From assembly GCF_022429625.1 (NCBI RefSeq), contig NZ_CP092483.1, positions 2,542,001 through 2,606,000 of the forward strand: a stretch of DNA of 64,000 bases, read 5' to 3'. The position numbers were made by a program, and so were the translations under genes. Numbering within the stretch: position 1 is the first letter of the stretch; the number at the start of each line of letters is the position of its first letter. Origin of the DNA: Devosia lacusdianchii (lineage in GTDB: Bacteria; Pseudomonadota; Alphaproteobacteria; Rhizobiales; Devosiaceae). This document shows, piece after piece, positions 1 through 64,000 of the stretch. The notes beneath the pieces are model-generated. The model did no database searches. It saw nothing but the letters and a program-made list of their open reading frames with translations, and was not told where the DNA came from.

Positions 1-241
1 CGCGGAGCGCGCCTCCTCGCTCAGCGGCGCCGAGCGTAAAGTCATAAGCACCATCGCGGCCCTGTCCGCCGGCGAAGGTGAACGGGCGACGATTCTCGCT
101 GAAGCCCGGGAAGCCGTCTGGGCCTACTTCGTCCAACGCGAACTGATCGGCTTCCGCCGCCACAGTGACGTGATTCAAGAGCTGAACATTCCCCGCGAAG
201 TCCTTGCCGGACTTGGCGCAATGACGAAACACAAAGCGTGA
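1..241 (+). CDS. DUF6665-like small protein, 3' end only
   Basis: An open frame enters from the left edge in frame 2 and ends with TGA at 239-241. It gives about 79 C-terminal residues, rich in charged helix, with a stretch reading VWAYFVQRELIGFR near the middle. This resembles the short alphaproteobacterial DUF6665 proteins, whose function is unknown; the assignment is from memory of the pattern. The stop overlaps the GTG start of the next gene by 4 bp (GTGA), so the two are probably translationally coupled. The N-terminus lies outside the window. Confidence 0.55.
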   Translation, partial: AERASSLSGAERKVISTIAALSAGEGERATILAEAREAVWAYFVQRELIGFRRHSDVIQELNIPREVLAGLGAMTKHKA

Positions 242-864
242 CCCGCGCCGTCCTGCTCGATGTCGATGGCGTGCTGGTGCATGGCTATCACACGAACCCT
301 GCTCGGGTCCGTCCTTGGGACAAGGACCTTTTGGCCGATACGGGCGTAGACCCCGATCGCTTCCGCCAGGAATTCATCTTCGATATCTTCGTCAAGAAGG
401 TCATCGTTGGTGAAATGGCTCTACTCGATGCGCTTGAGCGCCGATTGCCACCGCTCGGTTATCGTGGCTCACCAATGGCGTTCGCCCACTACTGGCTCAA
501 TCAAGACAGCGTGCTTAACGAGCCACTGCTCAACAAGGTTCGCATCCTCAAGGCCCGCGACGACGTCCGCCTCTACATAGCGACCAATCAGGAACACCTG
601 CGCGCCCACTGGCTCTGGAGCCATCTCGGCCTCAACCAGCTTTTCGAAGACATCTTCTACTCCGCGCGCATCGGCGCCCGAAAGCCCGATCCGAAATTCT
701 ATGCCTTCGTTGACAGCAAGATAGGAGCACCGAACGAACCGCCCCTGTTCTTCGACGACACCCCTGCGGTGATCGCAGGTGCCCGTGCCGCGGGTTGGGA
801 AGCCGTGCAATTCGACACCATCGACGATTTCACTAGTCACCCCTGGATAGCAGCCCGGATTTGA
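238..864 (+). CDS. HAD-superfamily hydrolase (phosphatase-like)
   Basis: A 208-residue haloacid dehalogenase-type hydrolase, probably a small-molecule phosphatase; the substrate cannot be read. All four HAD motifs are visible: DVDGV near the N-terminus (nucleophile Asp and acid/base Asp), the TN pair in YIATNQ, the Lys in ARKPDPKFY, and the acidic pair in FFDDTP. The helical cap between motifs I and II fits subfamily IA. The start is GTG at 238, overlapping the upstream TGA. The 3' end overlaps the TTG start of the next gene by 4 bp, so three genes run as one coupled unit with non-ATG starts. Confidence 0.8.
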   Translation: MTRAVLLDVDGVLVHGYHTNPARVRPWDKDLLADTGVDPDRFRQEFIFDIFVKKVIVGEMALLDALERRLPPLGYRGSPMAFAHYWLNQDSVLNEPLLNKVRILKARDDVRLYIATNQEHLRAHWLWSHLGLNQLFEDIFYSARIGARKPDPKFYAFVDSKIGAPNEPPLFFDDTPAVIAGARAAGWEAVQFDTIDDFTSHPWIAARI

Positions 865-1409
865 CGTTCAGGGCGCGTTCATTGGCAGGGCTTCTCGTTG
901 CCGCCTTTTCTGCCCCGGCCCAGGCCGACGACATCGCCTGTTATGGCAGCGACAGCCACTTCGCCGTCTTTGTCAAACAAACCGCAGACCTTGATAGCTA
1001 TGTCTATTTTGGCGAGCGCGAATATCTCGATGCGCCAATTCCATGCGGCGCCGACAGCATGGATTTGGCCTTCCTCAAGGCTGGCGAATCCATCGACCAA
1101 TTTTTCGGTCTTTTCAGCAACCTTGCCGTCACCGGCTCCAGCACCGACCCGTTCACGATCATTTCCGTCTTCGAACTCCCCAAAACCGAGCCCATATACT
1201 CGGTCTGGGCACTGGATTACGTGGTCGGCCCCGGCGGCATTGTCTTCTTCGAGGAGACCGACACACCAGCCACGCCCGAAACCTGCCCAGAATATGAGAA
1301 CTTCACGATGGGCGGCATGAGCGCAATCATGGCCGAGCAAAAACTCTATGATCTGGCAACCAAAGAGGTGCAATCCCTTGGCGAAATGCGGTGCTTTCAA
1401 ATGCCCTGA
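861..1409 (+). CDS. Small secreted protein of unknown function
   Basis: A 182-residue protein with a clear Sec signal peptide: basic start, hydrophobic core LAGLLVAAFSA, and a probable cleavage after AQA. The mature part has four cysteines (in DIACYG, IPCGAD, ETCPEY and EMRCFQ), which would allow two disulfides in the periplasm. I do not recognise a family. The start is TTG at 861, overlapping the TGA of the HAD gene by 4 bp, which together with the signal peptide is the reason for choosing it. A possible role beside the HAD gene cannot be inferred. Confidence 0.65.
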   Translation: MTFRARSLAGLLVAAFSAPAQADDIACYGSDSHFAVFVKQTADLDSYVYFGEREYLDAPIPCGADSMDLAFLKAGESIDQFFGLFSNLAVTGSSTDPFTIISVFELPKTEPIYSVWALDYVVGPGGIVFFEETDTPATPETCPEYENFTMGGMSAIMAEQKLYDLATKEVQSLGEMRCFQMP

Positions 1410-1522
1410 GGTTGAACGAACATCGCCTGTTGCCGATGGTGATCTCGACAGCGCCGTTCTCCTGTCCTATCTAGAGGCAACAGCATCCGGCCCTTGACCC
1501 CGGCTTACAAGAGGTTTCTCCC

Positions 1523-1858
1523 ATGACCGACATCAACGCTTTCATCGACGACAAGGTGAAGAACAACGACGTCTTCCTGTTCATGAAGGGCTCGCCGGAC
1601 TTCCCGCAATGCGGTTTTTCCGGCCAGGTCGTGCAGATCCTGAACTATCTCGGCGTCGAATACGGCAGCGCCAACGTGCTGGAAAGCGCCGAGCTGCGCG
1701 ACGGCATCAAGGCCTACACCAACTGGCCGACCATTCCCCAGCTCTACGTCAAGGGCGAATTCGTCGGCGGCGCCGATATCGTCCGCGAAATGTTCCAGGC
1801 CGGCGAACTGCAGACGCATTTCGAAAAGGCAGGCATTGCCGTCAAGCAAACTGCCTGA
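1523..1858 (+). CDS. grxD: Grx4-type monothiol glutaredoxin
   Basis: A 111-residue monothiol glutaredoxin. It carries the class-defining CGFS active site (PQCGFSGQ), the glutathione-binding WPTIPQLY stretch and the GG-D of FVGGADIV. Proteins of this family carry and transfer [2Fe-2S] clusters in the cytoplasm, usually with a BolA partner. BolA is often the neighbour in alphaproteobacteria, but no bolA is visible here. The ATG is preceded by an AAGAGG ribosome-binding site. The gene stands alone and is followed by a hairpin at 1881-1903. Confidence 0.93.
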
Positions 1859-1880
1859 TTTCCTGCAGCATGCTTCCATC

Positions 1881-1903
1881 ACGCCGGGCCTTGTGCCCGG
1901 CGT
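1881..1903. terminator. Hairpin between convergent grxD and Dabb genes
   Basis: A perfect 9-bp stem, ACGCCGGGC pairing with GCCCGGCGT, around a 5-nt loop (1890-1894). It sits in the 47-bp gap between two converging genes. The T-rich tail on the + side (TTGCTATTT) is weak, so it is terminator-like rather than textbook. Confidence 0.6.
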
Positions 1904-1905
1904 TG

Positions 1906-2193
1906 CTATTTGGCGGGCACGTCTGCCGAAAGCCTGATCTCGCGCAGCGGCCGAACCCGGCGGGTTGCTTCGGCATAAGTCGGATGCGCCTTGTAGGCCG
2001 CCAGCGCCGACTCGTCGGCGAATTCGCCGTAGACCACCACATCCACCTCATTGGAAATCTGGTCCACCTTGGTGTTCCGCGTCACCTCGAAATGCAGCGA
2101 GTGCGGAATCGTGCCGAGTAGCTCCAGACCCTCGCAGATCGCGTCCAGGTTTTCCGATGACTTGGCGGTGAAGAAGACGATATGGCGGATCAC
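1906..2193 (-). CDS. Dabb (stress-responsive A/B barrel) family protein
   Basis: A 95-residue protein that begins IRHIVFFTAK and contains HSLHFEVTRNTK, DVVVYGEFAD and the helix YKAHPTYAEA. These are hallmarks of the dimeric ferredoxin-like Dabb fold. Members have varied or unknown roles, so no reaction is proposed. I chose the GTG at 2193, because it begins at the conserved 'IRHIVFF' strand and has GGAG about 7 nt upstream. An upstream extension would add 20 unconserved residues. It is convergent with grxD and divergent from the MFS gene. Confidence 0.8.
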   Translation of the reverse strand: MIRHIVFFTAKSSENLDAICEGLELLGTIPHSLHFEVTRNTKVDQISNEVDVVVYGEFADESALAAYKAHPTYAEATRRVRPLREIRLSADVPAK

Positions 2194-2321
2194 GGCACGG
2201 CTCCAAATGGTCGTCAGCCTTGTAGTCCCATCAGCGGCATTGATGGGCGCCATTCAGCAATATTGCTTTGCGTGATGATGTCGCAGGCGTAGATAGAACG
2301 TCCACCCTTTGGATGCTCCCC

Positions 2322-3539
2322 ATGACCTCGTCCGCCCTCCGCCCCGCAGTCCCCCTGCTTGTGCTGATCATTGCCGGCTGCATTATCGCGGCGATCGGCA
2401 ATGGCGTCCGTACCAGCTTCGGCCTCTTCACGCTGCCGATGACCGGTGATCTGGGCCTGACACGCGAAGGCTGGGGCATGGCCATGGCCATCCAGAACCT
2501 GGCCTGGGGCATTGCCCAGCCCTTCGCCGGCGCCTTCGCAGACCGCGTCGGCACCGGCCGCACGGTTGCGGCGGGTGCGGCCATCTACGCCCTCGGCGTG
2601 CTCGGCATGGCCTTCTCGCCGGATGCCGGCATCATGACCCTGACCGCCGGCGTGGTGACGGGCGTCGGAATTGCCGTCTGTTCGTTCAGCGTCGTCATGG
2701 CGGCCTTCGGGCGTTCGGTGCCAGCCGAAAAGCGGTCGCTGATCTTCGGCGTCGCCACCGCCGCCTCGTCCTTCGGCCAGTTTGCCTTTGCGCCGATCAG
2801 CCAGGGCTTCATCAACGCCTTCGGCTGGCAATCGGCCCTGCTCTATCTGGCCATGGCGCTGTTGCTGATCATCCCGCTCAGCTATGCCCTACGGGGACGC
2901 ACCGAGAACGCGGTTGGCCAGGCCGACCTGCCCTTCATGGAAGCCCTCGCCAAGGCATGGGGCTACGGCTCTTACCGGTTACTAGTCATCGGCTTCTTCG
3001 TCTGCGGTTTCCATCTGGCCTTCATCAACGTCCACATGCCCGCCTACCTGGTGCAATGCGGCCTGTCGCCGGAAGTCGGCAGCTGGACCATCGCCGTGAT
3101 CGGCCTGTTCAACATCGTCGGTTCGCTGCTGGCTGGATATCTGGGGGGCCGCCTGCCCAAGCAGATGCTGCTGGCGACGATCTACTTCCTGCGAGCCGTG
3201 GCGATTGGCGCGTTCCTGCTGATCCCGGTCAGCGAAATCACCGCCTACGCCTTTGCCGCCGCCATGGGTCTGCTCTGGCTCTCCACGGTGCCCCTGACGG
3301 CCGGCCTGGTCAGCCTGTTCTTCGGTGCTCGCTATATGGGCATGCTCTATGGCATCGCCTTCCTCAGCCACCAGATCGGCTCCTTCGTTGGCGTATGGCT
3401 GGGCGGCTATGTCTTCGACCAGACCGGGTCGTACAGCCTGGTCTGGTATCTGGGCATACTGCTCGGGCTGGGCTCCGCGGCGATTCACCTGCCGATCAAC
3501 GAGCGCAGCGCCCCCAATTTCGCGCTGAAAGCGGCCTGA
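2322..3539 (+). CDS. MFS transporter
   Basis: About 405 residues with twelve predicted hydrophobic segments; a major facilitator superfamily permease of the inner membrane. The loop 2-3 motif survives as GAFADRVGTGRTV, and helix 1 shows NGVRTSFGLF, a pattern seen in the YbfB/OFA-like MFS group. The substrate is unknown. ATG 2322 gives the usual short cytoplasmic N-terminus; ATGs at 2313 and 2268 are in frame and not excluded, since no strong ribosome-binding site decides. It is divergent from the Dabb gene and followed by a hairpin at 3549-3572, separating it from the next MFS gene. Confidence 0.8.
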   Translation: MTSSALRPAVPLLVLIIAGCIIAAIGNGVRTSFGLFTLPMTGDLGLTREGWGMAMAIQNLAWGIAQPFAGAFADRVGTGRTVAAGAAIYALGVLGMAFSPDAGIMTLTAGVVTGVGIAVCSFSVVMAAFGRSVPAEKRSLIFGVATAASSFGQFAFAPISQGFINAFGWQSALLYLAMALLLIIPLSYALRGRTENAVGQADLPFMEALAKAWGYGSYRLLVIGFFVCGFHLAFINVHMPAYLVQCGLSPEVGSWTIAVIGLFNIVGSLLAGYLGGRLPKQMLLATIYFLRAVAIGAFLLIPVSEITAYAFAAAMGLLWLSTVPLTAGLVSLFFGARYMGMLYGIAFLSHQIGSFVGVWLGGYVFDQTGSYSLVWYLGILLGLGSAAIHLPINERSAPNFALKAA

Positions 3540-3548
3540 CAGAGGATC

Positions 3549-3572
3549 GGCCGGGATTAATGTTTCCCGGCC
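3549..3572 (+). terminator. Hairpin downstream of MFS gene
   Basis: An 8-bp perfect stem, GGCCGGGA pairing with TCCCGGCC, with an 8-nt T-rich loop, 10 bp after the stop of the MFS gene. No T-run follows, so intrinsic termination is only possible, not certain. Confidence 0.45.
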
Positions 3573-3664
3573 ATCCGACCTTGCAAACGCGGTGTCATGG
3601 GTTCATGGTCCGCGAAATTATTCCAGCGCTGGTCCTTCTCCGGCGATTTTCCTGAGATTCTTTC

Positions 3665-4918
3665 ATGTCTGATCATTTCACGCGGGTTCTCTCGCGCCCC
3701 GAATTCATTGCCCTCATGGCCGCCCTCATGGCCCTCAACGCGCTGGCAATCGACGTCATGCTGCCGGCGCTGCCCTATATGGGCGAGGCTCTGGGCGTCA
3801 CCAGCGAGAACGAACGGCAGTTCGTGATTTCGGCCTATATGCTCGGCATGGGTATTGCCGTGCTGGGCTTCGGCCCGCTGACCGACCGGTTCGGGCGTCG
3901 CGCGCCGCTTCTTGTGGGCATGGGCATCTATATCCTGGCCGCTCTGGCCGCGGTTTTCGCTCCAAGCTTCGGCATCCTGCTCGCGCTTCGCTTCATCCAG
4001 GGCATGGGCGCCGCCAGCGTGCGCGTCATCGCCACCGCCGTGGTGCGCGACCGCTATTCGGGCCGCGAGATGGCGGAGGTCATGTCCCTGACCTTCATGG
4101 TGTTCATGGCCATTCCCATCGTTGCGCCCGGCATCGGCCAGGTGATCCTGCTCGTGGGCGAGTGGCACAACATCTTCATCTTCATGGGCCTCTTGGCCCT
4201 GGCCTTCTGGATCTGGACCTTCATCCGCCTGCCAGAGTCCTTGGCGGTCGAACACCGGCGCCCGCTGAGCCTCCGCTCGGTGCTGGACGGTTTCCGCATT
4301 GTCTTCACCAACCGCGTCGCCATTTCCTATGGCCTTGCCGGCACCTTCCTGTTCGGCGCGCTGTTTGGTTTCATCAGCTCGAGCCAGCAGATTTACGTCG
4401 ATATCTACGGGCTGGGCGTCTATTTCCCGGTGGCCTTCGCCGCTATGGCCGGCCTGATGGCGGTGTCGTCCTTCACCAATTCGCGGATCGTGCGGCGGTT
4501 CGGCATGCGCCGCCTGTCACATGGCGCCATGCTGAGCTACACCATTTTCAGCGGCATCTGGCTGGCCTTTGCGCTGAGCGGCTTCCTGCCGCTTTGGCTG
4601 TTCTTCTCGTTCCTCGCCATCATCATGTTCAGCTTCGGCTGGGCCGCGTCCAACATGAACTCCCTGTCCATGGAACCCCTCGGCGCGGTAGCGGGCACGG
4701 CCTCGGCGGTGTTCGGCTTCATCCAGACGGTGGGCGGCGCATTGATCGGCAGCTATACCGGTCAGCATTTCGACGGCACCACAGTTCCCACTGCGACCGG
4801 TTACTTCGTCATGGGCGTTTTGGCGCTGATCTGCATTCTCGTTGCTGAGCGCGGTCGGCTGTTCGGCGTGGGCGAGCAATACGCCCACACCGATATGAGC
4901 CACAGCGGCGGGCACTGA
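3665..4918 (+). CDS. Bcr/CflA-family multidrug MFS exporter
   Basis: A 417-residue, twelve-segment MFS exporter. The N-terminus is typical of the Bcr/CflA drug:H+ antiporters: LNALAIDVMLPALPYM in helix 1, a loop 2-3 motif GPLTDRFGRRAP, and the antiporter signature region RFIQGMGAASVRVIATAVVRD. It probably expels hydrophobic drugs, but the substrate cannot be told. Its TGA (4916-4918) directly abuts the stop of the convergent clpP gene (TGATCA at the junction), leaving no room for a separate terminator. Confidence 0.85.
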   Translation: MSDHFTRVLSRPEFIALMAALMALNALAIDVMLPALPYMGEALGVTSENERQFVISAYMLGMGIAVLGFGPLTDRFGRRAPLLVGMGIYILAALAAVFAPSFGILLALRFIQGMGAASVRVIATAVVRDRYSGREMAEVMSLTFMVFMAIPIVAPGIGQVILLVGEWHNIFIFMGLLALAFWIWTFIRLPESLAVEHRRPLSLRSVLDGFRIVFTNRVAISYGLAGTFLFGALFGFISSSQQIYVDIYGLGVYFPVAFAAMAGLMAVSSFTNSRIVRRFGMRRLSHGAMLSYTIFSGIWLAFALSGFLPLWLFFSFLAIIMFSFGWAASNMNSLSMEPLGAVAGTASAVFGFIQTVGGALIGSYTGQHFDGTTVPTATGYFVMGVLALICILVAERGRLFGVGEQYAHTDMSHSGGH

Positions 4919-5539
4919 TCAGTCGGCCGCAGCCGGTGGCAACTGGCTGCGGTCGGCATAGACATGGTCGACCAGTCCCCAGGCCTTGGCCTGTTCCGGG
5001 CTCATGAAGTTGTCGCGCTCCAGCGCGGCCTCCACTTCCTCAATGGTCCGTCCGCAATGCTTGGCATAGAGGCTATTCGTCAGGCGCTTAAGCCTTTGGC
5101 TCTCCTGGGCGTGCAACACGATATCGGTGACCTGGCCCTGATAGCCGCCGCTCGGCTGGTGCAGCATGATTGAGGCGCTCGGCAGGCAAACGCGGCTGCC
5201 GGCCTCCCCGGCCATCAGCAGCAGCGTGGCCGCTGACATGGCCATGCCGAAGCAAAGCGTGCCGACCGGTGCCTTGATGAATTGCATGGTGTCATACATC
5301 GCCAGCGCCGATGTCACCACACCACCGGGCGAGTTGATATAGAGCGAGATTTCCTTCTGGGGGTTCTCGGCCTCCAAAAACAGCAACTGGGCGCAGACCA
5401 GCGAAGCCATACTGTCCTCTATTTGGCCGTTTATGAAGATAATCCGCTCCCGCAGCAGCCGCGAATAGATATCGAAGGAGCGTTCCCCCCGGCTCGATTG
5501 TTCGACGACCATAGGGACGAGCTGCATCATGTCGCGCAT
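4919..5539 (-). CDS. clpP: ClpP-family serine protease (paralogue)
   Basis: A 206-residue ClpP-type peptidase. A catalytic triad is readable: Ser102 in GMAMSAA, His127 in [11 protein letters not shown] and probable Asp176 in ERDNFMS. INSPGG matches the oxyanion-loop region. In canonical ClpP the nucleophile motif is G-x-A-A-S-M-G; here it is GMAMSAA, a divergent form. The gene is not followed by clpX or lon, so it is probably a second ClpP rather than the main one. A strong AAGGAG lies 8 nt before the ATG. As a family, ClpP needs an AAA+ partner for protein substrates; none is encoded nearby. Confidence 0.85.
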
Positions 5540-5574
5540 AGGCGATCTCCTTGAGTTTTGATTAATTCACTGAG

Positions 5575-5670
5575 TCATCCCGGCGAAGGCCGGGATCCAG
5601 GTCCGCGTCCCGCCGCGACATCCGGGGCGTTGATGTCTCCCCGCATGGATTCCGGCCTTCGCCGGAATGA
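5575..5670. repeat. Intergenic inverted repeat, family A (copy 1)
   Basis: Two 25-nt arms at 5575-5599 and 5646-5670 are inverted copies of each other (23 of 25 positions). Each arm is itself a palindrome around GGCGAAGGCC or its complement. The arms enclose a 46-nt core containing CCCGCCGCGA (5609-5618). A second full copy with the same core motif is at 34027-34120, and a single arm is at 41959-41983. It lies upstream of clpP and downstream of the SRPBCC gene. Confidence 0.85.
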
Positions 5671-5696
5671 GGCGGTGATAGGGGGGAGACCGTGCG

Positions 5697-6038
5697 CTAC
5701 GCCGCCAGCATGGCCGGGCCGCGCAGATTGCTGTTGGCGGCGGCAGGCATCGCCATCGGGGCGTGGGTCAGCCGGAACCAGGTGCCGCCATCATTGGTCG
5801 GCGTAAGCTCGAAGGTTACGAGACTGTCCTCAGCACCGACGATCGCGCCCTGCCCCGACTCACGCCAGCGATAGGTGAGGCTCCTGTTTTCCTCTGATGT
5901 GACCACGTCGAGGTCGACGGCCTGCGCCGGCTTGAGCCAGCGTTCGAGATATTCGGGGATGGTCAGCGCGCGCCATACCTTTTCGGGCGGCGCATCGAGG
6001 GCACACTCGAATATCAGAGCGTCCGGATCGGCAATCAT
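5697..6038 (-). CDS. SRPBCC (AHSA1-type) ligand-binding domain protein
   Basis: About 113 residues of START/Bet v1-like fold: a strand-helix opening (LIFECALDAPPEKVWRALT), the W-x-P region RWLKPAQAV and a late TWFRLTHAPM. AHSA1-like proteins bind hydrophobic ligands; the activity is unknown. The start is ATG 6038, which overlaps the TGA of the upstream ArsR gene (6035-6037), so the two form a coupled pair. The C-terminus is slightly short and ends in an Ala-rich tail. The same regulator/SRPBCC arrangement recurs at 37685-38546. Confidence 0.8.
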   Translation of the reverse strand: MIADPDALIFECALDAPPEKVWRALTIPEYLERWLKPAQAVDLDVVTSEENRSLTYRWRESGQGAIVGAEDSLVTFELTPTNDGGTWFRLTHAPMAMPAAANSNLRGPAMLAA

Positions 6039-6349
6039 TGGTCCATCTCCTTGAGCAGATCCTTGAGGGCATCGATGCGATCGGGCCAGAAGGCGCGATA
6101 GCGGGCCAGCCACTCATGCAGCGGCGCCATGCCCTGCGCCTCGACGCGATAATTGGTGAAGCGGCCGTCCTTGCGCTCGCTGACCAGCCCGGCACCACGC
6201 AACACAGCAAGATGTTGGCTCATGGCAGGCTGCGAGATGGCAAAGCCCTCGCGCAACTCGGTAGCGGTCATTTCCGCGCTGGCCAGCCGCTCGAGAACGG
6301 CCCGCCGGGTGGGATCAGCCAGCACTTTGAAGATATCGACATCACTCAT
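6035..6349 (-). CDS. ArsR-family transcriptional regulator
   Basis: A 104-residue winged-helix repressor. It opens with the family signature DIFKVLADPTRRAVLERL and has the recognition helix region FAISQPAMSQHLAVLRGAGLV, then the wing RKDGRFTNYRV. No metal-binding cysteine pair of the arsenic or cadmium sensors is present, so a small-molecule or unknown signal is likely. ATG 6349 is chosen over an in-frame start 17 codons upstream because it begins at the conserved domain and leaves the palindrome 6357-6374 just upstream as an operator. It is co-transcribed with the SRPBCC gene. Confidence 0.85.
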   Translation of the reverse strand: MSDVDIFKVLADPTRRAVLERLASAEMTATELREGFAISQPAMSQHLAVLRGAGLVSERKDGRFTNYRVEAQGMAPLHEWLARYRAFWPDRIDALKDLLKEMDQ

Positions 6350-6356
6350 GCCAACA

Positions 6357-6374
6357 CATAAGCACAAACTTATG
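6357..6374. promoter_or_regulatory. Candidate ArsR operator
   Basis: CATAAG and CTTATG form a perfect 6-bp inverted repeat with a 6-nt spacer, 8 nt upstream of the arsR start codon and inside the divergent region with the aminotransferase gene. The position and form fit autoregulation by an ArsR dimer; that is inference. Confidence 0.5.
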
Positions 6375-6496
6375 AGTCGTGACAAGGGGTGTGCGATCAA
6401 TCGCGTTGATGAACGCGATCACCAAAACGCTGTTGATCCTTGGGAGCGAGTCTCATCAGATAGGCAGCCCTCCTCGCCTGTCCAATCGAGCTTTCC

Positions 6497-7696
6497 ATGT
6501 CTCTCGCCAACGGCCGTTCCTACCTCGCCATTCCCGGACCGTCGGTGTCGCCCGATCGCGTGCTCAGTGCCATGCATCGCACCGCCCCAAATATCTATGA
6601 GGGCGAGATCGTCGATATCACGCGGTCGATCATCCCTGATCTCAAGCGCGTGGCGCTGACCAGCCAGCATGTCGCCATCTACATCACCAATGGTCACGGC
6701 GCCTGGGAAGCCGCCATCACCAACATATTCTCGCGCGGCGATCGTGCCTTGCTGGCCGCGACTGGCCGGTTTGGCCATGGCTGGGCTGAACATGCACAGC
6801 GGATGGGGATAGAAGTCGACATCATCGACTTCGGCAAGGCCGGAGCCGCGGACCCGCAGCGCATCGCGGAGGCCTTGCGCGCCGACACCAATCACACCAT
6901 CCGCGCCGTGCTGGTGACGCATGTGGACACCGCATCAAGCGCACGCAACGATATTGCCGCCATTCGCGCGGCCATCAATGCGGCAGGCCATCCGGCGCTG
7001 CTGGCGGTCGACGCCATCGCCTCGCTGGGCTGCGACGAGCTGCGCATGGATGATTGGGGCATCGACGTCATCATCGGTGCCAGCCAGAAGGGCCTTATGC
7101 TGCCGCCCGGGCTCGGGTTTGTCTGGTTTTCGGACAAGGCTCTTGCGGTGTCGCAGCGGGCCGGACTCTCGACGCCCTATTGGGACTGGCGGCCGCGCGG
7201 GACGGGCACCGAGTTCTGGCAGTTCTTCGGCGGCACGGCGCCGACGCACCACCTTTATGGGCTGCGTGAGGCGCTGACCATGATCCTCGATGAAGAGGGG
7301 CTGCCGCAGGTGTGGGAGCGCCATCGGCGGCTCGCCAGCGCCGTTTGGGCGGCGTTTGATGCCTGGGGCAAGGGTAGCGCCATTGCGCTCAACGTGGCCG
7401 ATCCGGCAGCGCGTGGCTGGTCGGTGACGGCGGCGACCATTCCGGCGGGCGGTGCAGGCGCCTTGCGCCGCTGGCTCGAAGCTGAAGCAGGGGTGACGCT
7501 GGGTATCGGGCTGGGTATGGCCCTGCCGTCGGAGCCGGCCTATCAGGATTTTCTGCGGGTCGCGCATATGGGCCATGTGAACGCGCATATGACGCTGGGC
7601 GTGTTGGCCACTATGGAGGCTGGGATGCAGTCGCTGGGGATACCGCATGGGCCGGGCGCGGTGGAGGCCGCGGCGAGGGCGATAGTGGGTAGTTAA
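6497..7696 (+). CDS. Class V aminotransferase (serine/alanine-glyoxylate type)
   Basis: A 399-residue PLP enzyme of the aminotransferase class V group. The N-terminal IPGPSVSP and the later VTHVDTASS resemble serine/alanine-glyoxylate aminotransferases. The PLP lysine is in IIGASQKGLMLPPG, preceded by the cofactor Asp in LLAVDAIASLG. The likely role is transamination between glyoxylate and an amino acid in central carbon metabolism; the exact amino donor is not readable. The start is ATG 6497. It stands alone, divergent from the ArsR pair and followed by a family B repeat. Confidence 0.85.
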   Translation: MSLANGRSYLAIPGPSVSPDRVLSAMHRTAPNIYEGEIVDITRSIIPDLKRVALTSQHVAIYITNGHGAWEAAITNIFSRGDRALLAATGRFGHGWAEHAQRMGIEVDIIDFGKAGAADPQRIAEALRADTNHTIRAVLVTHVDTASSARNDIAAIRAAINAAGHPALLAVDAIASLGCDELRMDDWGIDVIIGASQKGLMLPPGLGFVWFSDKALAVSQRAGLSTPYWDWRPRGTGTEFWQFFGGTAPTHHLYGLREALTMILDEEGLPQVWERHRRLASAVWAAFDAWGKGSAIALNVADPAARGWSVTAATIPAGGAGALRRWLEAEAGVTLGIGLGMALPSEPAYQDFLRVAHMGHVNAHMTLGVLATMEAGMQSLGIPHGPGAVEAAARAIVGS

Positions 7697-7716
7697 CTTT
7701 CAACCACACACAAATC

Positions 7717-7799
7717 GTCACCCTCGGGCTTGACCCGAGGGCGTTTCTCTTTTGCGAATTCAATAAGTGTAGAGCCCTCGGGTCGAGCCCGAGGGTGAC
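7717..7799. repeat. Intergenic inverted repeat, family B (copy 1)
   Basis: Two 26-nt arms, 7717-7742 and 7774-7799, begin and end with GTCACCCTCGGG or its complement. They enclose a 31-nt spacer that resembles the spacer of the copy at 44293-44376 (shared TTGC, GAA, AAGTG and AGA positions). The element fills the gap between two converging genes and could act as a terminator for both. Confidence 0.85.
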
Positions 7800-7830
7800 G
7801 AGCTGTGGGCGGGGACAGTACAGCGGCCGC

Positions 7831-8649
7831 CTAGAACGTAAAGACTTCGCGCCGCAATAGGTCCCAGGTCGCACGATCCGTCGTGACCAGCAGACCACCA
7901 CCGGTGTGGCTCGGCAGATAGTCCGAACCGTCGAGGCGCGCGGCATAGGCACCAGCTTCCTGGCTGATCAGCACGCCGGCCAGGTGATCCCAGGGCATCA
8001 GCTTGTTGTAGCAGAGGAACTGGCCGTGCCCGGAGACGAAGGTACGATATTCGTGGCCGGCGCAGCGGAAATTGGCGAGCATACGAACCTTGGCAGTATT
8101 GGCCAGGATTTGCGGACGGGTTGCGGCCGGTAGATAGGCCACCGAGGCCATGCCGACCATTTCGGGCAGCGGCAGAGGATCGGCCACGCGCAGGCGCACC
8201 GCTTCGCCATTGGGGCGACGCAACCAGGCGCCAGCGCCCTTCTCGGCCATGACCCAGTCATCGCCCATCGGATCGTAGACGATGCCGGCCACGGTCTCGC
8301 CGCCCGACACCACCGAGGCCATGCAGGCAAAGAGCGGCAGGCCGGCGGCGTAATTCGCCGTACCGTCAATCGGGTCGACAACCACGGCTAGACCGGCAGT
8401 GGCGAGGCGGTCGAGCAAGGCCGGGTCGGCCGCGACCGATTCCTCGCCCACGAACAGCGCATCCGGCATCCATTGGGCAATGGATGCCTTGATGACCTCT
8501 TCGGTGGCAACATCCGCTTCGGTGACCAAGTCGATGGCTTCGGTCTTGGTCTGGACCATGGACGCGTCAAGCCTGCGGAACCGGGTCAACGCCTCCGCGC
8601 GCGATGCGTCACGAAGGATATTGGCAAGTTCCATGGCGTCGAAGGTCAC
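7831..8649 (-). CDS. Inositol monophosphatase family protein
   Basis: A 272-residue Mg2+-dependent phosphatase of the IMPase/CysQ/FBPase superfamily. Metal ligands are seen in FVGEESV (Glu69-Glu70) and [11 protein letters not shown] (Asp92, Asp95), and the C-terminal metal site in [15 protein letters not shown]. It may hydrolyse inositol-1-phosphate, histidinol phosphate or a similar substrate; the sequence does not decide. GTG 8649 is chosen because it overlaps the ttcA stop (GTGA), giving a coupled pair. ATG 8634 is the alternative and would remove only 5 residues. Confidence 0.85.
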
Positions 8650-9506
8650 GAGGCGGTCCTTTTGTCGAAGAGAGCGTTGAAATCGAAGAGCTTGGTGTCC
8701 AGCATGTGGCTGGCGTTGACGTTGCCTAGCGCGCGGATCATGACATCCTTGCGACCTGGCATGCGCTTTTCGATTTCTGACAGCATGGCCTTCATCGCAT
8801 TGCGCTCCAGCCCGTCCTGGCTGCCGCAGAGGTCGCAGGGGATGATCGGAAACGCCATGGCGTCGGAGAAACGCTGCAGGTCTTCCTCGGCGCAATAGAT
8901 CAGCGGGCGCAGCACTTCGAGGTCCCCCTCGTCATTGAGCAGTCGCGGCGGCATGGCGGCCAGCCGTCCGCCATGAAACATGTTCATGAAGAAGGTTTCG
9001 AGGCTGTCGTCGCGATGGTGGCCAAGCACCAGCGCGGTGCAGCCCTCCTCCCGCGCGATGCGGTAGAGATTGCCCCGGCGCAGGCGCGAGCAGAGCGAGC
9101 AATAGGTCGCTCCGGCCGGCAACTTGTCGGTGACGATCGAATACGTGTCCTTGTATTCGATACGGTGAGGAATACCGAGACCAGCAAGGAATTCGGGCAG
9201 GATGTGCTTGGGGAAGTTAGGCTGGCCCTGATCGAGATTGCAGGCCAGCAGCTCCACCGGCAATAGCCCGCGCCACTTGAGGTCGAGCAGCAGCGCCAGG
9301 AGGCCATAGCTATCCTTGCCGCCGCTGAGTGCCACCAACCACTTCTCGCCGGGCCGGACCATGCCGAACTTGTCGAGCGCCTCGCGCACATTGCGGATCA
9401 GCCGCTTGCGCAGCTTGTTGAACTCGACGCTGCGCGGCGCATGCGCATAGATCGGCTGCGCGCCGGTTTCGGCCTCGTCGGCCGGGGCCTCCATGACCTC
9501 ACTCAT
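8646..9506 (-). CDS. ttcA: tRNA 2-thiocytidine(32) synthetase TtcA
   Basis: A 286-residue ATP-PPase that thiolates cytidine 32 in tRNA. The PP-loop is [13 protein letters not shown]. The two Cys-x-x-Cys pairs that hold the Fe-S cluster are in [11 protein letters not shown] and CDLCGSQDG, and the conserved HHRDD is present. ATG 9506 avoids 26 extra residues that do not fit the family. The 3' end overlaps the IMPase start. It is divergent from the bacA-like gene. Confidence 0.92.
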
Positions 9507-9672
9507 GGCGAAACTCTCTTTCGTACAGTCGCGTAGCTGATAGCGCCCCCTGCCCCCGAGGGAAAGGGAAACCGACCGCTGCAAACCTTACCAAAGCTTA
9601 ACTTCCCTTTCTTGCTTTAGTCGGAATGCAACAGTTAGATGAACCGTCCTCTCGGCACCCTGGAGTCTCGCG

Positions 9673-10959
9673 GTGTTTCGATCATTCTTTCCTGAACCCA
9701 AAATCTTCTTCCCTTCGGGTCTGCTGTGGATCGGGGTGGCCATGGCCATTTGGTTTACGGCAGGGGAAGCCCTATCCGGCGTCCTGAGTCTGGGACCATG
9801 GCTTGGCGTTGCCCCAACCGAGGCCAGTCCCGATCCGTTCCTGTCTCCCGACAAGATCTGGCTCTACCAGTACGTGCTGATGACCGGGTATTCGTTCTGC
9901 CTGTTCTGGTACTTCTACCGGCGTCACTACTGGTACTGGTGGTCGGTCGTCGGTACCGTGACGATCCTCGAAGTCACCTACTTCACCGTGCAGTTCGACG
10001 CCTGGACAAACGGCTGGAACGGCACCTTCTTCAACCTGCTCCAGCAGGCCTCGTCCAACCCAGGCACGGTCACCTTCGAGCAGATTGCCGAGCAGACCTA
10101 TATCTACGCCGGCGTGATGGCGCCCTACATCATATTGCTGGTGCTGCTCACCTTCGGCACATCGCACTACGTGTTCAGGTGGCGCCGGGCGATGACGTTC
10201 TACTACATGAGCCAATGGGAACGCCTGCGTCACATCGAGGGTGCCTCTCAGCGCGTGCAGGAAGACACGATGCGCCTGGCGCAAATCCTCGAACGCCTCC
10301 TCGTCGCCTTCTTCGACTCGATGATGACGCTGGTCGTGTTCCTGCCCCTGCTCTATGGGCTCTCGTCCAACGTCACAACCGTGCCGATCATCGGCAATGT
10401 CGACGGCGCTTTGGTCTGGGTGGCCCTGGTTCTAGCCGCCTTCGGCACCGGCCTTCTGGCTCTGGTCGGCTATCGCCTGCCAGGCCTGGAATTCCACAAC
10501 CAGCGCGTGGAAGCGGCTTTGCGCAAGGAACTCGTTTATGGCGAGGACGATGAAGCTCGCGCCCAACCGGCCACGGTGCGCGAACTGGTTGCCGGGGTCC
10601 AGAAGAACTATTTCCGCCTCTACTGGCACTACACCTACTTCAACCTGGCGCGTTACTCCTACGGCAACGTCGCCAGCATCCTGCCCATGCTGGTGATGGC
10701 CCCATCCCTGGTGGCGGGGGCGATGACAATGGGCACGTACCAGCAGGTGGTACTGGCCTTCAATCGCGTGTCGGCCTCGTTCCAGTTCTTTGCCACATCC
10801 TGGCCGACCGTGGTCGAGCTACTCTCGGTGTACAAACGTCTGACAGCTTTTGAGAGTAACATTCCTCCCGGGGCGCCTCTGGTGGTCGATGCCAAACTTC
10901 CGGCTCACCCGGCGCCACACACCGAAATCGTGGATGTCGGTACGCCCAGCGGCCCCTGA
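9673..10959 (+). CDS. sbmA: BacA/SbmA-type peptide transporter
   Basis: A 428-residue inner-membrane protein of the SbmA/BacA family, close to the usual length. Hydrophobic segments alternate with aromatic stretches such as FYRRHYWYWW, TYFTVQFDAWTNGW and the conserved YMSQWERLRHIEGASQR. The family imports antimicrobial and proline-rich peptides using proton motive force and has no ATPase domain; in rhizobia BacA supports survival in hosts and affects envelope lipids. The start is GTG 9673. It is divergent from ttcA, and its end is separated from rpsD by a bidirectional terminator. Confidence 0.92.
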   Translation: MFRSFFPEPKIFFPSGLLWIGVAMAIWFTAGEALSGVLSLGPWLGVAPTEASPDPFLSPDKIWLYQYVLMTGYSFCLFWYFYRRHYWYWWSVVGTVTILEVTYFTVQFDAWTNGWNGTFFNLLQQASSNPGTVTFEQIAEQTYIYAGVMAPYIILLVLLTFGTSHYVFRWRRAMTFYYMSQWERLRHIEGASQRVQEDTMRLAQILERLLVAFFDSMMTLVVFLPLLYGLSSNVTTVPIIGNVDGALVWVALVLAAFGTGLLALVGYRLPGLEFHNQRVEAALRKELVYGEDDEARAQPATVRELVAGVQKNYFRLYWHYTYFNLARYSYGNVASILPMLVMAPSLVAGAMTMGTYQQVVLAFNRVSASFQFFATSWPTVVELLSVYKRLTAFESNIPPGAPLVVDAKLPAHPAPHTEIVDVGTPSGP

Positions 10960-10979
10960 CATCACGGACCAAAACAAAA

Positions 10980-11001
10980 GGGCCGCTCCGAGGAGCGGCC
11001 C
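10980..11001. terminator. Bidirectional terminator between sbmA and rpsD
   Basis: A perfect 9-bp stem, GGGCCGCTC pairing with GAGCGGCCC, with a CGAG loop. An A-rich flank (AAAACAAAA) on the left and TTTCC on the right let it serve both converging genes, better for rpsD. Confidence 0.8.
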
Positions 11002-11027
11002 TTTCCAATTCTGTAATTCGACTTCGC

Positions 11028-11645
11028 TTAGCGCGAGTAGAATTCGACGACCAGGTTCGGTTCCATCTGGACCGGGTACGGCACATCCGACAGACCGGGG
11101 ACACGGGCGAAGGTGGCGGTCATCTTGTTGTGGTCGACTTCGACGTAGTCAGGAACATCGCGCTCGGCCAACTGGGTGGCTTCGATCAGCACGGTGAGCT
11201 GCTTGGAGCGCTCGCGCACTTCGATCTTGTCGCCAACCTTGACCTGGTAGGACGGGATGTTGACGCGCTTGCCGTTGACCAGGATGTGGCCGTGCGACAC
11301 GAACTGGCGCGCAGCGAACACGGTGGCAACGAACTTGGCGCGGTAGACGATCGCGTCCAGACGGCTCTCGAGCAGGCCGATCAGGTTCTCGCCGGTATCG
11401 CCCTTAACGCGGGCGGCTTCGGTGTAGAGGCGCTTGAACGCCTTCTCGGTGACCGAACCGTAATAGCCCTTGAGCTTCTGCTTGGCGCGGAGCTGCAGAC
11501 CGTAGTCCGAGAGCTTGCCCTTGCGGCGCTGACCATGCTGGCCGGGGCCGTAGGCACGGGCGTTGAGTGGGGACTTCGGACGACCCCAGATATTTTCGCC
11601 AAGACGGCGATCGATCTTGTACTTGACTGAATGACGCTTCGACAT
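11028..11645 (-). CDS. rpsD: 30S ribosomal protein S4
   Basis: The 205-residue S4 protein, which binds 16S rRNA early in small-subunit assembly. It has the basic N-terminal domain ([20 protein letters not shown]) and the S4 RNA-binding domain at about residues 95-155 ([35 protein letters not shown]), and ends LVVEFYSR. The N-terminus lacks the zinc-binding cysteines found in some S4 proteins (the C-minus form). AAGGA precedes the ATG. It stands as a single gene, as in many alphaproteobacteria, away from the alpha operon. Confidence 0.97.
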
Positions 11646-11798
11646 CGCGTATCCTTTTCACGTGTTGAATGGATCGCGCCCTCCTCTGCCGCCCTTGCGG
11701 GTGGCCGACAGATCCCAATAATTTAGGGAATCCCGGGTGCGCCTATGGACCAATGGCCCGGATAGGTGGGCGCGTCATAGGCAATTGCGACGGTTCCG

Positions 11799-13067
11799 TC
11801 AAGCAGCCTCGGGGGCACTCGAGCCGTCGGCTACCATCTTCTTGTCCAGCGAACGCTGATTGCGCAGGCCGGGGAAGATGAGACTCCAGACGATGGCGAC
11901 GCCGATCGCGCCTATGCCGCCGACGGCCACGGCAGCGACCGGACCGATGAAATGCGCTACCGTACCGGCGCGGAACTCGCCCAACTCGTTGGACGCACCG
12001 ATAAACACCGAGTTCACCGCATTGACGCGGCCGCGCACCTCTTCGGGCGTCCACAACTGCATGATGGTCTCGCGAATGGTGACGCTGACCATGTCGGAGG
12101 CGCCGACGAGCGCCAGCGCCGGGATGGAAATCCAGACGGTGGTGGACAGACCAAAGATGAAGGTGAAGAGGCCAAACAGCCCGACGAACAGGAACAGCAG
12201 TTTGCCGGCATGGTCGCGGATCGGGAACTTGGTGAGATAGAGCGCCATGACGATGGCGCCGATGCCCGGCGCAGCACGCAGCAGGCCCAGCTCCTGCGGA
12301 CCGGCATGCAGAATGTCCTTGGTATAAACCGGCAGCAGCGCCACTGCGCCGCCCATCAACACGGCGAACATGTCGAGCGAGATGGCGCCCAGCACCACCT
12401 TGTTGGAGAAAATGTAGCGGAAGCCGCCGAAAATGGTTTCGAGACTGGTGGCTTGATGCGACTCCCGCTGCTGGGGCTTGGGGATCAGCAGGACGGAGAC
12501 CACCGCGATAACCAGCAGGGCTGCACCTGTGCCAAAGGCCACGGTCGGGGCGATGCCATAGAGCAGACCACCTGCGGCCGGACCCAGAATGGAAGCCATC
12601 TGCCACGCCGAGGCGTTGACGGTGATGGCGTTGCTCAGCGCCTCCGGCGGCACGAGATTGGGCGCCAGCGACTGAGCTGCCGGCCCCCAGAAGGCGCGGG
12701 CGGTGCCCAGTACGATGAGAATGCCGAAAATCGGCCAAACCTCGTGCGCCTCAGCGTTGACGAAGGCCAGGAAACCCAGTGCACAGAGCAGCTCGACCGA
12801 GAGACAGACTGCCATGATGCCACGGCGATTGAATCGATCGGCCGTAAGACCGGTAACGAGAATGAGCAACAGTGCCGGCAGGAACAAGCTCAGGCCCACT
12901 AGGCCCAGCAGGAAAACATTGCCGGTGACGTCATAGATCTGCCAGGCAATCGACACCGACATGATCTGCACTGCGAAACTGACTAGCAGCGTCGTCAGCC
13001 AGAAGAAGCGGAAGCCGATATAACTGAAGGCTATGCGGGACTTGTCTTGCGGGGTGGGCGTGCTCAT
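11799..13067 (-). CDS. MFS exporter (EntS/MFS_3-like)
   Basis: A 422-residue permease with about eleven or twelve segments. The N-terminal FSYIGFRFFWLTTLLVSFA and the loop LTADRFNRRGIMAV fit the MFS_3 group that includes the enterobactin exporter EntS. The stretch RAFWGPAAQSLAPNLVPPE is typical of that group. The substrate is unknown; no siderophore genes are near. ATG 13067 is chosen because the in-frame extension upstream reads through unlikely sequence. It is the downstream member of a minus-strand series following the trmJ-like gene. Confidence 0.82.
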   Translation of the reverse strand: MSTPTPQDKSRIAFSYIGFRFFWLTTLLVSFAVQIMSVSIAWQIYDVTGNVFLLGLVGLSLFLPALLLILVTGLTADRFNRRGIMAVCLSVELLCALGFLAFVNAEAHEVWPIFGILIVLGTARAFWGPAAQSLAPNLVPPEALSNAITVNASAWQMASILGPAAGGLLYGIAPTVAFGTGAALLVIAVVSVLLIPKPQQRESHQATSLETIFGGFRYIFSNKVVLGAISLDMFAVLMGGAVALLPVYTKDILHAGPQELGLLRAAPGIGAIVMALYLTKFPIRDHAGKLLFLFVGLFGLFTFIFGLSTTVWISIPALALVGASDMVSVTIRETIMQLWTPEEVRGRVNAVNSVFIGASNELGEFRAGTVAHFIGPVAAVAVGGIGAIGVAIVWSLIFPGLRNQRSLDKKMVADGSSAPEAA

Positions 13068-13140
13068 GGCTTGGGCTTGCCATGACAGGAGGTTGCAGTC
13101 AAAGCCGGAATGCCGCCATTGCGTTCGCGGCGCGCGATTC

Positions 13141-13944
13141 TCAGTTCTTGTTGCTCTCCGGCTTCTGCCGATTTGGATTGGGCCGCTCGTGGCGGCGGTC
13201 GATCGACGAAATGACACCTCGCAGGGTGCGGATTTCCTGGCTGGAGAAATTGCCGCGAGTCAGGGCCGTCCGCAGATTGTTGACCATGCTCGGCTTCTTG
13301 TCCGGCGTCGTGAAGAACCCGCTTTGATCGAGCACACCTTCCAGATGTTCGAACAGGCCAACCAGTTCGCTGCGCGGCGCCACATCGGACAGGCCACTGC
13401 CAAACGGCAAGGCGTCGGCCTGTCCCGACTGACGCCGCCACTCATAGGCCAGGATCAGAACAGCCTGCGCGATATTGAGCGAGGCGAATGCCGGCTCCAC
13501 CGGTAGCGTGACGATCATGTCGGCCAGCGCGACCTCTTCATTGAGGAGGCCCCACTTCTCACGCCCAAACAATAGACCGGCGCCCTGCCCGCCACGAATA
13601 TGGGGCGTCATCCGCCGCCCGGCCTCGTCAGGCCCGATGACCTCCTTCTGCATATCGCGAGAGCGCGCAGTGGTCGCATAGACCAGCGTCAGGTCGGAAA
13701 TGGCCTCTTCCAGGGTTTCGAACACGCGCACCTTGTTGATCACGTGATCGGCGCGCGATGCAGCGGCTACCGCCTTCTCATTGGGCCAGCCGTCACGTGG
13801 GCGTACCAGGCGCAGGTCCCACAGGCCGAAATTGGCCATAGCGCGCGCCGCCGTGCCGATGTTCTCGCCCAGTTGCGGCTCGCACAGGATCACGGCCGGC
13901 GACGGCAAATAGGCAATTTCCTGCGATTTGTCGGTTCCGGCCAT
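13141..13944 (-). CDS. trmJ: TrmJ-type tRNA/rRNA 2'-O-methyltransferase
   Basis: A 267-residue SPOUT methyltransferase of the TrmJ/LasT branch. It opens PAVILCEPQLGENIGTAARA, followed by the substrate-side motif LRLVRPRDGWPN. The knotted SAM-binding C-half has LLFGREKWGLLNEE and PVEPAFASLNIAQAVLILAYE. TrmJ methylates the ribose at position 32 of tRNA, the same position that ttcA in this window thiolates. The C-terminal tail (residues 190-267) is an extra alpha-helical segment common in alphaproteobacteria. ATG 13944 has GGGAGA upstream. It lies 7 bp after the diguanylate cyclase stop, so the two are probably co-transcribed. Confidence 0.88.
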   Translation of the reverse strand: MAGTDKSQEIAYLPSPAVILCEPQLGENIGTAARAMANFGLWDLRLVRPRDGWPNEKAVAAASRADHVINKVRVFETLEEAISDLTLVYATTARSRDMQKEVIGPDEAGRRMTPHIRGGQGAGLLFGREKWGLLNEEVALADMIVTLPVEPAFASLNIAQAVLILAYEWRRQSGQADALPFGSGLSDVAPRSELVGLFEHLEGVLDQSGFFTTPDKKPSMVNNLRTALTRGNFSSQEIRTLRGVISSIDRRHERPNPNRQKPESNKN

Positions 13945-13951
13945 ACCGCTA

Positions 13952-15427
13952 TTATCTCCCGAGGCTTGCCGCGGAATAGTCGCGCACCTCGACGCGGTCG
14001 CGCCCCGCATTCTTGGCGTCATACATCGCCCGGTCAGCCAGCGAAACCATTTCGACGAGGTCCGGTACCGGCGAACCGGAAAACGCAACGCCCACGCTGA
14101 CGGTGACCTTCTGCAGCCCGCCGCTCTCGAGCACGACGACCAGGTTGGCCACGGAACGCCGCACCCGTTCGGCGACATTGGTCGCTTCGCGCTGGTTGAC
14201 GCTGGGGAGGACCAGGGCGAACTCCTCCCCGCCCAGCCGGCCAAAGAGGTCGCCCTGACGGATCGATGAGCGAATGGCCGCGGCGATCGCCACCAGTACA
14301 CGGTCGCCCGACAGGTGACCGTGTGTATCGTTGATCTGTTTGAAACGATCGGCGTCGACCAGCAGGACCGCGACGGTGCCCTGCTCGCGCCGCAGCGTCT
14401 CGAACATCTCGCCGCCCAGCGCCTCGAAAGCGCTTCGCGTCATGGCATCGGTGAGAGGATCATGATGCGCCAGGCGCTTGAGTTGAGCCACCAACCGCCG
14501 GCGATCGGCCGTGACGCTGGCGACGAAGATGGGTCCCAGCGCGATTACCGCCACGCCCAGATGAACCATGGCGACTCCACCACTCGTCAGCTTATCGCCG
14601 GCGAACAGTTCGAAGCGACCCAGAGTGAGACCAAGCACATTTATGGTCGAGTGGATCATGATCAGCAACGCCACCACCGGCACAGGCAGAACGAGCGCGC
14701 ACCAGATCAAGGCCGGGATCGGAAACGCGACGGCCATTGGATGTGAGACCACCAAACTTAGGTAGACCGTCGCCACCAGCGTGGCGATTGGCGGCGCGGT
14801 CTCCGGTACGGCAGCGAGCCAGGTCTGCACGGTCTCTGCCCTTGGCCTGGTCGTGGGGAAGGTCAGGACGGCCGGTAGGATAGTGAGATAGTTGACGAGT
14901 TCTGCCGCCAGCCAGCCGAGCCAGGCATCGAAATATGATGCTGGTGACGGCCCGCTGATGGCTATGCTGCCCAGCACGGCTGCTGCCGCCGATGCCACGA
15001 TGGCCGCCACCAGGAGGGCCAGAACCCCAGCATGCACCGACAGGGCGCGTTCCTCGGGACTTCTGCCGGAGAACAGGAAAACGAAGGTGACAACGCCGGT
15101 GAGATTGGCAAGCGTCATGAGCAGGAGGACGATCGGATCGTCGCCAACCAACGCTCCCGCGCAGAGGTATCCCACTGCGGCGGCCAAGATGGCGGGTAAT
15201 TTTCGCGGCGACCCCGAGCGGACCAATATGCCGGCCAGCAGTGCATTGGCTGGCCAGAAGGTCGCGAACAGGCCAACCGGCCGCGACAGGACGCCCAAAA
15301 GGGCGGCCACCAGTACAACGACGGCAAGGAGGGCAAGGCGGACGGGAGGCATAGAGAGGGCGTTGCGAAAACGCCCCAAGGCACGGCTGGTCACGACCAT
15401 AGAGGGGTCCCAATACATATGCTTCAT
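13952..15427 (-). CDS. Diguanylate cyclase with MASE1-like membrane sensor
   Basis: A 491-residue inner-membrane protein. The first 310 or so residues hold eight or more hydrophobic segments, with an opening like the MASE1 sensory domain (GLFATFWPANALLAG). The C-terminal GGDEF domain has DADRFKQINDTHGHLSGD and an intact active-site GGEEF at 399-403. RQGD at 390-393 is a correctly spaced RxxD inhibitory site, so the enzyme should make cyclic di-GMP and be product-inhibited. No EAL domain follows. It is upstream of trmJ with a 7-bp gap, and a 19-nt palindrome lies about 95 bp before its start. The link to the flagellar genes far downstream is only thematic. Confidence 0.9.
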   Translation of the reverse strand: MKHMYWDPSMVVTSRALGRFRNALSMPPVRLALLAVVVLVAALLGVLSRPVGLFATFWPANALLAGILVRSGSPRKLPAILAAAVGYLCAGALVGDDPIVLLLMTLANLTGVVTFVFLFSGRSPEERALSVHAGVLALLVAAIVASAAAAVLGSIAISGPSPASYFDAWLGWLAAELVNYLTILPAVLTFPTTRPRAETVQTWLAAVPETAPPIATLVATVYLSLVVSHPMAVAFPIPALIWCALVLPVPVVALLIMIHSTINVLGLTLGRFELFAGDKLTSGGVAMVHLGVAVIALGPIFVASVTADRRRLVAQLKRLAHHDPLTDAMTRSAFEALGGEMFETLRREQGTVAVLLVDADRFKQINDTHGHLSGDRVLVAIAAAIRSSIRQGDLFGRLGGEEFALVLPSVNQREATNVAERVRRSVANLVVVLESGGLQKVTVSVGVAFSGSPVPDLVEMVSLADRAMYDAKNAGRDRVEVRDYSAASLGR

Positions 15428-15521
15428 CAGGACCGTCGGACACCAAACCCCCTCGATCTGGCATTCTTGAAAGCAATCCTGGACGCCACTAAAGCAAAGA
15501 ACTAGTGCAGCGTCTGTATGG

Positions 15522-15545
15522 TCGCATAGGACCTATGCGATTTTT
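15522..15545 (+). other. Perfect palindrome followed by T5
   Basis: TCGCATAGG and CCTATGCGA flank a single A (15522-15540) and are followed by TTTTT on the + strand. No + strand gene ends here; the neighbours both run on the minus strand. It is either an operator for the diguanylate cyclase gene or a terminator of an unseen antisense transcript. The rest of the 165-bp gap shows nothing I can name. Confidence 0.45.
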
Positions 15546-15592
15546 GTCGATATCGCAGAGTAGACAGCGTCGCTATTGTTGCGCGCGCGCGA

Positions 15593-16189
15593 TCAGGCGA
15601 CGCGATGCCTTGGTGGCAACTCTCTGACCTTGCTCGAGCGCTGCCATTCGCGGTCTAGGATCGCGAAATGCAGTTCCTCATCCCACTCGCCCTGGAACAG
15701 TGCGTGCTCCCGGTAATGCGCCTCCAGCCGCAGGCCGAGCTTCTGCATCAGCTTGATGGAGTGGTGGTTGCGACCATCGCAGCGGGCAAAGACGCGGTGA
15801 ATGCGAAAATGGTCGAATGCGAGATCGAATAGCGCCGCCAGCGCCTCGGTCAAGTATCCGTGCCCGGCATAGCTGGGATTGACGAGAAAACGAACCTCAC
15901 CCTGTCCTGCCGTGGCGTCTGACCAATGCAGCGAAACGTGGCCGAGCAGCTGGCCATCACCCTTGCGAACCATTGCCAGTGTCAGCGTATCGCCGGGTCG
16001 CTGCAAGCTCACGTGTCCGCGCATGATATTGAGAGCGCTCGCGACTTCGGCAGCGTCGCGCGTGCGGCTGAACACGTAGCGCTGCATTGATGGCAGCGCA
16101 TGATAGGCACTGAGCCCCTCCACATCAGCCCGTTCGAATGTCCGCAGGATCAGGCGGTCGGTTTCGATGGGTAAGGTCAGTGATGACAT
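15593..16189 (-). CDS. GNAT N-acetyltransferase (RimJ/RimL type)
   Basis: A 198-residue acetyltransferase. It opens with the RimJ/L pattern IETDRLILRTFERADVEGL, has the beta-strand pair LLGHVSLHW...GEVRFLVNPSYAGHGYLTEA that forms the acetyl-CoA site, and ends with RVFARCDGRNHHSIKLMQKLG. The substrate may be a protein N-terminus or a small amine; unknown. A related gene lies just upstream (16307-16888), and the two look like a tandem duplication that has diverged. Confidence 0.85.
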   Translation of the reverse strand: MSSLTLPIETDRLILRTFERADVEGLSAYHALPSMQRYVFSRTRDAAEVASALNIMRGHVSLQRPGDTLTLAMVRKGDGQLLGHVSLHWSDATAGQGEVRFLVNPSYAGHGYLTEALAALFDLAFDHFRIHRVFARCDGRNHHSIKLMQKLGLRLEAHYREHALFQGEWDEELHFAILDREWQRSSKVRELPPRHRVA

Positions 16190-16306
16190 GATTGCGCGCT
16201 CCCTCGGGATCAGGTGATGCCCGAAGCCACAACGTCACCGGAGTCGCCGAAGTTCCTGCGATCTGCTGGAAAATCCTGCTACGGCAAAACTGCCAGAAAT
16301 GCTGCT

Positions 16307-16888
16307 CTAATCGCTACTTTCCGGGTGCCGCATCGCATGCCATTCCTGCCAGAGAAGGGCATAGACAAACTCTTCGTCCCAGGCACTTTTAAAGATGGCG
16401 TGCTCGCGAAAATGCGCCTCCCGACGCATGCCCAACCGCTCCATCAGCCGCCAGGAGCTGTCGTTCCGCACGTCGCAGCGCGCAGCGATGCGATGCATGT
16501 CGCCTGGCCCGAAACCCAGATCGAGAATGGCATTGGACGCTTCCGTGGCATAACCGTGCCCGTGATAGGTTGGATTAAAAATCCACCCGATCTCGCCCTG
16601 TCGCGCATCGACGCTGCGCCAGATCAGTGACACTTCGCCAATCAGCGCACCGGTCTCGGTCAGCTCGACGGCCAGGATGATCTTGTCGCCCTCGGCTTCC
16701 AGCGCCACCTGAGCGATCCGCTGCTGCACGGCCAGAGCGCATTCTTCCCGGCTGAGCGCGACATCGAACAGATAGAGCGCCACGTCGTCCAGCCGCCGAT
16801 AGGCGAATACCGCATCGACATCGCCACGGGTAAACGGGCGAAGCGTCAGCCTCTCGGTCTGCAGCGGATAAGTCGGATAGAGTGCCAT
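16307..16888 (-). CDS. GNAT N-acetyltransferase (RimJ/RimL type)
   Basis: A 193-residue paralogue of the downstream gene, with the same landmarks: LQTERLTLRPFTRGDVDAV, GEIGWIFNPTYHGHGYATEA and RIAARCDVRNDSSWRLMERLG. The acetyl-CoA binding loop is HGHGYATEA. The substrate is unknown. The 117 bp between the two genes contain no clear terminator, so they may be co-transcribed. The gene is divergent from the GFA-family gene. Confidence 0.85.
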   Translation of the reverse strand: MALYPTYPLQTERLTLRPFTRGDVDAVFAYRRLDDVALYLFDVALSREECALAVQQRIAQVALEAEGDKIILAVELTETGALIGEVSLIWRSVDARQGEIGWIFNPTYHGHGYATEASNAILDLGFGPGDMHRIAARCDVRNDSSWRLMERLGMRREAHFREHAIFKSAWDEEFVYALLWQEWHAMRHPESSD

Positions 16889-16987
16889 GCCGTCCCCTTC
16901 TTGGCCGGGCGCACTTTTGCCACTGTCGCCCCCAAACGCAAGATCGCTGGTCTTGATCCGTGCCGGTCAGCGTGTCAGCCTTGCCCG

Positions 16988-17428
16988 ATGAGCACAACCC
17001 ATCGTCCCACCATAAAGGCCACGACAACCTGCGCCTGCGGGGCAATTGAAGTCAGCATCAACGGGCCCGTGCTGTCGATGCTGCTATGTTCGTGCCTCGA
17101 CTGCCAGAAGGCCAGCGGCACTGGCCACTCAAGCGTGGCAATGGTGCCGGCGACTGCGTTGAGCCTTCGCGGCACACCAAAATCCTTCGACAGACCAAGT
17201 GATTCGGGGGCGACCTTCACGCGACACTTCTGCGCCGGTTGCGGCACCCCGCTCTATGGTCAATCTTCTCGGGCGGCCGACATGCGGATGCTCCCGATCG
17301 GGCTATTTGCGGGGAATAATGACTGGTTTGCGCCCGGCCAGCTCATCTTCGCCCGCTCGCATCAGGAGTGGGACGAGATCGCCGCCGGCCTGCCTCGGCA
17401 CGAAAAATACCGGACTTCCCAAGCGTAG
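16988..17428 (+). CDS. GFA-family zinc protein
   Basis: A 146-residue protein of the glutathione-dependent formaldehyde-activating (GFA) fold. Zinc cysteines are in TCACGAIEV, LCSCLDCQKASG and CAGCGTPLYG, in the order usual for the family. GFA proteins were named for S-hydroxymethylglutathione formation, but most members have unknown substrates. ATG 16988 begins just before the first Cys motif and is preferred over a start 29 codons upstream. It is convergent with fabF. Confidence 0.85.
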   Translation: MSTTHRPTIKATTTCACGAIEVSINGPVLSMLLCSCLDCQKASGTGHSSVAMVPATALSLRGTPKSFDRPSDSGATFTRHFCAGCGTPLYGQSSRAADMRMLPIGLFAGNNDWFAPGQLIFARSHQEWDEIAAGLPRHEKYRTSQA

Positions 17429-17436
17429 ATGCCAAC

Positions 17437-17461
17437 CACCACCCGGCCAAGCCGGGCGGTG
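17437..17461. terminator. Hairpin between convergent GFA and fabF genes
   Basis: An 11-bp stem with one mismatch, CACCACCCGGC pairing with GCCGGGCGGTG, around a 3-nt loop. It lies in the 47-bp gap between converging stops. There is no T-run on either side, so efficiency is uncertain. Confidence 0.5.
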
Positions 17462-17475
17462 ACTGGGGCAAGGCG

Positions 17476-18756
17476 TCAGATCTTGCCGAACACCAGGGCA
17501 GCGTTGACGCCGCCAAAGCCGAACGAGTTGGACAGCACGTAATCGACCGCCTTAGCCTTGGGCTGGTTGGCGACAAGGTCGAATGCAGCGGCTTCTTCCA
17601 TCGGGTCGACGATATTGATCGATGCCGGCAGCAGGCCTTCACGCAGGGCCTGAATGGAAATCACGGCCTCCATGGCACCCGCGGCACCCAGCATGTGGCC
17701 GGTGGCGGACTTGGTGGACGAAATGGCGAGATCCTTGCCGCGGCCCGGAAACACCGCTCCTATGCCGGCGAGCTCAGCCGCATCGCCCACCGCCGTCGAC
17801 GTGGCGTGGGCGTTGACGTAACCGATCTGGCTCTGGTCGATGCCGGCCATCTCGATGGCATTGCGCATGGCAACCTGGGCCCCGGCACCGTCAGGTGAAC
17901 CGGCCGTCAGGTGGTATGCGTCGGCCGAGGTGCCGTACCCGGCCAGGACCGCCAGTGGCGTTGCGCCGCGCGCCTTGGCATGGCTCAGCTTTTCAATGAC
18001 CAGCACGGCGGCGCCTTCTGATAGCACGAAGCCGTCATGACCCTTGTCGAAGGGCCGGGAAGCCTTATCCGGGGTATCGTTGAACGTGGTGGCGAGCGCG
18101 CGTGACGCGCCGAACCCACCAAGCGAAATGGGATCGACCGAGCCTTCGGCTCCGCCAACCACGGCGACCTCGGCCTCTCCGGTCAAGATCAGGCGCATAC
18201 CGTCGCCAATAGCCTGGGCCGAAGCCGCGCAGGCCGTGACAGGCGTGCCGATCGGTCCGCGGAAGCTGTGCAGGATAGAGAGCCAGCCGGCTGCCAGATT
18301 GGCCAGAAACGATGGCACGGTGAACGGCGACAGCCGGCGCGGACCCTTGGTCTGGATGATCTCCACAGCGCGCGCCATGACCGGCGAACCACCAACGCCC
18401 GAGCCGATAATCGTGGCCGTAGCCATCTGATCCTCGACCGAGGTCGGATGCCAGTTCGCCTGCTCCAGCGCCTCGTGTGCCGCGCCGATGGCATACTGGA
18501 TGAACACGTCCATCTTCTTGATCTCTTTGCCGTCGATGAACTCGGCAGGATCAAAGCCGTTCGGATCGGCCGGATTGGCTGGAACCAGCCCGGCAATGGT
18601 GGCGCCAAAGCCTTCCGTATCGAAGCGATCGTTGTGCACGATGCCGCTCTTGCCTGACGTCAGGCGGCTCCACATGGTCGGAACACCCACACCCAGAGGG
18701 CTGACCACACCCATGCCGGTAACGACGATGGGATCGGACGGATCGGGCTTGAGCAT
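17476..18756 (-). CDS. fabF: Beta-ketoacyl-ACP synthase II (FabF type)
   Basis: A 426-residue condensing enzyme that extends acyl-ACP with malonyl-ACP. The Cys-His-His triad is visible: Cys in VTACAASAQAIG, His in VNAHATSTAVGD and His in STKSATGHMLGAAG. The opening IVVTGMGVVSPLG is typical. It is not beside acpP, fabG or fabD, so it may be a second FabF with a special product (for example long-chain or lipid A acyl chains); that is inference. A MarR regulator ends 30 bp upstream on the same strand and may control it. Confidence 0.9.
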   Translation of the reverse strand: MLKPDPSDPIVVTGMGVVSPLGVGVPTMWSRLTSGKSGIVHNDRFDTEGFGATIAGLVPANPADPNGFDPAEFIDGKEIKKMDVFIQYAIGAAHEALEQANWHPTSVEDQMATATIIGSGVGGSPVMARAVEIIQTKGPRRLSPFTVPSFLANLAAGWLSILHSFRGPIGTPVTACAASAQAIGDGMRLILTGEAEVAVVGGAEGSVDPISLGGFGASRALATTFNDTPDKASRPFDKGHDGFVLSEGAAVLVIEKLSHAKARGATPLAVLAGYGTSADAYHLTAGSPDGAGAQVAMRNAIEMAGIDQSQIGYVNAHATSTAVGDAAELAGIGAVFPGRGKDLAISSTKSATGHMLGAAGAMEAVISIQALREGLLPASINIVDPMEEAAAFDLVANQPKAKAVDYVLSNSFGFGGVNAALVFGKI

Positions 18757-18786
18757 TCTGTCTCCTTGGGTTGTGGTCTTTGTCGG

Positions 18787-19230
18787 CTAAAGCCGGGAAA
18801 GCTGCTGCAATGCCGTGATGACCACGGCGAAATCTGGGCGGACGAGCGTCTCGCGCAATTCGGCCTGCGACGCCCGCCACACCGGCAGCATCTGCGCGAC
18901 CAGCTCCCGCCCCGCGTCGGTAAGGGCGCAAACGCGACCATTGGCGCGAGACGGACGGGTCGAGGCGACGACGCCCTTGGTTTCAAGCAGATCGAGATTG
19001 CGCGACAGTGTCGTGCGGTCCATCGCGATGCTCTCTGCCATCTCGGTCACCGACAGACCCGGGCGGCTTTGCAACGACGTCATAATGGTGAACTGCGCTG
19101 CCGTTACACCGAAGGGGCGCAACTTGCGGTCCGCACGCCGGGTAATGGCGCGCGCTGCCATCCGCGTATTGAGCACCAGACACTGCGAAAAATCGTCCTG
19201 CATCGCCGCGATATAGTCGTGCATATACAC
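18787..19230 (-). CDS. MarR-family transcriptional regulator
   Basis: A 147-residue winged-helix dimer. The core FGVTAAQFTIMTSLQSRPGLSV and the recognition helix region MDRTTLSRNLDLLETKGVV, followed by the wing RPSRANGRVCALTDAG, identify the family. These proteins usually repress their own operon and respond to small aromatic or lipophilic compounds. It is the first gene of a probable two-gene unit with fabF, and it is divergent from icd, whose promoter shares the 114-bp gap. Confidence 0.88.
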   Translation of the reverse strand: MYMHDYIAAMQDDFSQCLVLNTRMAARAITRRADRKLRPFGVTAAQFTIMTSLQSRPGLSVTEMAESIAMDRTTLSRNLDLLETKGVVASTRPSRANGRVCALTDAGRELVAQMLPVWRASQAELRETLVRPDFAVVITALQQLSRL

Positions 19231-19344
19231 GGCGTCAAGCCGGGCAAGCCCCCATGCCGAGCCAACCTTTGCGCTTTGCGTTCGCGATGTTATACGGCTG
19301 GCAGCAGGGCCTAAGCGGCCAGAACAGCACTAAGGGAGTACTCT

Positions 19345-20562
19345 ATGAGCAAGATCAAAGTCGCCAACCCGGTCGTCGATCTCGATGGCGACGAGATGAC
19401 CCGCATCATCTGGCAGGCCATCAAGGACAAGCTCATCCATCCCTATCTCGACCTGCCGATCGAGTATTACGACCTCTCGGTCGAGAACCGCGATGCCACT
19501 AATGACCAGGTGACCATCGACAGCGCCCACGCCATCCAGAAGCACGGCGTCGGCATCAAATGCGCCACGATCACACCCGATGAGCAGCGCGTCGAGGAAT
19601 TCAAGCTCAAGAAGATGTGGAAGTCGCCCAACGGCACCATCCGCAACATCCTGGGCGGGGTGATCTTCCGCGAGCCCATCATCTGCAAGAACGTGCCGCG
19701 CCTCGTCCCCGGCTGGACCCAGCCGATCATCGTCGGCCGTCATGCCTTCGGTGACCAGTACCGCGCCACCGACTTCCTGTTCCCCGGCAAGGGCACGCTG
19801 TCGATCAAGTTCACCGGCGAGGACGGCAAAGTCATCGAGCACGAAGTCTACCAGGCTCCCGGCGCCGGCGTGGCCATGGCCATGTATAACCTCGACGACT
19901 CGATCCGCGATTTCGCCTATTCGAGCTTCAACTATGGCCTCGCCCGCGGCGTGCCGGTGTATCTGTCGACCAAGAACACCATTCTCAAGGCCTATGACGG
20001 CCGCTTCAAAGACATCTTCCAGGAAATCTACGAAGCCGAGTTCAAGGAGCAGTTCGAAGCCAAGAAGATCTGGTACGAGCACCGCCTGATCGACGACATG
20101 GTCGCCTCGGCCCTCAAGTGGTCCGGCGGTTACGTCTGGGCGTGCAAGAACTACGACGGCGACGTGCAGTCCGACATCGTGGCCCAGGGCTTCGGCTCGC
20201 TCGGCCTGATGACCTCGGTTCTGGCCACGCCCGATGGCAAGATCGTGGAAGCCGAAGCGGCCCATGGCACGGTGACGCGTCACTACCGCCAGCACCAGCA
20301 GGGCAAGGAAACGTCCACGAACTCGACCGCCTCGATCTTCGCCTGGACCCGTGGCCTCGCCCACCGCGCGAAACTCGACGACAACGAAGCGCTCAAGAAG
20401 TTCGCGCTGACGCTCGAAAAGGTCACTGTCGACACCATCGAAGAAGGCAAGATGACCAAGGATCTGAGCCTGCTCGTCGGTCCCGATCAGCCGTGGCTGT
20501 CGACGCTTGGCTTCCTCGACGCCATCGACCAGAACCTCCAGAAGGCCATGTCAGCCGCCTAA
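19345..20562 (+). CDS. icd: NADP-dependent isocitrate dehydrogenase
   Basis: A 405-residue enzyme that converts isocitrate to 2-oxoglutarate in the TCA cycle. The opening [15 protein letters not shown], the isocitrate-binding [15 protein letters not shown], and the later [14 protein letters not shown] stretch [14 protein letters not shown] mark the eukaryote-like, homodimeric NADP-IDH found in alphaproteobacteria. An AAGGGAG ribosome-binding site precedes the ATG. It is a single gene ending in a strong terminator. Confidence 0.96.
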
Positions 20563-20591
20563 GCGTATTGCCAAACCTGGCAGTCAAGTGG

Positions 20592-20619
20592 AGGCGCCTC
20601 CTGCGGGAGGCGCCTTTTT
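20592..20619 (+). terminator. Rho-independent terminator of icd
   Basis: A perfect 10-bp stem, AGGCGCCTCC pairing with GGAGGCGCCT, a TGCG loop and a TTTTT run. It lies 30 bp after the icd stop. The following 236 bp up to the outer membrane gene show no gene that I can support. Confidence 0.92.
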
Positions 20620-20855
20620 CTTGGTTTGTAATGCCTCAATCCCACCTCCAGCGCGTTATTCCTGCAACAAATCAGCCCCGGGCAGCCCAAAACCACCATT
20701 TGCTGAAGCTCAGCGACAAACTGTTAGTACTTTGCCCCAATGATTAAGTTCCTCGACTGCAGGAAAGGTCGGTCAACAACGACCACTCCCTTGGAGGGCA
20801 GTCTTTAGGATTTTGCATGGACGGTGTCTGACGCGGTTTGGGGTTGGAGGGTCAG

Positions 20856-21965
20856 GTGAAAGTACGACGCAACATCATGGCTGCCATGGCCGGCCTGACA
20901 GCAAGTCTGCCGCTACTGGGCGGCGCTTTTGCCGGCGGGCTTGAAGCCAATGGCTATGACTGGGAGCTGCTGTTCGATCCAGCGACCTATACCGCCAAGG
21001 CCAGCACATCCTATGTGTATATCCACAAGGATGTGACCAATCCGGGCGTGATGCCCGGCGTGGTGTCTACCCACCCCTCGATCGTCTATTACAATCTGGG
21101 CTTCAAAGCCGACATTCTCGACATGGCGAGCTGCCTAATCACGGTGCAGAACCCGTTTGGTGCGGACACTGCACGGACCAATGCCTACGCGGCGCTGAGC
21201 GGACAAGCCGTCAACGAATCCATTCGCTCAACCGACGCCGGTCTCACCTGCGCGTATGGCATACAGGCTGGACCGGGGGTTATCAGCTTGATTGGCGGCA
21301 TATCCGCACAAAACCTCAGCTATGCGGCCGATCTTCCAACGGGCCTCGCCACCAGCACCCCAGCGTCGATCAATGGCTGGTCCGTGGGTTGGCGCGCCGG
21401 CCTTGCCTATGAAATTCCCGAATACGCGCTTCGCGTCAGCGCCATCTACAATGCTCCGGTCCACTACAACCTGACTGGCACTGCTTTCGGCGGCCCCGCA
21501 TCCGCCGATGTCAGCACGCCGCAATCCTTCGAACTGCGCGCGCAAACCGGCATTGCGCCCGGTTGGCTGGCGTTGGGATCGGTCAGATGGGCGAACTGGG
21601 CCGCGCTGCAAAAGCTTACGGTAACGACCATCGGTGCGCCTCTCGTGTCTTCGCTCGACTACCGCGACGGCTGGACCGTCACGGCCGGTATCGGACATGC
21701 CATCAACGAGCAATTGAGCGCTGTTGGCGCCGTAACCTGGGATCGCGGGACCTCAACGCCCGGCGCAGGCGGCGTATTGGTCTCGGGTGGCCAGACCGAT
21801 CGCTATGGCATTACCTTGGGCGGAATCTACAATATCTCGGAAAGCGTGCAGTTCACTGGCGGCGTCTCCGCCAGCACGCTGGCCGCGGGCTCAAATGCCC
21901 GCGGCGAAACCTGGAACACGGGTTATGTCTTCGCAGTGAGCGGCGGGCTCAAGGGCTCGTTCTAG
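20856..21965 (+). CDS. FadL/OmpP1-like outer membrane beta-barrel protein
   Basis: About 369 residues. A signal peptide (MAAMAGLTASLPLLGGAFAGG) is followed by a mature protein of alternating amphipathic strands, ending with a C-terminal Phe, as outer membrane barrels do. The strand SLDYRDGWTVTAGIGHAINE and the LGSVRWANWAALQ stretch resemble the FadL/OmpP1 family, which passes long-chain fatty acids or other hydrophobic compounds. The assignment is by pattern only. GTG 20856 is chosen because GGAGG sits 5 nt before it. The gene stands alone. Confidence 0.72.
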   Translation: MKVRRNIMAAMAGLTASLPLLGGAFAGGLEANGYDWELLFDPATYTAKASTSYVYIHKDVTNPGVMPGVVSTHPSIVYYNLGFKADILDMASCLITVQNPFGADTARTNAYAALSGQAVNESIRSTDAGLTCAYGIQAGPGVISLIGGISAQNLSYAADLPTGLATSTPASINGWSVGWRAGLAYEIPEYALRVSAIYNAPVHYNLTGTAFGGPASADVSTPQSFELRAQTGIAPGWLALGSVRWANWAALQKLTVTTIGAPLVSSLDYRDGWTVTAGIGHAINEQLSAVGAVTWDRGTSTPGAGGVLVSGGQTDRYGITLGGIYNISESVQFTGGVSASTLAAGSNARGETWNTGYVFAVSGGLKGSF

Positions 21966-22088
21966 CGCGCCATCGACGGTCACGACGAGACGGCGTTAAC
22001 CAGCGCCGCCTTTTTCGTTTCGCTGAAAGGCATTTGTGACGCCCTTTAGCGCTATTATGGCGCCGCAACAGAAAACGCGGCTAGGCCC

Positions 22089-23213
22089 ATGACCGGTATC
22101 GGTTCCCCGTCACCTATACCTGCTCGCCTCGACGAGATCACCGCAGCCCGTGGCATCGCTGCCTCGCTCGTGGTGATCTACCATATCAACGCCTACGCCA
22201 ATGGCGCGATCACGGCGGCGTTTCCGCCGCTACATTACGGCATCTTGGCCGTGGACTTCTTCTTCGCACTCTCTGGCTTCATCCTGACCCACGTCTATCG
22301 CGACGCCTGGCGCTCCGGCGCCTATCGTCACGCTGGCTTTATGGGCAAACGTTTTGCCCGCGTCTGGCCGCTGCACGCTACAACGCTGCTCGCCGTCGCA
22401 CTGATCGTTCTCGCTGGCGGTCGTTTCGGCCTGACACCGGAATGGCAACCAACGGCCAGCTCTTTTGTACTCAACCTGCTGATGCTGAATGCCGAAAGCC
22501 TGACACCCGAACTCGCCTGGAACCAGCCGGCCTGGTCCATCGGCGCGGAGTGGTTTGCGTACCTGCTCTTTCCACTATTCCTGCTCACGATTGATCGCCT
22601 CGGCAACAACGCCCTCCGGGCACTGCTTTGCACTCTGGTTTTTGTCGCATGCGCGGTGGCGTCAATGCAGATATTCCATGTCGATCTGCTGGAGCTGACC
22701 TATCAGGGCGGGGTGCTGCGCATCATTCCATCATTCCTTGTGGGCGTGGCGCTGCGTTATGCATTCGACGATCTTCTGGCGCGGGGCTGGGGCACCAATG
22801 GTCGGCTGATCGATATTGGCCTCACCGTCGGCGCAGCGATGCTCGTGATCGCGGGCTATCTGGGTCTGCCTAACGAGGTTTTCTGGCCGATCATCATTGC
22901 CATGCTGCTGCTTCTTGCCCTGCGTGGCCAGAGCGCCCATCCGACCATGCTGCGCAGCCGGACGCTGGTCTGGCTCGGCGACATCTCCTACGCGCTTTAC
23001 CTTGTTCACGCGCCGGTGCTGATGCTCATCTATGGTATCGGAGGCAAGCTGCTGCATGCGAACACCACTCCCGCGCTCCTCACGCTCGGCATGGCTGCTT
23101 TCCTCGCCTCGATCGTCGCCGCATGGCTGGCGCATGTCGTGATCGAACGCCCCGCACAGTCCTGGCTGGTCGGCCTTGGCCGCCGCCGCGCATTGCCCGC
23201 AACGGCTGGCTAA
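22089..23213 (+). CDS. Acyltransferase 3 family membrane protein (OafA/YrhL-like)
   Basis: A 374-residue inner-membrane acyltransferase with ten or so hydrophobic segments. The family start is clear (RLDEITAARGIAASLVVIYH, with the conserved R/H pair), as are the DFFFALSGFILTHVY loop and the FAKRFARVWPLH-like MGKRFARVWPLHATTL. Such enzymes O-acetylate or succinylate polysaccharides or lipids; the acceptor is unknown and no glycan cluster is nearby. A hairpin with TTTTT lies in the gap upstream (about 21989-22016), ending the previous gene. A perfect 16-nt palindrome follows at 23240-23255. Confidence 0.85.
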   Translation: MTGIGSPSPIPARLDEITAARGIAASLVVIYHINAYANGAITAAFPPLHYGILAVDFFFALSGFILTHVYRDAWRSGAYRHAGFMGKRFARVWPLHATTLLAVALIVLAGGRFGLTPEWQPTASSFVLNLLMLNAESLTPELAWNQPAWSIGAEWFAYLLFPLFLLTIDRLGNNALRALLCTLVFVACAVASMQIFHVDLLELTYQGGVLRIIPSFLVGVALRYAFDDLLARGWGTNGRLIDIGLTVGAAMLVIAGYLGLPNEVFWPIIIAMLLLLALRGQSAHPTMLRSRTLVWLGDISYALYLVHAPVLMLIYGIGGKLLHANTTPALLTLGMAAFLASIVAAWLAHVVIERPAQSWLVGLGRRRALPATAG

Positions 23214-23239
23214 GGGTAGCAATCAGCCCCTGCACATAG

Positions 23240-23255
23240 GGCACACGCGTGTGCC
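23240..23255. other. 16-nt perfect palindrome
   Basis: GGCACACGCGTGTGCC reads the same on both strands and lies 27 bp after the acyltransferase stop, about 90 bp before the DUF2807 gene. There is no T-run, so it could be an operator or a weak transcription stop. Confidence 0.4.
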
Positions 23256-23346
23256 TAACAACCACGCGCGGACTATATTTTCACGTTCTCTTGAGCGCCG
23301 CTGCGCCATGCCCAATATGCCTGTAACCAATCAAGGGAGCTAAATC

Positions 23347-24084
23347 ATGCGGACCATGAAGACGCTGGCACTGGCAACCGCCCTCGGCCTGACGCTGACC
23401 GGGGCGGCACTGGCCGAAAGTCGGAACTTCGACGTCAAAGACTTCGACAGGATAGACATCTCGACCGGTATCGATGCCGTCGTCACGATCGGCGACCGCT
23501 TTGCCGTCAGCGCCGACTCCGCCAGCGCCGATGCGCTGCAGAATCTGCGTGTCGACGTCTCCGGAGGCGTGCTCAAGGCCAGTTTCGACCAGAGTTTCCT
23601 CGACTTCATCATCAGCGGCGGCCTGGTCGGCATGCTGCTGAGCAACGGCAATGCCATCACTGTCGATATCACCATGCCGGCAGTCGCTGGCATTTCGACC
23701 AGTTCGGGTGCCGATGTTAGGGCAAGCGGTCTGAAATCGAACAAGCTCGATCTAGACGCCTCAAGCGGCTCGGACATTACCCTGAGCCAGGCAGCCCTGG
23801 GGGCGGTAAGAGCCAGCGCGTCGAGCGGCGCGAACATGGAATTGTCGGGCACCTGCGAAACCATCGACGCCGAGGCCTCCAGCGGCTCAGGCATTAGCGC
23901 CGGCGACCTGGTATGCGAAAACGCGACCGTCGAAGTCTCCAGCGGCGCTGATATCGAGGTGCATGCCACCGGGACACTGAAAGCCGAAGCGTCGAGCGGC
24001 GGGGATGTCGATGTGGCCGGCCGGCCGACACGAACCGATTTCGAATCTTCGAGCGGCGGCGACGTCTCGTTCGAAGAGGAGTAA
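23347..24084 (+). CDS. Secreted DUF2807 (GIN-domain) repeat protein
   Basis: A 245-residue protein with a signal peptide (cleavage likely after ALA, residue 23). The mature part begins RNFDVKDFDRIDISTGIDAVV, which matches the start of DUF2807, also called the putative auto-transporter adhesin head GIN domain. From residue 119 it carries seven SSG turns (119, 139, 159, 178, 198, 216, 235) spaced 18-20 residues apart, which predicts a right-handed parallel beta-helix. The role is unknown. Two cysteines (170 and 190) lie one turn apart and could be disulfide-linked. It is convergent with the VWA gene. Confidence 0.8.
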   Translation: MRTMKTLALATALGLTLTGAALAESRNFDVKDFDRIDISTGIDAVVTIGDRFAVSADSASADALQNLRVDVSGGVLKASFDQSFLDFIISGGLVGMLLSNGNAITVDITMPAVAGISTSSGADVRASGLKSNKLDLDASSGSDITLSQAALGAVRASASSGANMELSGTCETIDAEASSGSGISAGDLVCENATVEVSSGADIEVHATGTLKAEASSGGDVDVAGRPTRTDFESSSGGDVSFEEE

Positions 24085-24100
24085 GCCGGTCCACGCCAAC

Positions 24101-24128
24101 AAAAAGGGCGCCCCACGCGGGCGCCCTT
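24101..24128. terminator. Bidirectional terminator (DUF2807 / VWA)
   Basis: A 7-bp stem, GGGCGCC pairing with GGCGCCC, flanked by AAAAA on the left and TT on the right. It reads as a good intrinsic terminator for the minus-strand VWA gene (T5 tail) and a weaker one for the + strand gene. Confidence 0.75.
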
Positions 24129-24146
24129 CGCATTCGTAGCGGCGGC

Positions 24147-25811
24147 TTACTTCGACTTGCCTGCCGGCACGATCGCTATCTCGCTGCGTTCGCCACCGAC
24201 GATGGTGATCGGGGTTTCCTGATCAAGACTGATGATCAGGTAGTCCCCGGCAGCCAGCGTCGTACTGAAGTCCGGCCCGTAGCCATAGTCGAAGGATTTG
24301 CGGTTACCGGCAATATCGGCCTTGGCCGAGACCAGCTCCACATAGTCGTCACCCGGCGTGGTGACCGCGAGAACGCCTGCGTCGAGAATAACCGGAACGT
24401 CCGTCAGTTCACCCGTCTTGACGGTGAACGGCACCTCCCCCGATGCACCGCCCAGGTCATATGTCGCAACATAGTCACCGGGCGGCAGTTCGAAGCTGAG
24501 GTCGCCGCCATACTGGTAGGCGACCGACTTCCGCGAACCATCCAGCGCCTTCTTGGCCTCCAGAACCTCGATGAATATGTCGGCCTCGATGGGGCTGCCT
24601 TCGACGTAGAACGAGGCGACCTTGGCCAGGCCCACACCAACGATCACGTCCTCGTCGATGGTCTCGCCGGCCTTGGCGTCATAGGTGCGGGTCACCTTGG
24701 CCTCGCCAATCGAAACGTCGACCTCAATGGCGCCAGCCGGCACGACGACGTCGATATCGCCATATTGCGTGGTCACGTACTCGTTCGCGTGGCGGATTTC
24801 GGTCGCCGCGTCGTCATCCACCGGAGCGCCTTCGCTTGGCATGGGATGCAGCTTGAGGATGGTGCCGTTGATGACGAAGTGCGGCGTCGCGACCTTGCCA
24901 GCCACGATGGTCACCGGCTGCGACGAGGTCGCGTAGCCCAGCGTGGCGCTCAATATGTAGTCGCCCGGCTCCAGTGCGCCCTCAAAGGTCGAGTAGTAGT
25001 TCGTGCCGACATATTCGCCCGCCGTGCCATCGGCAGCGACGGTGTGCCATTCCCAAACCAGATCGGCATCCTCGTCGACAATGTCCGGACCGCCTTCGGA
25101 CAACGAAGCCGTGGGCTTAAGGTTGTAGTCGGCAACAGGCTCGGGCGCCGGGGCCGGCTCGGGTTCTGGTTCAGGTTCGACCTGCGCGACCTCGGCAACC
25201 GTCGAGCTCAGCGCATCGACCAGGGCTGCTCCGTCATTGGCCGGCAGATACTTGCCGCCGGTGTTTTCGGCGAGGCAGGCAACCTGTTGGCCCTCTTCGT
25301 CGGAAAGGCCAAAGCCCAGCACGTGGGTGGTGAAATCCACACCTTGAGATTCAAGCTCGGAGGCCAGGGCGCACGGATCGACCTCGCAGGTTTCGAGCCC
25401 ATCGGTAATCAGGATGACCGTCGCTTTTTCCTCGGTGAAGCGCAGATCTTCCGCGGCTAGCCGCACTGCGTCCGAAATTGGCGTCATGCCCTTGGGATTG
25501 ATCGCGTCGGCGGCGGCGACAATCGCCGAGCCGGTGCCCGTTGCCGGCTCAACCAGCATTTCGATATCGGCGCAATTGCCCTTTTCGCGGTGCCCATAGG
25601 TCATGAAACCCAGCTCAAGATCATCCGGCAGAGTAGCCAGCACCGAGGCCAGGGTTTCGCGCGCAATGGTGATGCGCGCCTTGCCATCGATCTGAGCCCA
25701 CATCGAGCCAGACCCATCAAGCACGATAATGGCGCGTTCGGCGGCAACCGCCGGCAGCGCCATGCCCAGGGCTGCGACCGCCCCAAGCACAAGATTACGG
25801 ATGATCCGCAT
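24147..25811 (-). CDS. Secreted VWA-domain protein with C-terminal repeats
   Basis: A 554-residue exported protein: signal peptide 1-24, then a von Willebrand A domain (about 25-205) with an intact metal site, DGSGS at 32-36 and Asp137 in LITDG. A Pro/Glu-rich linker spans 211-226. The C-terminal half has three beta-domains that share a GDY turn (EPGDYIL 282-287, PPGDYV 443-448, AAGDYL 520-525); the last two also share xGxRKS (424-429 and 501-506). The pattern suggests a periplasmic or surface binding protein; the ligand is unknown. GGAGGG lies 7 nt before ATG 25811, which decides the start. Confidence 0.82.
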   Translation of the reverse strand: MRIIRNLVLGAVAALGMALPAVAAERAIIVLDGSGSMWAQIDGKARITIARETLASVLATLPDDLELGFMTYGHREKGNCADIEMLVEPATGTGSAIVAAADAINPKGMTPISDAVRLAAEDLRFTEEKATVILITDGLETCEVDPCALASELESQGVDFTTHVLGFGLSDEEGQQVACLAENTGGKYLPANDGAALVDALSSTVAEVAQVEPEPEPEPAPAPEPVADYNLKPTASLSEGGPDIVDEDADLVWEWHTVAADGTAGEYVGTNYYSTFEGALEPGDYILSATLGYATSSQPVTIVAGKVATPHFVINGTILKLHPMPSEGAPVDDDAATEIRHANEYVTTQYGDIDVVVPAGAIEVDVSIGEAKVTRTYDAKAGETIDEDVIVGVGLAKVASFYVEGSPIEADIFIEVLEAKKALDGSRKSVAYQYGGDLSFELPPGDYVATYDLGGASGEVPFTVKTGELTDVPVILDAGVLAVTTPGDDYVELVSAKADIAGNRKSFDYGYGPDFSTTLAAGDYLIISLDQETPITIVGGERSEIAIVPAGKSK

Positions 25812-26016
25812 AGAATTGCCCTCCAACAACACCAGCCCCGTTATCGAGGACTGCGTATAAGCGCGCAATTCAAATCATGCCTCAGATGACGCCTGGATGA
25901 ACACTGCATTCAGCGCGAGTTATGACTTACGGGCGATTTTGTGGTCGGATTCCAAAATGCCACTATCAGGTCGTAGCAAGAGCCCATCATTCGCTGACTT
26001 GAGGATATTCCCGCCG

Positions 26017-26439
26017 ATGGCGCCGATCGTGGAACTGTTGGGAGCGCGCTATGGCGACCTCCCCAAAATGCGGCAACTCGCCGGGCTTTCGCTCCAATTG
26101 GAGGTGATCGGGGACCAGAGCTATGTGTCGCTGCCCGAGGCCGGAATTTCGTTGGTATTGCCTGATGGCGTCATGGTGTCAGCGGTGCAGGTCCACGGGA
26201 GTACGTCAGGTTTCAGCCAGTTCGCTGGGGAGTTGCCCCATGGCATAGACTTCTCAATGGGACGCGAACACGCTCGCGCGCTTCTTGGCGACCCGGACAG
26301 CGAGGGTGAAGCACGGAACCTTCCTCTGCTCGGGTTGAAACCAGCATGGGACAGCTTCCTGATGGACGGCTATCGGCTGCACCTCGAGTACACGATCGAC
26401 ACAACTAGCATCCAGCTCGTTTCAATCATGCCAAGGTAG
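26017..26439 (+). CDS. Orphan protein, possibly immunity-like
   Basis: A 140-residue soluble protein with no signal peptide or membrane segment. I do not recognise it securely. A segment with MGREHARALLGDP, LPLLGLKPAWDSFLMDGYRLHLEY and a final strand recalls bacteriocin-immunity-like families such as DUF6392, where a helix of the same type precedes a G-x-x-x-x-W/Y loop. That is a weak resemblance. ATG 26017 has GAGG 12 nt upstream, which is long; a start at 25897 would add 40 residues. It lies between the VWA gene and a decayed ABC transporter, a neighbourhood that looks remodelled. Confidence 0.5.
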   Translation: MAPIVELLGARYGDLPKMRQLAGLSLQLEVIGDQSYVSLPEAGISLVLPDGVMVSAVQVHGSTSGFSQFAGELPHGIDFSMGREHARALLGDPDSEGEARNLPLLGLKPAWDSFLMDGYRLHLEYTIDTTSIQLVSIMPR

Positions 26440-26443
26440 GCCG

Positions 26444-27114
26444 CTATTCGGCCCCGGTCTGGCGCCAGCGCATTAGTCCGATGAAGAACAATCCGCCGAT
26501 AATGCCGGTCAGTATTCCGATGGGCATATCCTGCGGTGGAATCAGGATACGCGTAACAATGGCGGCTAGAACGAGGAAGATGGCGCCAACCAGCGCCGAT
26601 AGCGGGAGCACCCGTCGGTAGTCGCCGCCGACGGCGCGTTGCGGCGACGCTTCAAAGGTAACACCGCGGTTACAGCTCTGGACCGGGACGCGATAGCCGG
26701 CGGCCAGGGCCGTGCTGGTAGCGGTCGCGGCCAAGGCAATGGCGGAGACACGATGCGGCGTCAGCCCAAGTTCGACGATCTCGGCGACACTGAGCCCGAA
26801 ATCCGACGCCTGCTCCTGCAGAACCGTGGCAACGCGCCGCGCCACCGATTTGCCGACAGCGTCCAGATGTCGTCGCCGTCCAGAAGCACGAGACCGCTGC
26901 TGGGCCGGTGATAGCGATAGAGGCAGCGCAGCAGGCTCGATTTGCCTGCTCCATTCGGGCCGACCAACGCCAGCATCTCCCCTGGCTCGACGCTGAGCGA
27001 CAGCGGCCCGATAATGGGCTACCCCGGGATCGCACCCCAGGTCAGGCCCTTGATGTCGAGGCGCGCCGGCCGATCACCGGTGAAGCCATCAGCCGTAGAC
27101 TTGCCGTGTGCCAT
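26444..27114 (-). pseudogene. Decayed ABC importer (ATPase fused to permease remnant)
   Basis: Read on the minus strand from ATG 27114, an ABC ATPase begins (LDIKGLTWGAIPG) and hits an in-frame TAG at 27021-27019 after 31 codons. The same frame then continues with PGEMLALVGPNGAGKSSLLR (Walker A) and LLDGDDIWTLSA. Near 26870 the match shifts frame to ARRVATVLQEQASDFGLSV and EIVELGLTPHR. The C-half of the ATPase (signature and Walker B) is missing. Instead the frame runs into the C-terminal end of a FecCD-type permease: VGGDYRRVLPLSALVGAIFL, then TGIIGGLFFIGLMRW to TGA at 26444. At least one nonsense change, one frameshift and one deletion make it inactive. A cobalamin riboswitch lies upstream. 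Confidence 0.85.
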
Positions 27115-27229
27115 CGCTGGCTCCGCCGTATGGCGAGAGGTCACGGGCGATCCGAGCAGCGATTATGCGACAGCAACTGGTCATCATCGTCTCCCGCGGC
27201 ACACCTCGGCCGGGTTAAAAGGAATGATG

Positions 27230-27415
27230 ACGGCAAGTCTCCTGGCTTGCGGGTCGCTGCGGCTCCGGCCCTTCCCAGCCTTTCGGCCAGTGGTTCATCC
27301 CGGTGTCGCTATCCGCTCACAGTTGCGGGGGCAGCCACGGTATTGCGCCCTGATGGGTACGTCGCACCGTGTTCCCTTTTAATCCCGCCGCCCGAGTTGG
27401 GTGGCAAGAACCATC
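27230..27415 (-). promoter_or_regulatory. Cobalamin (B12) riboswitch
   Basis: On the minus strand the conserved aptamer elements appear in order: AAAAGGGAACACGGTGCG (about 27362-27380), GGCTGCCCCCGCAACTGTGA (27317-27336), CCACTGGCCGAAAGGCTGGG (27274-27294 region) and the B12 box GCCAGGAGACTTGCC (27232-27246). These match the cobalamin riboswitch consensus closely, including the P1 partner near 27400-27415. It would lower expression of downstream genes when adenosylcobalamin is plentiful. The downstream target is the pseudogene above, so the switch now appears to lack a working gene. Confidence 0.92.
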
Positions 27416-27506
27416 GGCGTGCGTGATGCGCGATTTTCGTCGGCAAGGCAAGGCGCCTCATTTCAACCCAAATGGCGCTGGAGCCTTCATTGGCTCGGAG
27501 GGAATC

Positions 27507-28490
27507 ATGAGGCGTTGGCTGGGACGGACGCTGCTGGCATTGCTGGTGCTGGCGGCAGGGATTTACGTGTTCAACGCGAGCTGGCGGGTATCTCCGCCAA
27601 GCGATCCCCAGATCACGCTGATCGCGCATCGCGGCGTCCACCAGACCTTCGACCGCAGCGGGCTCGAAAACGACACCTGCACGGCCGAGCGCATCGGTCC
27701 GCCGGAGCACGGCTTCATCGAGAACACGATTCCCTCCATGCAAGCTGCCTTTGCCGCAGGCGCTGATATCGTCGAGCTCGACGTGCACTCGACCACCGAT
27801 GGCCAGCTCGCCGTGCTGCATGACTGGACCATCGATTGCCGCACCGAAGGAACAGGCGAAACCCGCAGCCACGAGATGGCCTATCTCAAGTCGCTCGACG
27901 TCGGCTACGGCTACACCGCCGATGGTGGCGCCAGCTACCCGTTGCGCGGCACCGGCGTGGGGCAGATTCCCGAACTGAAGGAAGTGCTGTCGGCGATGCC
28001 TGACGGACGCTTCCTGATCAACTTCAAGAGCCGCGAGGCGCGCGAGGGCGACATGCTGGCCAGGGTGCTCAGCGACAATCCGGAGTGGCGTCAGGCAGTG
28101 TGGGGCGCCTATGGCGGCGACGAACCGACCTATCGCGCCGCAAACCAGATCGATGGGCTCGCTGTCTGGTCACGGCGCGGGCTGGTCGACTGCCTCGTGC
28201 AATATGGCGGGCTTGGCTGGACGGGTTACATGCCGCAGGCCTGTCGCAACACCAAGGTGATGGTGCCGCTCAACGTGGCGCCCTGGCTGTGGGGTTGGCC
28301 CAACCTGTTCCTCGAACGCATGCGCAACGCCGGCAGCGAGGTGATCCTGCTCGGGCCATACGAGTCAGGCGATCCCGGCGCCGCCGGCATCGATACGGTG
28401 GAACAGCTGGCGCAACTGCCCACTAGTTTCGATGGCTACCTGTGGACCAACAAGATTGAGATCATCGCCCCGGTGCTGACCGCGCAATAG
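27507..28490 (+). CDS. Glycerophosphodiester phosphodiesterase
   Basis: A 327-residue GDPD-family enzyme with an N-terminal membrane anchor or signal (LGRTLLALLVLAAGIYVF). Catalytic motifs are present: IAHRGVH, IENTIPSMQAAFAAGAD, VELDVHSTTDGQLAVLHD. It hydrolyses glycerophosphodiesters to glycerol-3-phosphate and an alcohol; the anchor places it outside the cytoplasmic membrane. A long insertion after the HRG motif (QTFDRSGLENDTCTAERI) is not in the short enzymes. ATG 27507 is preceded by CGGAGGGAATC, deciding the start. It is divergent from the riboswitch. Confidence 0.88.
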   Translation: MRRWLGRTLLALLVLAAGIYVFNASWRVSPPSDPQITLIAHRGVHQTFDRSGLENDTCTAERIGPPEHGFIENTIPSMQAAFAAGADIVELDVHSTTDGQLAVLHDWTIDCRTEGTGETRSHEMAYLKSLDVGYGYTADGGASYPLRGTGVGQIPELKEVLSAMPDGRFLINFKSREAREGDMLARVLSDNPEWRQAVWGAYGGDEPTYRAANQIDGLAVWSRRGLVDCLVQYGGLGWTGYMPQACRNTKVMVPLNVAPWLWGWPNLFLERMRNAGSEVILLGPYESGDPGAAGIDTVEQLAQLPTSFDGYLWTNKIEIIAPVLTAQ

Positions 28491-28523
28491 CGGCCAAAGC
28501 CTGCCGGCGTCTGAGATCGGCCT

Positions 28524-28988
28524 CTATCCCGCAATTTTCGCCCGGCGATGCACGAAATAGGCACCGGCTTGGCCGCTATAGCCGAAATAGACAGCACCGA
28601 GCACTGCCGCGATGTGAGCGATGCGGCTGCCGGTGATGATCCAGGTCACCGGATCAGCCTTGGTCGCAAAGGCCAGAACATTGCCACCGCCGATAAGCCA
28701 GCTCGCCGGTTCCATGATCAGCGAAAAAGTTCCGAGCCCACCGTAAAGCAGGGTCAGGGCATGGCGGGCAATGTTCGAGCCACGCATCATCAACGTAGCG
28801 AGCACGGCGAGCAGCGCAAAGGCCGACAGACGGATAGTCAATTCCGCGCCGCTATTGAGGACCGCATCCAACGGGCCGCGAGGATCGACGGCGAGGCGCG
28901 TGCCGACTTCGAGAATGGCGGTCGCAATGGCGAGCATCCACAGCGCGAAGGCCAGGCGGACAGTGTGAGGCACAACAAGATGAGGCAT
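28524..28988 (-). CDS. Four-segment membrane protein of unknown function
   Basis: About 154 residues with four hydrophobic segments: LAFALWMLAIATAILEVGT, LSAFALLAVLATLMM, LLYGGLGTFSLIMEPASW, and HIAAVLGAVYFGYSGQAGAY. Only short basic loops connect them. I do not recognise a family. ATG 28988 is supported by GGGAGA 6 nt upstream. It is convergent with the GDPD gene, with 33 bp between stops. The 268 bp upstream of it, up to the DMT gene, show no further gene. Confidence 0.65.
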   Translation of the reverse strand: MPHLVVPHTVRLAFALWMLAIATAILEVGTRLAVDPRGPLDAVLNSGAELTIRLSAFALLAVLATLMMRGSNIARHALTLLYGGLGTFSLIMEPASWLIGGGNVLAFATKADPVTWIITGSRIAHIAAVLGAVYFGYSGQAGAYFVHRRAKIAG

Positions 28989-29256
28989 GACAATCTCCCG
29001 CGGCAATAGGCTTGAACCCAACATTGCGAAGCCGCACGCGCCGGTCTGCTATGGCCTGGCCGGATGCCGCTGCCGAGAGGGTGTTTCGCGAACCGCCGCA
29101 TTGCGCGACGAAGCTGCGATTTAGGGGAGTGAAGCTTTTAACGGACCGGCGCTAGCCGCGCAAAAGCGCCGCAGCCCCAACTATCCCATCGACGGAAGCG
29201 GCGCGGCGCTCTAGGGTCGCCGCATTGCCTGAAACACTCGATTTTCTGGATGTATC

Positions 29257-30189
29257 ATGCCGGTCGGCGTGCTTTATGCTGTTATCGCCTACTCGGTCTA
29301 TTCCTGCGGCGACGCCATCATCAAGGGCTTCGGACAGAGCCTGTCCGTCTTCGAGATCGGCTTCTTCATCGCCGTCTGCTCACTGATCCCCGCCGCCTTC
29401 GTCAAACCCAAGGGTGAGCGCTGGCGCGACAGCTTCAAGCTCAAGCATCCCCGCCTGGTTCATCTGCGCTCCTTCAGCGGGGTCGCGTCATCGACACTGG
29501 TCACCTACGCCTTCACCACCATCGCCTTTGCCGAGACCTATTCGCTGGTCTTCATGATGCCCCTGTTCATCACCGTCATGTCGGTGCTCATCCTCAAGGA
29601 GCGGGTGGACGCCATTCGCTGGAGCATGTTGGCGCTAGGCTTTGTGGGCGTCATGCTGGTTGTGCGCCCGGGCTTCCGCGAATTGGAGCCCGGCCATCTG
29701 GCGGCGCTGGGCTGCGCCCTCTTTGGCGCAATCTCGACCACGGTTCTGCGGGTCGTAGCGCCAACCGAAAAGCGAGTGAGCCTTATCGCCCTGCCCGCCA
29801 TCTACCTCATCGTGGTCAATTTCGTACTGATGCTGCCGACATTCGTCGTGCCGACTTGGCAACAATTCGGCTTGCTGGCCGCCAGCGGCAGCCTTGTCGG
29901 CATGGGGCATATCCTGCTGATCGCCGCGACCCGCAACGCGGCGGCGAGCCAGGTCGCGCCGATCCAGTACGTGCAGATCGTCTGGGCCATCGGGCTGGGC
30001 GCCTTCTTCTTTTTCGAGTACCCGGACCTCCTCGCCTATATCGGCCTGGCTGTGGTCGTGGTGTCCGGACTGGTCAATGTGCTGGTGGACGGAGGCCGCG
30101 CCCGGATCGCGGGCCGCTTCGCCGAATACCGGGCCCACCGCCCCGGCCCTCCGAGCAATATTACCGAAGTGCAAGGCCCTGAAATTTAG
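29257..30189 (+). CDS. DMT/EamA-family permease
   Basis: A 310-residue transporter with ten hydrophobic segments in two EamA halves, of the drug/metabolite transporter superfamily. The first half has VIAYSVYSCGDAIIKGFG, and the second ALFGAISTTVLRVVAP, with QVAPIQYVQIVWAIGLGAFFF near the end. The substrate is unknown. It is clearly paralogous to the next gene (same LKHPxLVHLR, AFAETY/FADVY and RPG motifs), from a tandem duplication, and the two are 93 bp apart. Confidence 0.85.
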   Translation: MPVGVLYAVIAYSVYSCGDAIIKGFGQSLSVFEIGFFIAVCSLIPAAFVKPKGERWRDSFKLKHPRLVHLRSFSGVASSTLVTYAFTTIAFAETYSLVFMMPLFITVMSVLILKERVDAIRWSMLALGFVGVMLVVRPGFRELEPGHLAALGCALFGAISTTVLRVVAPTEKRVSLIALPAIYLIVVNFVLMLPTFVVPTWQQFGLLAASGSLVGMGHILLIAATRNAAASQVAPIQYVQIVWAIGLGAFFFFEYPDLLAYIGLAVVVVSGLVNVLVDGGRARIAGRFAEYRAHRPGPPSNITEVQGPEI

Positions 30190-30282
30190 CTGCCCGAGAG
30201 GCAGCGGAAGCGTCGACGGCAAGCGGAGACGTTTGTATGGTAGGCCAATTCCCGAGTCTTCCTCATACTTTCTGGATTTCCG

Positions 30283-31167
30283 ATGCCGCTCGGCGTCCTG
30301 CTCGCCTTTCTGGCCTATGCCAGCTTTTCCGTCGCCGACGCGCTGATCAAGGCCACCGGCCCGACCATGTCGGTGTTCGAGATCGCGTTCTTCACCACGA
30401 GTTTCTCGATCATTCCCGCCATGCTGACCAAGCGTGGCGAACGCTGGCGCGATCTCTACAAACTCCAGCATCCCTGGCTGGTCCATCTGCGCTGCGCCAC
30501 GGCCATCTCCGGCACCGCCTGCGTGATGTATGCCTTCACGCACATCCCGTTTGCCGACGTCTATGCCATCGGCTTCCTGACGCCGATAATGGTAACCGTG
30601 CTCAGCGTGCTGGTGCTGAAAGAGCACGTCGCACTGCACCGCTGGTTGCTGCTGATCATTAGTTTCCTCGGCGTCGTGCTGGTGATCCGGCCCGGCGTGC
30701 GCGACCTGCAATTGGGTCATCTGGCCATTTTCTGCAGCGTTTTCTTCGGCGGGATCACCACCATCATCCTGCGCCACGTGGCACCCAAGGAGCGGCGGGT
30801 CAGCCTGGTTGGCCTGCAGGTGCTCTATTCGGGCCTGTTCAACGGCTTGCTGATGATTCCGTTTTTCGTGCTGCCGTCGCTCGAGCAACTCGCCATTTTC
30901 CTCGGCATCGGCCTCATTGGCGGCACCGGCGGCCTGCTGCTGATCGCTGCGGCCAAGCGCTCGCCCGCCAATCTGGTGGCGCCAGTACAGTATAGTCAGC
31001 TTATCTGGGCCATCGTGTTTGGCGCGGCGTTCTTTGGGGAATATCCGGACTACGTCGCCATCATCGGCCTCATCATCGTGCTGGCGGCGGGGCTTGCCAA
31101 TGTGCTGACGCAGAAGATGAAGATCGTCTGGAAACCTCGGCTGTTCTTCTTCCGCACCGGGCTCTAG
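30283..31167 (+). CDS. DMT/EamA-family permease (tandem paralogue)
   Basis: A 294-residue paralogue of the upstream gene, with the same ten-segment layout (LAFLAYASFSVADALIKATG, then FGGITTIILRHVAP, and VAPVQYSQLIWAIVFGAAFF). Its C-terminal tail is shorter. The substrate is unknown; the two could form a heterodimer like small DMT pairs, but full-length ten-segment members usually act alone. Followed by a bidirectional terminator at 31179-31205. Confidence 0.85.
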   Translation: MPLGVLLAFLAYASFSVADALIKATGPTMSVFEIAFFTTSFSIIPAMLTKRGERWRDLYKLQHPWLVHLRCATAISGTACVMYAFTHIPFADVYAIGFLTPIMVTVLSVLVLKEHVALHRWLLLIISFLGVVLVIRPGVRDLQLGHLAIFCSVFFGGITTIILRHVAPKERRVSLVGLQVLYSGLFNGLLMIPFFVLPSLEQLAIFLGIGLIGGTGGLLLIAAAKRSPANLVAPVQYSQLIWAIVFGAAFFGEYPDYVAIIGLIIVLAAGLANVLTQKMKIVWKPRLFFFRTGL

Positions 31168-31178
31168 AGCCAGAAACG

Positions 31179-31205
31179 AAAATCCCCGCTTTCGCGGGGA
31201 TTTTC
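31179..31205. terminator. Bidirectional terminator (DMT / alaS)
   Basis: AATCCCCGC pairs with GCGGGGATT around a TTTC loop, with AA on the left and TTTTC on the right. It serves both converging transcripts. Confidence 0.88.
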
Positions 31206-31226
31206 TTGTGGTTTGTGCGATGACGC

Positions 31227-33872
31227 TTAGAGCGCGGACCGAACGGCGGCGATCGCCTCGGCCGACTTCGACCCATCGGGTCCGCCGCCTTGCGCCATGT
31301 CAGGCCGCCCGCCGCCACCCTGCCCGCCAAGCGCCGCGGTAGCCAGCTTGATCAGGTCGCCGGCCGCATAGCGCGCCGTGAGGTCGTCGGTGACGCCCAC
31401 GGCCACGGTGCCCTTGCCGTCGTCGCCCTTAAGCACGACGGTCACGACGCCCGAGCCGATGCGCTTCTTCTCGGTATCGACCAGGCCCTTCACATCCTTG
31501 GCGGCGATACCTTCGACGGTGCGGCCGACATAGGTCACGCCGTTGACAGCCTCATCAGCGGCCGCCGTCGCGCCCGAGCCGCTACCGCCACCGAGAGCCA
31601 GCTTCTTGCGTGCATCGGTCAGCTCGCGCTCGATCTTCTTGAGGTTTTCCTGCAACGCCCCTATGCGATCGAGCACCTCGTGGCTCCCGGAACGCAGCAG
31701 GCCAGCGGCCGAGTTGACGATGGCCACATTGGTATTACCGCGATGGCGCGCAGCCTTGCCGGTCAGTGCCTCGATACGGCGCACACCCGCACCGACAGCA
31801 CTTTCGGCGACGATGGAAACCAGACCGATATCGCCCGTACGGCGCACATGGGTGCCGCCGCAAAGCTCGACCGACCAACCAAGACCATTGCCCGTGGGTT
31901 CGCCCATGGCGACCACCCGGACTTCCTCGCCGTACTTTTCGCCAAACAGGGCGCGTGCGCCGGATTCCTTGGCCTCCTCGACGCCCATCAGGCGCGTTTC
32001 GACCGGCGTGTTCTGCAGAATGATGGCGTTGGCGATATCCTCCACCTCGACCATTTCCTGCTCGGTGACCGGCTTGGTGTGCACGAAATCGAAGCGCAGG
32101 CGATCGGGTGAGACCATCGAGCCCTTCTGGGCAACATGATCGCCGAGCACAATGCGCAGCGCTTCATGCAACAGATGCGTCGCCGAGTGGTTGGAGCGGA
32201 TCGACGAGCGGCGGTCGTGATCGACCATCAGCTCCAGCGCTTGCCCGACCTTGAGGGCGCCTTCGGTCACCTGAACCTTGTGCGCGAACACACCATGGAA
32301 CTTCTGTGTATCGAGAACCGTGACGGCAATGCCCTCTGCCTTGAGCTTGCCGGTGTCGCCGACCTGACCACCGCTCTCGCCGTAGAACGGGGTCTGGTTG
32401 AGCACCACGAAACCCTCTTCACCGGCAGCAAGCGAGGCAACTTCGGCGCCGTTCTTGAGTAGCGCGGTGACCGCGCCTTCGGCGAACTCGGTCTCGTAGC
32501 CCAGGAACTCGGTAGGACCGACCTTGTCGGCAATGGCGAACCAGACCTTGTCTTCGCCGGTCTCGCCCGAGCCGGCCCAGCTCTTGCGCGCCTCGGCGCG
32601 CTGGCGGGCCATGGCGTCCTCGAAGCCGGTCAAGTCGACGTTGATGCCGCGGGTACGCAGCGCATCCTGCGTCAGGTCCAGCGGGAAGCCATATGTGTCA
32701 TAGAGCTTGAAGGCGGTGACGCCTTCGAGCATGTCGCCCTCGTTCAGCCCAACCGTTGCATCGTCAAGCAGCTGCAGGCCGCGGCTAAGCGTCTTGAGGA
32801 AGCGACGCTCCTCGAGCCTGATGGTCTCCTCGATCATGGACTCGCCGCGTACCAGCTCGGGATAGGCCTGGCCCATTTCATGCACCAGCGTCGGCACGAT
32901 GCGATGGATGACCGGCTCCTGCGCACCCAGCAGCGTGGCGTGGCGCATGGCGCGGCGCATGATGCGGCGCAGCACATAGCCGCGGCCCTCGTTGGATGGC
33001 AGCACGCCTTCCGCGATGAGGAAACTCATCGACCGCAAGTGATCGGCAATGACGCGCAAGCTTGGCGTCGTCGGATCGCCGTTGAAGCCGACCTGCTGCA
33101 TGGTGGAGGCGATCAGCCGCTTGAAGAGGTCGATCTCATAATTGTTGTTGGTCCCCTGCATGACCGCGGCCACGCGCTCAAGGCCCATGCCGGTATCGAC
33201 CGACGGCTTGGGCAGCCGAACCCGGCTGCCGTCCGCCATCTGCTCGAACTGCATGAAGACGAGATTCCAGATCTCGACAAACCGGTCACCGTCCTCCTCG
33301 GGCGAGCCCGGGGGGCCACCCCAGTACTTGTCGCCGTGATCGTAGAAGATTTCGGAATTGGGTCCGCATGGCCCGGTATCGGCCATCTGCCAGAAATTGG
33401 ACTTGGCACCCAGCCGCACGATCTTGTCGTCGGACAGTCCGGCAATCTTCTTCCACAGCTCGTGGGCCTCATCGTCGTCCTGATAGACGGTGACGCTCAG
33501 CTTCTCCTTGGGCAGCTCCCACTCCTTGGTGAGCAGCGCCCAGGCGTACTCGATCGCCTGCTCCTTGAAGTAGTCGCCAAACGAGAAATTGCCCAGCATC
33601 TCGAAGAAAGTGTGGTGGCGCGCGGTGAAGCCGACATTGTCGAGGTCGTTGTGCTTGCCACCGGCGCGAACGCTCTTCTGGGCCGTCGTGGCGCGCGTAT
33701 AGTCGCGCTTCTCGACGCCGGTAAAGACGTTCTTGAACTGCACCATGCCCGAATTGACGAACATCAGCGTCGGGTCATTCCGCGGCACCAGCGGGCTCGA
33801 CGCCACGGCTTCATGACCATTGCGGGCAAAGTAGTCGACAAAGCTCGAACGAAGATCGTTTACGCTGGTCAT
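31227..33872 (-). CDS. alaS: Alanyl-tRNA synthetase
   Basis: The 881-residue class II synthetase that charges tRNA-Ala and edits Ser and Gly. It opens with the usual [22 protein letters not shown] and has [12 protein letters not shown] in the aminoacylation core. Editing-domain zinc ligands are present in [13 protein letters not shown] and [13 protein letters not shown]. The C-terminal segment ends in a Gly/Ser-rich linker and the C-Ala domain ([12 protein letters not shown]). Length and order are normal. It lies 3' of recA on the same strand, separated by a repeat; the recA-alaS order is common in alphaproteobacteria. Confidence 0.97.
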
Positions 33873-34026
33873 AAGAAGGCTTTCATTACGGAAAGTGGCG
33901 CCATGGCACCGCAGACAAGTTCGGCTGGCTTTCTATCGTGCGGCCTGCCGGAATGTCCAGCATTGCGGCGATGGTGAGGCGTGGTGGTGACCTCGCGCGT
34001 GATCCTCACCATCCTCGACCACCGTG

Positions 34027-34120
34027 TCATCCGGCGAAGGCCGGAATCCAGCTTGAGATGACTGGACCCGCCGCGATAGCTGGAAGACCTCAGGATGGAT
34101 TGCGGCCTGCGCCGGAATGA
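34027..34120. repeat. Intergenic inverted repeat, family A (copy 2)
   Basis: Arms at 34027-34050 and 34096-34120 are inverted copies with the same palindromic core as at 5575-5670, and the spacer again holds CCCGCCGCGA (34067-34076). The right arm has three substitutions that weaken the palindrome. It occupies the 333-bp gap between alaS and recA, along with the recA terminator; nothing else is seen in that gap. Confidence 0.82.
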
Positions 34121-34149
34121 CACCGTGGATAAAGCCAGATCAGTACCCC

Positions 34150-34181
34150 AAAAAAAGAGGCACCGCTTGCGCGATGCCTCT
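34150..34181 (-). terminator. Rho-independent terminator of recA
   Basis: Read on the minus strand: an 11-bp stem AGAGGCATCGC pairing with GCGGTGCCTCT (one G-U pair), a GCAA loop, then seven T residues. It lies 25 bp after the recA stop. Confidence 0.92.
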
Positions 34182-34205
34182 CATCATCCCTGCATGGGAA
34201 ATGTC

Positions 34206-35279
<1,074 letters not shown>

Positions 35280-35361
35280 ATTTTCTCTCCTTATTTCACG
35301 CTCTTGGGGGCCGTGCAACGCAACGGGTCCGTCAGCGGATATCCATCTAATGTGCGCTATT

Positions 35362-35406
35362 TGTTCTCATTTTGTTTCAGCACTGTCAAGGGACAAAATG
35401 AGAACA
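35362..35406. promoter_or_regulatory. Two inverted LexA-type boxes at recA
   Basis: TGTTCTCATTTTGT (35362-35375) and its exact complement ACAAAATGAGAACA (35393-35406) face each other across 17 nt. Each contains an alphaproteobacterial SOS box with one mismatch: GTTC-N7-GTTT at 35363-35377, and GGAC-N7-GAAC at 35391-35405. Their place between recA and the divergent AraD1 gene suggests LexA control of recA, and possibly of both. Confidence 0.75.
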
Positions 35407-35556
35407 TTTGCGAGTAGCCGGCATGGAAACCAGAGAATCGCCGCGTCTACTTCCGCGCCGACGAATAAGTATGATTTTTGACTTGCGCCAATGCGGCATG
35501 TTGCGTTTTATGCAGCCATACCCTGCCCGGCGGGCACTTTGCGGAGGAGCCGCGCG

Positions 35557-36552
35557 ATGAACTTGATCCAGTATTTCGATCTCAATGGCGCCCGTGCCGT
35601 GGCGGCTGTCGAGAATGGCACGGCGCGGCAGGTCAATGATGCCAGTAGCGTCTATGAGCTGGCGATCGCAGCGCTGAGCAATGGCGGTGGCCTCGCAGGG
35701 CTGATCGCCGCCAGGGGCCTGGGTGACACGGTGGATCGTGCCGCGATCCTGGCCGAGGGCCGCATGCTCTCCCCGATCGATCATCCCGATCCGGCCCACC
35801 TCTATGTCACCGGCACCGGCCTGACCCACCTGGGCTCTGCCGCCACCCGTGACGCCATGCATACCGCCAATAGCGGCGCTGCCGAGACCGGCCTGACCGA
35901 TACGATGAAGATGTTCCGCATGGGCCTCGAGGGCGGCAAGCCCAAGGGCGGCCTCAAGGGCGTGCAGCCGGAATGGTTCTACAAGGGCAATGGCTATTCG
36001 GTGATCCATCCGGGCCACCCCATACCCTCCCCCGGCTTTGCCCTCGATGCCGGTGAAGAGCCCGAGATCGCCGGCATTTACGTGATCGACCAGAACGGCC
36101 AGCCGCGCCGGCTTGGCTTTGCCCTGGCCAACGAGTTCTCCGACCACGTGACCGAGCGCGTGAATTACCTCTACCTGGCCCATTCCAAGCTGCGGGCCTG
36201 CTCCATCGGTCCTGAGCTGCGGGTCGGCGACCTGCCGCGGCATGTGGAGGGCATGTCGCGCATCTATCGCGACGGCCAGGTGCTGTGGGAGAAGCCGTTC
36301 CTCAGTGGCGAGGACAATATGAGCCACACCATCGACAATCTCGAATATCACCATTTCAAATACGAGCTGTTCCGCCATCCGGGCGATGTGCATGTGCACA
36401 TGTTCGGCACCGCGACGCTGAGCTTTGCCGACGGCATCTCGACCCGGCCCGATGATGTGTTCGAGATCGAGGAACCCCAGTTCGGCAGCCCCCTGCGCAA
36501 CCCGGTCCGCCGCCAGAACGAGCATCCCGTTATCATCGGAAACATCTATTGA
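35557..36552 (+). CDS. AraD1 (GguC-like) family protein, FAH fold
   Basis: A 331-residue protein of the fumarylacetoacetate hydrolase superfamily, AraD1 branch (formerly GguC). The metal-site region AGEEPEIAGIYVIDQNGQPRR and the ALANEFSDHVTE, HFKYELFRHPGDVHVHMFG and FADGISTRPDDVFEIE stretches are typical. Members act on 2-keto-3-deoxy sugar acids in L-arabinose or similar pathways. The neighbouring aldo/keto reductase supports a role in sugar oxidation; that is inference. GGAGGAG 7 nt before ATG 35557 decides the start. It shares its upstream region with recA. Confidence 0.83.
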   Translation: MNLIQYFDLNGARAVAAVENGTARQVNDASSVYELAIAALSNGGGLAGLIAARGLGDTVDRAAILAEGRMLSPIDHPDPAHLYVTGTGLTHLGSAATRDAMHTANSGAAETGLTDTMKMFRMGLEGGKPKGGLKGVQPEWFYKGNGYSVIHPGHPIPSPGFALDAGEEPEIAGIYVIDQNGQPRRLGFALANEFSDHVTERVNYLYLAHSKLRACSIGPELRVGDLPRHVEGMSRIYRDGQVLWEKPFLSGEDNMSHTIDNLEYHHFKYELFRHPGDVHVHMFGTATLSFADGISTRPDDVFEIEEPQFGSPLRNPVRRQNEHPVIIGNIY

Positions 36553-36605
36553 GCTTGATGCCGCGCAACTAACATGTCAGTTATCCCTCGCTTCGGAGGG
36601 ATAGC

Positions 36606-37625
36606 ATGACTGCTCGCAAATTCGAGACGCGCCGCATCGGCAAAACGGCACTTGAAGTGACCACGCTGGGCCTCGGCTGCGCGTCACTGGCCGGCATTTT
36701 CACCGGCGTTCCGGCCGATCAGGCACGAGCCACGGTCGGTCACGCACTCGACAAGGGCCTGACCTATGTCGATACCGCACCGCAATACGGGCTTGGACGT
36801 TCCGAGCATCTGGTCGGCGACGTATTGCGTGAGCGGCGGGCGGGCGTGGTGCTGTCGACCAAGGTTGGCCGCTTGTTGAAACCGGTGCCGGTTGCCGAGC
36901 AGGACAAGGGCGCCTGGGTCGATCCGCTGCCCTTCAATCAGGTCTATGACTACTCCTACGACGGCATCATGCGCTCGTTCGACGACAGCCTGCAGCGGTT
37001 GGGCCTGAACGCGGTCGACATCGTCTATGTCCACGATATCGGCGCCGGCACCCACGGCGTCGAAGGCAACAAGCCGCTGTGGAAGCAGCTCGAAACCGGT
37101 GGCTACAAGGCCCTGCGCGAGTTGCGCGACGGCGGCGTGATCAAGGCCATCGGCCTTGGCGTCAACGAGTGGGAAGTGTTGATGGACGCCTTCGCACTGG
37201 GAGACTGGGACGTGTTCCTGCTCGCCGGGCGCTATACGCTGCTCGAACAGACCTCGCTCGATCCCTTCATGACGACCTGTATCAAGCGCGGCGCGTCCGT
37301 GGTCGTCGGCGGCCCGTTCAATTCCGGCATCCTGGTTGGCGGCGCCACGTTCAACTATGCCAAGGCGCCCGAAGCCATCGTCGCCAAGGTCCAGGCACTG
37401 GAAGCCGTCTGCCGCGAATTCGGCGTTCCCCTGCCCGCCGCCGCATTGCAATTCCCACTGACCCATCCGGCGGTCTGCAACGTGCTACCTGGCCCGCGTT
37501 CGCCAGCCGAGCTCGACGGCATCCTGGACTGGTGGGACGTCAAGGTGCCCGACGAATTGTGGACCACTCTCGCCGCCAAGGGCCTCCTGGCTCCGGGCAC
37601 GCCAATCCCCAGCGGCATGGCTTGA
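36606..37625 (+). CDS. Aldo/keto reductase (aldose 1-dehydrogenase-like)
   Basis: A 339-residue TIM-barrel oxidoreductase. The catalytic tetrad is readable: Asp and Tyr in YVDTAPQYGLGRSE, Lys in LSTKVGRL, His in IVYVHDIG. The opening RRIGKTALEVTTLGLGCASLAG and overall layout resemble D-threo-aldose 1-dehydrogenase / L-fucose dehydrogenase. It would oxidise an aldose to a lactone, followed by a dehydratase or AraD1 step. It lies 53 bp after the AraD1 gene with a GGAGGG ribosome-binding site, so a two-gene operon is likely. Confidence 0.85.
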   Translation: MTARKFETRRIGKTALEVTTLGLGCASLAGIFTGVPADQARATVGHALDKGLTYVDTAPQYGLGRSEHLVGDVLRERRAGVVLSTKVGRLLKPVPVAEQDKGAWVDPLPFNQVYDYSYDGIMRSFDDSLQRLGLNAVDIVYVHDIGAGTHGVEGNKPLWKQLETGGYKALRELRDGGVIKAIGLGVNEWEVLMDAFALGDWDVFLLAGRYTLLEQTSLDPFMTTCIKRGASVVVGGPFNSGILVGGATFNYAKAPEAIVAKVQALEAVCREFGVPLPAAALQFPLTHPAVCNVLPGPRSPAELDGILDWWDVKVPDELWTTLAAKGLLAPGTPIPSGMA

Positions 37626-37649
37626 CGAATCCGGGGCGGCGGCACTAAA

Positions 37650-37669
37650 TATAACCTACCGGTTTTATA
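37650..37669. promoter_or_regulatory. Candidate ArsR operator (second module)
   Basis: ATAACC and GGTTTTAT form an imperfect inverted repeat around TACC, 16 nt before the ATG of the downstream ArsR gene. The position fits autoregulation; the symmetry is only partial. Confidence 0.4.
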
Positions 37670-37684
37670 GCCTGCAGGTACTCC

Positions 37685-38038
37685 ATGCCGTCGCCCGCCG
37701 CACTCGATGCCACGTTTCAGGCGCTCGCCGATCCCACGCGCCGCGCTATTCTTGCGCGCCTGGCGCAGGGAGAAGCATCGGTCATGGAGCTGGCTGCACC
37801 GTTTGATATGAGCCAGCCGGCCATTTCTAAGCATTTGAAGGTGCTGGAGAATGCCGGGCTGATCTCGCGTGGCCGCGATGCGCAGCGCCGTCCCTGCAAG
37901 CTGGAAGCCAAGCCATTGGCCGAAGCGACCGGCTGGTTGATCGAATATCGAAAATACTGGGAAACGCAGTTCGAACGGCTGGACGACCTGCTCGGCGAGC
38001 TCAAGCGCCTCGAAGCGATGGCCGGCAAAAACAACTGA
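37685..38038 (+). CDS. ArsR-family transcriptional regulator (second module)
   Basis: A 117-residue winged-helix protein: FQALADPTRRAILARLAQGE opening, recognition helix PFDMSQPAISKHLKVLENAGLI, and a wing RGRDAQRRPCKLEA. It ends YRKYWETQFERLDDLLGELK, a tail typical of ArsR regulators that partner SRPBCC genes. No metal-sensing Cys pair is present. It is first of a three-gene unit with the SRPBCC and small membrane genes. It is distinct from the pair at 5697-6349, sharing the arrangement but with low identity. Confidence 0.87.
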   Translation: MPSPAALDATFQALADPTRRAILARLAQGEASVMELAAPFDMSQPAISKHLKVLENAGLISRGRDAQRRPCKLEAKPLAEATGWLIEYRKYWETQFERLDDLLGELKRLEAMAGKNN

Positions 38039-38048
38039 GGAGACGACG

Positions 38049-38546
38049 ATGGGCTTTGGTGGACCGCTGACCATAACCACGCCAACCGACACCCAGATCG
38101 TCATCGTCAGGCAATTCGACGCGCCGCGGCATCTGGTGTTCGCGTGCTACACGCAGGCGCCGCTGATCAAGCGCTGGCTCAACGGCGCCGAAGGCTGGAT
38201 CATGACGGTCTGCGAGTTCGAGGCCAAGGTGGGCGGAAAGTACCGCTATGAGTGGAAAGCGCCCAGCGGCTACGTAATGGGCATGGGCGGCGTGATCCGC
38301 GAGATCGAGCCGGTCGAACGTGTCGTCAGCGCAGAACTGTTCGACGATGACTGGACCGGCGGCGAGACTGTCTCCACCCTGCGCTTCGACGAAGAGCAGC
38401 AGCGGACGACGTTGACCAACACCATCAACTATTCCTCCAAAGAGGCCCGCGACGGCGCGCTCAAGACGCCCATGGCGGATGGGATGGAGTTTGGATACAA
38501 AAAGCTGGATCAGGTACTGGCGGAACTGGCAGGAGCGGCGCCATGA
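38049..38546 (+). CDS. SRPBCC (AHSA1-type) protein
   Basis: A 165-residue START-fold protein of the AHSA1 group: IVIVRQFDAPRHLVFACYTQ opening, RWLNGAEGWIMTVCEFEAKVGGKYRYEW, and TTLTNTINYSSKEARDGAL late. The ligand is unknown. It starts 10 bp after arsR with a GAGGAGACG ribosome-binding site and overlaps the next start by 4 bp (ATGA), so the three genes are coupled. Confidence 0.87.
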   Translation: MGFGGPLTITTPTDTQIVIVRQFDAPRHLVFACYTQAPLIKRWLNGAEGWIMTVCEFEAKVGGKYRYEWKAPSGYVMGMGGVIREIEPVERVVSAELFDDDWTGGETVSTLRFDEEQQRTTLTNTINYSSKEARDGALKTPMADGMEFGYKKLDQVLAELAGAAP

Positions 38547-38725
38547 ACGATCCACGAGTCTCGGCCATCATCTGTGGGCTCGTCGCGCTGTGGCTTGGCT
38601 ACACGATTTTCTTCGCGGCGGAAGCACCCAGCCAGATTTTGTCGATCATGCAATGGATATTCTTTATCTGCGCCATTGCCGGACTGGCTGCAGCCGTGGC
38701 CCGGATGACCCGCGGCGGCCGCTAG
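38543..38725 (+). CDS. Small two-segment membrane protein
   Basis: A 60-residue protein with two hydrophobic segments (AIICGLVALWLGYTIFFAA and MQWIFFICAIAGLAAAVA) and a basic C-terminus (RMTRGGR). The family is not recognised. Its ATG overlaps the TGA of the SRPBCC gene, indicating coupled translation and a shared role. Its TAG is one base from the stop of the convergent DUF2237 gene. Confidence 0.65.
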   Translation: MNDPRVSAIICGLVALWLGYTIFFAAEAPSQILSIMQWIFFICAIAGLAAAVARMTRGGR

Positions 38726-38726
38726 T

Positions 38727-39122
38727 TCAGTTCAAATCCAGGGCATAGGCCCTCAGCACCCCTGGCGGGATAAGTCCAAGCACGGCCTGATTGGTGGAGC
38801 GGAGGTAGACACGCGGCGCCCGCCCGGCCTCATGCGCCTGCAGCCAGCGCTGAGCAACCAGGCACCAGCGATCGCCGGCAACCAGGCCCGGAAACGAGAA
38901 TTGCGGCATCGGCGTCGAGAGGTCATTGCCCACCGACGCCGAGAATTCGAGAAAGGCCTCCGTCGCCTCGATACAGACCAGATGCACGGCGGCACTGTCC
39001 GGCCCGGCAGCACAATAGCCGGTGCGGAAAAAGCCGGTCAGCGGATTGTTGGAGCATGGCAGCAGGGCTTCGCCGAGAACGTTGAGCTCGGTTGGCCCCG
39101 GGAAACGCCCTTGCTCGTTCAA
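38727..39122 (-). CDS. DUF2237 family protein
   Basis: A 131-residue protein with the family pattern NVLGEALLPCSNNPLTGFFR, GYCAAGPDSAAVHLVCIEAT, FLEFSASVGNDLSTPMPQFS and FPGLVAGDRWCLVAQRW. The function is unknown. The start is TTG at 39122, overlapping the cckA stop by 4 bp (TTGA), so translation would be coupled to cckA. This family is often found in proteobacteria as a stand-alone gene. Confidence 0.85.
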   Translation of the reverse strand: MNEQGRFPGPTELNVLGEALLPCSNNPLTGFFRTGYCAAGPDSAAVHLVCIEATEAFLEFSASVGNDLSTPMPQFSFPGLVAGDRWCLVAQRWLQAHEAGRAPRVYLRSTNQAVLGLIPPGVLRAYALDLN

Positions 39123-41692
39123 TTGACCTCGTCCTTGCCCAGCTTCTGCAGCACTTCCTTGACCTTCGAATTGATCTGGTCGAGCGAATAGGGCTTGGGC
39201 AGGAACTCGACGCTTTGGTCGTCCTCGATATCGCGGCGCACGCTTTCCTCGGCATAGCCGGACACGAAGATGACCTTGAGCGTCGGCATGGTTTCGCGAA
39301 CATGCTTGAGCAAAGTCGGCCCATCCATTTCCGGCATCACCACGTCGGAGATCATCAGGTCGACCTTGAAATCGAGGTCTTCCAGCACCTCCAGCGCCTC
39401 TTCGCCGCCGTCGGCCTCGAAGACTTCGTAGCCGGTGGCGCGCAGGGCCTGGGCGGAGAAAGCCCGCACGCTCTCTTCGTCTTCGACCAGCAAGATGCGC
39501 TCGTGGCCGGTCAAATCACGCACCGGCGCCGCCGCTGCGGCGACCTTCGCTGCTACCTCGGTGGCGCTTGCTACGTAGCGCGGCAGGAAAATCTTGAACG
39601 TGGTGCCGACCCCAACGGTGGAGACCGGGTAGATATAGCCCTCGGTCTGCTTGACGATGCCATAGACCGTCGAAAGGCCGAGGCCCGTACCCTTGCCGAG
39701 CTCCTTGGTGGTGAAGAATGGCTCGAAGATCTTCTCGATGATCTCCGGGCTCATGCCGGTGCCGGTATCCTGCACGTCGATCAGCACGTAGTCGTTCGGC
39801 ACCATGCCCTCGAAGGTCATGGTCTCGGCCTCGGCGCGCTCGACATTGGAGGTGCGGATGGTGATCGCGCCGCCATTGCTCATGGCATCACGGGCATTGA
39901 CCACGAGGTTGATGATGACCTGCTCGAGCTGCACCACGTCGGCTCGCACGGGCCAGATATTGCGGCCGTGCTCGACCGCCAGGGTGTTCTTTTCACCGAT
40001 CATGCGCTTGAGCAGCACGGTCAGGTCGTCGACGATCAGCGGCAGTTCCAGCACCTGAGGGCGCAGGGTCTGGCGACGGGAAAAGGCCAGCAATTGCCGG
40101 GTCAGGCCGGCGGCGCGATTGGCGTTCTGCTTGATCTGCATCAGCTCGCCGAAGGACGGATCGCCCGGCTTGTGCTTGAGCAGCAGCAGGTCGGAAAAGC
40201 CGATAATGGCGGTCAGCAGATTGTTGAAATCGTGCGCTACGCCGCCAGCAAGCTGGCCAACTGCTTGCATTTTCTGGCTCTGGGCGAACTGCGCCTCGAG
40301 CTTGCGCTGATCGGTCATATCGAGCGCGTAGACATTGACCTGCTCGGGCGAACCGGCGCTCATCTCCGATGCCGAAAGATAGAGCCGCACCGCGTGGTCA
40401 CCCTCGACGCTCAGCAAGGCGTCGACCGGATCGATCTCGGACCGATGCGCGGCCGCGTCAGCCATGGCCCGCCCGAACTTGTCGCGGCTGCCTTCGCCAA
40501 TAAGATCGCTCAGCGGTTGCAGTTCGATGCTCTTTTCCTCGCCAGACCAGCGGAAAATGCGCCCGAACGGGGCATTGGTGCGGATGATGCGCCCTTCCCC
40601 ATCCAGCGTCGCGATGGCGAAGGGCGTGTCGTTGAAGAAGCGCGAGAAGCGGACCTCGGCGGCGCGGAGTTCTTCCTCGGTATCGGGGGCATTCGATTTG
40701 TCGAGCACCAGCGTGCGCGTCTCGCCCAGTTCGCCATCGGCGAGGCGCGCCGCGCGATGCAGCAGGCGCACCGGCAGACTTGTGCCATTCCGGCGAACGA
40801 GGTCGATATCGATGATCTCGGTGCGGATTTCACCGTCGCCGCGACCCCGCATCAACAGCGTGGCACCATCGCCGCGCACGATGTCGCTCAACCCCAGATG
40901 GCCGGAGTTGAATTCGGCCAGGTCATAGCCGAGCCAGTCGGTCAGCGTCGAATTGAGATACTGGATGCGGCCATGGGCATCTGCCGAGAAGAAACCAGCC
41001 GGGGAATGGTCAAGATAGTCGATGGCGCGCTGCAGGTCGCGGAAGGCACTCTCGTTGTTGTCGCGGTCGCGGGTGATGTCTTCGACCGACCAGATCGCCA
41101 GCGGCTTCTTGGCTTCGTCGGACTCGGGCAGCGGCCGCACCCCAACGCGATACCAGAACGCCTTGTTGCTATCGGCAAGTGAGCCGCCCAGCCCGCCGAC
41201 GATCCGCACATCCTCGACGGCGGCGCGGCCATCCTTGGCGGCGCGCGAGAGGCGGTAGATGGCCTCGCTGGCATCAGATTGCCCGGCAAACAGGCGTGGC
41301 ACGCCAACCGGCACCCCATTGGTCATCGCGCCGGCGAAGCTGCCATAGTGGGCGTTGACGTAGGAAATCTTGCCATCGCGATCGGAGACTACGGCCCCGA
41401 ACGGCAGACTATCGACCACGGCGTTGGAAACGGTCCGGCGCTCCTCGCCGTTGGCGAAGCGGAACAGTCCGGCGGCAAAGCCAAAGAGGCAGAACACGCC
41501 GACGACGGCAAGGATGCCGACAAAGGTCATGATCAGGTCGGCCGAAATCCGATCGCCGAACAGCGAAAACGCCACGGCGATGGCGACCAGCACGATTGCG
41601 AGCACGATCACGCGCCAGAGGCCAGCGCTGCTGCGTCCCGCGGCGACCAGCGGATCGGGATAGTTGTCCTCGCCTGTTGGCGTCGATGCCAT
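39119..41692 (-). CDS. cckA: Hybrid histidine kinase CckA
   Basis: An 857-residue hybrid kinase. Two membrane segments (about 27-45 and 52-78) precede three PAS-like regions (85-205, 217-330, 345-460). HisKA holds His487 in [14 protein letters not shown]; the ATPase has N599, DTGTGMS (642-648) and GKGTGLGLS (667-675); the receiver has Asp783 in ISDVVMP and Lys833 in LPKPYS. This is the CckA layout. CckA phosphorylates ChpT, and through it CtrA and CpdR, controlling cell cycle and motility. It ends the minus-strand series after flhB, with a 395-bp repeat-filled gap between them. Confidence 0.93.
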
Positions 41693-41882
41693 GGGTCAAT
41701 GTGCTCCGTAGCCAGTGAGTCGGGCGAATCAGGCGCTATCTGATGGTCTAGCAAATGCCCCACCGCTACGGGAGGGAGAACGGCGTTTTCAACATTGCAT
41801 GACGCCAGAGTGCGACTTTGGCGTGTCGTGGGCAAGACGAAGCGCTGCCCGGCCATCCACCGCTACCGGTTCACACACAATC

Positions 41883-42057
41883 GTCACCCTCGGGTCAAGC
41901 CCGAGGGTGACGTGCAGTGGGTGGCTTGGCCACTGGATGATGCGGATAGCCACGGACATGGATCCCGGCCTGCGCCGGGATGACATCGGGGAAGGTATGG
42001 TTGTCCTGCTGCCATACCTTCCACGCACCGGCGTTCCCTCGGGCTTGACCCGAGGGC
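41883..42057. repeat. Composite repeat region: family B arms around a family A arm
   Basis: Within the 395-bp gap between flhB and cckA: a family B palindrome (41883-41911; GTCACCCTCGGG facing CCCGAGGGTGAC), a single family A arm (41959-41983), a separate 9-bp perfect hairpin AAGGTATGG/CCATACCTT (41992-42020), and a second family B arm (42036-42057). It appears to be nested insertions of two repeat families. The remaining bases (41693-41882) show no gene. Confidence 0.8.
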
Positions 42058-42087
42058 CACTCGCCGCGTGCGTGGCAGCGTATTGCC

Positions 42088-43170
42088 CTACCCCGCCTTC
42101 CAGTTGGCGCCCTTCTTCAGTCGCATCACGAAGCCGATGACTTCGGCCACTGCCTTGAAGTGCTCGTTGGGAATGGTGTCGTCCACCTCGACGCTGGCGA
42201 AGAGAGCGCGCGCCAGCGGCGGGTTCTCGACGATCGGCACGTCGTGTTCCTTGGCCAGCTCGCGGATGCGAAACGCCACGGCGTCGGCGCCCTTGGCCAC
42301 GCATTGGGGGGCACCCATGGCCCGGTCGTATTTGAGCGCCACGGCAAAGTGCGTCGGGTTGGTGATGACCACGGTAGCATCGGGCACCGCCGCCATCATG
42401 CGTTTGCGCGAGCGCTCGTGCCGCAACTGGCGGATGCGGCCCTTGACCTTCGGGTCGCCTTCCATCTGCTTGTATTCGTCGCGGGTCTCCTGAACCGTCA
42501 TCATCTGCCGCTTCCACCATTTCTGGCGGACATAGATGTAGTCAGCCAGCGCGATGATGGTGACGATCGCCAGGGTGGCCCCGAAAATTTTGAGCCCGAT
42601 CTCCTGAAAGTCGGCGAGCATGATGAGCGGGTCGGCGGTCATCATCGTGTCCAGCCGATCCCGCTCGGGCCAGACGACGAAGAACAGGACGATACCGACC
42701 ACCGTGATCTTGAAGATGCCCTTGCCGAAATTGACCAGCGACTCGCTCGAAAACAGCCGCTTGGCTCCCGCAAACGGTGAAATCTTGGAGAACTTCGGCG
42801 TGATCGGCTCGGCCGAGACCAAAGGTCGATGTTGGATCAGGTTGGCAGCCACAGCGCAGGACGACAAAATGACCAGTGGCACCATAACGGTACCGAGCAG
42901 CGCCCAAGCCAGGCCGTTGAAGAACACCGAGAAGCCCGAACCGCCCAACTCGAACTGGTCGGCATTGGCCATGACCACCTTGAGCGGCCCCATCAGCGAG
43001 GCGGCGGTCGATGGCGCCAGCATGGCGAATATGACGGCCGAACCCAGCAGCATGAACCAGGTGACCACCTCCTGGCTCTTGGCGACATCGCCCTTCTTAT
43101 GGGCGTCCTCGAGCTTCTTTTGAGAAGGATCTTCAGTTTTACTGGCCTGTTCGGGAGCTTCATCAGACAT
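42088..43170 (-). CDS. flhB: Flagellar export switch protein FlhB
   Basis: A 360-residue inner-membrane component of the flagellar type III export gate. It has four hydrophobic segments in the first 210 residues and the self-cleavage site NPTH at 271-274, followed by the cytoplasmic substrate-specificity domain with FAVALKYDRAMGAP and VENPPLARALF. The N-terminal SQKKLEDAHKKGDVAKSQEV is typical. It starts 4 bp after the fliR stop. Confidence 0.95.
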   Translation of the reverse strand: MSDEAPEQASKTEDPSQKKLEDAHKKGDVAKSQEVVTWFMLLGSAVIFAMLAPSTAASLMGPLKVVMANADQFELGGSGFSVFFNGLAWALLGTVMVPLVILSSCAVAANLIQHRPLVSAEPITPKFSKISPFAGAKRLFSSESLVNFGKGIFKITVVGIVLFFVVWPERDRLDTMMTADPLIMLADFQEIGLKIFGATLAIVTIIALADYIYVRQKWWKRQMMTVQETRDEYKQMEGDPKVKGRIRQLRHERSRKRMMAAVPDATVVITNPTHFAVALKYDRAMGAPQCVAKGADAVAFRIRELAKEHDVPIVENPPLARALFASVEVDDTIPNEHFKAVAEVIGFVMRLKKGANWKAG

Positions 43171-43174
43171 CCTG

Positions 43175-43942
43175 TCAGCCCCTCCACATCGCCAGATGGT
43201 TCTCGAAACCGGTGATGTACCAACCCATCATCATGGTCAGCAGCAACGCCAGCAGGATCAGGCCAACAAGAATGTTGGCCGGCATGAGGACGAAGAACAC
43301 CTGCATGGCCGGCATCAGGCGGGCGAGGATGCCCGCGCCCAGGTTGAAAACCAGGCCGAAGACGATGAACGGCGCCGACATCTGAATGCCGATGGTGAAG
43401 GCGCTGCTGACGGTGCGGATCGCCAGTTGCGCCGCATCATCGAACATCAGGGGCGCATCGAGCGGGAATACGATGTAGCTGTCATAGGTCGCGGCCAGAG
43501 CCACGTGGTGCAGATCGGTCGCGAAGATCAGCACCATGCCGAGGAAGCTGAGAAAGCTGCCGAACACCGCGCCCTGAATGCCACCCTGCGTGGGGTCAGC
43601 CGCCATGGCGACGGAAAGACCGGACTGGAACGCGATGATCGCCCCGGCGACCTGCGTCGCCATAACCGTGATACGGGCGATCGCACCCAGCATCAGGCCG
43701 ATAGCCAGCTCGTGAAAGATCAGGCCGACGATATTCATGATGTCGTCGGGCATGGCCGGCAGGCTGGGCGACAGCAGCGGATAGACCACGAGTGTGAAGG
43801 CCAGCGCGAAGCTGAGCCGCATGCGCGCCGGGATCATGTCCTCGCCCAGCGCCGGCATCAGCATCAGGATAGCCCCGATGCGCGAGAACAGCAGCAGGTA
43901 GAGAAAGGCCGTATTGGGCAGCCAATCCAGCCCGATGGTCAC
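43175..43942 (-). CDS. fliR: Flagellar export gate protein FliR
   Basis: A 255-residue polytopic membrane protein of the export gate. It has six or so hydrophobic segments, and the family stretches FLYLLLFSRIGAILMLMPAL, IPARMRLSFALAFTLVVYP, and FELAIG-like FHELAIGLMLGAIARI. FliR forms the gate with FliP and FliQ. It starts 2 bp after the fliQ stop and runs into flhB. Confidence 0.94.
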   Translation of the reverse strand: MTIGLDWLPNTAFLYLLLFSRIGAILMLMPALGEDMIPARMRLSFALAFTLVVYPLLSPSLPAMPDDIMNIVGLIFHELAIGLMLGAIARITVMATQVAGAIIAFQSGLSVAMAADPTQGGIQGAVFGSFLSFLGMVLIFATDLHHVALAATYDSYIVFPLDAPLMFDDAAQLAIRTVSSAFTIGIQMSAPFIVFGLVFNLGAGILARLMPAMQVFFVLMPANILVGLILLALLLTMMMGWYITGFENHLAMWRG

Positions 43943-43944
43943 CG

Positions 43945-44211
43945 TCAGCCGCCCACGATAATCATGTCGATCACCCGGTTCATGTAGCCGCCCATAGTGG
44001 CGCCGAGAAACGGCAGCGTCAGCAGCATGGTGATGAAGATGGCGATGATCTTGGGCACGAAGACCAGGGTCTGCTCCTGAATCTGTGTCAGCGCCTGGAA
44101 CAGTGCGATGATCACGCCGACCAGCAACCCGACGATCATCATCGGCGCGGAGACGATGATGAGGGTCCAGATGCCGTCGGAGGCGATATCGAGTACTTCG
44201 GCGCCGGTCAT
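43945..44211 (-). CDS. fliQ: Flagellar export gate protein FliQ
   Basis: An 88-residue protein with two hydrophobic segments (WTLIIVSAPMMIVGLLVGVI and FVPKIIAIFITMLLTLPFLG) joined by the conserved FQALTQIQEQTL. It is the standard length for FliQ. ATG 44211 is preferred over a start 6 codons upstream. It is the first of fliQ-fliR-flhB; the 201 bp between it and fliE contain a family B repeat. Confidence 0.94.
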   Translation of the reverse strand: MTGAEVLDIASDGIWTLIIVSAPMMIVGLLVGVIIALFQALTQIQEQTLVFVPKIIAIFITMLLTLPFLGATMGGYMNRVIDMIIVGG

Positions 44212-44292
44212 ATCTGTCTCATTGCGCACGAATCGCGTGCTGTCAGTTTACGCCCGGCAACGAGTTCGCGCGATGACCAAACAGCCACCAGA

Positions 44293-44376
44293 CGTCACCC
44301 TCGGGCTTGACCCGAGGGCACTACACTTGCTGAACGCGATCAAAGTGAAGAGCCCTCGGGTCAAGCCCGAGGGTGA
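44293..44376. repeat. Intergenic inverted repeat, family B (copy 2)
   Basis: Arms 44293-44318 and 44351-44376 match those at 7717-7799 almost exactly, and the 32-nt spacer is also related. It lies inside the flagellar series between fliE and fliQ, so it is either a read-through structure or an attenuator splitting two operons. Confidence 0.87.
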
Positions 44377-44412
44377 CGCGCCGTGGTGGCGGCCATTTTT
44401 GAACAGATATCT

Positions 44413-44748
44413 CTAGATCGGCATCCGCATGATTTCTTCGTAGGCCGAGATCACCCGGTCGCGGATGGTGACCATGCTTTCGATGGCGATTTCGGTTTCG
44501 CTGAGGGCGGTGACCATGTCGACGACATTGGCCTTGCCATTGACCATATCGATGGCCATCGCATCCGAGGTCTTGCCGGCGTCCACGACGCCCTGCACCT
44601 GCTGGGCGAGCATGTCGGCGAAGGTGCCGCCGTTGCTGGGCGCGGCCAGGGCCGTCAGATCGGTGTTTGGCTTGGCGGCCTGGTTGATCAGCCGGCTGGC
44701 ATTGCCATAGGCGGCGGTAGCAGCATTGAAGGTGGTGTTAATGGCCAT
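44413..44748 (-). CDS. fliE: Flagellar hook-basal body protein FliE
   Basis: A 111-residue protein that links the MS ring to the rod. The C-terminal signature AKTSDAMAIDMVNGKANVVDMVTALSE-like region (AMAIDMVNGKANVVDM, SETEIAIESMVTIRDRVI) is typical. It has no signal peptide, as expected for a type III export substrate. It lies 17 bp after flgC. Confidence 0.93.
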   Translation of the reverse strand: MAINTTFNAATAAYGNASRLINQAAKPNTDLTALAAPSNGGTFADMLAQQVQGVVDAGKTSDAMAIDMVNGKANVVDMVTALSETEIAIESMVTIRDRVISAYEEIMRMPI

Positions 44749-44765
44749 GGCTGTTCCCTGCCCGA

Positions 44766-45176
44766 TCAGCCGCGCAGGATATCGAGCGTGCGCCCGAGCA
44801 TCTGGCGCGTCACGGTGACGACGTTGAGATTGGCCTCGTAGGTGCGCTGGGCCTCGCGCATGTCCATCGTCTCGATCAACGAATTGACGTTGGGATACTG
44901 GACATAACCCGCCGCGTCGGCCGCAGGATGACCGGGCTCGTAGCGGGAGCTGAAATCGCTCATGTCATAGGCCAGCTTGCCGACCTCGACGATCTTGCCG
45001 CCAACCTCGGCGTCGAAGACGGTCTCGAAGGTCGGTATGCGGCGCCTATAGGGCTCGTCGCCCGGCGCCTTGCCGGCGGAATCCGCATTGGCGAGGTTCT
45101 CGGCGATAACCCGCATGCGCGCGGTCTGCGCATGCAGGCCCGTGGCGGCAATCTTGAGGGAGGCATTGAAGTCCAT
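44766..45176 (-). CDS. flgC: Proximal rod protein FlgC
   Basis: A 136-residue rod protein exported by the flagellar system. It opens FNASLKIAATGLHAQTARMR with the following ENLANADSAG, and ends MDMREAQRTYEANLNVVTVTR, as the family does. ATG 45176 begins at this motif; a longer frame upstream overlaps flgB and is not used. It lies 11 bp after flgB. Confidence 0.94.
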   Translation of the reverse strand: MDFNASLKIAATGLHAQTARMRVIAENLANADSAGKAPGDEPYRRRIPTFETVFDAEVGGKIVEVGKLAYDMSDFSSRYEPGHPAADAAGYVQYPNVNSLIETMDMREAQRTYEANLNVVTVTRQMLGRTLDILRG

Positions 45177-45187
45177 GAGCCCTACTC

Positions 45188-45595
45188 CTAGGCCTGCCGG
45201 CCGAGCGCGGTTCTGAGAATTTTGATCGACTTGCTGTAGAGGCCCGTCGCAGCCTGATAGTCCATCAGGTTGGTCGTGACCTTCATCATCTCGTCCTCGA
45301 GCGTCACACCATTGCCTTCCGGCGTGATTTCGAAGTTCGCCATGCGCTGGGCGCCAAAGGCGCCGCCCTCGCTGCTGGCGACCGAAAAATGCATCGGCTG
45401 GGTGGCCGTGGTGGAGACCGTTGCCGACGAGAAGGCGCCGCTCTGTTCGGCGAAATCGTACTGCGCCAGATCGCGACCCCGGTAACCGGGAGTTTCCGCA
45501 TTTGCCACGTTCTCGGCCAACAGGCCTTGACGAGTCTGATGCCAACGCATTTTGTCTGCGAGCGCCGTGAAGACCGGCATATTCATAAGGCCCAT
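45188..45595 (-). CDS. flgB: Proximal rod protein FlgB
   Basis: A 135-residue rod protein: FTALADKMRWHQTRQGLLAE opening, then NVANAETPGYRGRDLAQYDF. It ends YSKSIKILRTALGR. ATG 45595 has GGGAG 9 nt upstream, which decides between it and ATGs 3 and 5 codons later. It is the first gene of flgB-flgC-fliE, with a CtrA box 57 bp upstream. Confidence 0.93.
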   Translation of the reverse strand: MGLMNMPVFTALADKMRWHQTRQGLLAENVANAETPGYRGRDLAQYDFAEQSGAFSSATVSTTATQPMHFSVASSEGGAFGAQRMANFEITPEGNGVTLEDEMMKVTTNLMDYQAATGLYSKSIKILRTALGRQA

Positions 45596-45651
45596 CGGCC
45601 GATACTCCCGCGAGTCTCGATGCGTGATGGGCAAATCTTGCCGGGCTATGG

Positions 45652-45667
45652 TTAATCAAGCGTTAAC
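45652..45667. promoter_or_regulatory. CtrA binding site between flgB and fliO
   Basis: TTAATCAAGCGTTAAC matches the CtrA consensus TTAA-N7-TTAAC exactly. It is in the 173-bp divergent gap between flgB (57 bp away) and fliO (102 bp away), so one site could control both operons. Confidence 0.78.
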
Positions 45668-45768
45668 CGATGCCCGTTACGGCAGTTTCAGTCTCGCAAT
45701 ATGCACATTTGCGCGGCTGAGTGGGCAATATATGCCGCCCGGATTCGGGCCAGATAGACGGAGTGACC

Positions 45769-46434
45769 ATGCAGTTCATCACCAGCCTGATCGGTGGATC
45801 GGGAAATACCTGGCTGACCGCCCTTTTCGCGCTCGGCATCGTAGTGGTGCTGATCGTGCTTGGCGTCTGGCTCCTCAAACTGGTGTTCAATGCCTCCACC
45901 AGCGTGGCGCGCGGCCGCAACCGGCGCCTCGCCGTGGTGGATACGCTGGCACTGGACCCCAAGCGGCAATTGCTGATCATCCGTCGGGATAACGTGGAGC
46001 ACCTGCTGCTGGTGGGTGGTCCGCAAGACCTGGTGGTGGAAGCCGGCATTCCCGTTGAGGAAACGCAGGCGGCCCAGCCGACCCGTCGTCCTATCCCCGT
46101 CGTTGCCACCCGCAAGCCAGCACCACCGGTCAATCCTGCGGCTCCCGCTGTCGTCGCGCCAACGCCCAAGGCCCCCGCGGAATTACCCGCAGCGCCGGCA
46201 ACGGCGATCGAAAAGCTGCGCGAACAGGGCCGCCCCACCAACCAGCGAGCGCACCTGTCGCTGCGTCATACAGGCCTTCTGCGCCCGGTCAGTGAGAGCG
46301 AAGCACTAGTTTCCCCCGAAAACTCCGGCGGTCAGGCTGCGGGCGGTTCCGACTCAGCTAAAGAGGACAGTGCACAGCGAGACATCGAAGGCACTGACGT
46401 TGTCGAAGGCAATACCGAGGCAAACCGGAACTGA
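45769..46434 (+). CDS. fliO: Flagellar biosynthesis protein FliO
   Basis: A 221-residue protein with one N-terminal membrane segment (WLTALFALGIVVVLIVLGVW), followed by the FliO cytoplasmic domain RRLAVVDTLALDPKRQLLII and RDNVEHLLLVGG. The tail is a long Pro/Ala-rich stretch. FliO helps assemble FliP rings. ATG 45769 with GGAG 7 nt upstream is chosen over a start 16 codons earlier. Its 3' end overlaps fliP by 65 bp in another frame. Confidence 0.88.
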   Translation: MQFITSLIGGSGNTWLTALFALGIVVVLIVLGVWLLKLVFNASTSVARGRNRRLAVVDTLALDPKRQLLIIRRDNVEHLLLVGGPQDLVVEAGIPVEETQAAQPTRRPIPVVATRKPAPPVNPAAPAVVAPTPKAPAELPAAPATAIEKLREQGRPTNQRAHLSLRHTGLLRPVSESEALVSPENSGGQAAGGSDSAKEDSAQRDIEGTDVVEGNTEANRN

Positions 46435-47203
46435 GGCAACGCCGTCGCGTCTGCGGCGTCTCGCGCCCTATGCCGGCATAATCGCCGTTCTTGCGCTCGC
46501 GCTGACGCCAAGCCTCGCCTTCGGGCAGGACGTATCGATCGACTTTGGCGACGACACGACGCTCACCGGGCGCGCCGTCCAGATCATCGGGCTGATCACG
46601 CTGCTGTCGCTGGCGCCGTCCATCCTGGTGATGGTGACCAGTTTTACCCGCATCGTCGTCGTGCTTTCCCTGTTGCGCACCGCCATCGGCCTGCAGACCG
46701 CGCCGCCGAACTCGGTGATGGTGTCGCTGGCCCTGTTCCTGACCATATTCGTGATGCAGCCGACGCTGCAGCGCAGCTATGACGAGGGCATCGCGCCGCT
46801 GCTGGCCGGCGACATCGAGATCGCCGAGGCCTTCGAGCTGGGTAGCGCGCCCCTGCACGAATTCATGCGGGCCAATGTGCGCGAGCAGGACTTGGGCCTG
46901 TTCTACGACCTGACCAACGCCGAAATACCGCCCGAACCCGAGGCGATCCCGCTGCAGCTGCTGATCCCGGCCTTCATGATCTCCGAACTGCGGCGTGCGT
47001 TTGAGATCGGCTTCCTGTTGTTCCTGCCCTTCGTGGTCATCGACATGGTGGTCGCGTCGGTGCTGATGAGCATGGGTATGATGATGCTGCCGCCGGTGGT
47101 GATCTCCCTGCCATTCAAGCTGATCTTCTTCGTGCTGGTCGACGGCTGGTATCTGGTGGCGGGATCGCTGGTGCGCAGCTTCGTCAGCACGGCCGGCGGA
47201 TAG
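46370..47203 (+). CDS. fliP: Flagellar export gate protein FliP
   Basis: A 277-residue export gate protein with a cleavable signal (AGIIAVLALALTPSLAFG). Signature stretches are MVTSFTRIVVVLSLLRTAIG, QTAPPNSVMVSLALFLTIFVM and LPFKLIFFVLVDGWYLVAG. The GTG at 46370 lies inside fliO with AGAGGACA before it, overlapping by 65 bp; a TTG at 46400 would still lie within fliO. FliO and FliP are thus tightly coupled. A weak hairpin follows at 47230-47246. Confidence 0.93.
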   Translation: MHSETSKALTLSKAIPRQTGTEATPSRLRRLAPYAGIIAVLALALTPSLAFGQDVSIDFGDDTTLTGRAVQIIGLITLLSLAPSILVMVTSFTRIVVVLSLLRTAIGLQTAPPNSVMVSLALFLTIFVMQPTLQRSYDEGIAPLLAGDIEIAEAFELGSAPLHEFMRANVREQDLGLFYDLTNAEIPPEPEAIPLQLLIPAFMISELRRAFEIGFLLFLPFVVIDMVVASVLMSMGMMMLPPVVISLPFKLIFFVLVDGWYLVAGSLVRSFVSTAGG

Positions 47204-47229
47204 ATCAAGATAGACCGCTGATATCGCTT

Positions 47230-47246
47230 GCCGGCCGCAGGCCGGC
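47230..47246 (+). terminator. Hairpin between fliP and the PRPP synthetase gene
   Basis: GCCGGCC pairs perfectly with GGCCGGC around a GCA loop, 27 bp after the fliP stop. There is no T-run, so read-through into the next gene remains possible. Confidence 0.4.
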
Positions 47247-47287
47247 TTGCCATAAGCCCGGCAGATATCCTTGATGCAGCGAGGAGC

Positions 47288-48277
47288 ATGCCATTGAGCC
47301 AGATTGCCATTTTCACCGGTAGTGCTCACCCCGGTCTGGCCCAGCAAATCTGCGACCACCTGCATGTCCCGCTGCTGCCCACCAAAATAAAGCGGTTCTC
47401 CAACGATTGCCTTGAAGTGCAGTTGGAGGCCAATTGCCGCGAGCAGGACGTCTTCATCATCCAGCCGCTATCGGCCCCGGTGCAGGATCACCTGATGGAG
47501 CTGCTGCTCATGCTGGATGCGGCGCGCGGCGCCTCGGCAGCCAGGATAACCGCTGTCATCCCGCACTACGCCTATTCGCGCTCCGACAAGAAGGATGCGC
47601 CGCGCATTTCCATCGGCGGACGACTCGTTGCCGACCTGCTGGCGACGGCCGGCGCCAGCCGCGTGCTGACCATGACCCTGCATTCGCCGCAAGTGCACGG
47701 CTTCTTCAGCGTCCCGGTGGATCACCTGCATGCACTGTCCGAACTGGCCGACCACTTTGCAGGCTACGACCTTAGCAATGGCGTGGTCGTGTCGCCGGAC
47801 CTGGGCAACGTCAAGAATGCTGCCGCCTTCGCCAAGCGGCTGGGTGTCCCCGTAGCTGCGGGCGCCAAGGAACGGCTGAGCGACACCAAGGTGGTGATTT
47901 CCGCGATTATCGGCGATGTCCGGGACCGCGACGTCATCGTCCTCGATGACGAAATCGCCAGCGGTGGCTCCATCCTTGAACTGCTCCACCACCTGCGCGC
48001 GCACAAGGCCCGATCGATCCGGATTGCCTGTACCCACGGTATCTTCTCAGGCTCGGCCACGCAGCGCCTTGCCGCCGAACCGGATGTGCTGGAGATCGTC
48101 TGCACCAATACCGTGCCGATCCCGGCCGCCAAGCAAGTACCCAAGCTCACGGTGCTATCGGTCGCCCCTGCCCTGGCCGAGGCCATGCGGCGCATCAACA
48201 GCGGCGAGTCGGTCAGTACGCTGTTCCATACCGAGCCGATAACTCACGACGAAGGCAAGACGGCGTTGCGCGCTTGA
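47288..48277 (+). CDS. Ribose-phosphate pyrophosphokinase paralogue
   Basis: A 329-residue PRPP synthetase-like protein. It has the Prs opening (IAIFTGSAHPGLAQQICDHL), VFIIQPLSAPVQDHLMELLL, HYAYSRSDKKDAPRISIGGR and the ribose-phosphate loop VIVLDDEIASGGSIL. It differs from housekeeping Prs: TLHSPQVHGFF replaces the usual DLH-A-Q-I-Q-GFF, and the loop reads DDEIASGGS instead of DDMIDTAGT. It may be a divergent PRPP enzyme. It follows fliP by 84 bp with GAGGAG before ATG 47288. Its stop is 2 bp from that of the convergent TPR gene. Confidence 0.82.
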   Translation: MPLSQIAIFTGSAHPGLAQQICDHLHVPLLPTKIKRFSNDCLEVQLEANCREQDVFIIQPLSAPVQDHLMELLLMLDAARGASAARITAVIPHYAYSRSDKKDAPRISIGGRLVADLLATAGASRVLTMTLHSPQVHGFFSVPVDHLHALSELADHFAGYDLSNGVVVSPDLGNVKNAAAFAKRLGVPVAAGAKERLSDTKVVISAIIGDVRDRDVIVLDDEIASGGSILELLHHLRAHKARSIRIACTHGIFSGSATQRLAAEPDVLEIVCTNTVPIPAAKQVPKLTVLSVAPALAEAMRRINSGESVSTLFHTEPITHDEGKTALRA

Positions 48278-48279
48278 GG

Positions 48280-51200
48280 TTACGTCGCGCTGGCGATGCC
48301 GGCGCTCGTCTCCGAAGCCACCAGCGGCGCCAAGGCGCCTTCGCTGCCATAGATTTCGCGATAGGACGCGAGGAAGGCGTTGATGCCTTCGACGCCGGAC
48401 ACCTGGCTTGCCACCGTCTTGAACTCAAGACTGGTGACCTCGATGTTGCTGGTGACGAGGTCGAACATCGGCCACTCGGGCGAAGTCACCATCTCCTCGC
48501 CGAACTTTGAGCGCAGGCGCGACAGGCCGAAGGCGTCGCCCGCCAGCACAAAGCCCACTGCCGCCTTGATGATGCCCATGCGAGCCGGCTGGCTCAAGGG
48601 CGTGCCTATCGGCTGGCCGGCATAAAGCCCCTCGATCAGCTCGCTGGCCTCTGAATAGCGCCGCGCTTTCCAATGCGCATCGATCCGCAGCAGCGTTGCG
48701 TCGCGGCCATCCACATCGCGCAGCATATCGAGCGCGAGCTGATCGCGGCCGCCATCGATCATGGCACGGGCCTCAAGGATGCGGCGTTGGCGGGCCAGCG
48801 AATCCGGGATGCCTGGCAGGCGCGTCGCGTTGAGCACGCGGAGTGCATCCTGCGGACGCCGGTCGGCCAGGTAGATGACCGCCAGATCGGCGGCGATCTG
48901 TGTCTTGGCGACCCCGCGCAGGCGGTTATCCAACTGGTATTCGAGCAGTTCCGCCGCCTGCGGCAGCAGGTCGACGCGTACCAGCCGGCGGGCCAGGTTG
49001 CGGATCATCTCATCCCCGCGCGTACCCGGAGGCGTCAGCGCGCGGAAGTCGTAGTAGATGCCGAGTGCATCCACTGGCCCCAGCGAATCCGCGACGCCAT
49101 CGAGGAACAATTCGCCGAAGACCCGTTGGGCTTCGTCGCGCAGGGCATTGATTGGCGGGCTCTCGGGGTAATTGGCCACTGCCTGGCGGACGGTTTCGAA
49201 TCCAAACCGGTAGTCGCCATTGCGGAAGTAGAATTCGGCCAGCATCTTTTGCATGTCCGCTTCGAGCGGATTGCCGCGCCACAGCAGAGACTCGGCCGAG
49301 AGTGTTACGGTGGCCTTGGCCAGATCGAGCTTGCCGGCCTGGTCCAGCAGATAAAGCGTGCGGTAGATGGCCTCGGCGCGCGTCGGGCGCACGTCGGCGG
49401 CAATCACCTGGCCGTAGGTGTCGATCGCCTCGTCAACGCGGCCGCGCGCCTCGTCGATCCGACCTGAAAGCAGGTGGTAGAGGCTCGAGTCGCTGGCATC
49501 GAGACTGGCGAAATCGACCTCGTCGATCAGCCGCTCCGCCATATTGGCGTCATCCGTTTCGAGCGCGGCGCGAATGGCGGCGAAGTAGAATTTATTGCGA
49601 ACCCATGCGGGGTAGCTCGGCGCGACCGCCTGGGCCTCGACCGCATCAAGCTTGGCGCCCTTGAAGTCATAGATGTCAGCGCGAGCAATGGTGCGCCAGA
49701 GAAGAGCATCGACCTCCTGCCCCATCGACGCGGTGTTGAGGATTGCCAGTGCGTCCGTGGAACGGCCTGCAACCGTCTCCGCGATGGCGAGCGACAACCT
49801 GATCTTGCGCTTCAGCGCCTCGTCCTTGAGCTCCTGCTCCAGTACTTGGAGCACTCCGACGGCCTCGAGGGCGAAGCGGTTGGCGATGTAGTACTGGGCC
49901 AGGTCGAGGCGAGCGATATCGCGCTGCTTGCCTTCCGCGCTGGCGGCATTGGCCTGCAGCACATCCTTGTGCTCGGTGAACAGGCCGTAGTCTTTCTGCT
50001 CCAATTGGGCGAGATCAACGAAACCGCCCCGCATGGCTTCGGTGATGCCATCGCCGAGCGTACGCGGACCATCGAATGCCGAAACGGTGAGGCCACCCGA
50101 TGTGGATATGACCGCCAGCTCGCTTTCGAGCGCGACGTCGATGCCCGCGCTTTCCGGCTTGATCACCAGGCCATGGACACTGCGCAGTGCCGAGAAGTCG
50201 ACATAGTCGAAGGAGCGGGTAACCCCACGTGCAGGAGGATAGGCGGTGACGATCTTGAGCATGTCGCCCACGACCGGGTCGCGGAAATCATGGACGCGAC
50301 CGGGACGCGCCACATTGGCCACCATTTCGAAATCACCTTCGCTGTCGCGGCGGCGGCTGAGGTCAATCGGTTCGGTCGGCGTCAGCATGATATCGCCCAG
50401 CGACAGCACCCAGGCCATGCCCTCTGAGCCGAGCGTGGCGAGCCTGTCCTCGGACAGTTCGACGCGGACGACCTGCGTGTCCGCTGAGGCGAGCACTGCG
50501 AACTCGCTTGCCAGGGCATCGAACTCTTCGGAATGAGCCGGCGGCACGATGCCAGAGACCGTGTCGAACATCATCCAGACCGTGTCGCCGCGCCGGAACA
50601 CGGCGGCCGGCGTATCCTGCTCGAACGGAAACACCACGCGTACGGTCGAACCAAGCACGCTCACGAAGGGCTCGATCGTCTTGGGTGCGGCGTCGGGGTA
50701 GAGTTTGTCGACCACGGGGTCCGTTGCGGCCGCCTGCGCCTCCGCATTGGCCTCCGCGGCAATGCCGTCGGCAAGGCTCGCAGCATTGAAGCTGGGCAGG
50801 CCCGAACCGGCAATGTCGATATCAAGGACGAACTGACGGGGTGTCGTCTCGTAAAAGCGCGGTTTGACACCCTCGGCAAGCTTGAGGGTGACGGTCGCCC
50901 CGTCAGGCGTAACCCCGCTTTCCACCGATGCAATCTCTGGCGGCAGGTCGATGGCAAGATCGCGCAGGTCGATGCCGACGGGCCATTCGAAGGCGATCAG
51001 CCCGGTATCGCCATCCTGGACGAAATCGCCAGTGGTGGGCACGGACCAGTCGAATTGCACGCGCATGAAGGTCGGATTGCGGCCAATGCGAACGCTGGCC
51101 TGCGGGTTGAACTCGGTCACCCCGGCGGCTTTGCGTTCCTGCTCGGCGCGGATTGCAGCCAGACGCGCACGCTCGGCAAGCTCATCCACCACCTCCTGCG

Positions 51201-51612
51201 GCAGCGCCGGCGGCATGCCCTGCCAGGAGGTCGGCAGCAGATCGATGAAGAGCTTCTCGCCGGCCTCGATGCGATTGAAGCTGAAAGCGGACCGCAGGCC
51301 CATGCGCAGCCCCATCCCATCGGGATCGACACGGGCGACCGACAGATAGTCCGGCATGGTGGTGCCGACATCAGGCAGGATCACTGCGACCTTCTCGTCG
51401 AACTCGATCGAGAGGACGCCGTTTTCGATGCGCATGGCATAGGCAGGCAGGCTGTCACGCCCCGGGAAGCTAAGGATCAGCCGGCCATAGCCTTGTTCCT
51501 GGGTGGCAAAGAGCTGCCCCTGCTGCTGCGCAAAAACGGGCGTCGCGAGGCCCAGCGCTGCAACGACAGCGCATAGAGCCAAGGCCCGTTTGGCTTTCAG
51601 CCATCCAGCCAT
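48280..51612 (-). CDS. Large secreted TPR protein of the flagellar locus
   Basis: About 1110 residues with a signal peptide (RALALCAVVAALGLATPVFA). The N-terminal half is beta-rich, with repeated segments such as FMRVQFDWSVPTTGDFVQDG and PRFYETTPRQFVLDI that recall AMIN-like domains. The C-terminal half is helical with tetratricopeptide-like repeats (DIARLDLAQYYIANRFALEA, GRVDEAIDTYGQVIAAD). It ends the fliL-fliM operon in the order often seen in alphaproteobacteria, so a motor or basal-body role is likely but unproven. GTG 51627 would add 5 residues. A CtrA-like box lies at 51738. Confidence 0.78.
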   Translation of the reverse strand: MAGWLKAKRALALCAVVAALGLATPVFAQQQGQLFATQEQGYGRLILSFPGRDSLPAYAMRIENGVLSIEFDEKVAVILPDVGTTMPDYLSVARVDPDGMGLRMGLRSAFSFNRIEAGEKLFIDLLPTSWQGMPPALPQEVVDELAERARLAAIRAEQERKAAGVTEFNPQASVRIGRNPTFMRVQFDWSVPTTGDFVQDGDTGLIAFEWPVGIDLRDLAIDLPPEIASVESGVTPDGATVTLKLAEGVKPRFYETTPRQFVLDIDIAGSGLPSFNAASLADGIAAEANAEAQAAATDPVVDKLYPDAAPKTIEPFVSVLGSTVRVVFPFEQDTPAAVFRRGDTVWMMFDTVSGIVPPAHSEEFDALASEFAVLASADTQVVRVELSEDRLATLGSEGMAWVLSLGDIMLTPTEPIDLSRRRDSEGDFEMVANVARPGRVHDFRDPVVGDMLKIVTAYPPARGVTRSFDYVDFSALRSVHGLVIKPESAGIDVALESELAVISTSGGLTVSAFDGPRTLGDGITEAMRGGFVDLAQLEQKDYGLFTEHKDVLQANAASAEGKQRDIARLDLAQYYIANRFALEAVGVLQVLEQELKDEALKRKIRLSLAIAETVAGRSTDALAILNTASMGQEVDALLWRTIARADIYDFKGAKLDAVEAQAVAPSYPAWVRNKFYFAAIRAALETDDANMAERLIDEVDFASLDASDSSLYHLLSGRIDEARGRVDEAIDTYGQVIAADVRPTRAEAIYRTLYLLDQAGKLDLAKATVTLSAESLLWRGNPLEADMQKMLAEFYFRNGDYRFGFETVRQAVANYPESPPINALRDEAQRVFGELFLDGVADSLGPVDALGIYYDFRALTPPGTRGDEMIRNLARRLVRVDLLPQAAELLEYQLDNRLRGVAKTQIAADLAVIYLADRRPQDALRVLNATRLPGIPDSLARQRRILEARAMIDGGRDQLALDMLRDVDGRDATLLRIDAHWKARRYSEASELIEGLYAGQPIGTPLSQPARMGIIKAAVGFVLAGDAFGLSRLRSKFGEEMVTSPEWPMFDLVTSNIEVTSLEFKTVASQVSGVEGINAFLASYREIYGSEGALAPLVASETSAGIASAT

Positions 51613-51737
51613 GATCGCTGTCTTCACCGGCTTCTGCCCGCCCGACGCAATGCGCGCGCATGCAGTGGCCGTATTCTGGGCCGGCAGTACGCGCAGGGTT
51701 ACAACACTCTAAGTGCTGGCACCCTAGCGACCCAGGC

Positions 51738-51752
51738 TTAACGCCCGATTAC
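51738..51752. promoter_or_regulatory. CtrA-like box upstream of the TPR gene
   Basis: TTAACGCCCGATTAC matches TTAA-N7-TTAA at all but the last A (C instead). It lies in the 152-bp gap between motE and the TPR gene, 126 bp before the latter's start, and could give it its own promoter. Confidence 0.45.
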
Positions 51753-51764
51753 CCCAGTCGTGAC

Positions 51765-52856
51765 TTATTGACCGACAATCTGCGGCAAGGCGGCCAGATC
51801 GTCCGGCGTCATCTCTGTGGCAGGCTGGTCCGACAGGGCAGCCATCTTGACCGTCAATTCCTGCGCACGAGCCGCTTCCATCTCCGCCAATATCGGCGCC
51901 ATCTTGCGTGGGCTCATCAACTTGGCGACCTGCAGCAGCACCGCCATGTCGAGATTGTTGAAGATGTTGGCCGCATCTTTTGGCTTCATGGTTTCGTACA
52001 TGGCGACAATGCCGGCGAACTGACCGCTCTCCATCTCCTGGCGCTGATCGACCAGAGTTGAAATCTGCGCTTCCAGCGCCGCAAGCGTCGCCGCCCGCTC
52101 CTCGATACGCTTTTCGGCAGCATCGACGATCGAAGCGCGCAGGGCGAGATCCTGTTCATACTGCTCAAGCTGAGTGCGGCGCGTTGCCAGGCGTTCGAGC
52201 AGTTGCTGTTCGCTGAGCGTTGTGCCGTCGGCAGTGATCAGCGGCACCGAGCCACCCTTGCCGTCGATCTCGACCGGCACGGCATCGCCCGACGGCAGGC
52301 AGTCGGTCATCGATTCCGCAAATGTAGGCTCCGGTGCGGGAGCCGGCGCGGCTTCCGTCGTCTCCGCAGAAGCCGCTTCCCCATGACCGTCACCGGCCAC
52401 CTGGGCGCCGGCGGCCATCACGACGGCACCGTCTTCCTGGATGGTCGCATCGGCCTCGATGCAATAGGTGCCGCTGGTGGATACTGCGACCGGCGTCGCT
52501 GGATGCTCGGCAGCGGCTTCACCTTCGGTGGCCGCAGGCGCGGCCGCTTCGGCGGCAGGGGCGCCATGCCCGCCGCCCGGAGCAGCTCCAGCCTCGGGCG
52601 CCGTCTGCGGCGCCAGCGTTGGTGCGGGATCGGCGAGAGTGGGACTGGTGTCCTCCATCGTCGCTTCATTAGGCAAAGTAGGGTCGCCGCCCGCTTCCGC
52701 TCCCTCGGCAGGAGCAGCCGGCGTTCCGCCCGCTGCACGCGCCACGGTCACGCCCGTCAGTGCGTAGCCGCCATTGGTCACAAGACCGACGGTCTTGAGC
52801 ACCAGCAGGGCTGCAACAGCCAGGATGACAACAGGCAGCAGGCGAATATTCTTCAC
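51765..52856 (-). CDS. motE: MotE family protein
   Basis: A 363-residue protein with a single N-terminal membrane segment (LLPVVILAVAALLVLKTVGL), a long Ala/Pro/Glu-rich, low-complexity region (about 40-165), a coiled coil (about 220-290), and a C-terminal MgtE-N-like helical domain: FAGIVAMYETMKPKDAANIF and NNLDMAVLLQVAKLMSPRKM. In rhizobia MotE assists folding of the motility protein MotC; the family link here is from the C-terminal domain. The start overlaps the DUF6468 gene by 4 bp (ATGA). Confidence 0.83.
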   Translation of the reverse strand: MKNIRLLPVVILAVAALLVLKTVGLVTNGGYALTGVTVARAAGGTPAAPAEGAEAGGDPTLPNEATMEDTSPTLADPAPTLAPQTAPEAGAAPGGGHGAPAAEAAAPAATEGEAAAEHPATPVAVSTSGTYCIEADATIQEDGAVVMAAGAQVAGDGHGEAASAETTEAAPAPAPEPTFAESMTDCLPSGDAVPVEIDGKGGSVPLITADGTTLSEQQLLERLATRRTQLEQYEQDLALRASIVDAAEKRIEERAATLAALEAQISTLVDQRQEMESGQFAGIVAMYETMKPKDAANIFNNLDMAVLLQVAKLMSPRKMAPILAEMEAARAQELTVKMAALSDQPATEMTPDDLAALPQIVGQ

Positions 52857-53284
52857 GCGGCGGCTCCCCGGGTGCGGACGCGTGCCGAAAGCTGCTCCAG
52901 GGCCGACTGTACCTTGTTGGGCTGCTCGACCGGCTCGATAGCCTGGCTATGCCGCGCAACGCTGGTGATCTTGGCGATGCGCTCCATCAGCACAGTGCCC
53001 GCATTGACGTGGTTGGCCAGTTCAATGCCGAAGCGCTCGGCTTCTTCGAGGCGCGAATTGAGCGACAGATCAGCCTCGACGGCGGTCTGCTTGAGTTCCT
53101 TGATCGCCTGATTGGCAAGATTGGTCGCGCCGACCAGATCGGCGACCATCTGCCGAAGCACGTCCTTGTCGGCATGCAGGCGCTTGAGGCGCTGGTTGAG
53201 CAGAATGCAATATCCAATTGTCATCGCCAGCAGAACGGCAACGGCACTCTCTATGAACAGGCCAAGGGGCAAACCGAACATCAT
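52853..53284 (-). CDS. DUF6468 protein of the flagellar operon
   Basis: A 143-residue protein with one N-terminal membrane segment (IESAVAVLLAMTIGYCILLN) followed by long helices likely to coil (VAGADLVGATNLANQAIKEL-like region and LNSRLEEAERFGIELANHVN). DUF6468 is an alphaproteobacterial family found beside fliM and motE; the function is unknown. Both ends overlap neighbours by 4 bp, so it belongs to the same coupled unit. Confidence 0.82.
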   Translation of the reverse strand: MMFGLPLGLFIESAVAVLLAMTIGYCILLNQRLKRLHADKDVLRQMVADLVGATNLANQAIKELKQTAVEADLSLNSRLEEAERFGIELANHVNAGTVLMERIAKITSVARHSQAIEPVEQPNKVQSALEQLSARVRTRGAAA

Positions 53285-54456
53285 CGTCCTTCCAGTGTTT
53301 CGTCTATCGCCTCGAAGGCCGCCATGGTGACCTTGGGAGGATTGAGCGGGCGCGTGACCCGCACCGATACGTTGTCGCCGATATGGCCCATAATGGCCTC
53401 GGTGAGCTCGACATCGCCGCAGCGTAGCCGCACCGGATCGGCCGGCGCGCGGTCGAACATCACGGTGTCGCCGGGCTTCATGGCAAGCATGCGCGAAAGC
53501 GGCAGATCCTGCTCGTGCAGCACCGCCTCGATCTCGACATCGGCAGAGTAAATCTCGGTGGCTAGGTGCCCCTCCCAGATCGGGTCGCGGCCGAACTTCT
53601 CACCCATGAACATCTGCAGGAGTTGTTCACGGATGGGTTCGATCGTGGCGTAGGGCAAGAGGATCTCGACCTTGCCGCCGCGATCATCCATTTCGATGCG
53701 CAGTTCGATCAGGATCGCCGCATTACCGGGACGCGAGATCGCTGCGAAGCGCGGATTGGTCTCCATGCGCTCGAGCTTGAAATTGACCTGCGTCACCGGC
53801 TCGAAGGCGCGGTGGGTGTCTTCGAGGATGACCTCGATCATCCGGCGGGCCAGCGCCATCTCGATCGTCGTATAGGGGCGACCCTCGACGCGGATATTGC
53901 CGCCGATGCGACGACCGCCGAGCAGCACGTCGATCATCGAATAGATGAGACTGGAATCGACCGTCAGCAGGCCGTAATTCTCCCACTCCTCGGCCCGGAT
54001 GACCGAAAGAATTGCCGGCAGAGGAATGGAATTGAGATAGTCGCCGAACAGCACCGACGAGATCGAGTCCATGGTGACTTCGACATTGTCGGAGGTGAAA
54101 TTGCGCAGCGAAGTCGTCGCCAACCGCACCAGGCGGTCGAAGACGATTTCGAGCATCGGCAGGCGCTCGTAGCTGACTAGCGCTGAATTGATCAGCGCCT
54201 GGACGCCGGTCAACTCGACATTGCTGCCGACGCTCGCATCGAAGCCGAGCAGGCTATCGATTTCGTCCTGGTTGAGGACGCGGTCAGCGCCGCCCTCTTC
54301 GCTGTCATTGCCTTCGAGCATGGCCGCCCATTCGGCAGCGGCCTCGGCAGCCTTCTCTTCTTCGGTCTGCTCAGGTGCGGCGTCGAGCGGTACGACGGCG
54401 TCGTCGAGCCCCCAATCCTCGCTCAGTTTGTCCTGGTCGCTGGGACCTGCCATCAC
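53281..54456 (-). CDS. fliM: Flagellar motor switch protein FliM
   Basis: A 391-residue switch protein. The CheY-binding motif VLNQDEIDSLLGFD is at 60-73, after an acidic N-terminal extension with AAEWAAMLEGN, as in other alphaproteobacterial FliM. The middle domain has VSYERLPMLEIVFDRLVRL and PLPAILSVIRAEEWENYGLL; the C-terminal SpoA domain has LSRMLAMKPGDTVMFD. It overlaps fliL and DUF6468 by 4 bp each. Confidence 0.95.
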   Translation of the reverse strand: MMAGPSDQDKLSEDWGLDDAVVPLDAAPEQTEEEKAAEAAAEWAAMLEGNDSEEGGADRVLNQDEIDSLLGFDASVGSNVELTGVQALINSALVSYERLPMLEIVFDRLVRLATTSLRNFTSDNVEVTMDSISSVLFGDYLNSIPLPAILSVIRAEEWENYGLLTVDSSLIYSMIDVLLGGRRIGGNIRVEGRPYTTIEMALARRMIEVILEDTHRAFEPVTQVNFKLERMETNPRFAAISRPGNAAILIELRIEMDDRGGKVEILLPYATIEPIREQLLQMFMGEKFGRDPIWEGHLATEIYSADVEIEAVLHEQDLPLSRMLAMKPGDTVMFDRAPADPVRLRCGDVELTEAIMGHIGDNVSVRVTRPLNPPKVTMAAFEAIDETLEGR

Positions 54457-54956
54457 TGCACCAGAATTTCTTTGAACAGGACGGATTCGACGCGCGAGGG
54501 ATAGATCGCGACATTGACGCGTCGCAGCAGCTCTTCCTTAAGCCGATAGACGCCGGCGGAACCCTCGAGATCCGACTTGCGCAGCTCGCGCAGATAGACC
54601 TGGAACGCGTCGACCACCTTCGCCATGCGCGGTTGGATTTCCACCATCATCTCCTCATTGGCCACTTCGAGCGCAACGGTGAGCTTCATCACTGCGTTAC
54701 CACTACCCTCATTGTTGAGGTTGATGATCATGGGCGGCAGATTGAAGATAAAGGTGTGCGGCGCCTCGATGACGGCGCCGTGCTCGTCGGTAGCAGCGGC
54801 AGCATGTTCGGCCTCGGCCGTACCTGACGACAGGAAGAAGTAGAGCCCTGCGCCACCGAGCAGCACAACGACCGCCGCGGCTCCAATGATGATGAAGAGC
54901 TTCGGTATCCCCTTCTTGGGGGCGGCGCCTTCTTCGATATCTGCCTCAGAGGCCAT
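54453..54956 (-). CDS. fliL: Flagellar basal body-associated protein FliL
   Basis: A 167-residue protein with one membrane segment (LFIIIGAAAVVVLLGGAGLYFFL) and a periplasmic FliL domain (TFIFNLPPMIINLNN, VMKLTVALEV, LRKSDLEGSAGVYRLKEELLRRVN) ending FKEILVQ. FliL steadies the stator around the motor. It is the first gene of the fliL-fliM-DUF6468-motE-TPR series. The 284-bp gap upstream is shared with flgF and holds a CtrA-like box (55023) and a sigma-54-like promoter (55155). Confidence 0.92.
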   Translation of the reverse strand: MASEADIEEGAAPKKGIPKLFIIIGAAAVVVLLGGAGLYFFLSSGTAEAEHAAAATDEHGAVIEAPHTFIFNLPPMIINLNNEGSGNAVMKLTVALEVANEEMMVEIQPRMAKVVDAFQVYLRELRKSDLEGSAGVYRLKEELLRRVNVAIYPSRVESVLFKEILVQ

Positions 54957-55022
54957 GCCAACCTGCCAAACACAAGGAATTCCGGGCGATTCCGGCTCTT
55001 CGTCCAGCTAAGCGCTCGATGG

Positions 55023-55037
55023 TTAACGATTGGTTAC
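55023..55037. promoter_or_regulatory. CtrA-like box between fliL and flgF
   Basis: TTAACGATTGGTTAC fits TTAA-N7-TTAA apart from the final base. It is 67 bp upstream of fliL and 204 bp upstream of flgF. Confidence 0.5.
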
Positions 55038-55154
55038 AAATCGGCGCCATGCGGCAGAATTTGCCGGGCAGCTTTTGCCGCATATGGAAAGGATGGACTG
55101 GCAGGGTTCACCCATTCAAACCTCTATCTATCTGATTTTATTAAATTTATCGGC

Positions 55155-55172
55155 TTGGCATGGTTTCTGCAA
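55155..55172 (+). promoter_or_regulatory. Sigma-54-like promoter of flgF operon
   Basis: TTGGCATGGTTTCTGCAA carries GG at 55157-55158 and GC at 55169-55170, exactly 10 nt apart as in -24/-12 promoters. It matches TGGCACG-N4-TTGC at most positions and lies 69 bp before the flgF start. Alphaproteobacterial hook and rod operons are often sigma-54 dependent. Confidence 0.6.
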
Positions 55173-55240
55173 TGTTAACGGCGGGACCATCGGCTTGGGG
55201 AAGCAGTTGGTACCGGGGACGTAAACACCGGGGATCAGCG

Positions 55241-55981
55241 ATGATCGAAAATGCGCAACTGATCGGCCTTTCGCGGCAGATAGCGCTACAGCGCCAGATG
55301 GATGTGGTGGCCAACAACATGGCCAACATCAACACGACCGGCTTCAAGTCCGAGAACATCCTGTTCGAGGAATATGTGATGCCGGTGGCGCGCGATCAGG
55401 ACTTCCCCCGCCTCGACCAGCCCCTCTCCTACGTTCAGGACTGGGCCACCACACATGATCTTTCCGGCGGCGCCATGGTGCAGACCGGCAGCGAGCTCGA
55501 TGTCGGCCTCAACGGCCAGGGCTTCTTCGCCATCCAGACCCCGGCGGGCGACCGCTGGACCAAATCCGGTTCATTCGAACTCAGCGCCAATGGCACCCTG
55601 GTCGATCTCAACGGCAATCCGGTCCTCGGCGAAGGTGGCCCGATCCAGTTCGGCCCCGAGGAAAGCGGTATCCTGATCGCCGCCGATGGCTCGGTCAGTT
55701 CGAGCGCCGGCGCCAAGGGCCGCCTACGCCTGGTCGAATTCGACAATCCCCAGGAACTGGCCCGCGAAGGCAGCAACCTGTTCTCAGGCGGCACCCCGGT
55801 CGCGGCCACTAATACCCGCGTCATGCAGGGTTTCATCGAAAAATCCAACGTCTCGGGCGTTTCCGAGATGGTCGAAATGATCCGCGTGCAGCGCGCTTAC
55901 GAGTCGGCCGCAAGCCTGGCGCAGAAGCAGGACGAACTGCGCCGCTCCGCCATCCAGCGCCTCGGCGATATGAGCGCCTAA
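55241..55981 (+). CDS. flgF: Proximal rod protein FlgF
   Basis: A 246-residue rod protein. It opens LIGLSRQIALQRQMDVVANN and MANINTTGFKSE, and ends EMIRVQRAYESAASLAQKQD, the usual FlgF/FlgG family ends. There is no signal peptide, since it is exported through the flagellar channel. ATG 55241 with GGGGA upstream is preferred over a frame extending 27 codons into the promoter. It is first of flgF-flgG-flgA-flgH. Confidence 0.95.
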   Translation: MIENAQLIGLSRQIALQRQMDVVANNMANINTTGFKSENILFEEYVMPVARDQDFPRLDQPLSYVQDWATTHDLSGGAMVQTGSELDVGLNGQGFFAIQTPAGDRWTKSGSFELSANGTLVDLNGNPVLGEGGPIQFGPEESGILIAADGSVSSSAGAKGRLRLVEFDNPQELAREGSNLFSGGTPVAATNTRVMQGFIEKSNVSGVSEMVEMIRVQRAYESAASLAQKQDELRRSAIQRLGDMSA

Positions 55982-55996
55982 CCTGAGGAAAATGCC

Positions 55997-56782
55997 ATGA
56001 AAGCCCTCTACATCGCATCGACCGGCATGAGCGCTCAGGAACGCAACGTCGAAGTCATTTCCAACAATATCGCCAACATGCGGACGACCGGCTTCAAGCG
56101 CCAGCGCGCCGAGTTCGAGGACCTGCTTTACCAGCAGATCACCCGCGCCGGCTCGCAGACGTCCGATCAGGGCACCATGATCCCGGCAGGCCTCGAAATC
56201 GGTTCAGGCGTGCGCACCGTCTCCACCCCGCGCGTGATGAGCCAGGGCAACGTCAACCTCACCGAACGCGAACTCGACGTCGCCATCCGCGGCGAGGGTT
56301 TCCTGATGGTGCAACTGCCCGACGGCCGCACGGCCTATACCCGCGACGGCTCGCTCGAACGCTCGGCCGATGGCCAGATCGTCAATTCGCAGGGCTACCC
56401 GATCGATCCGGGCATCACCATCCCCGGCAATGCCACCGCGGTCGCGATCTCGCCCGACGGGCTGGTCTCCGCCTATATCGACAACGAAGCCACGCCCACC
56501 CAGCTCGGACAGCTCCAGCTTGCCCGCTTCGTCAACAAGTCGGGCCTGGAATCGCTGGGCGACAATCTCTTCATCGAGACGGCGGCCAGCGGTCCGGCGC
56601 AGGTGGGCGTGCCCAATGCCGAAGGCACCGGCAACCTACTGCAGAACTACCTGGAAATGGCCAACGTCAATTCCGTGACCGAAATCGCCGACCTCATCGC
56701 CGCCCAGCGCGCCTACGAAATGAACGCCCGCGTCATTTCCGGCGCTGACGAGATGATGCAGTCCACCAGCCAGCTGCGCTAA
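55997..56782 (+). CDS. flgG: Distal rod protein FlgG
   Basis: A 261-residue rod protein: opening YIASTGMSAQERNVEVISNN and IANMRTTGFKRQRAEFEDLL, ending EIADLIAAQRAYEMNARVIS. Length is standard for FlgG. It starts 15 bp after flgF with a GAGGAAA ribosome-binding site, and sits within the same operon. Confidence 0.96.
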   Translation: MKALYIASTGMSAQERNVEVISNNIANMRTTGFKRQRAEFEDLLYQQITRAGSQTSDQGTMIPAGLEIGSGVRTVSTPRVMSQGNVNLTERELDVAIRGEGFLMVQLPDGRTAYTRDGSLERSADGQIVNSQGYPIDPGITIPGNATAVAISPDGLVSAYIDNEATPTQLGQLQLARFVNKSGLESLGDNLFIETAASGPAQVGVPNAEGTGNLLQNYLEMANVNSVTEIADLIAAQRAYEMNARVISGADEMMQSTSQLR

Positions 56783-56796
56783 CAGGAGTACGGTAG

Positions 56797-57741
56797 ATGA
56801 TCGCTCGATCCCCACTTGCCGCCCTGGCCACTCTGGTTCTCTGCGGCACTGCCCTCGCTGCGCCGGTCCTCAAGGCCGATATCGTCGTCACCGCCTCAGT
56901 GGTGACCGTGGGCGATATGTTCGACGATGCTGGTCTTGCGGCAGAGGACGCCCTGTTCCGTGCACCCAAGCCCGGCACCAGCGGTGTCGTCAGCCTCGCC
57001 GATGTGCAGAGCGCGGCCGCCCGCGCCGGCCTCCAAGCGTTCGAAAGCAATGGCCTTGGCTCCGTGCGGGTTACCCGCTCCGCCACCATCGTCGACCAGG
57101 CCTTTCTGACCGACCTGATCTCGGCCGACCTTGCCGCCCGCGGCATCCTCAGCCAGGGCATGAGCGCCAACACCGCCTTCACCACGCCAATCACCCCGGT
57201 TAACGCCGAAGTCGTCGTCCAGCCGGCAAGCATCATCAGCATGCGCTACCTGCCCGGCAACGGCGCCTTCTCGGCCCGCATCGCCATCGCTGGTGTCGAT
57301 CAGCCGCTGGACGTGGCTGGCAGCATCGAGTTGATGATCGACGCCCCCCACCTCACGGGCAGCTTTCCGGCCGGGACGGTATTGGCCGCCGAGAACATCG
57401 AAATGCGCCCGGTCTCGCTCCGCTTCGCCGAGAGCACCGGGATTGCCAGAATCGAAGACGTCGTCGGCAAGGCGCTCACCCGTCAGAGCCGCGACGGCAT
57501 GATGCTGAAGCCAAGCGATGTCACCGCGCCGCTGACAGTCGCCAAGAACGACCTCGTGACCATCTACTTCCGCAAGGGTCCGATGACCCTCACAGTCAAG
57601 GGCCAGGCGATCACCGGCGGCACCACCGGCGCGCCGCTCCAGGTCCTCAACCTCATGTCCAAGCGCGTCATCAGCGCCATCGCCCTTGCCCCCGGCGCAG
57701 TCGAAGTGAGCACCGATCCGCTCGCTCTCGCCGGCCTCTAA
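56797..57741 (+). CDS. flgA: P-ring assembly chaperone FlgA
   Basis: A 314-residue periplasmic protein with a signal peptide (LAALATLVLCGTALAAP). The SAF domain near the C-terminus (about 180-310) has AGTVLAAENIEMRPVSLRFA, GKALTRQSRDGMMLKPSDV and NLMSKRVISAIALAPG. FlgA chaperones FlgI for P-ring formation. It is longer than the E. coli protein because of an extra N-terminal domain, as in other alphaproteobacteria. flgI would be expected next but is not present. Confidence 0.92.
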   Translation: MIARSPLAALATLVLCGTALAAPVLKADIVVTASVVTVGDMFDDAGLAAEDALFRAPKPGTSGVVSLADVQSAAARAGLQAFESNGLGSVRVTRSATIVDQAFLTDLISADLAARGILSQGMSANTAFTTPITPVNAEVVVQPASIISMRYLPGNGAFSARIAIAGVDQPLDVAGSIELMIDAPHLTGSFPAGTVLAAENIEMRPVSLRFAESTGIARIEDVVGKALTRQSRDGMMLKPSDVTAPLTVAKNDLVTIYFRKGPMTLTVKGQAITGGTTGAPLQVLNLMSKRVISAIALAPGAVEVSTDPLALAGL

Positions 57742-57761
57742 GCCTTCAGGAGACCAGACCA

Positions 57762-58499
57762 ATGAACCTCATCAAGCTCGCAACCCTCCTGACGCTCACG
57801 GCCACGCTCGCCGGCTGCAACACGATGGATCGCCTCGCCAATGTGGGTAATGCGCCGCCGCTGACCGCCATCGTCGACCCGACGACGACCGCCGGCTACC
57901 AGCCGGTCAACATGCCGATGCCGCCAGCCATCGCCGACACCTACCAGCCTAACTCGCTCTATCGCACCTCAGCCCGCGGCTTCTTCAAGGACGAACGTGC
58001 TCACCGCATCGGCGATATCCTGACCGTCATCGTGACCATCGACGACAGCGCCAAGATGGCCAACACTACCGCCAGCGGCCGCACCGCCAGCAACTCGGCC
58101 GGCATGGGCGGTATCCTCGGCAACGCCATCGACACCGCTACCGGCGGCGCCATCGATCCATCCGCGGCGGTGGATTTCACCTCGGGCATGCAGAACAAGG
58201 GCAATGGTTCGGTCAATCGCTCGGAAAGCCTCGAAACGTCTGTCGCCGCCGTAGTCACCCAGGTCCTGCCTAATGGCAATCTGGTGATCGAGGGTCGGCA
58301 GGAAGTGCGGGTGAACTTCGAGGTCCGCGACCTTATCGTGGCCGGCATCGTCCGCCCGTCCGACATCCAGGCCAACAACACCATTCCCTCGTCCAAGATC
58401 GCCGAAGCCCGCATCTCCTACGGCGGCCGTGGCCAGATCACCGAAGTCCAGCAGCCGCGCTACGGCCAGCAGGTCATGGACGCCATCCTGCCCTTCTAA
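57762..58499 (+). CDS. flgH: L-ring lipoprotein FlgH
   Basis: A 245-residue outer-membrane lipoprotein that forms the L-ring. The signal ends at the lipobox LAGC, with Cys19 the lipidation site. The mature part has NSLYRTSARGFFKDERAHRI, GDILTVIVTIDDSAKMANTT and the final GQITEVQQPRYGQQVMDAIL. It is last of the operon, followed by a terminator. Confidence 0.94.
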   Translation: MNLIKLATLLTLTATLAGCNTMDRLANVGNAPPLTAIVDPTTTAGYQPVNMPMPPAIADTYQPNSLYRTSARGFFKDERAHRIGDILTVIVTIDDSAKMANTTASGRTASNSAGMGGILGNAIDTATGGAIDPSAAVDFTSGMQNKGNGSVNRSESLETSVAAVVTQVLPNGNLVIEGRQEVRVNFEVRDLIVAGIVRPSDIQANNTIPSSKIAEARISYGGRGQITEVQQPRYGQQVMDAILPF

Positions 58500-58606
58500 T
58501 CCCCTCAGTTTCCTCGCTGCGCATTCCCCCAATGGTGCAGCGAGGCCTCCCGGCAGAGGCCAGAAGGCCCTGCCCGGTCGGCTCCAGAACAGAACCGACC
58601 TCTCCG

Positions 58607-58640
58607 GAGGCGCAGTCCCCCGGCTGCGCCTCTTCCCCTT
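58607..58640 (+). terminator. Rho-independent terminator after flgH
   Basis: A 9-bp perfect stem, GAGGCGCAG pairing with CTGCGCCTC, with an 8-nt loop and a pyrimidine/T-rich tail ending in TTTTT. A second inverted repeat, GGTCGG/CCGACC, lies just upstream at 58576-58600. Confidence 0.82.
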
Positions 58641-58654
58641 TTTGAAGGTAATTG

Positions 58655-59518
58655 TTAGGCGCGGCGGGTTGCCTCCTGCTCGGCATCGACCGCGGGCAGG
58701 ATCGCGATATCCTTGATGAAACGGTGCAGCACGCGATTGAACATGACGGCCTGCTCCCAGAATGGCGCGTGAGCGGCCCCCTCGATGAACTGGCAGCGCT
58801 CTTCCCAGAGCCATTCGTAGTCCAGATGCTCAATATAGCTGCGGCGCACAATCGGATCGTCGGCACCGTTGATCATCGCGATGGGTAGGTCTGCCGTCTC
58901 GACGAACCGCTTCTGATCCACGCCGTCACCGCGCAGCATGCTGCGCAGGAAATTGGCGCGCAGTTTGCCGTCGCTGCGCTTTATGGCCTCGATGAATGCC
59001 GGCGTGCCGCTTTCGCCAAAGCAAAGGTGCAGATAGCGCTCGACATCGCGCGGCGTGAACACTTCCTTGGACGCCAGCAACATATCCCAGCGCGCGTGAA
59101 AGCCGCGCAGGCTGGCGATGGCACCCCGACCTATCGGCGGTGTGCCCGTCAATGCGAGGCCGGCAATATCGGATCGCCGACTGGCCATTTCGATGGCAAT
59201 GTGACCGCCAAGCGACCAGCCGAAAACGATGGGCCGCGTCAACGACAAAGCATCCACCACATCCGAGACGACTGCGGCCATGCCCTCGATCGCATAGGTC
59301 GTCTCGGGATGCGTGGCATTGTCGGACTGGCCGTGCCCTGGCAGATCGATGGCGATCAGTCGATAGATTTCGCCCAGCACACCATCGAACTGGCGCGCAA
59401 AAACGTCTTTGGAACAGCCCGAGCCATGCAGAAGCAGCACCGGCGTACCCGCGCTTTTTGATTCTCGCACAGCGATTTCCATCGCAGGTGTGCGAACCCT
59501 AAACTCTGATGTGGACAT
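58655..59518 (-). CDS. Alpha/beta hydrolase
   Basis: A 287-residue alpha/beta hydrolase. The oxyanion region is LLLHGSGCSKDVFAR, the nucleophile elbow GWSLGGH, and the later Asp and His are in NGADDPIVRRS and AHAPFWEQ. The IDLPGHGQSDNAT segment is typical of esterase/lipase-like members. The substrate is unknown. It is convergent with flgH, separated by its terminator. Confidence 0.85.
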   Translation of the reverse strand: MSTSEFRVRTPAMEIAVRESKSAGTPVLLLHGSGCSKDVFARQFDGVLGEIYRLIAIDLPGHGQSDNATHPETTYAIEGMAAVVSDVVDALSLTRPIVFGWSLGGHIAIEMASRRSDIAGLALTGTPPIGRGAIASLRGFHARWDMLLASKEVFTPRDVERYLHLCFGESGTPAFIEAIKRSDGKLRANFLRSMLRGDGVDQKRFVETADLPIAMINGADDPIVRRSYIEHLDYEWLWEERCQFIEGAAHAPFWEQAVMFNRVLHRFIKDIAILPAVDAEQEATRRA

Positions 59519-59611
59519 ATCGCGCTGCCGCTGATGATACTTCCGCCAGCATAGCCTGGAGTGCCTAAGGCCCAGTGTGTGCGGCTAGTTAACGATAGGT
59601 GGAGCGAACCC

Positions 59612-60163
59612 GTGGAATTGATCGCAGATCTTGTCGTGACCGTGGTGAGCATCGCCATCCTGGCGCAGCACGTTTGGGCGCTCCGTGGGCACTTTGCGTC
59701 CGAGACAATGGCCAACGGTGCCCGGGTAACATCCGCCGCTGCCCTGCTGACTTGCGCCTGCCTGTTGCTGCTGGTCTGGACACACAGCCAGCCGATCTGG
59801 GCGCAAGTCGTTGGCGTATTGATCGAACTCGGCAGTTTGGCGCTATTCTGGGCTGCGATCAAAGCCTCGCGAACAGCCCGCCTGCGCTTTGCCTTCGACG
59901 ATCAGCCACCGCATTCGCTGGTGACCATCGGACCGTACCAATATGTGCGGCACCCGTTCTACACGTCCTATCTGCTATTCTGGATCGGCTGGGCGATCGC
60001 CACCTGGTCGCTATGGTCGGTGCTACCGCTAATCATCGTCGCCACGCTCTATGTGCTGGCGGCGCGCATGGAGGAGCGCCTGTTCGCGACGACGGCGCTG
60101 GCCGACGAATACGCCGCCTATCGGCAGCGTGCCGGGCTGTTCTGGCCCCGGCGATTGGGCTGA
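59612..60163 (+). CDS. Isoprenylcysteine methyltransferase-like membrane protein
   Basis: A 183-residue membrane protein with four or five hydrophobic segments. The core GPYQYVRHPFYTSYLLFWIG and late EERLFATTALADEYAAYRQR match the ICMT/PEMT-type membrane methyltransferases (SAM-binding through RHP and the E-R pair). The substrate is unknown; bacterial members may act on lipids or small molecules. GTG 59612 is chosen since GGAG sits 8 nt before it, removing 17 unconserved residues. Its stop is 3 bp from the convergent gene's. Confidence 0.8.
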   Translation: MELIADLVVTVVSIAILAQHVWALRGHFASETMANGARVTSAAALLTCACLLLLVWTHSQPIWAQVVGVLIELGSLALFWAAIKASRTARLRFAFDDQPPHSLVTIGPYQYVRHPFYTSYLLFWIGWAIATWSLWSVLPLIIVATLYVLAARMEERLFATTALADEYAAYRQRAGLFWPRRLG

Positions 60164-60166
60164 GCG

Positions 60167-60532
60167 TTACCTGGTCTCTTCCCTGCGCCGGGCGACGATG
60201 AAGTCGCGTCCCCCTGGCAATTTAGCGCCATTGGGCTTGTCGGGATCGACCACCCGCCAGAACGGTATGGCCTGCTTTCCGGCAGCGTGGTCCGTCACCG
60301 ACTTGGCCGCGACAATCTTGATCATGCGCTGCGTGGTGACCGGGCAAGTCGCCTCGGCACCGTACTGGTCCGCCAGCCTTTGCCGCAACTCGGCCAGCGA
60401 GCGCGTCTCCCCGGGTGGAACCGCGTGCATCTGTGCTGCGATGGCCTCGGCGCTGGGCATCAGCATGGCCTGATCCACCATCACCCCGCCAACGCTATGG
60501 GGTCTGTTCTTGATGTAGCTGTCGTCGACCAT
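60167..60532 (-). CDS. Small MGMT-like (alkyltransferase-fold) protein
   Basis: A 121-residue soluble protein. A segment VPPGETRSLAELRQRLADQ, CPVTTQRMIKIVAAKSV and IPFWRVVDPDKPNGAKLPGG resembles the winged-helix domain of O6-methylguanine methyltransferases and ATL proteins. It lacks the PCHR catalytic box; the only cysteine is in ATCPVTT. It could bind DNA or act as a non-catalytic sensor. GGAGG 6 nt before ATG 60532 decides the start over an 88-codon extension. Family assignment is tentative. Confidence 0.55.
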   Translation of the reverse strand: MVDDSYIKNRPHSVGGVMVDQAMLMPSAEAIAAQMHAVPPGETRSLAELRQRLADQYGAEATCPVTTQRMIKIVAAKSVTDHAAGKQAIPFWRVVDPDKPNGAKLPGGRDFIVARRREETR

Positions 60533-60650
60533 GGCTTCCTCCGTCGGCAAGATGGGCCCTGAAGTGGTGTCCCGCTTGATCGGATTTGCGCTCACTCTTG
60601 CCCATCGCGCCGGGCTGTGAAAGACAAATCGGGCAATAGCGGAGTCTGCC

Positions 60651-62141
60651 ATGTCCTTCCAGAAACTCGACGATCTCGGCCGCAAACTCGAAGCGCTGGA
60701 GCATGCGCTGTCCATTCTTGGCGCCGACGAGGCCACCCACATGGCGGTTGGCGGTGGCGACAAGCGGGCCGAGGCCATGTCGAACCTGGCCGGCATGTAT
60801 CACGCCCAGGCCACTGCCCCCGAGATCGCCGACTGGATCGACGCGGCCAAGCCCGAAAGCGACGACCAGAAGCTGGCGTTGGCCGAATTCAAGCGCCAAT
60901 ACATCAACGCGACCTGCCTGCCGACAGAATTCGTCGAACGCCGCACCGCCGCGACCATGCGCTCCGAACAGCTCTGGCGCGAGTTGCGGGCCAAGGGCGA
61001 CTGGGACAGTTTCCTGCCGGCGCTCGAGGGCGTCATCGCACTGGTACGGGAGGAGGCACAATTGCGCGCCGATGCGCTGAAGCTCGCTCCCTACGACGCA
61101 CTGATGGAACAATACGATCCCGGCAACCGCACCGCCGATCTGGATGGGGTGTTCGGCGATCTCAAGAGCTTCCTCAAGGGCTTCGTACCGGAGGCGCTCA
61201 ACGCGCAGGAACGCCGCCTCGCCAAGCGCACGCGCAAGGCATTGAGCGGCCCCTACCCGATCGAAAAGCAGCGCGAACTGGGCCTCGCTGCCATGCGCGC
61301 TGTCGGCTTCGATTTCACCCATGGTTCGCTTGCCGTGTCGCATCACCCCTTCTGTGGCGGCGTGCCGACAGACGTGCGCATGACCACGCGCTACCGCACC
61401 GACGAGTTCCTGTCATCGCTGATGGGCGTGCTGCACGAAACCGGCCATGCGCTTTATGAGCAGGGCCTGCCCAAGGAGTGGTCGCATTGGCCGCTGGGCA
61501 AGGCGCGCGGCATGGGCATTCACGAAAGCCAGAGCCTATTCGTCGAGATGCAACTCGCCCGCAGCCCCGAATTCTGGGAATTCGCCTTGCCGCTGGTGCA
61601 TCTGCACCTTGGCGAGGACGCCATTCCCGGCTGGGATATCGCCGACATCCTCAATGAAGTGAACTACGTCGAGCGCGGCTACATCCGCGTCGATGCTGAC
61701 GAGGTCACCTACCCGCTCCACGTCATCCTGCGCTACGAACTGGAGCAGGAGCTGGTCAACGGCAAACTCGAGGCCAGCCAGATTCCGGACGCCTGGGATG
61801 CCAAGATGACCGAATATCTCGGCATCTCCACCATCAACGACCCCAAGGACGGCCCGATGCAGGACGTGCATTGGCCGGCCGGCGCGTTCGGCTACTTCCC
61901 CAGCTATACGCTGGGCGCCATGATCGCCGCGCAGCAATGGGCCGCGCTGGAGAAGGCGCAGCCGGGTGTCCGCGACGATATTCGCAAGGGCGAGTTCGGC
62001 GGCGTCAACCAATGGCGCAACGACAACATCTGGACCCAGGGCTCCCGCTGGTCGACGCCGGACCTGATCACCAAGGCGACCGGCGAACCGCTGAACGCGG
62101 ACTTCTTCAAGGCGCATTTGAACAAGCGGTATCTGGGGTAA
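60651..62141 (+). CDS. M32 family carboxypeptidase
   Basis: A 496-residue zinc metallopeptidase of the thermostable carboxypeptidase 1 family. The zinc motif HETGH is at 262-266, with the third ligand in GIHESQSLF about 30 residues on. FAGTVRMTTRY-like GGVPTDVRMTTRYR precedes it. It removes C-terminal residues from peptides in the cytoplasm. It is divergent from the MGMT-like gene and stands alone. Confidence 0.9.
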   Translation: MSFQKLDDLGRKLEALEHALSILGADEATHMAVGGGDKRAEAMSNLAGMYHAQATAPEIADWIDAAKPESDDQKLALAEFKRQYINATCLPTEFVERRTAATMRSEQLWRELRAKGDWDSFLPALEGVIALVREEAQLRADALKLAPYDALMEQYDPGNRTADLDGVFGDLKSFLKGFVPEALNAQERRLAKRTRKALSGPYPIEKQRELGLAAMRAVGFDFTHGSLAVSHHPFCGGVPTDVRMTTRYRTDEFLSSLMGVLHETGHALYEQGLPKEWSHWPLGKARGMGIHESQSLFVEMQLARSPEFWEFALPLVHLHLGEDAIPGWDIADILNEVNYVERGYIRVDADEVTYPLHVILRYELEQELVNGKLEASQIPDAWDAKMTEYLGISTINDPKDGPMQDVHWPAGAFGYFPSYTLGAMIAAQQWAALEKAQPGVRDDIRKGEFGGVNQWRNDNIWTQGSRWSTPDLITKATGEPLNADFFKAHLNKRYLG

Positions 62142-62210
62142 TTGGCCAGAATCGCCAACAAGTTAGACGGAAGATCGGAATCAGTTTCCGACGCGACCAA
62201 ACATCGAGAT

Positions 62211-62305
62211 GTCGTCATCACCCGGCTTGTCCGCGTGATCCATCTCTCCAGGCACGGGAGCGGATGGATTCCCAAGACAAGCCGGGCAATGACGACGGCG
62301 GAACG
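62211..62305. repeat. Intergenic inverted repeat, family C
   Basis: Arms beginning GTCGTCATCACCCGGCTTGT (62211) and ending ACAAGCCGGGCAATGACGAC (to 62297) are inverted copies with two mismatches, around a core including TGATCCATCT and GGATGGATTC that also pair. It is the only copy in this window. It lies in the 301-bp gap between the carboxypeptidase and ABC-F genes; a small overlapping reading frame is the only other feature there. Confidence 0.75.
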
Positions 62306-62387
62306 CGCGTTCGACAATACCCAAACTTGACATCCACGCCTCCATCCCTATCTTCCGGCCATCCGCAGCACTGACCGGACGGTACCC

Positions 62388-62489
62388 ATGGACTCCACGC
62401 TGAACGACTGCCTCGCCCGCATCGCTCACCTGGAATCCGTCCATGCCCGCCTCCGTCACGCTGCACCAGCTCTCCTATTCCACACCTGA
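62388..62489 (+). CDS. Possible leader peptide overlapping the ABC-F start
   Basis: A 33-codon frame, MDSTLNDCLARIAHLESVHA and 13 more residues, starts at 62388 and ends TGA at 62489, overlapping the first 15 codons of the ABC-F gene in another frame. It is too short for a confident call. It could be a leader peptide that attenuates the ABC-F gene, or chance. Confidence 0.25.
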   Translation: MDSTLNDCLARIAHLESVHARLRHAAPALLFHT

Positions 62490-64000
62490 CAACCAGCCGC
62501 TTTTCGCCAAGCTCGACCTGTCGTTCGGCAACGAACGCACCGGCCTGATCGGCCGCAACGGCACCGGCAAGTCCAGCCTGCTCCGCATTATTGCTGGAAT
62601 CGCAGCCCCCGCCTCTGGGTCTGTTGCGATCAGCGGCACCGTCGGCATGCTGACCCAGATCGTGCAGGTAGGCGCCGGCGAAACGGTGGCCGACCATCTC
62701 GGTATTGCCGATGAGCTCGACCGGCTCGACCGCATGGAACAGGGACTCGGCACCGCCGACGACGCAGCCGAAGCCGACTGGACCCTTCCTGCCCGGATCG
62801 AAACCGCCCTCTCCGAGGTCGGGCTGCCGGCTTACGAACCCGGTCGCCCACTCGATACGCTCAGCGGTGGTCAGCGTACGCGCCTGGCCCTGGCCAGGCT
62901 GATGCTGCAAGCGCCTGACATCATCCTGCTCGATGAGCCGACCAACAATCTCGACACCGACGGTCGCGCGGCGGTTGTCGGAATGCTGCATCGCTGGAAG
63001 GGCGCGGCCATCGTGGTGAGCCATGATCGCGCCCTGCTGCGCGAGATGGACGCCATCGTCGAACTGACCACCCTTGGCGCCACCAGCTATGGCGGCAACT
63101 GGGACCATTATGCAGAGCGCAAGGCGCTAGAGCTGGCAGCCGCAGAGCACGATCTATCGAGCGCAGAGCGAAAGGTCGCCGAGATCGACCGCAAAATCCA
63201 GGCCGTCGCCGAGCGCAAGGCGCGCAAGGACGGGGCCGGCAAACGCAAAGCCGCCAAGGGCGACATACCGAAGATCCTGCTGGGCGGCATGAAGGACAAT
63301 TCCGAAAAAACCAGCGGCGAGAATGCGCGCCTGGCCAATCGGTTGCGCAGCGATGCAGCCGAACTGGCCAGCGAGGCGCGGGCCAAGGTAGAAATCCTGA
63401 CGCCGCTCTCGGTCAAGCTGGCGCCGACGAACCTCCCGGCTGGCCGCAGCGTCTTGCAGGTCGATTCGCTGACAGGTGGCCCGGAGGGCATCGCGCCAGT
63501 GATTCGAGACCTGTCGTTTCGCCTTGATGGACCGGAGCGCGTGGCCATCACGGGCCCTAATGGGTCAGGCAAAACCACCCTGCTTCGCCTGCTCACCGGC
63601 ATTCTGCCAGCCCAAAGCGGCACGGCGCGTATCCTCGTGCCCTATGCGCTGCTGGACCAGACCGTCAGCCTGCTCGATCCGACACTCAGCATTCGCGATA
63701 ATTTTCGTGCGCTCAACCCGGAGGCCGATGAAAATACCGGCCGCTCAGCGCTGGCCCGTTTCATGTTCCGCGCCGATGCGGCGCTGCAGATCGTGGGAAC
63801 TTTGAGCGGCGGTGAAATGTTGCGGGCGGGTCTGGCCTGCACCATTGGCGGCAATAATCCCCCGCAATTGCTCATCCTCGACGAACCCACCAACCACTTG
63901 GATATCCAGGCAATTGAGCAAGTCGAGGCCGGTTTGCGGGGCTTTGACGGCGCGCTGCTCGTGGTCAGCCACGATGCCGATTTCCTTGCAGCGATCGGCA
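62443..64000 (+). CDS. ABC-F family ATPase, 3' end missing
   Basis: 519 codons of a soluble twin-ATPase; the frame is still open at the window end. Domain 1 has Walker A GRNGTGKSS, signature LSGGQRTRL and Walker B LLDEPTNNLD. A charged linker (about 205-300) leads to domain 2, with Walker A GPNGSGKTT, signature LSGGEMLRAG, Walker B LLILDEPTNHLD. There are no membrane segments, so it is an ABC-F ribosome-associated factor. Whether it is housekeeping or protects against antibiotics cannot be told. ATG 62443 lacks a strong ribosome-binding site. Confidence 0.85.
   Translation, partial: MPASVTLHQLSYSTPDNQPLFAKLDLSFGNERTGLIGRNGTGKSSLLRIIAGIAAPASGSVAISGTVGMLTQIVQVGAGETVADHLGIADELDRLDRMEQGLGTADDAAEADWTLPARIETALSEVGLPAYEPGRPLDTLSGGQRTRLALARLMLQAPDIILLDEPTNNLDTDGRAAVVGMLHRWKGAAIVVSHDRALLREMDAIVELTTLGATSYGGNWDHYAERKALELAAAEHDLSSAERKVAEIDRKIQAVAERKARKDGAGKRKAAKGDIPKILLGGMKDNSEKTSGENARLANRLRSDAAELASEARAKVEILTPLSVKLAPTNLPAGRSVLQVDSLTGGPEGIAPVIRDLSFRLDGPERVAITGPNGSGKTTLLRLLTGILPAQSGTARILVPYALLDQTVSLLDPTLSIRDNFRALNPEADENTGRSALARFMFRADAALQIVGTLSGGEMLRAGLACTIGGNNPPQLLILDEPTNHLDIQAIEQVEAGLRGFDGALLVVSHDADFLAAIG

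What the first reader, a model, noticed from the sequence alone, without database searches (positions are those of the whole stretch)
27230..27415. Well-preserved cobalamin riboswitch with no intact gene downstream
All the key aptamer elements are in place on the minus strand (AAAAGGGAACACGGTG, GGCTGCCCCCGCAACT, CCACTGG...CTGGGAAGG, GCCAGGAGACTTGCC). The only reading frame it could control is the decayed importer at 26444-27114. Either the importer died recently, or the switch has another job, such as controlling a short RNA, or influencing the divergent glycerophosphodiesterase gene.
Basis: partly seen in the sequence, partly recalled or inferred. Interest (0 to 1): 0.7.

Follow-up and report, generated by a model that had tools for sequence, protein, structure and literature searches.

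The report
Orphaned B12 switch beside dead importer
A bacterium that belongs to the genus Devosia still carries the RNA switch that once controlled a presumed vitamin B12 importer, although the importer genes were recently destroyed by deletions and the switch itself has begun to change; it is a well-dated case of ordinary gene loss, not a new kind of regulator.

Summary
The RNA is real: a full-length cobalamin riboswitch aptamer (RF00174, 120.6 bits, E 1.1e-29) at 27215-27430(-). Its operon is dead. I found the orthologous switch in 22 relatives among 75 genomes of the genus; in 19 of 22 it precedes three open importer genes (btuD-, btuF-, btuC-like). In the window an in-frame stop, a 1-base deletion and two large deletions (475 nt, about 1.7 kb) leave btuD's front, a scrap of btuF and btuC's tail. 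Codon-position pattern says the loss is recent. A second riboswitch-linked importer and three more cobalamin riboswitches remain.

"Well preserved" holds for the aptamer. In relatives this hairpin covers the ribosome-binding site of a short leader ORF that usually overlaps btuD: a possible relay, the most interesting by-product.

No evidence supports a second job: no terminator-like site to gate a small RNA, and the RNA points away from the glycerophosphodiesterase gene. Best reading: recently orphaned riboswitch, possibly already impaired.

The parts
27215..27430 (-). cobalamin riboswitch aptamer, full length
   Evidence: RF00174 120.6 bits, E 1.1e-29, model 1-189
27324..27333 (-). L5 loop region TGCCCCCGCA of the aptamer, intact
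   Evidence: invariant in the 19-row alignment
27232..27247 (-). B12 box; 27236 is T where all 18 aligned orthologs have C (by the Rfam structure line a G-C pair becomes G-U)
27193..27214 (-). P13 hairpin (expression platform); loop CGAGGTGT at 27201-27208 with G>A at 27206
   Evidence: 20-nt core exact in 21 relatives beside an RF00174 match; a 22nd, G068, keeps loop CGGGG with a compensating stem change
27089..27187 (-). leader ORF (32 codons here); start and ribosome-binding site kept, middle shifted by an 8-nt and a 1-nt deletion
   Evidence: open, 33-37 codons, in 17 of the 18 relatives (G018 runs into btuC)
26751..27114 (-). btuD-like remnant (front part of the ATPase); in-frame TAG at 27021-27019, 1-nt deletion near 26855, then a 475-nt deletion
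26630..26739 (-). btuF-like remnant (front scrap of the substrate-binding protein)
   Evidence: blastn to G015/G010; protein match 59% over residues 7-52
26444..26633 (-). btuC-like remnant (rear part of the permease) after a deletion of about 1.7 kb
   Evidence: PF01032 positions 254-310, E 1.1e-14; blastn
26017..26439 (+). convergent ORF of 140 aa, inserted relative to the five relatives aligned
   Evidence: two homologs (46-48%) labelled PF19929 in a precomputed table, but hmmscan finds no Pfam family at E<=1
27507..28490 (+). divergent glycerophosphodiester phosphodiesterase-like gene
   Evidence: PF03009 E 2.2e-18

Best explanation
This is the cobalamin riboswitch of a BtuD-BtuF-BtuC-type importer operon that was destroyed recently in this lineage. 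In intact relatives the switch probably works at translation: bound corrinoid lets aptamer loop L5 pair with loop L13, which stabilises the P13 hairpin and hides the ribosome-binding site of a leader ORF; without corrinoid the leader ORF is translated, and ribosomes crossing it open a second hairpin over btuD's own ribosome-binding site. In the window the importer is gone, the leader ORF is scrambled, and one base of the kissing loop and one of the B12 box have changed. The RNA may still be made and may still bind corrinoid, but it has nothing evident to control and is probably drifting towards loss. Shown: RNA family, operon orthology, the lesions, the sequence changes, the second importer's open genes. 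Inferred: substrate of the importer, binding, switching, transcription and the leader-ORF relay.
For: Family match. Orthologous switch in 22 other genomes of the genus, 19 of 22 with all three importer frames open. Two large deletions, stop and frameshift in the window. Private changes in the btuD remnant fall 2:2:8 by codon position, like 3:3:13 for G015, G010, G075 and G094 together (Fisher p = 1). L13 loop CGGGG kept in 22 of 22 relatives (21 exact; G068) but CGAGG here; predicted L5-L13 duplex weakens from -9.2 to -2.3 kcal/mol. A second importer with its own riboswitch has open ATPase, permease and binding-protein genes at 2945.7-2949.5 kb, and CbtA/CobN/cobA-type adenosyltransferase, metE and class I nrdA genes follow the other riboswitches. 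G018 lost the same genes by a different deletion of about 2.3 kb and also kept the switch.
Against: The window breaks only 2 of 130 otherwise invariant columns; the 18 aligned orthologs break 0 to 5, so the amount of change in the RNA is not beyond that of working copies. The excess of private changes in aptamer core plus linker over the btuD remnant is borderline (p = 0.055) and vanishes when seven changes clustered at indels are dropped (p = 0.37). G029, left out of the codon comparison, shows 5:1:3, so counts this small are noisy. The kissing-loop pair hit corresponds, by my alignment, to the least important of three functional pairs in another riboswitch, and env8HyCbl has a natural mismatch (PMC10653944, passages). 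For the isolated hairpin of the nearest relatives the predicted minimum-energy fold is another pairing than P13. No minus-strand promoter-like site was found upstream. The G015 genes scanned do not reach a curated BtuC or BtuD cut-off.
Confidence: 0.9

Rival explanations
1. The orphaned switch has been co-opted: its transcript runs through the remnant and is antisense to the inserted convergent ORF 26017-26439, or acts as a B12-responsive small RNA.
For: The inserted ORF ends 4 nt from the btuC remnant's stop, on the other strand, and no minus-strand terminator-like site lies between aptamer and 25853. Antisense-acting cobalamin riboswitches exist (Listeria pocR; 190 predicted in a table of PMC9943018, passages).
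Against: The platform looks translational, so RNA level should hardly depend on corrinoid; the kissing loop is changed; the insertion is absent from the five relatives aligned. PMC9943018 proposes that riboswitches antisense to pseudogenes are fortuitous.
Confidence: 0.05
2. The switch now drives the next minus-strand gene, the VWA-domain gene at 24147-25811, by read-through.
For: In G015, G010, G075 and G094 that gene lies about 120 nt behind btuC on the same strand.
Against: A gene on the other strand has been inserted between; the VWA gene keeps its own conserved upstream stretch; the switch's hairpin lies 1.4 kb away from its start; G029 has no such frame behind btuC.
Confidence: 0.03
3. 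The importer is intact and the lesions are assembly errors.
For: A 1-nt frameshift alone could be a sequencing error, as may be the case for G010 btuC.
Against: Deletions of 475 nt and about 1.7 kb, an insertion and an in-frame stop in a single 4.36-Mb contig; no other close btuF in the genome, best full-length match 44%.
Confidence: 0.02
4. The switch influences the divergent glycerophosphodiesterase gene.
For: Only 76 nt separate the aptamer's 5' end from that gene's start, and G015 and G010 share the neighbourhood.
Against: The RNA is transcribed away from that gene; the 12-kb G029 locus has the switch but no blastn match to the gene.
Confidence: 0.01

Closest known systems
Cobalamin riboswitch RF00174 with L5-L13 kissing loop and RBS-hiding hairpin (E. 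coli btuB type, as described in PMC10653944 passages)
   Same: full aptamer, B12 box, CCCCCG L5 loop, P13 hairpin with a complementary loop next to a ribosome-binding site
   Different: the site belongs to a leader ORF rather than directly to btuD; in the window the L13 loop is changed and the operon is dead
ppe2 B12 riboswitch with translated uORF, Mycobacterium tuberculosis (PMC11260477, passages)
   Same: a riboswitch-gated leader ORF overlaps the start of the regulated gene
   Different: there stop and start codons overlap tightly and translation was shown; here the ORF runs 20-32 nt into btuD in another frame in 15 of 17 relatives and translation is unproven
Antisense-acting cobalamin riboswitch of Listeria pocR (PMC9943018, passages)
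   Same: riboswitch whose transcript could run into a convergent gene
   Different: no known link between the inserted gene and B12; not seen in the five relatives aligned

Membership tests
RF00174 cobalamin riboswitch | covariance-model score over the curated threshold, full length | tested here: met
   120.6 bits against 31.5, positions 1-189
RF00174 cobalamin riboswitch | conserved B12 box | tested here: met
   present at 27232-27247 with one change, C>T at 27236
RF00174 cobalamin riboswitch | L5-L13 kissing loop | tested here: inconclusive
   L5 intact; L13 CGGGG has become CGAGG; predicted duplex -9.2 to -2.3 kcal/mol
RF00174 cobalamin riboswitch | lies 5' of an intact B12-related gene (use, not family) | tested here: not met
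   operon destroyed here, open in 19 of 22 relatives
RF00174 cobalamin riboswitch | binds corrinoid and switches expression | not testable with these tools
   needs in-line probing and reporter fusions
BtuCDF vitamin B12 importer (relatives' operon) | domains of the type II importer: ABC ATPase, FecCD permease, Peripla_BP_2 binding protein | tested here: met
   remnants match PF00005 and PF01032; relative G075's binding protein matches PF01497
BtuCDF vitamin B12 importer (relatives' operon) | curated NCBIfam cut-off for BtuC or BtuD | tested here: not met
   G015: BtuC 220.9 bits against 334, BtuD 127.1 against 281; so 'BtuDFC-type', substrate inferred from the riboswitch
riboswitch-gated uORF (as in M. 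tuberculosis ppe2) | leader ORF with its own ribosome site under the switch, overlapping the gene start | tested here: met
   in relatives: ORF in 17 of 18 loci; overlap in 15 of 17
riboswitch-gated uORF (as in M. tuberculosis ppe2) | leader ORF is translated | tested here: inconclusive
   pN/pS 1.27, 0.50, 0.84 and 0.33 in four clades
antisense-acting riboswitch | corrinoid-dependent transcript opposite a functionally linked gene | not testable with these tools
   no expression data; no terminator-like site

The most novel reading that the evidence does not exclude
The orphaned switch is still used: it gates a new small product or a B12-responsive antisense RNA against the gene that was inserted right behind the dead importer, so that a riboswitch was re-purposed after its operon died.
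Probability: 0.04. Interest if true: 0.7.

Novelty: new member of a known kind. Interest (0 to 1): 0.27.

Why it matters
It is a clean, datable example of a riboswitch outliving its genes, with open operons in 19 relatives as reference and a second loss by a different deletion in G018. That allows a test of how fast switch parts decay once selection stops. The comparison also exposed a leader-ORF arrangement between riboswitch and btuD in these importer operons that, if translated, would be a further setting for riboswitch-uORF interplay, described so far (in the papers I saw) for mycobacteria.

Tried and rejected
Rejected: control of the divergent gene (RNA points away); assembly error (large multiple lesions); read-through control of the VWA gene; transcriptional attenuation (no minus-strand terminator-like site between aptamer and 25853). 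A rate excess in the switch on the window branch was tried and is not claimed: p = 0.055, and 0.37 after dropping seven changes clustered beside indels (G029 left out of both sums). Conservation of the leader peptide by pN/pS is inconclusive. The hairpin over btuD's ribosome site is predicted in the 15 overlapping relatives, but only 7 of 15 have z below -2 against mononucleotide shuffles, and over all 17 z runs from -4.2 to +0.5. A loose search for a GGGG-loop hairpin behind 35 distinct riboswitches of the loci then held found it in 22, so this platform is not general. MAFFT placed the inserted stretch behind 26443 badly against btuC; blastn boundaries were used instead. G001 has a btuC-like frame without a B12-box-like motif in the 10 kb looked at and was not pursued. 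Literature searches 'riboswitch, pseudogene, orphan riboswitch, cobalamin', 'Devosia, cobalamin, riboswitch', 'cobalamin riboswitch, pseudogene, gene loss, remnant' and 'B12 riboswitch, uORF, translational coupling' showed nothing on this locus in the rows listed (15 of 67, 1 of 1, 10 of 434, 10 of 30); subscription papers are mostly not held.

Full report
OBSERVATION. An Rfam scan of the window finds one RNA over threshold: RF00174 Cobalamin at 27215-27430 on the minus strand, 120.6 bits (threshold 31.5), E 1.1e-29, full model. This is far beyond chance. Of 19 orthologous copies scanned (window plus 18 relatives), scores run from 118.0 to 134.4 bits; the window is the second lowest.

SETTING. 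The window lies in a single-contig genome of 4,355,240 bases. Its genus is taken to be Devosia because relative G015, of the same genus by the tool's label, has a contig of the same length (434,274) as a record titled Devosia ginsengisoli MAG. The genome has five RF00174 matches. The other four stand before (a) a stretch with CbtA, CobN and a cob(I)yrinic acid adenosyltransferase over their curated cut-offs; (b) an importer with open binding-protein (PF01497), permease (PF01032) and ATPase (PF00005) genes; (c) B12-independent methionine synthase metE (1155 bits, cut-off 541); (d) a ribonucleotide reductase alpha subunit (NF005544, 1673 bits, cut-off 965). So this bacterium seems able to make corrinoid and to import it by another route.

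DEAD OPERON. Relatives carry riboswitch - btuD - btuF - btuC (type names: in G015 BtuC scores 220.9 bits against a cut-off of 334 and BtuD 127.1 against 281, so the substrate is inferred from the switch). In the window the btuD frame starts at 27114, meets TAG at 27021-27019, loses one base near 26855 and breaks off at 26751, where 475 nt are missing; 26739-26630 is the start of btuF; another deletion of about 1.7 kb leads to the tail of btuC, ending at 26444. Behind it a convergent ORF (26017-26439, plus strand) is inserted relative to the five relatives aligned. A search of the genome with G075's binding protein finds this scrap (59% over residues 7-52) and three further matches at 44%, 31% and 27%.

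RELATIVES. The genus searches covered 75 genomes including this one. I fetched 18 orthologous loci, 3 more and, on rechecking, G068: 22 in all. Twenty-one are all the genomes with the exact 20-nt P13 core beside an RF00174 match; G068 has a variant core. More diverged orthologs may exist, the match list being cut. Of the 22, 19 have all three frames open (16, G080 and G090, G068). G010 has a 1-nt frameshift in btuC. G085, an 84%-complete genome, has btuF split between frames. G018 has lost btuD, btuF and the front of btuC through a deletion of about 2.3 kb and keeps the switch at 132.3 bits. So the operon has been grossly deleted twice, with different endpoints and the switch left behind.

TIMING. 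In the alignment with G015, G010, G075, G094 and G029, changes private to the window in the btuD remnant before the frameshift fall 2, 2 and 8 on codon positions 1, 2 and 3 (85 sites each); G015, G010, G075 and G094 together show 3, 3 and 13 (Fisher p = 1). G029, not in that sum, shows 5, 1 and 3. The remnant thus still bears the mark of selection for protein, so the loss is probably recent relative to the split from relatives about 80% identical. The counts are small.

STATE OF THE SWITCH. Against 18 aligned orthologs the window breaks 2 of 130 otherwise invariant columns: 27236 C>T in the B12 box and 27206 G>A in the loop of P13. Orthologs break 0 to 5 (G016 5, G066 4, G018 2), so the number is not unusual; the places are. 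Of the four relatives outside that alignment, G080, G090 and G068 have the C in the B12 box; G085 was not caught by the pattern. The P13 core AACCCGGCCGGGGTGTGCCG is exact in 21 relatives; G068 has CCTGGC-CGGGGTGA-GCCAAGG, the same loop with a C-G to T-A change in the stem. Nine further inexact matches in the genus were found; for 8 of them the positions rule out an RF00174 match beside them, and for G095:C48 the cut list leaves it open. The loop CGGGG can pair with CCCCG of aptamer loop L5, the kissing loop known from other corrinoid riboswitches (PMC10653944, passages). The predicted duplex drops from -9.2 to -2.3 kcal/mol. Folded alone, the hairpin stretch of the nearest relatives prefers another pairing (-9.8), while the window's version and that of the second relative type fold as drawn (-8.8). 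In the cited paper the third pair, by my alignment the one hit here, mattered less than the first two, and env8HyCbl has a natural mismatch; so impairment is likely, loss of function not shown. A general rate excess in the switch is not established (p = 0.055; 0.37 after removing clustered changes).

HOW THE INTACT SWITCH PROBABLY WORKS. The 3' arm of P13 runs into a purine-rich site a few nt before an ATG. From that ATG a leader ORF of 33-37 codons is open in 17 of the 18 relatives (in G018 it runs on into btuC) and in the 3. In 15 of 17 it overlaps btuD's start by 20-32 nt, each time with the same frame offset and a start-to-start distance of 79 or 82 nt; in G027 and G036 it ends 141 nt before btuD. 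The btuD ribosome-binding site is predicted to be paired (3-4 of 4 bases) in those 15, though only 7 of 15 folds have z below -2. This suggests a relay: corrinoid closes P13 and silences the leader ORF; without corrinoid, ribosomes on the leader ORF open the btuD site. A riboswitch-gated leader ORF needed for the downstream gene is known for M. tuberculosis ppe2 (PMC11260477, passages). Coding conservation of the leader ORF is inconclusive (pN/pS 1.27, 0.50, 0.84, 0.33 in four clades). In the window the ORF keeps start and ribosome site but its middle is shifted by 8-nt and 1-nt deletions.

OTHER JOBS. No terminator-like site lies on the minus strand between the aptamer and 25853, and no minus-strand promoter-like site was found either, so even transcription is inferred. 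Antisense-acting riboswitches exist, and that survey proposes that those opposite pseudogenes are fortuitous (PMC9943018, passages). The inserted convergent ORF makes antisense control conceivable but nothing supports it.

VERDICT. A genuine cobalamin riboswitch, recently orphaned by destruction of its importer operon, with a first change in its expression platform. Ordinary in kind, useful as a dated example; the leader-ORF relay in the intact relatives is the part worth testing.

Noticed in passing
27089-27187 (-) and counterparts in L036-L045, L139-L145, L180-L182: A leader ORF (33-37 codons in relatives, 32 here) sits between the B12 riboswitch and btuD, its ribosome site beside the P13 hairpin, overlapping btuD out of frame in 15 of 17 loci tested.
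   Followed up: partly
L046 (G018), riboswitch at 5103-5317: Separate orphaning: a deletion of about 2.3 kb joins the leader to the rear half of btuC, with the leader ORF running in frame into it.
   Followed up: partly
26017-26439 (+): Inserted convergent ORF of 140 aa with two other homologs found (46-48% identity); precomputed label PF19929 is not confirmed by hmmscan.
   Followed up: partly
L049 7212-7364 (-) and 8108-8298 (+): Two divergent cobalamin riboswitches 0.7 kb apart in the same genome, one before a ribonucleotide reductase alpha gene, one before metE; the former scores only 76.9 bits.
   Followed up: no
G029:C1:2636478-2636691 (-): A second riboswitch in G029 is 90% identical over about 155 nt to the window's aptamer, suggesting a duplicated or moved switch.
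   Followed up: no
L037 (G010) btuC: One-base frameshift in a run of G in an otherwise open btuC of a single-contig genome: early decay or sequencing error.
   Followed up: no
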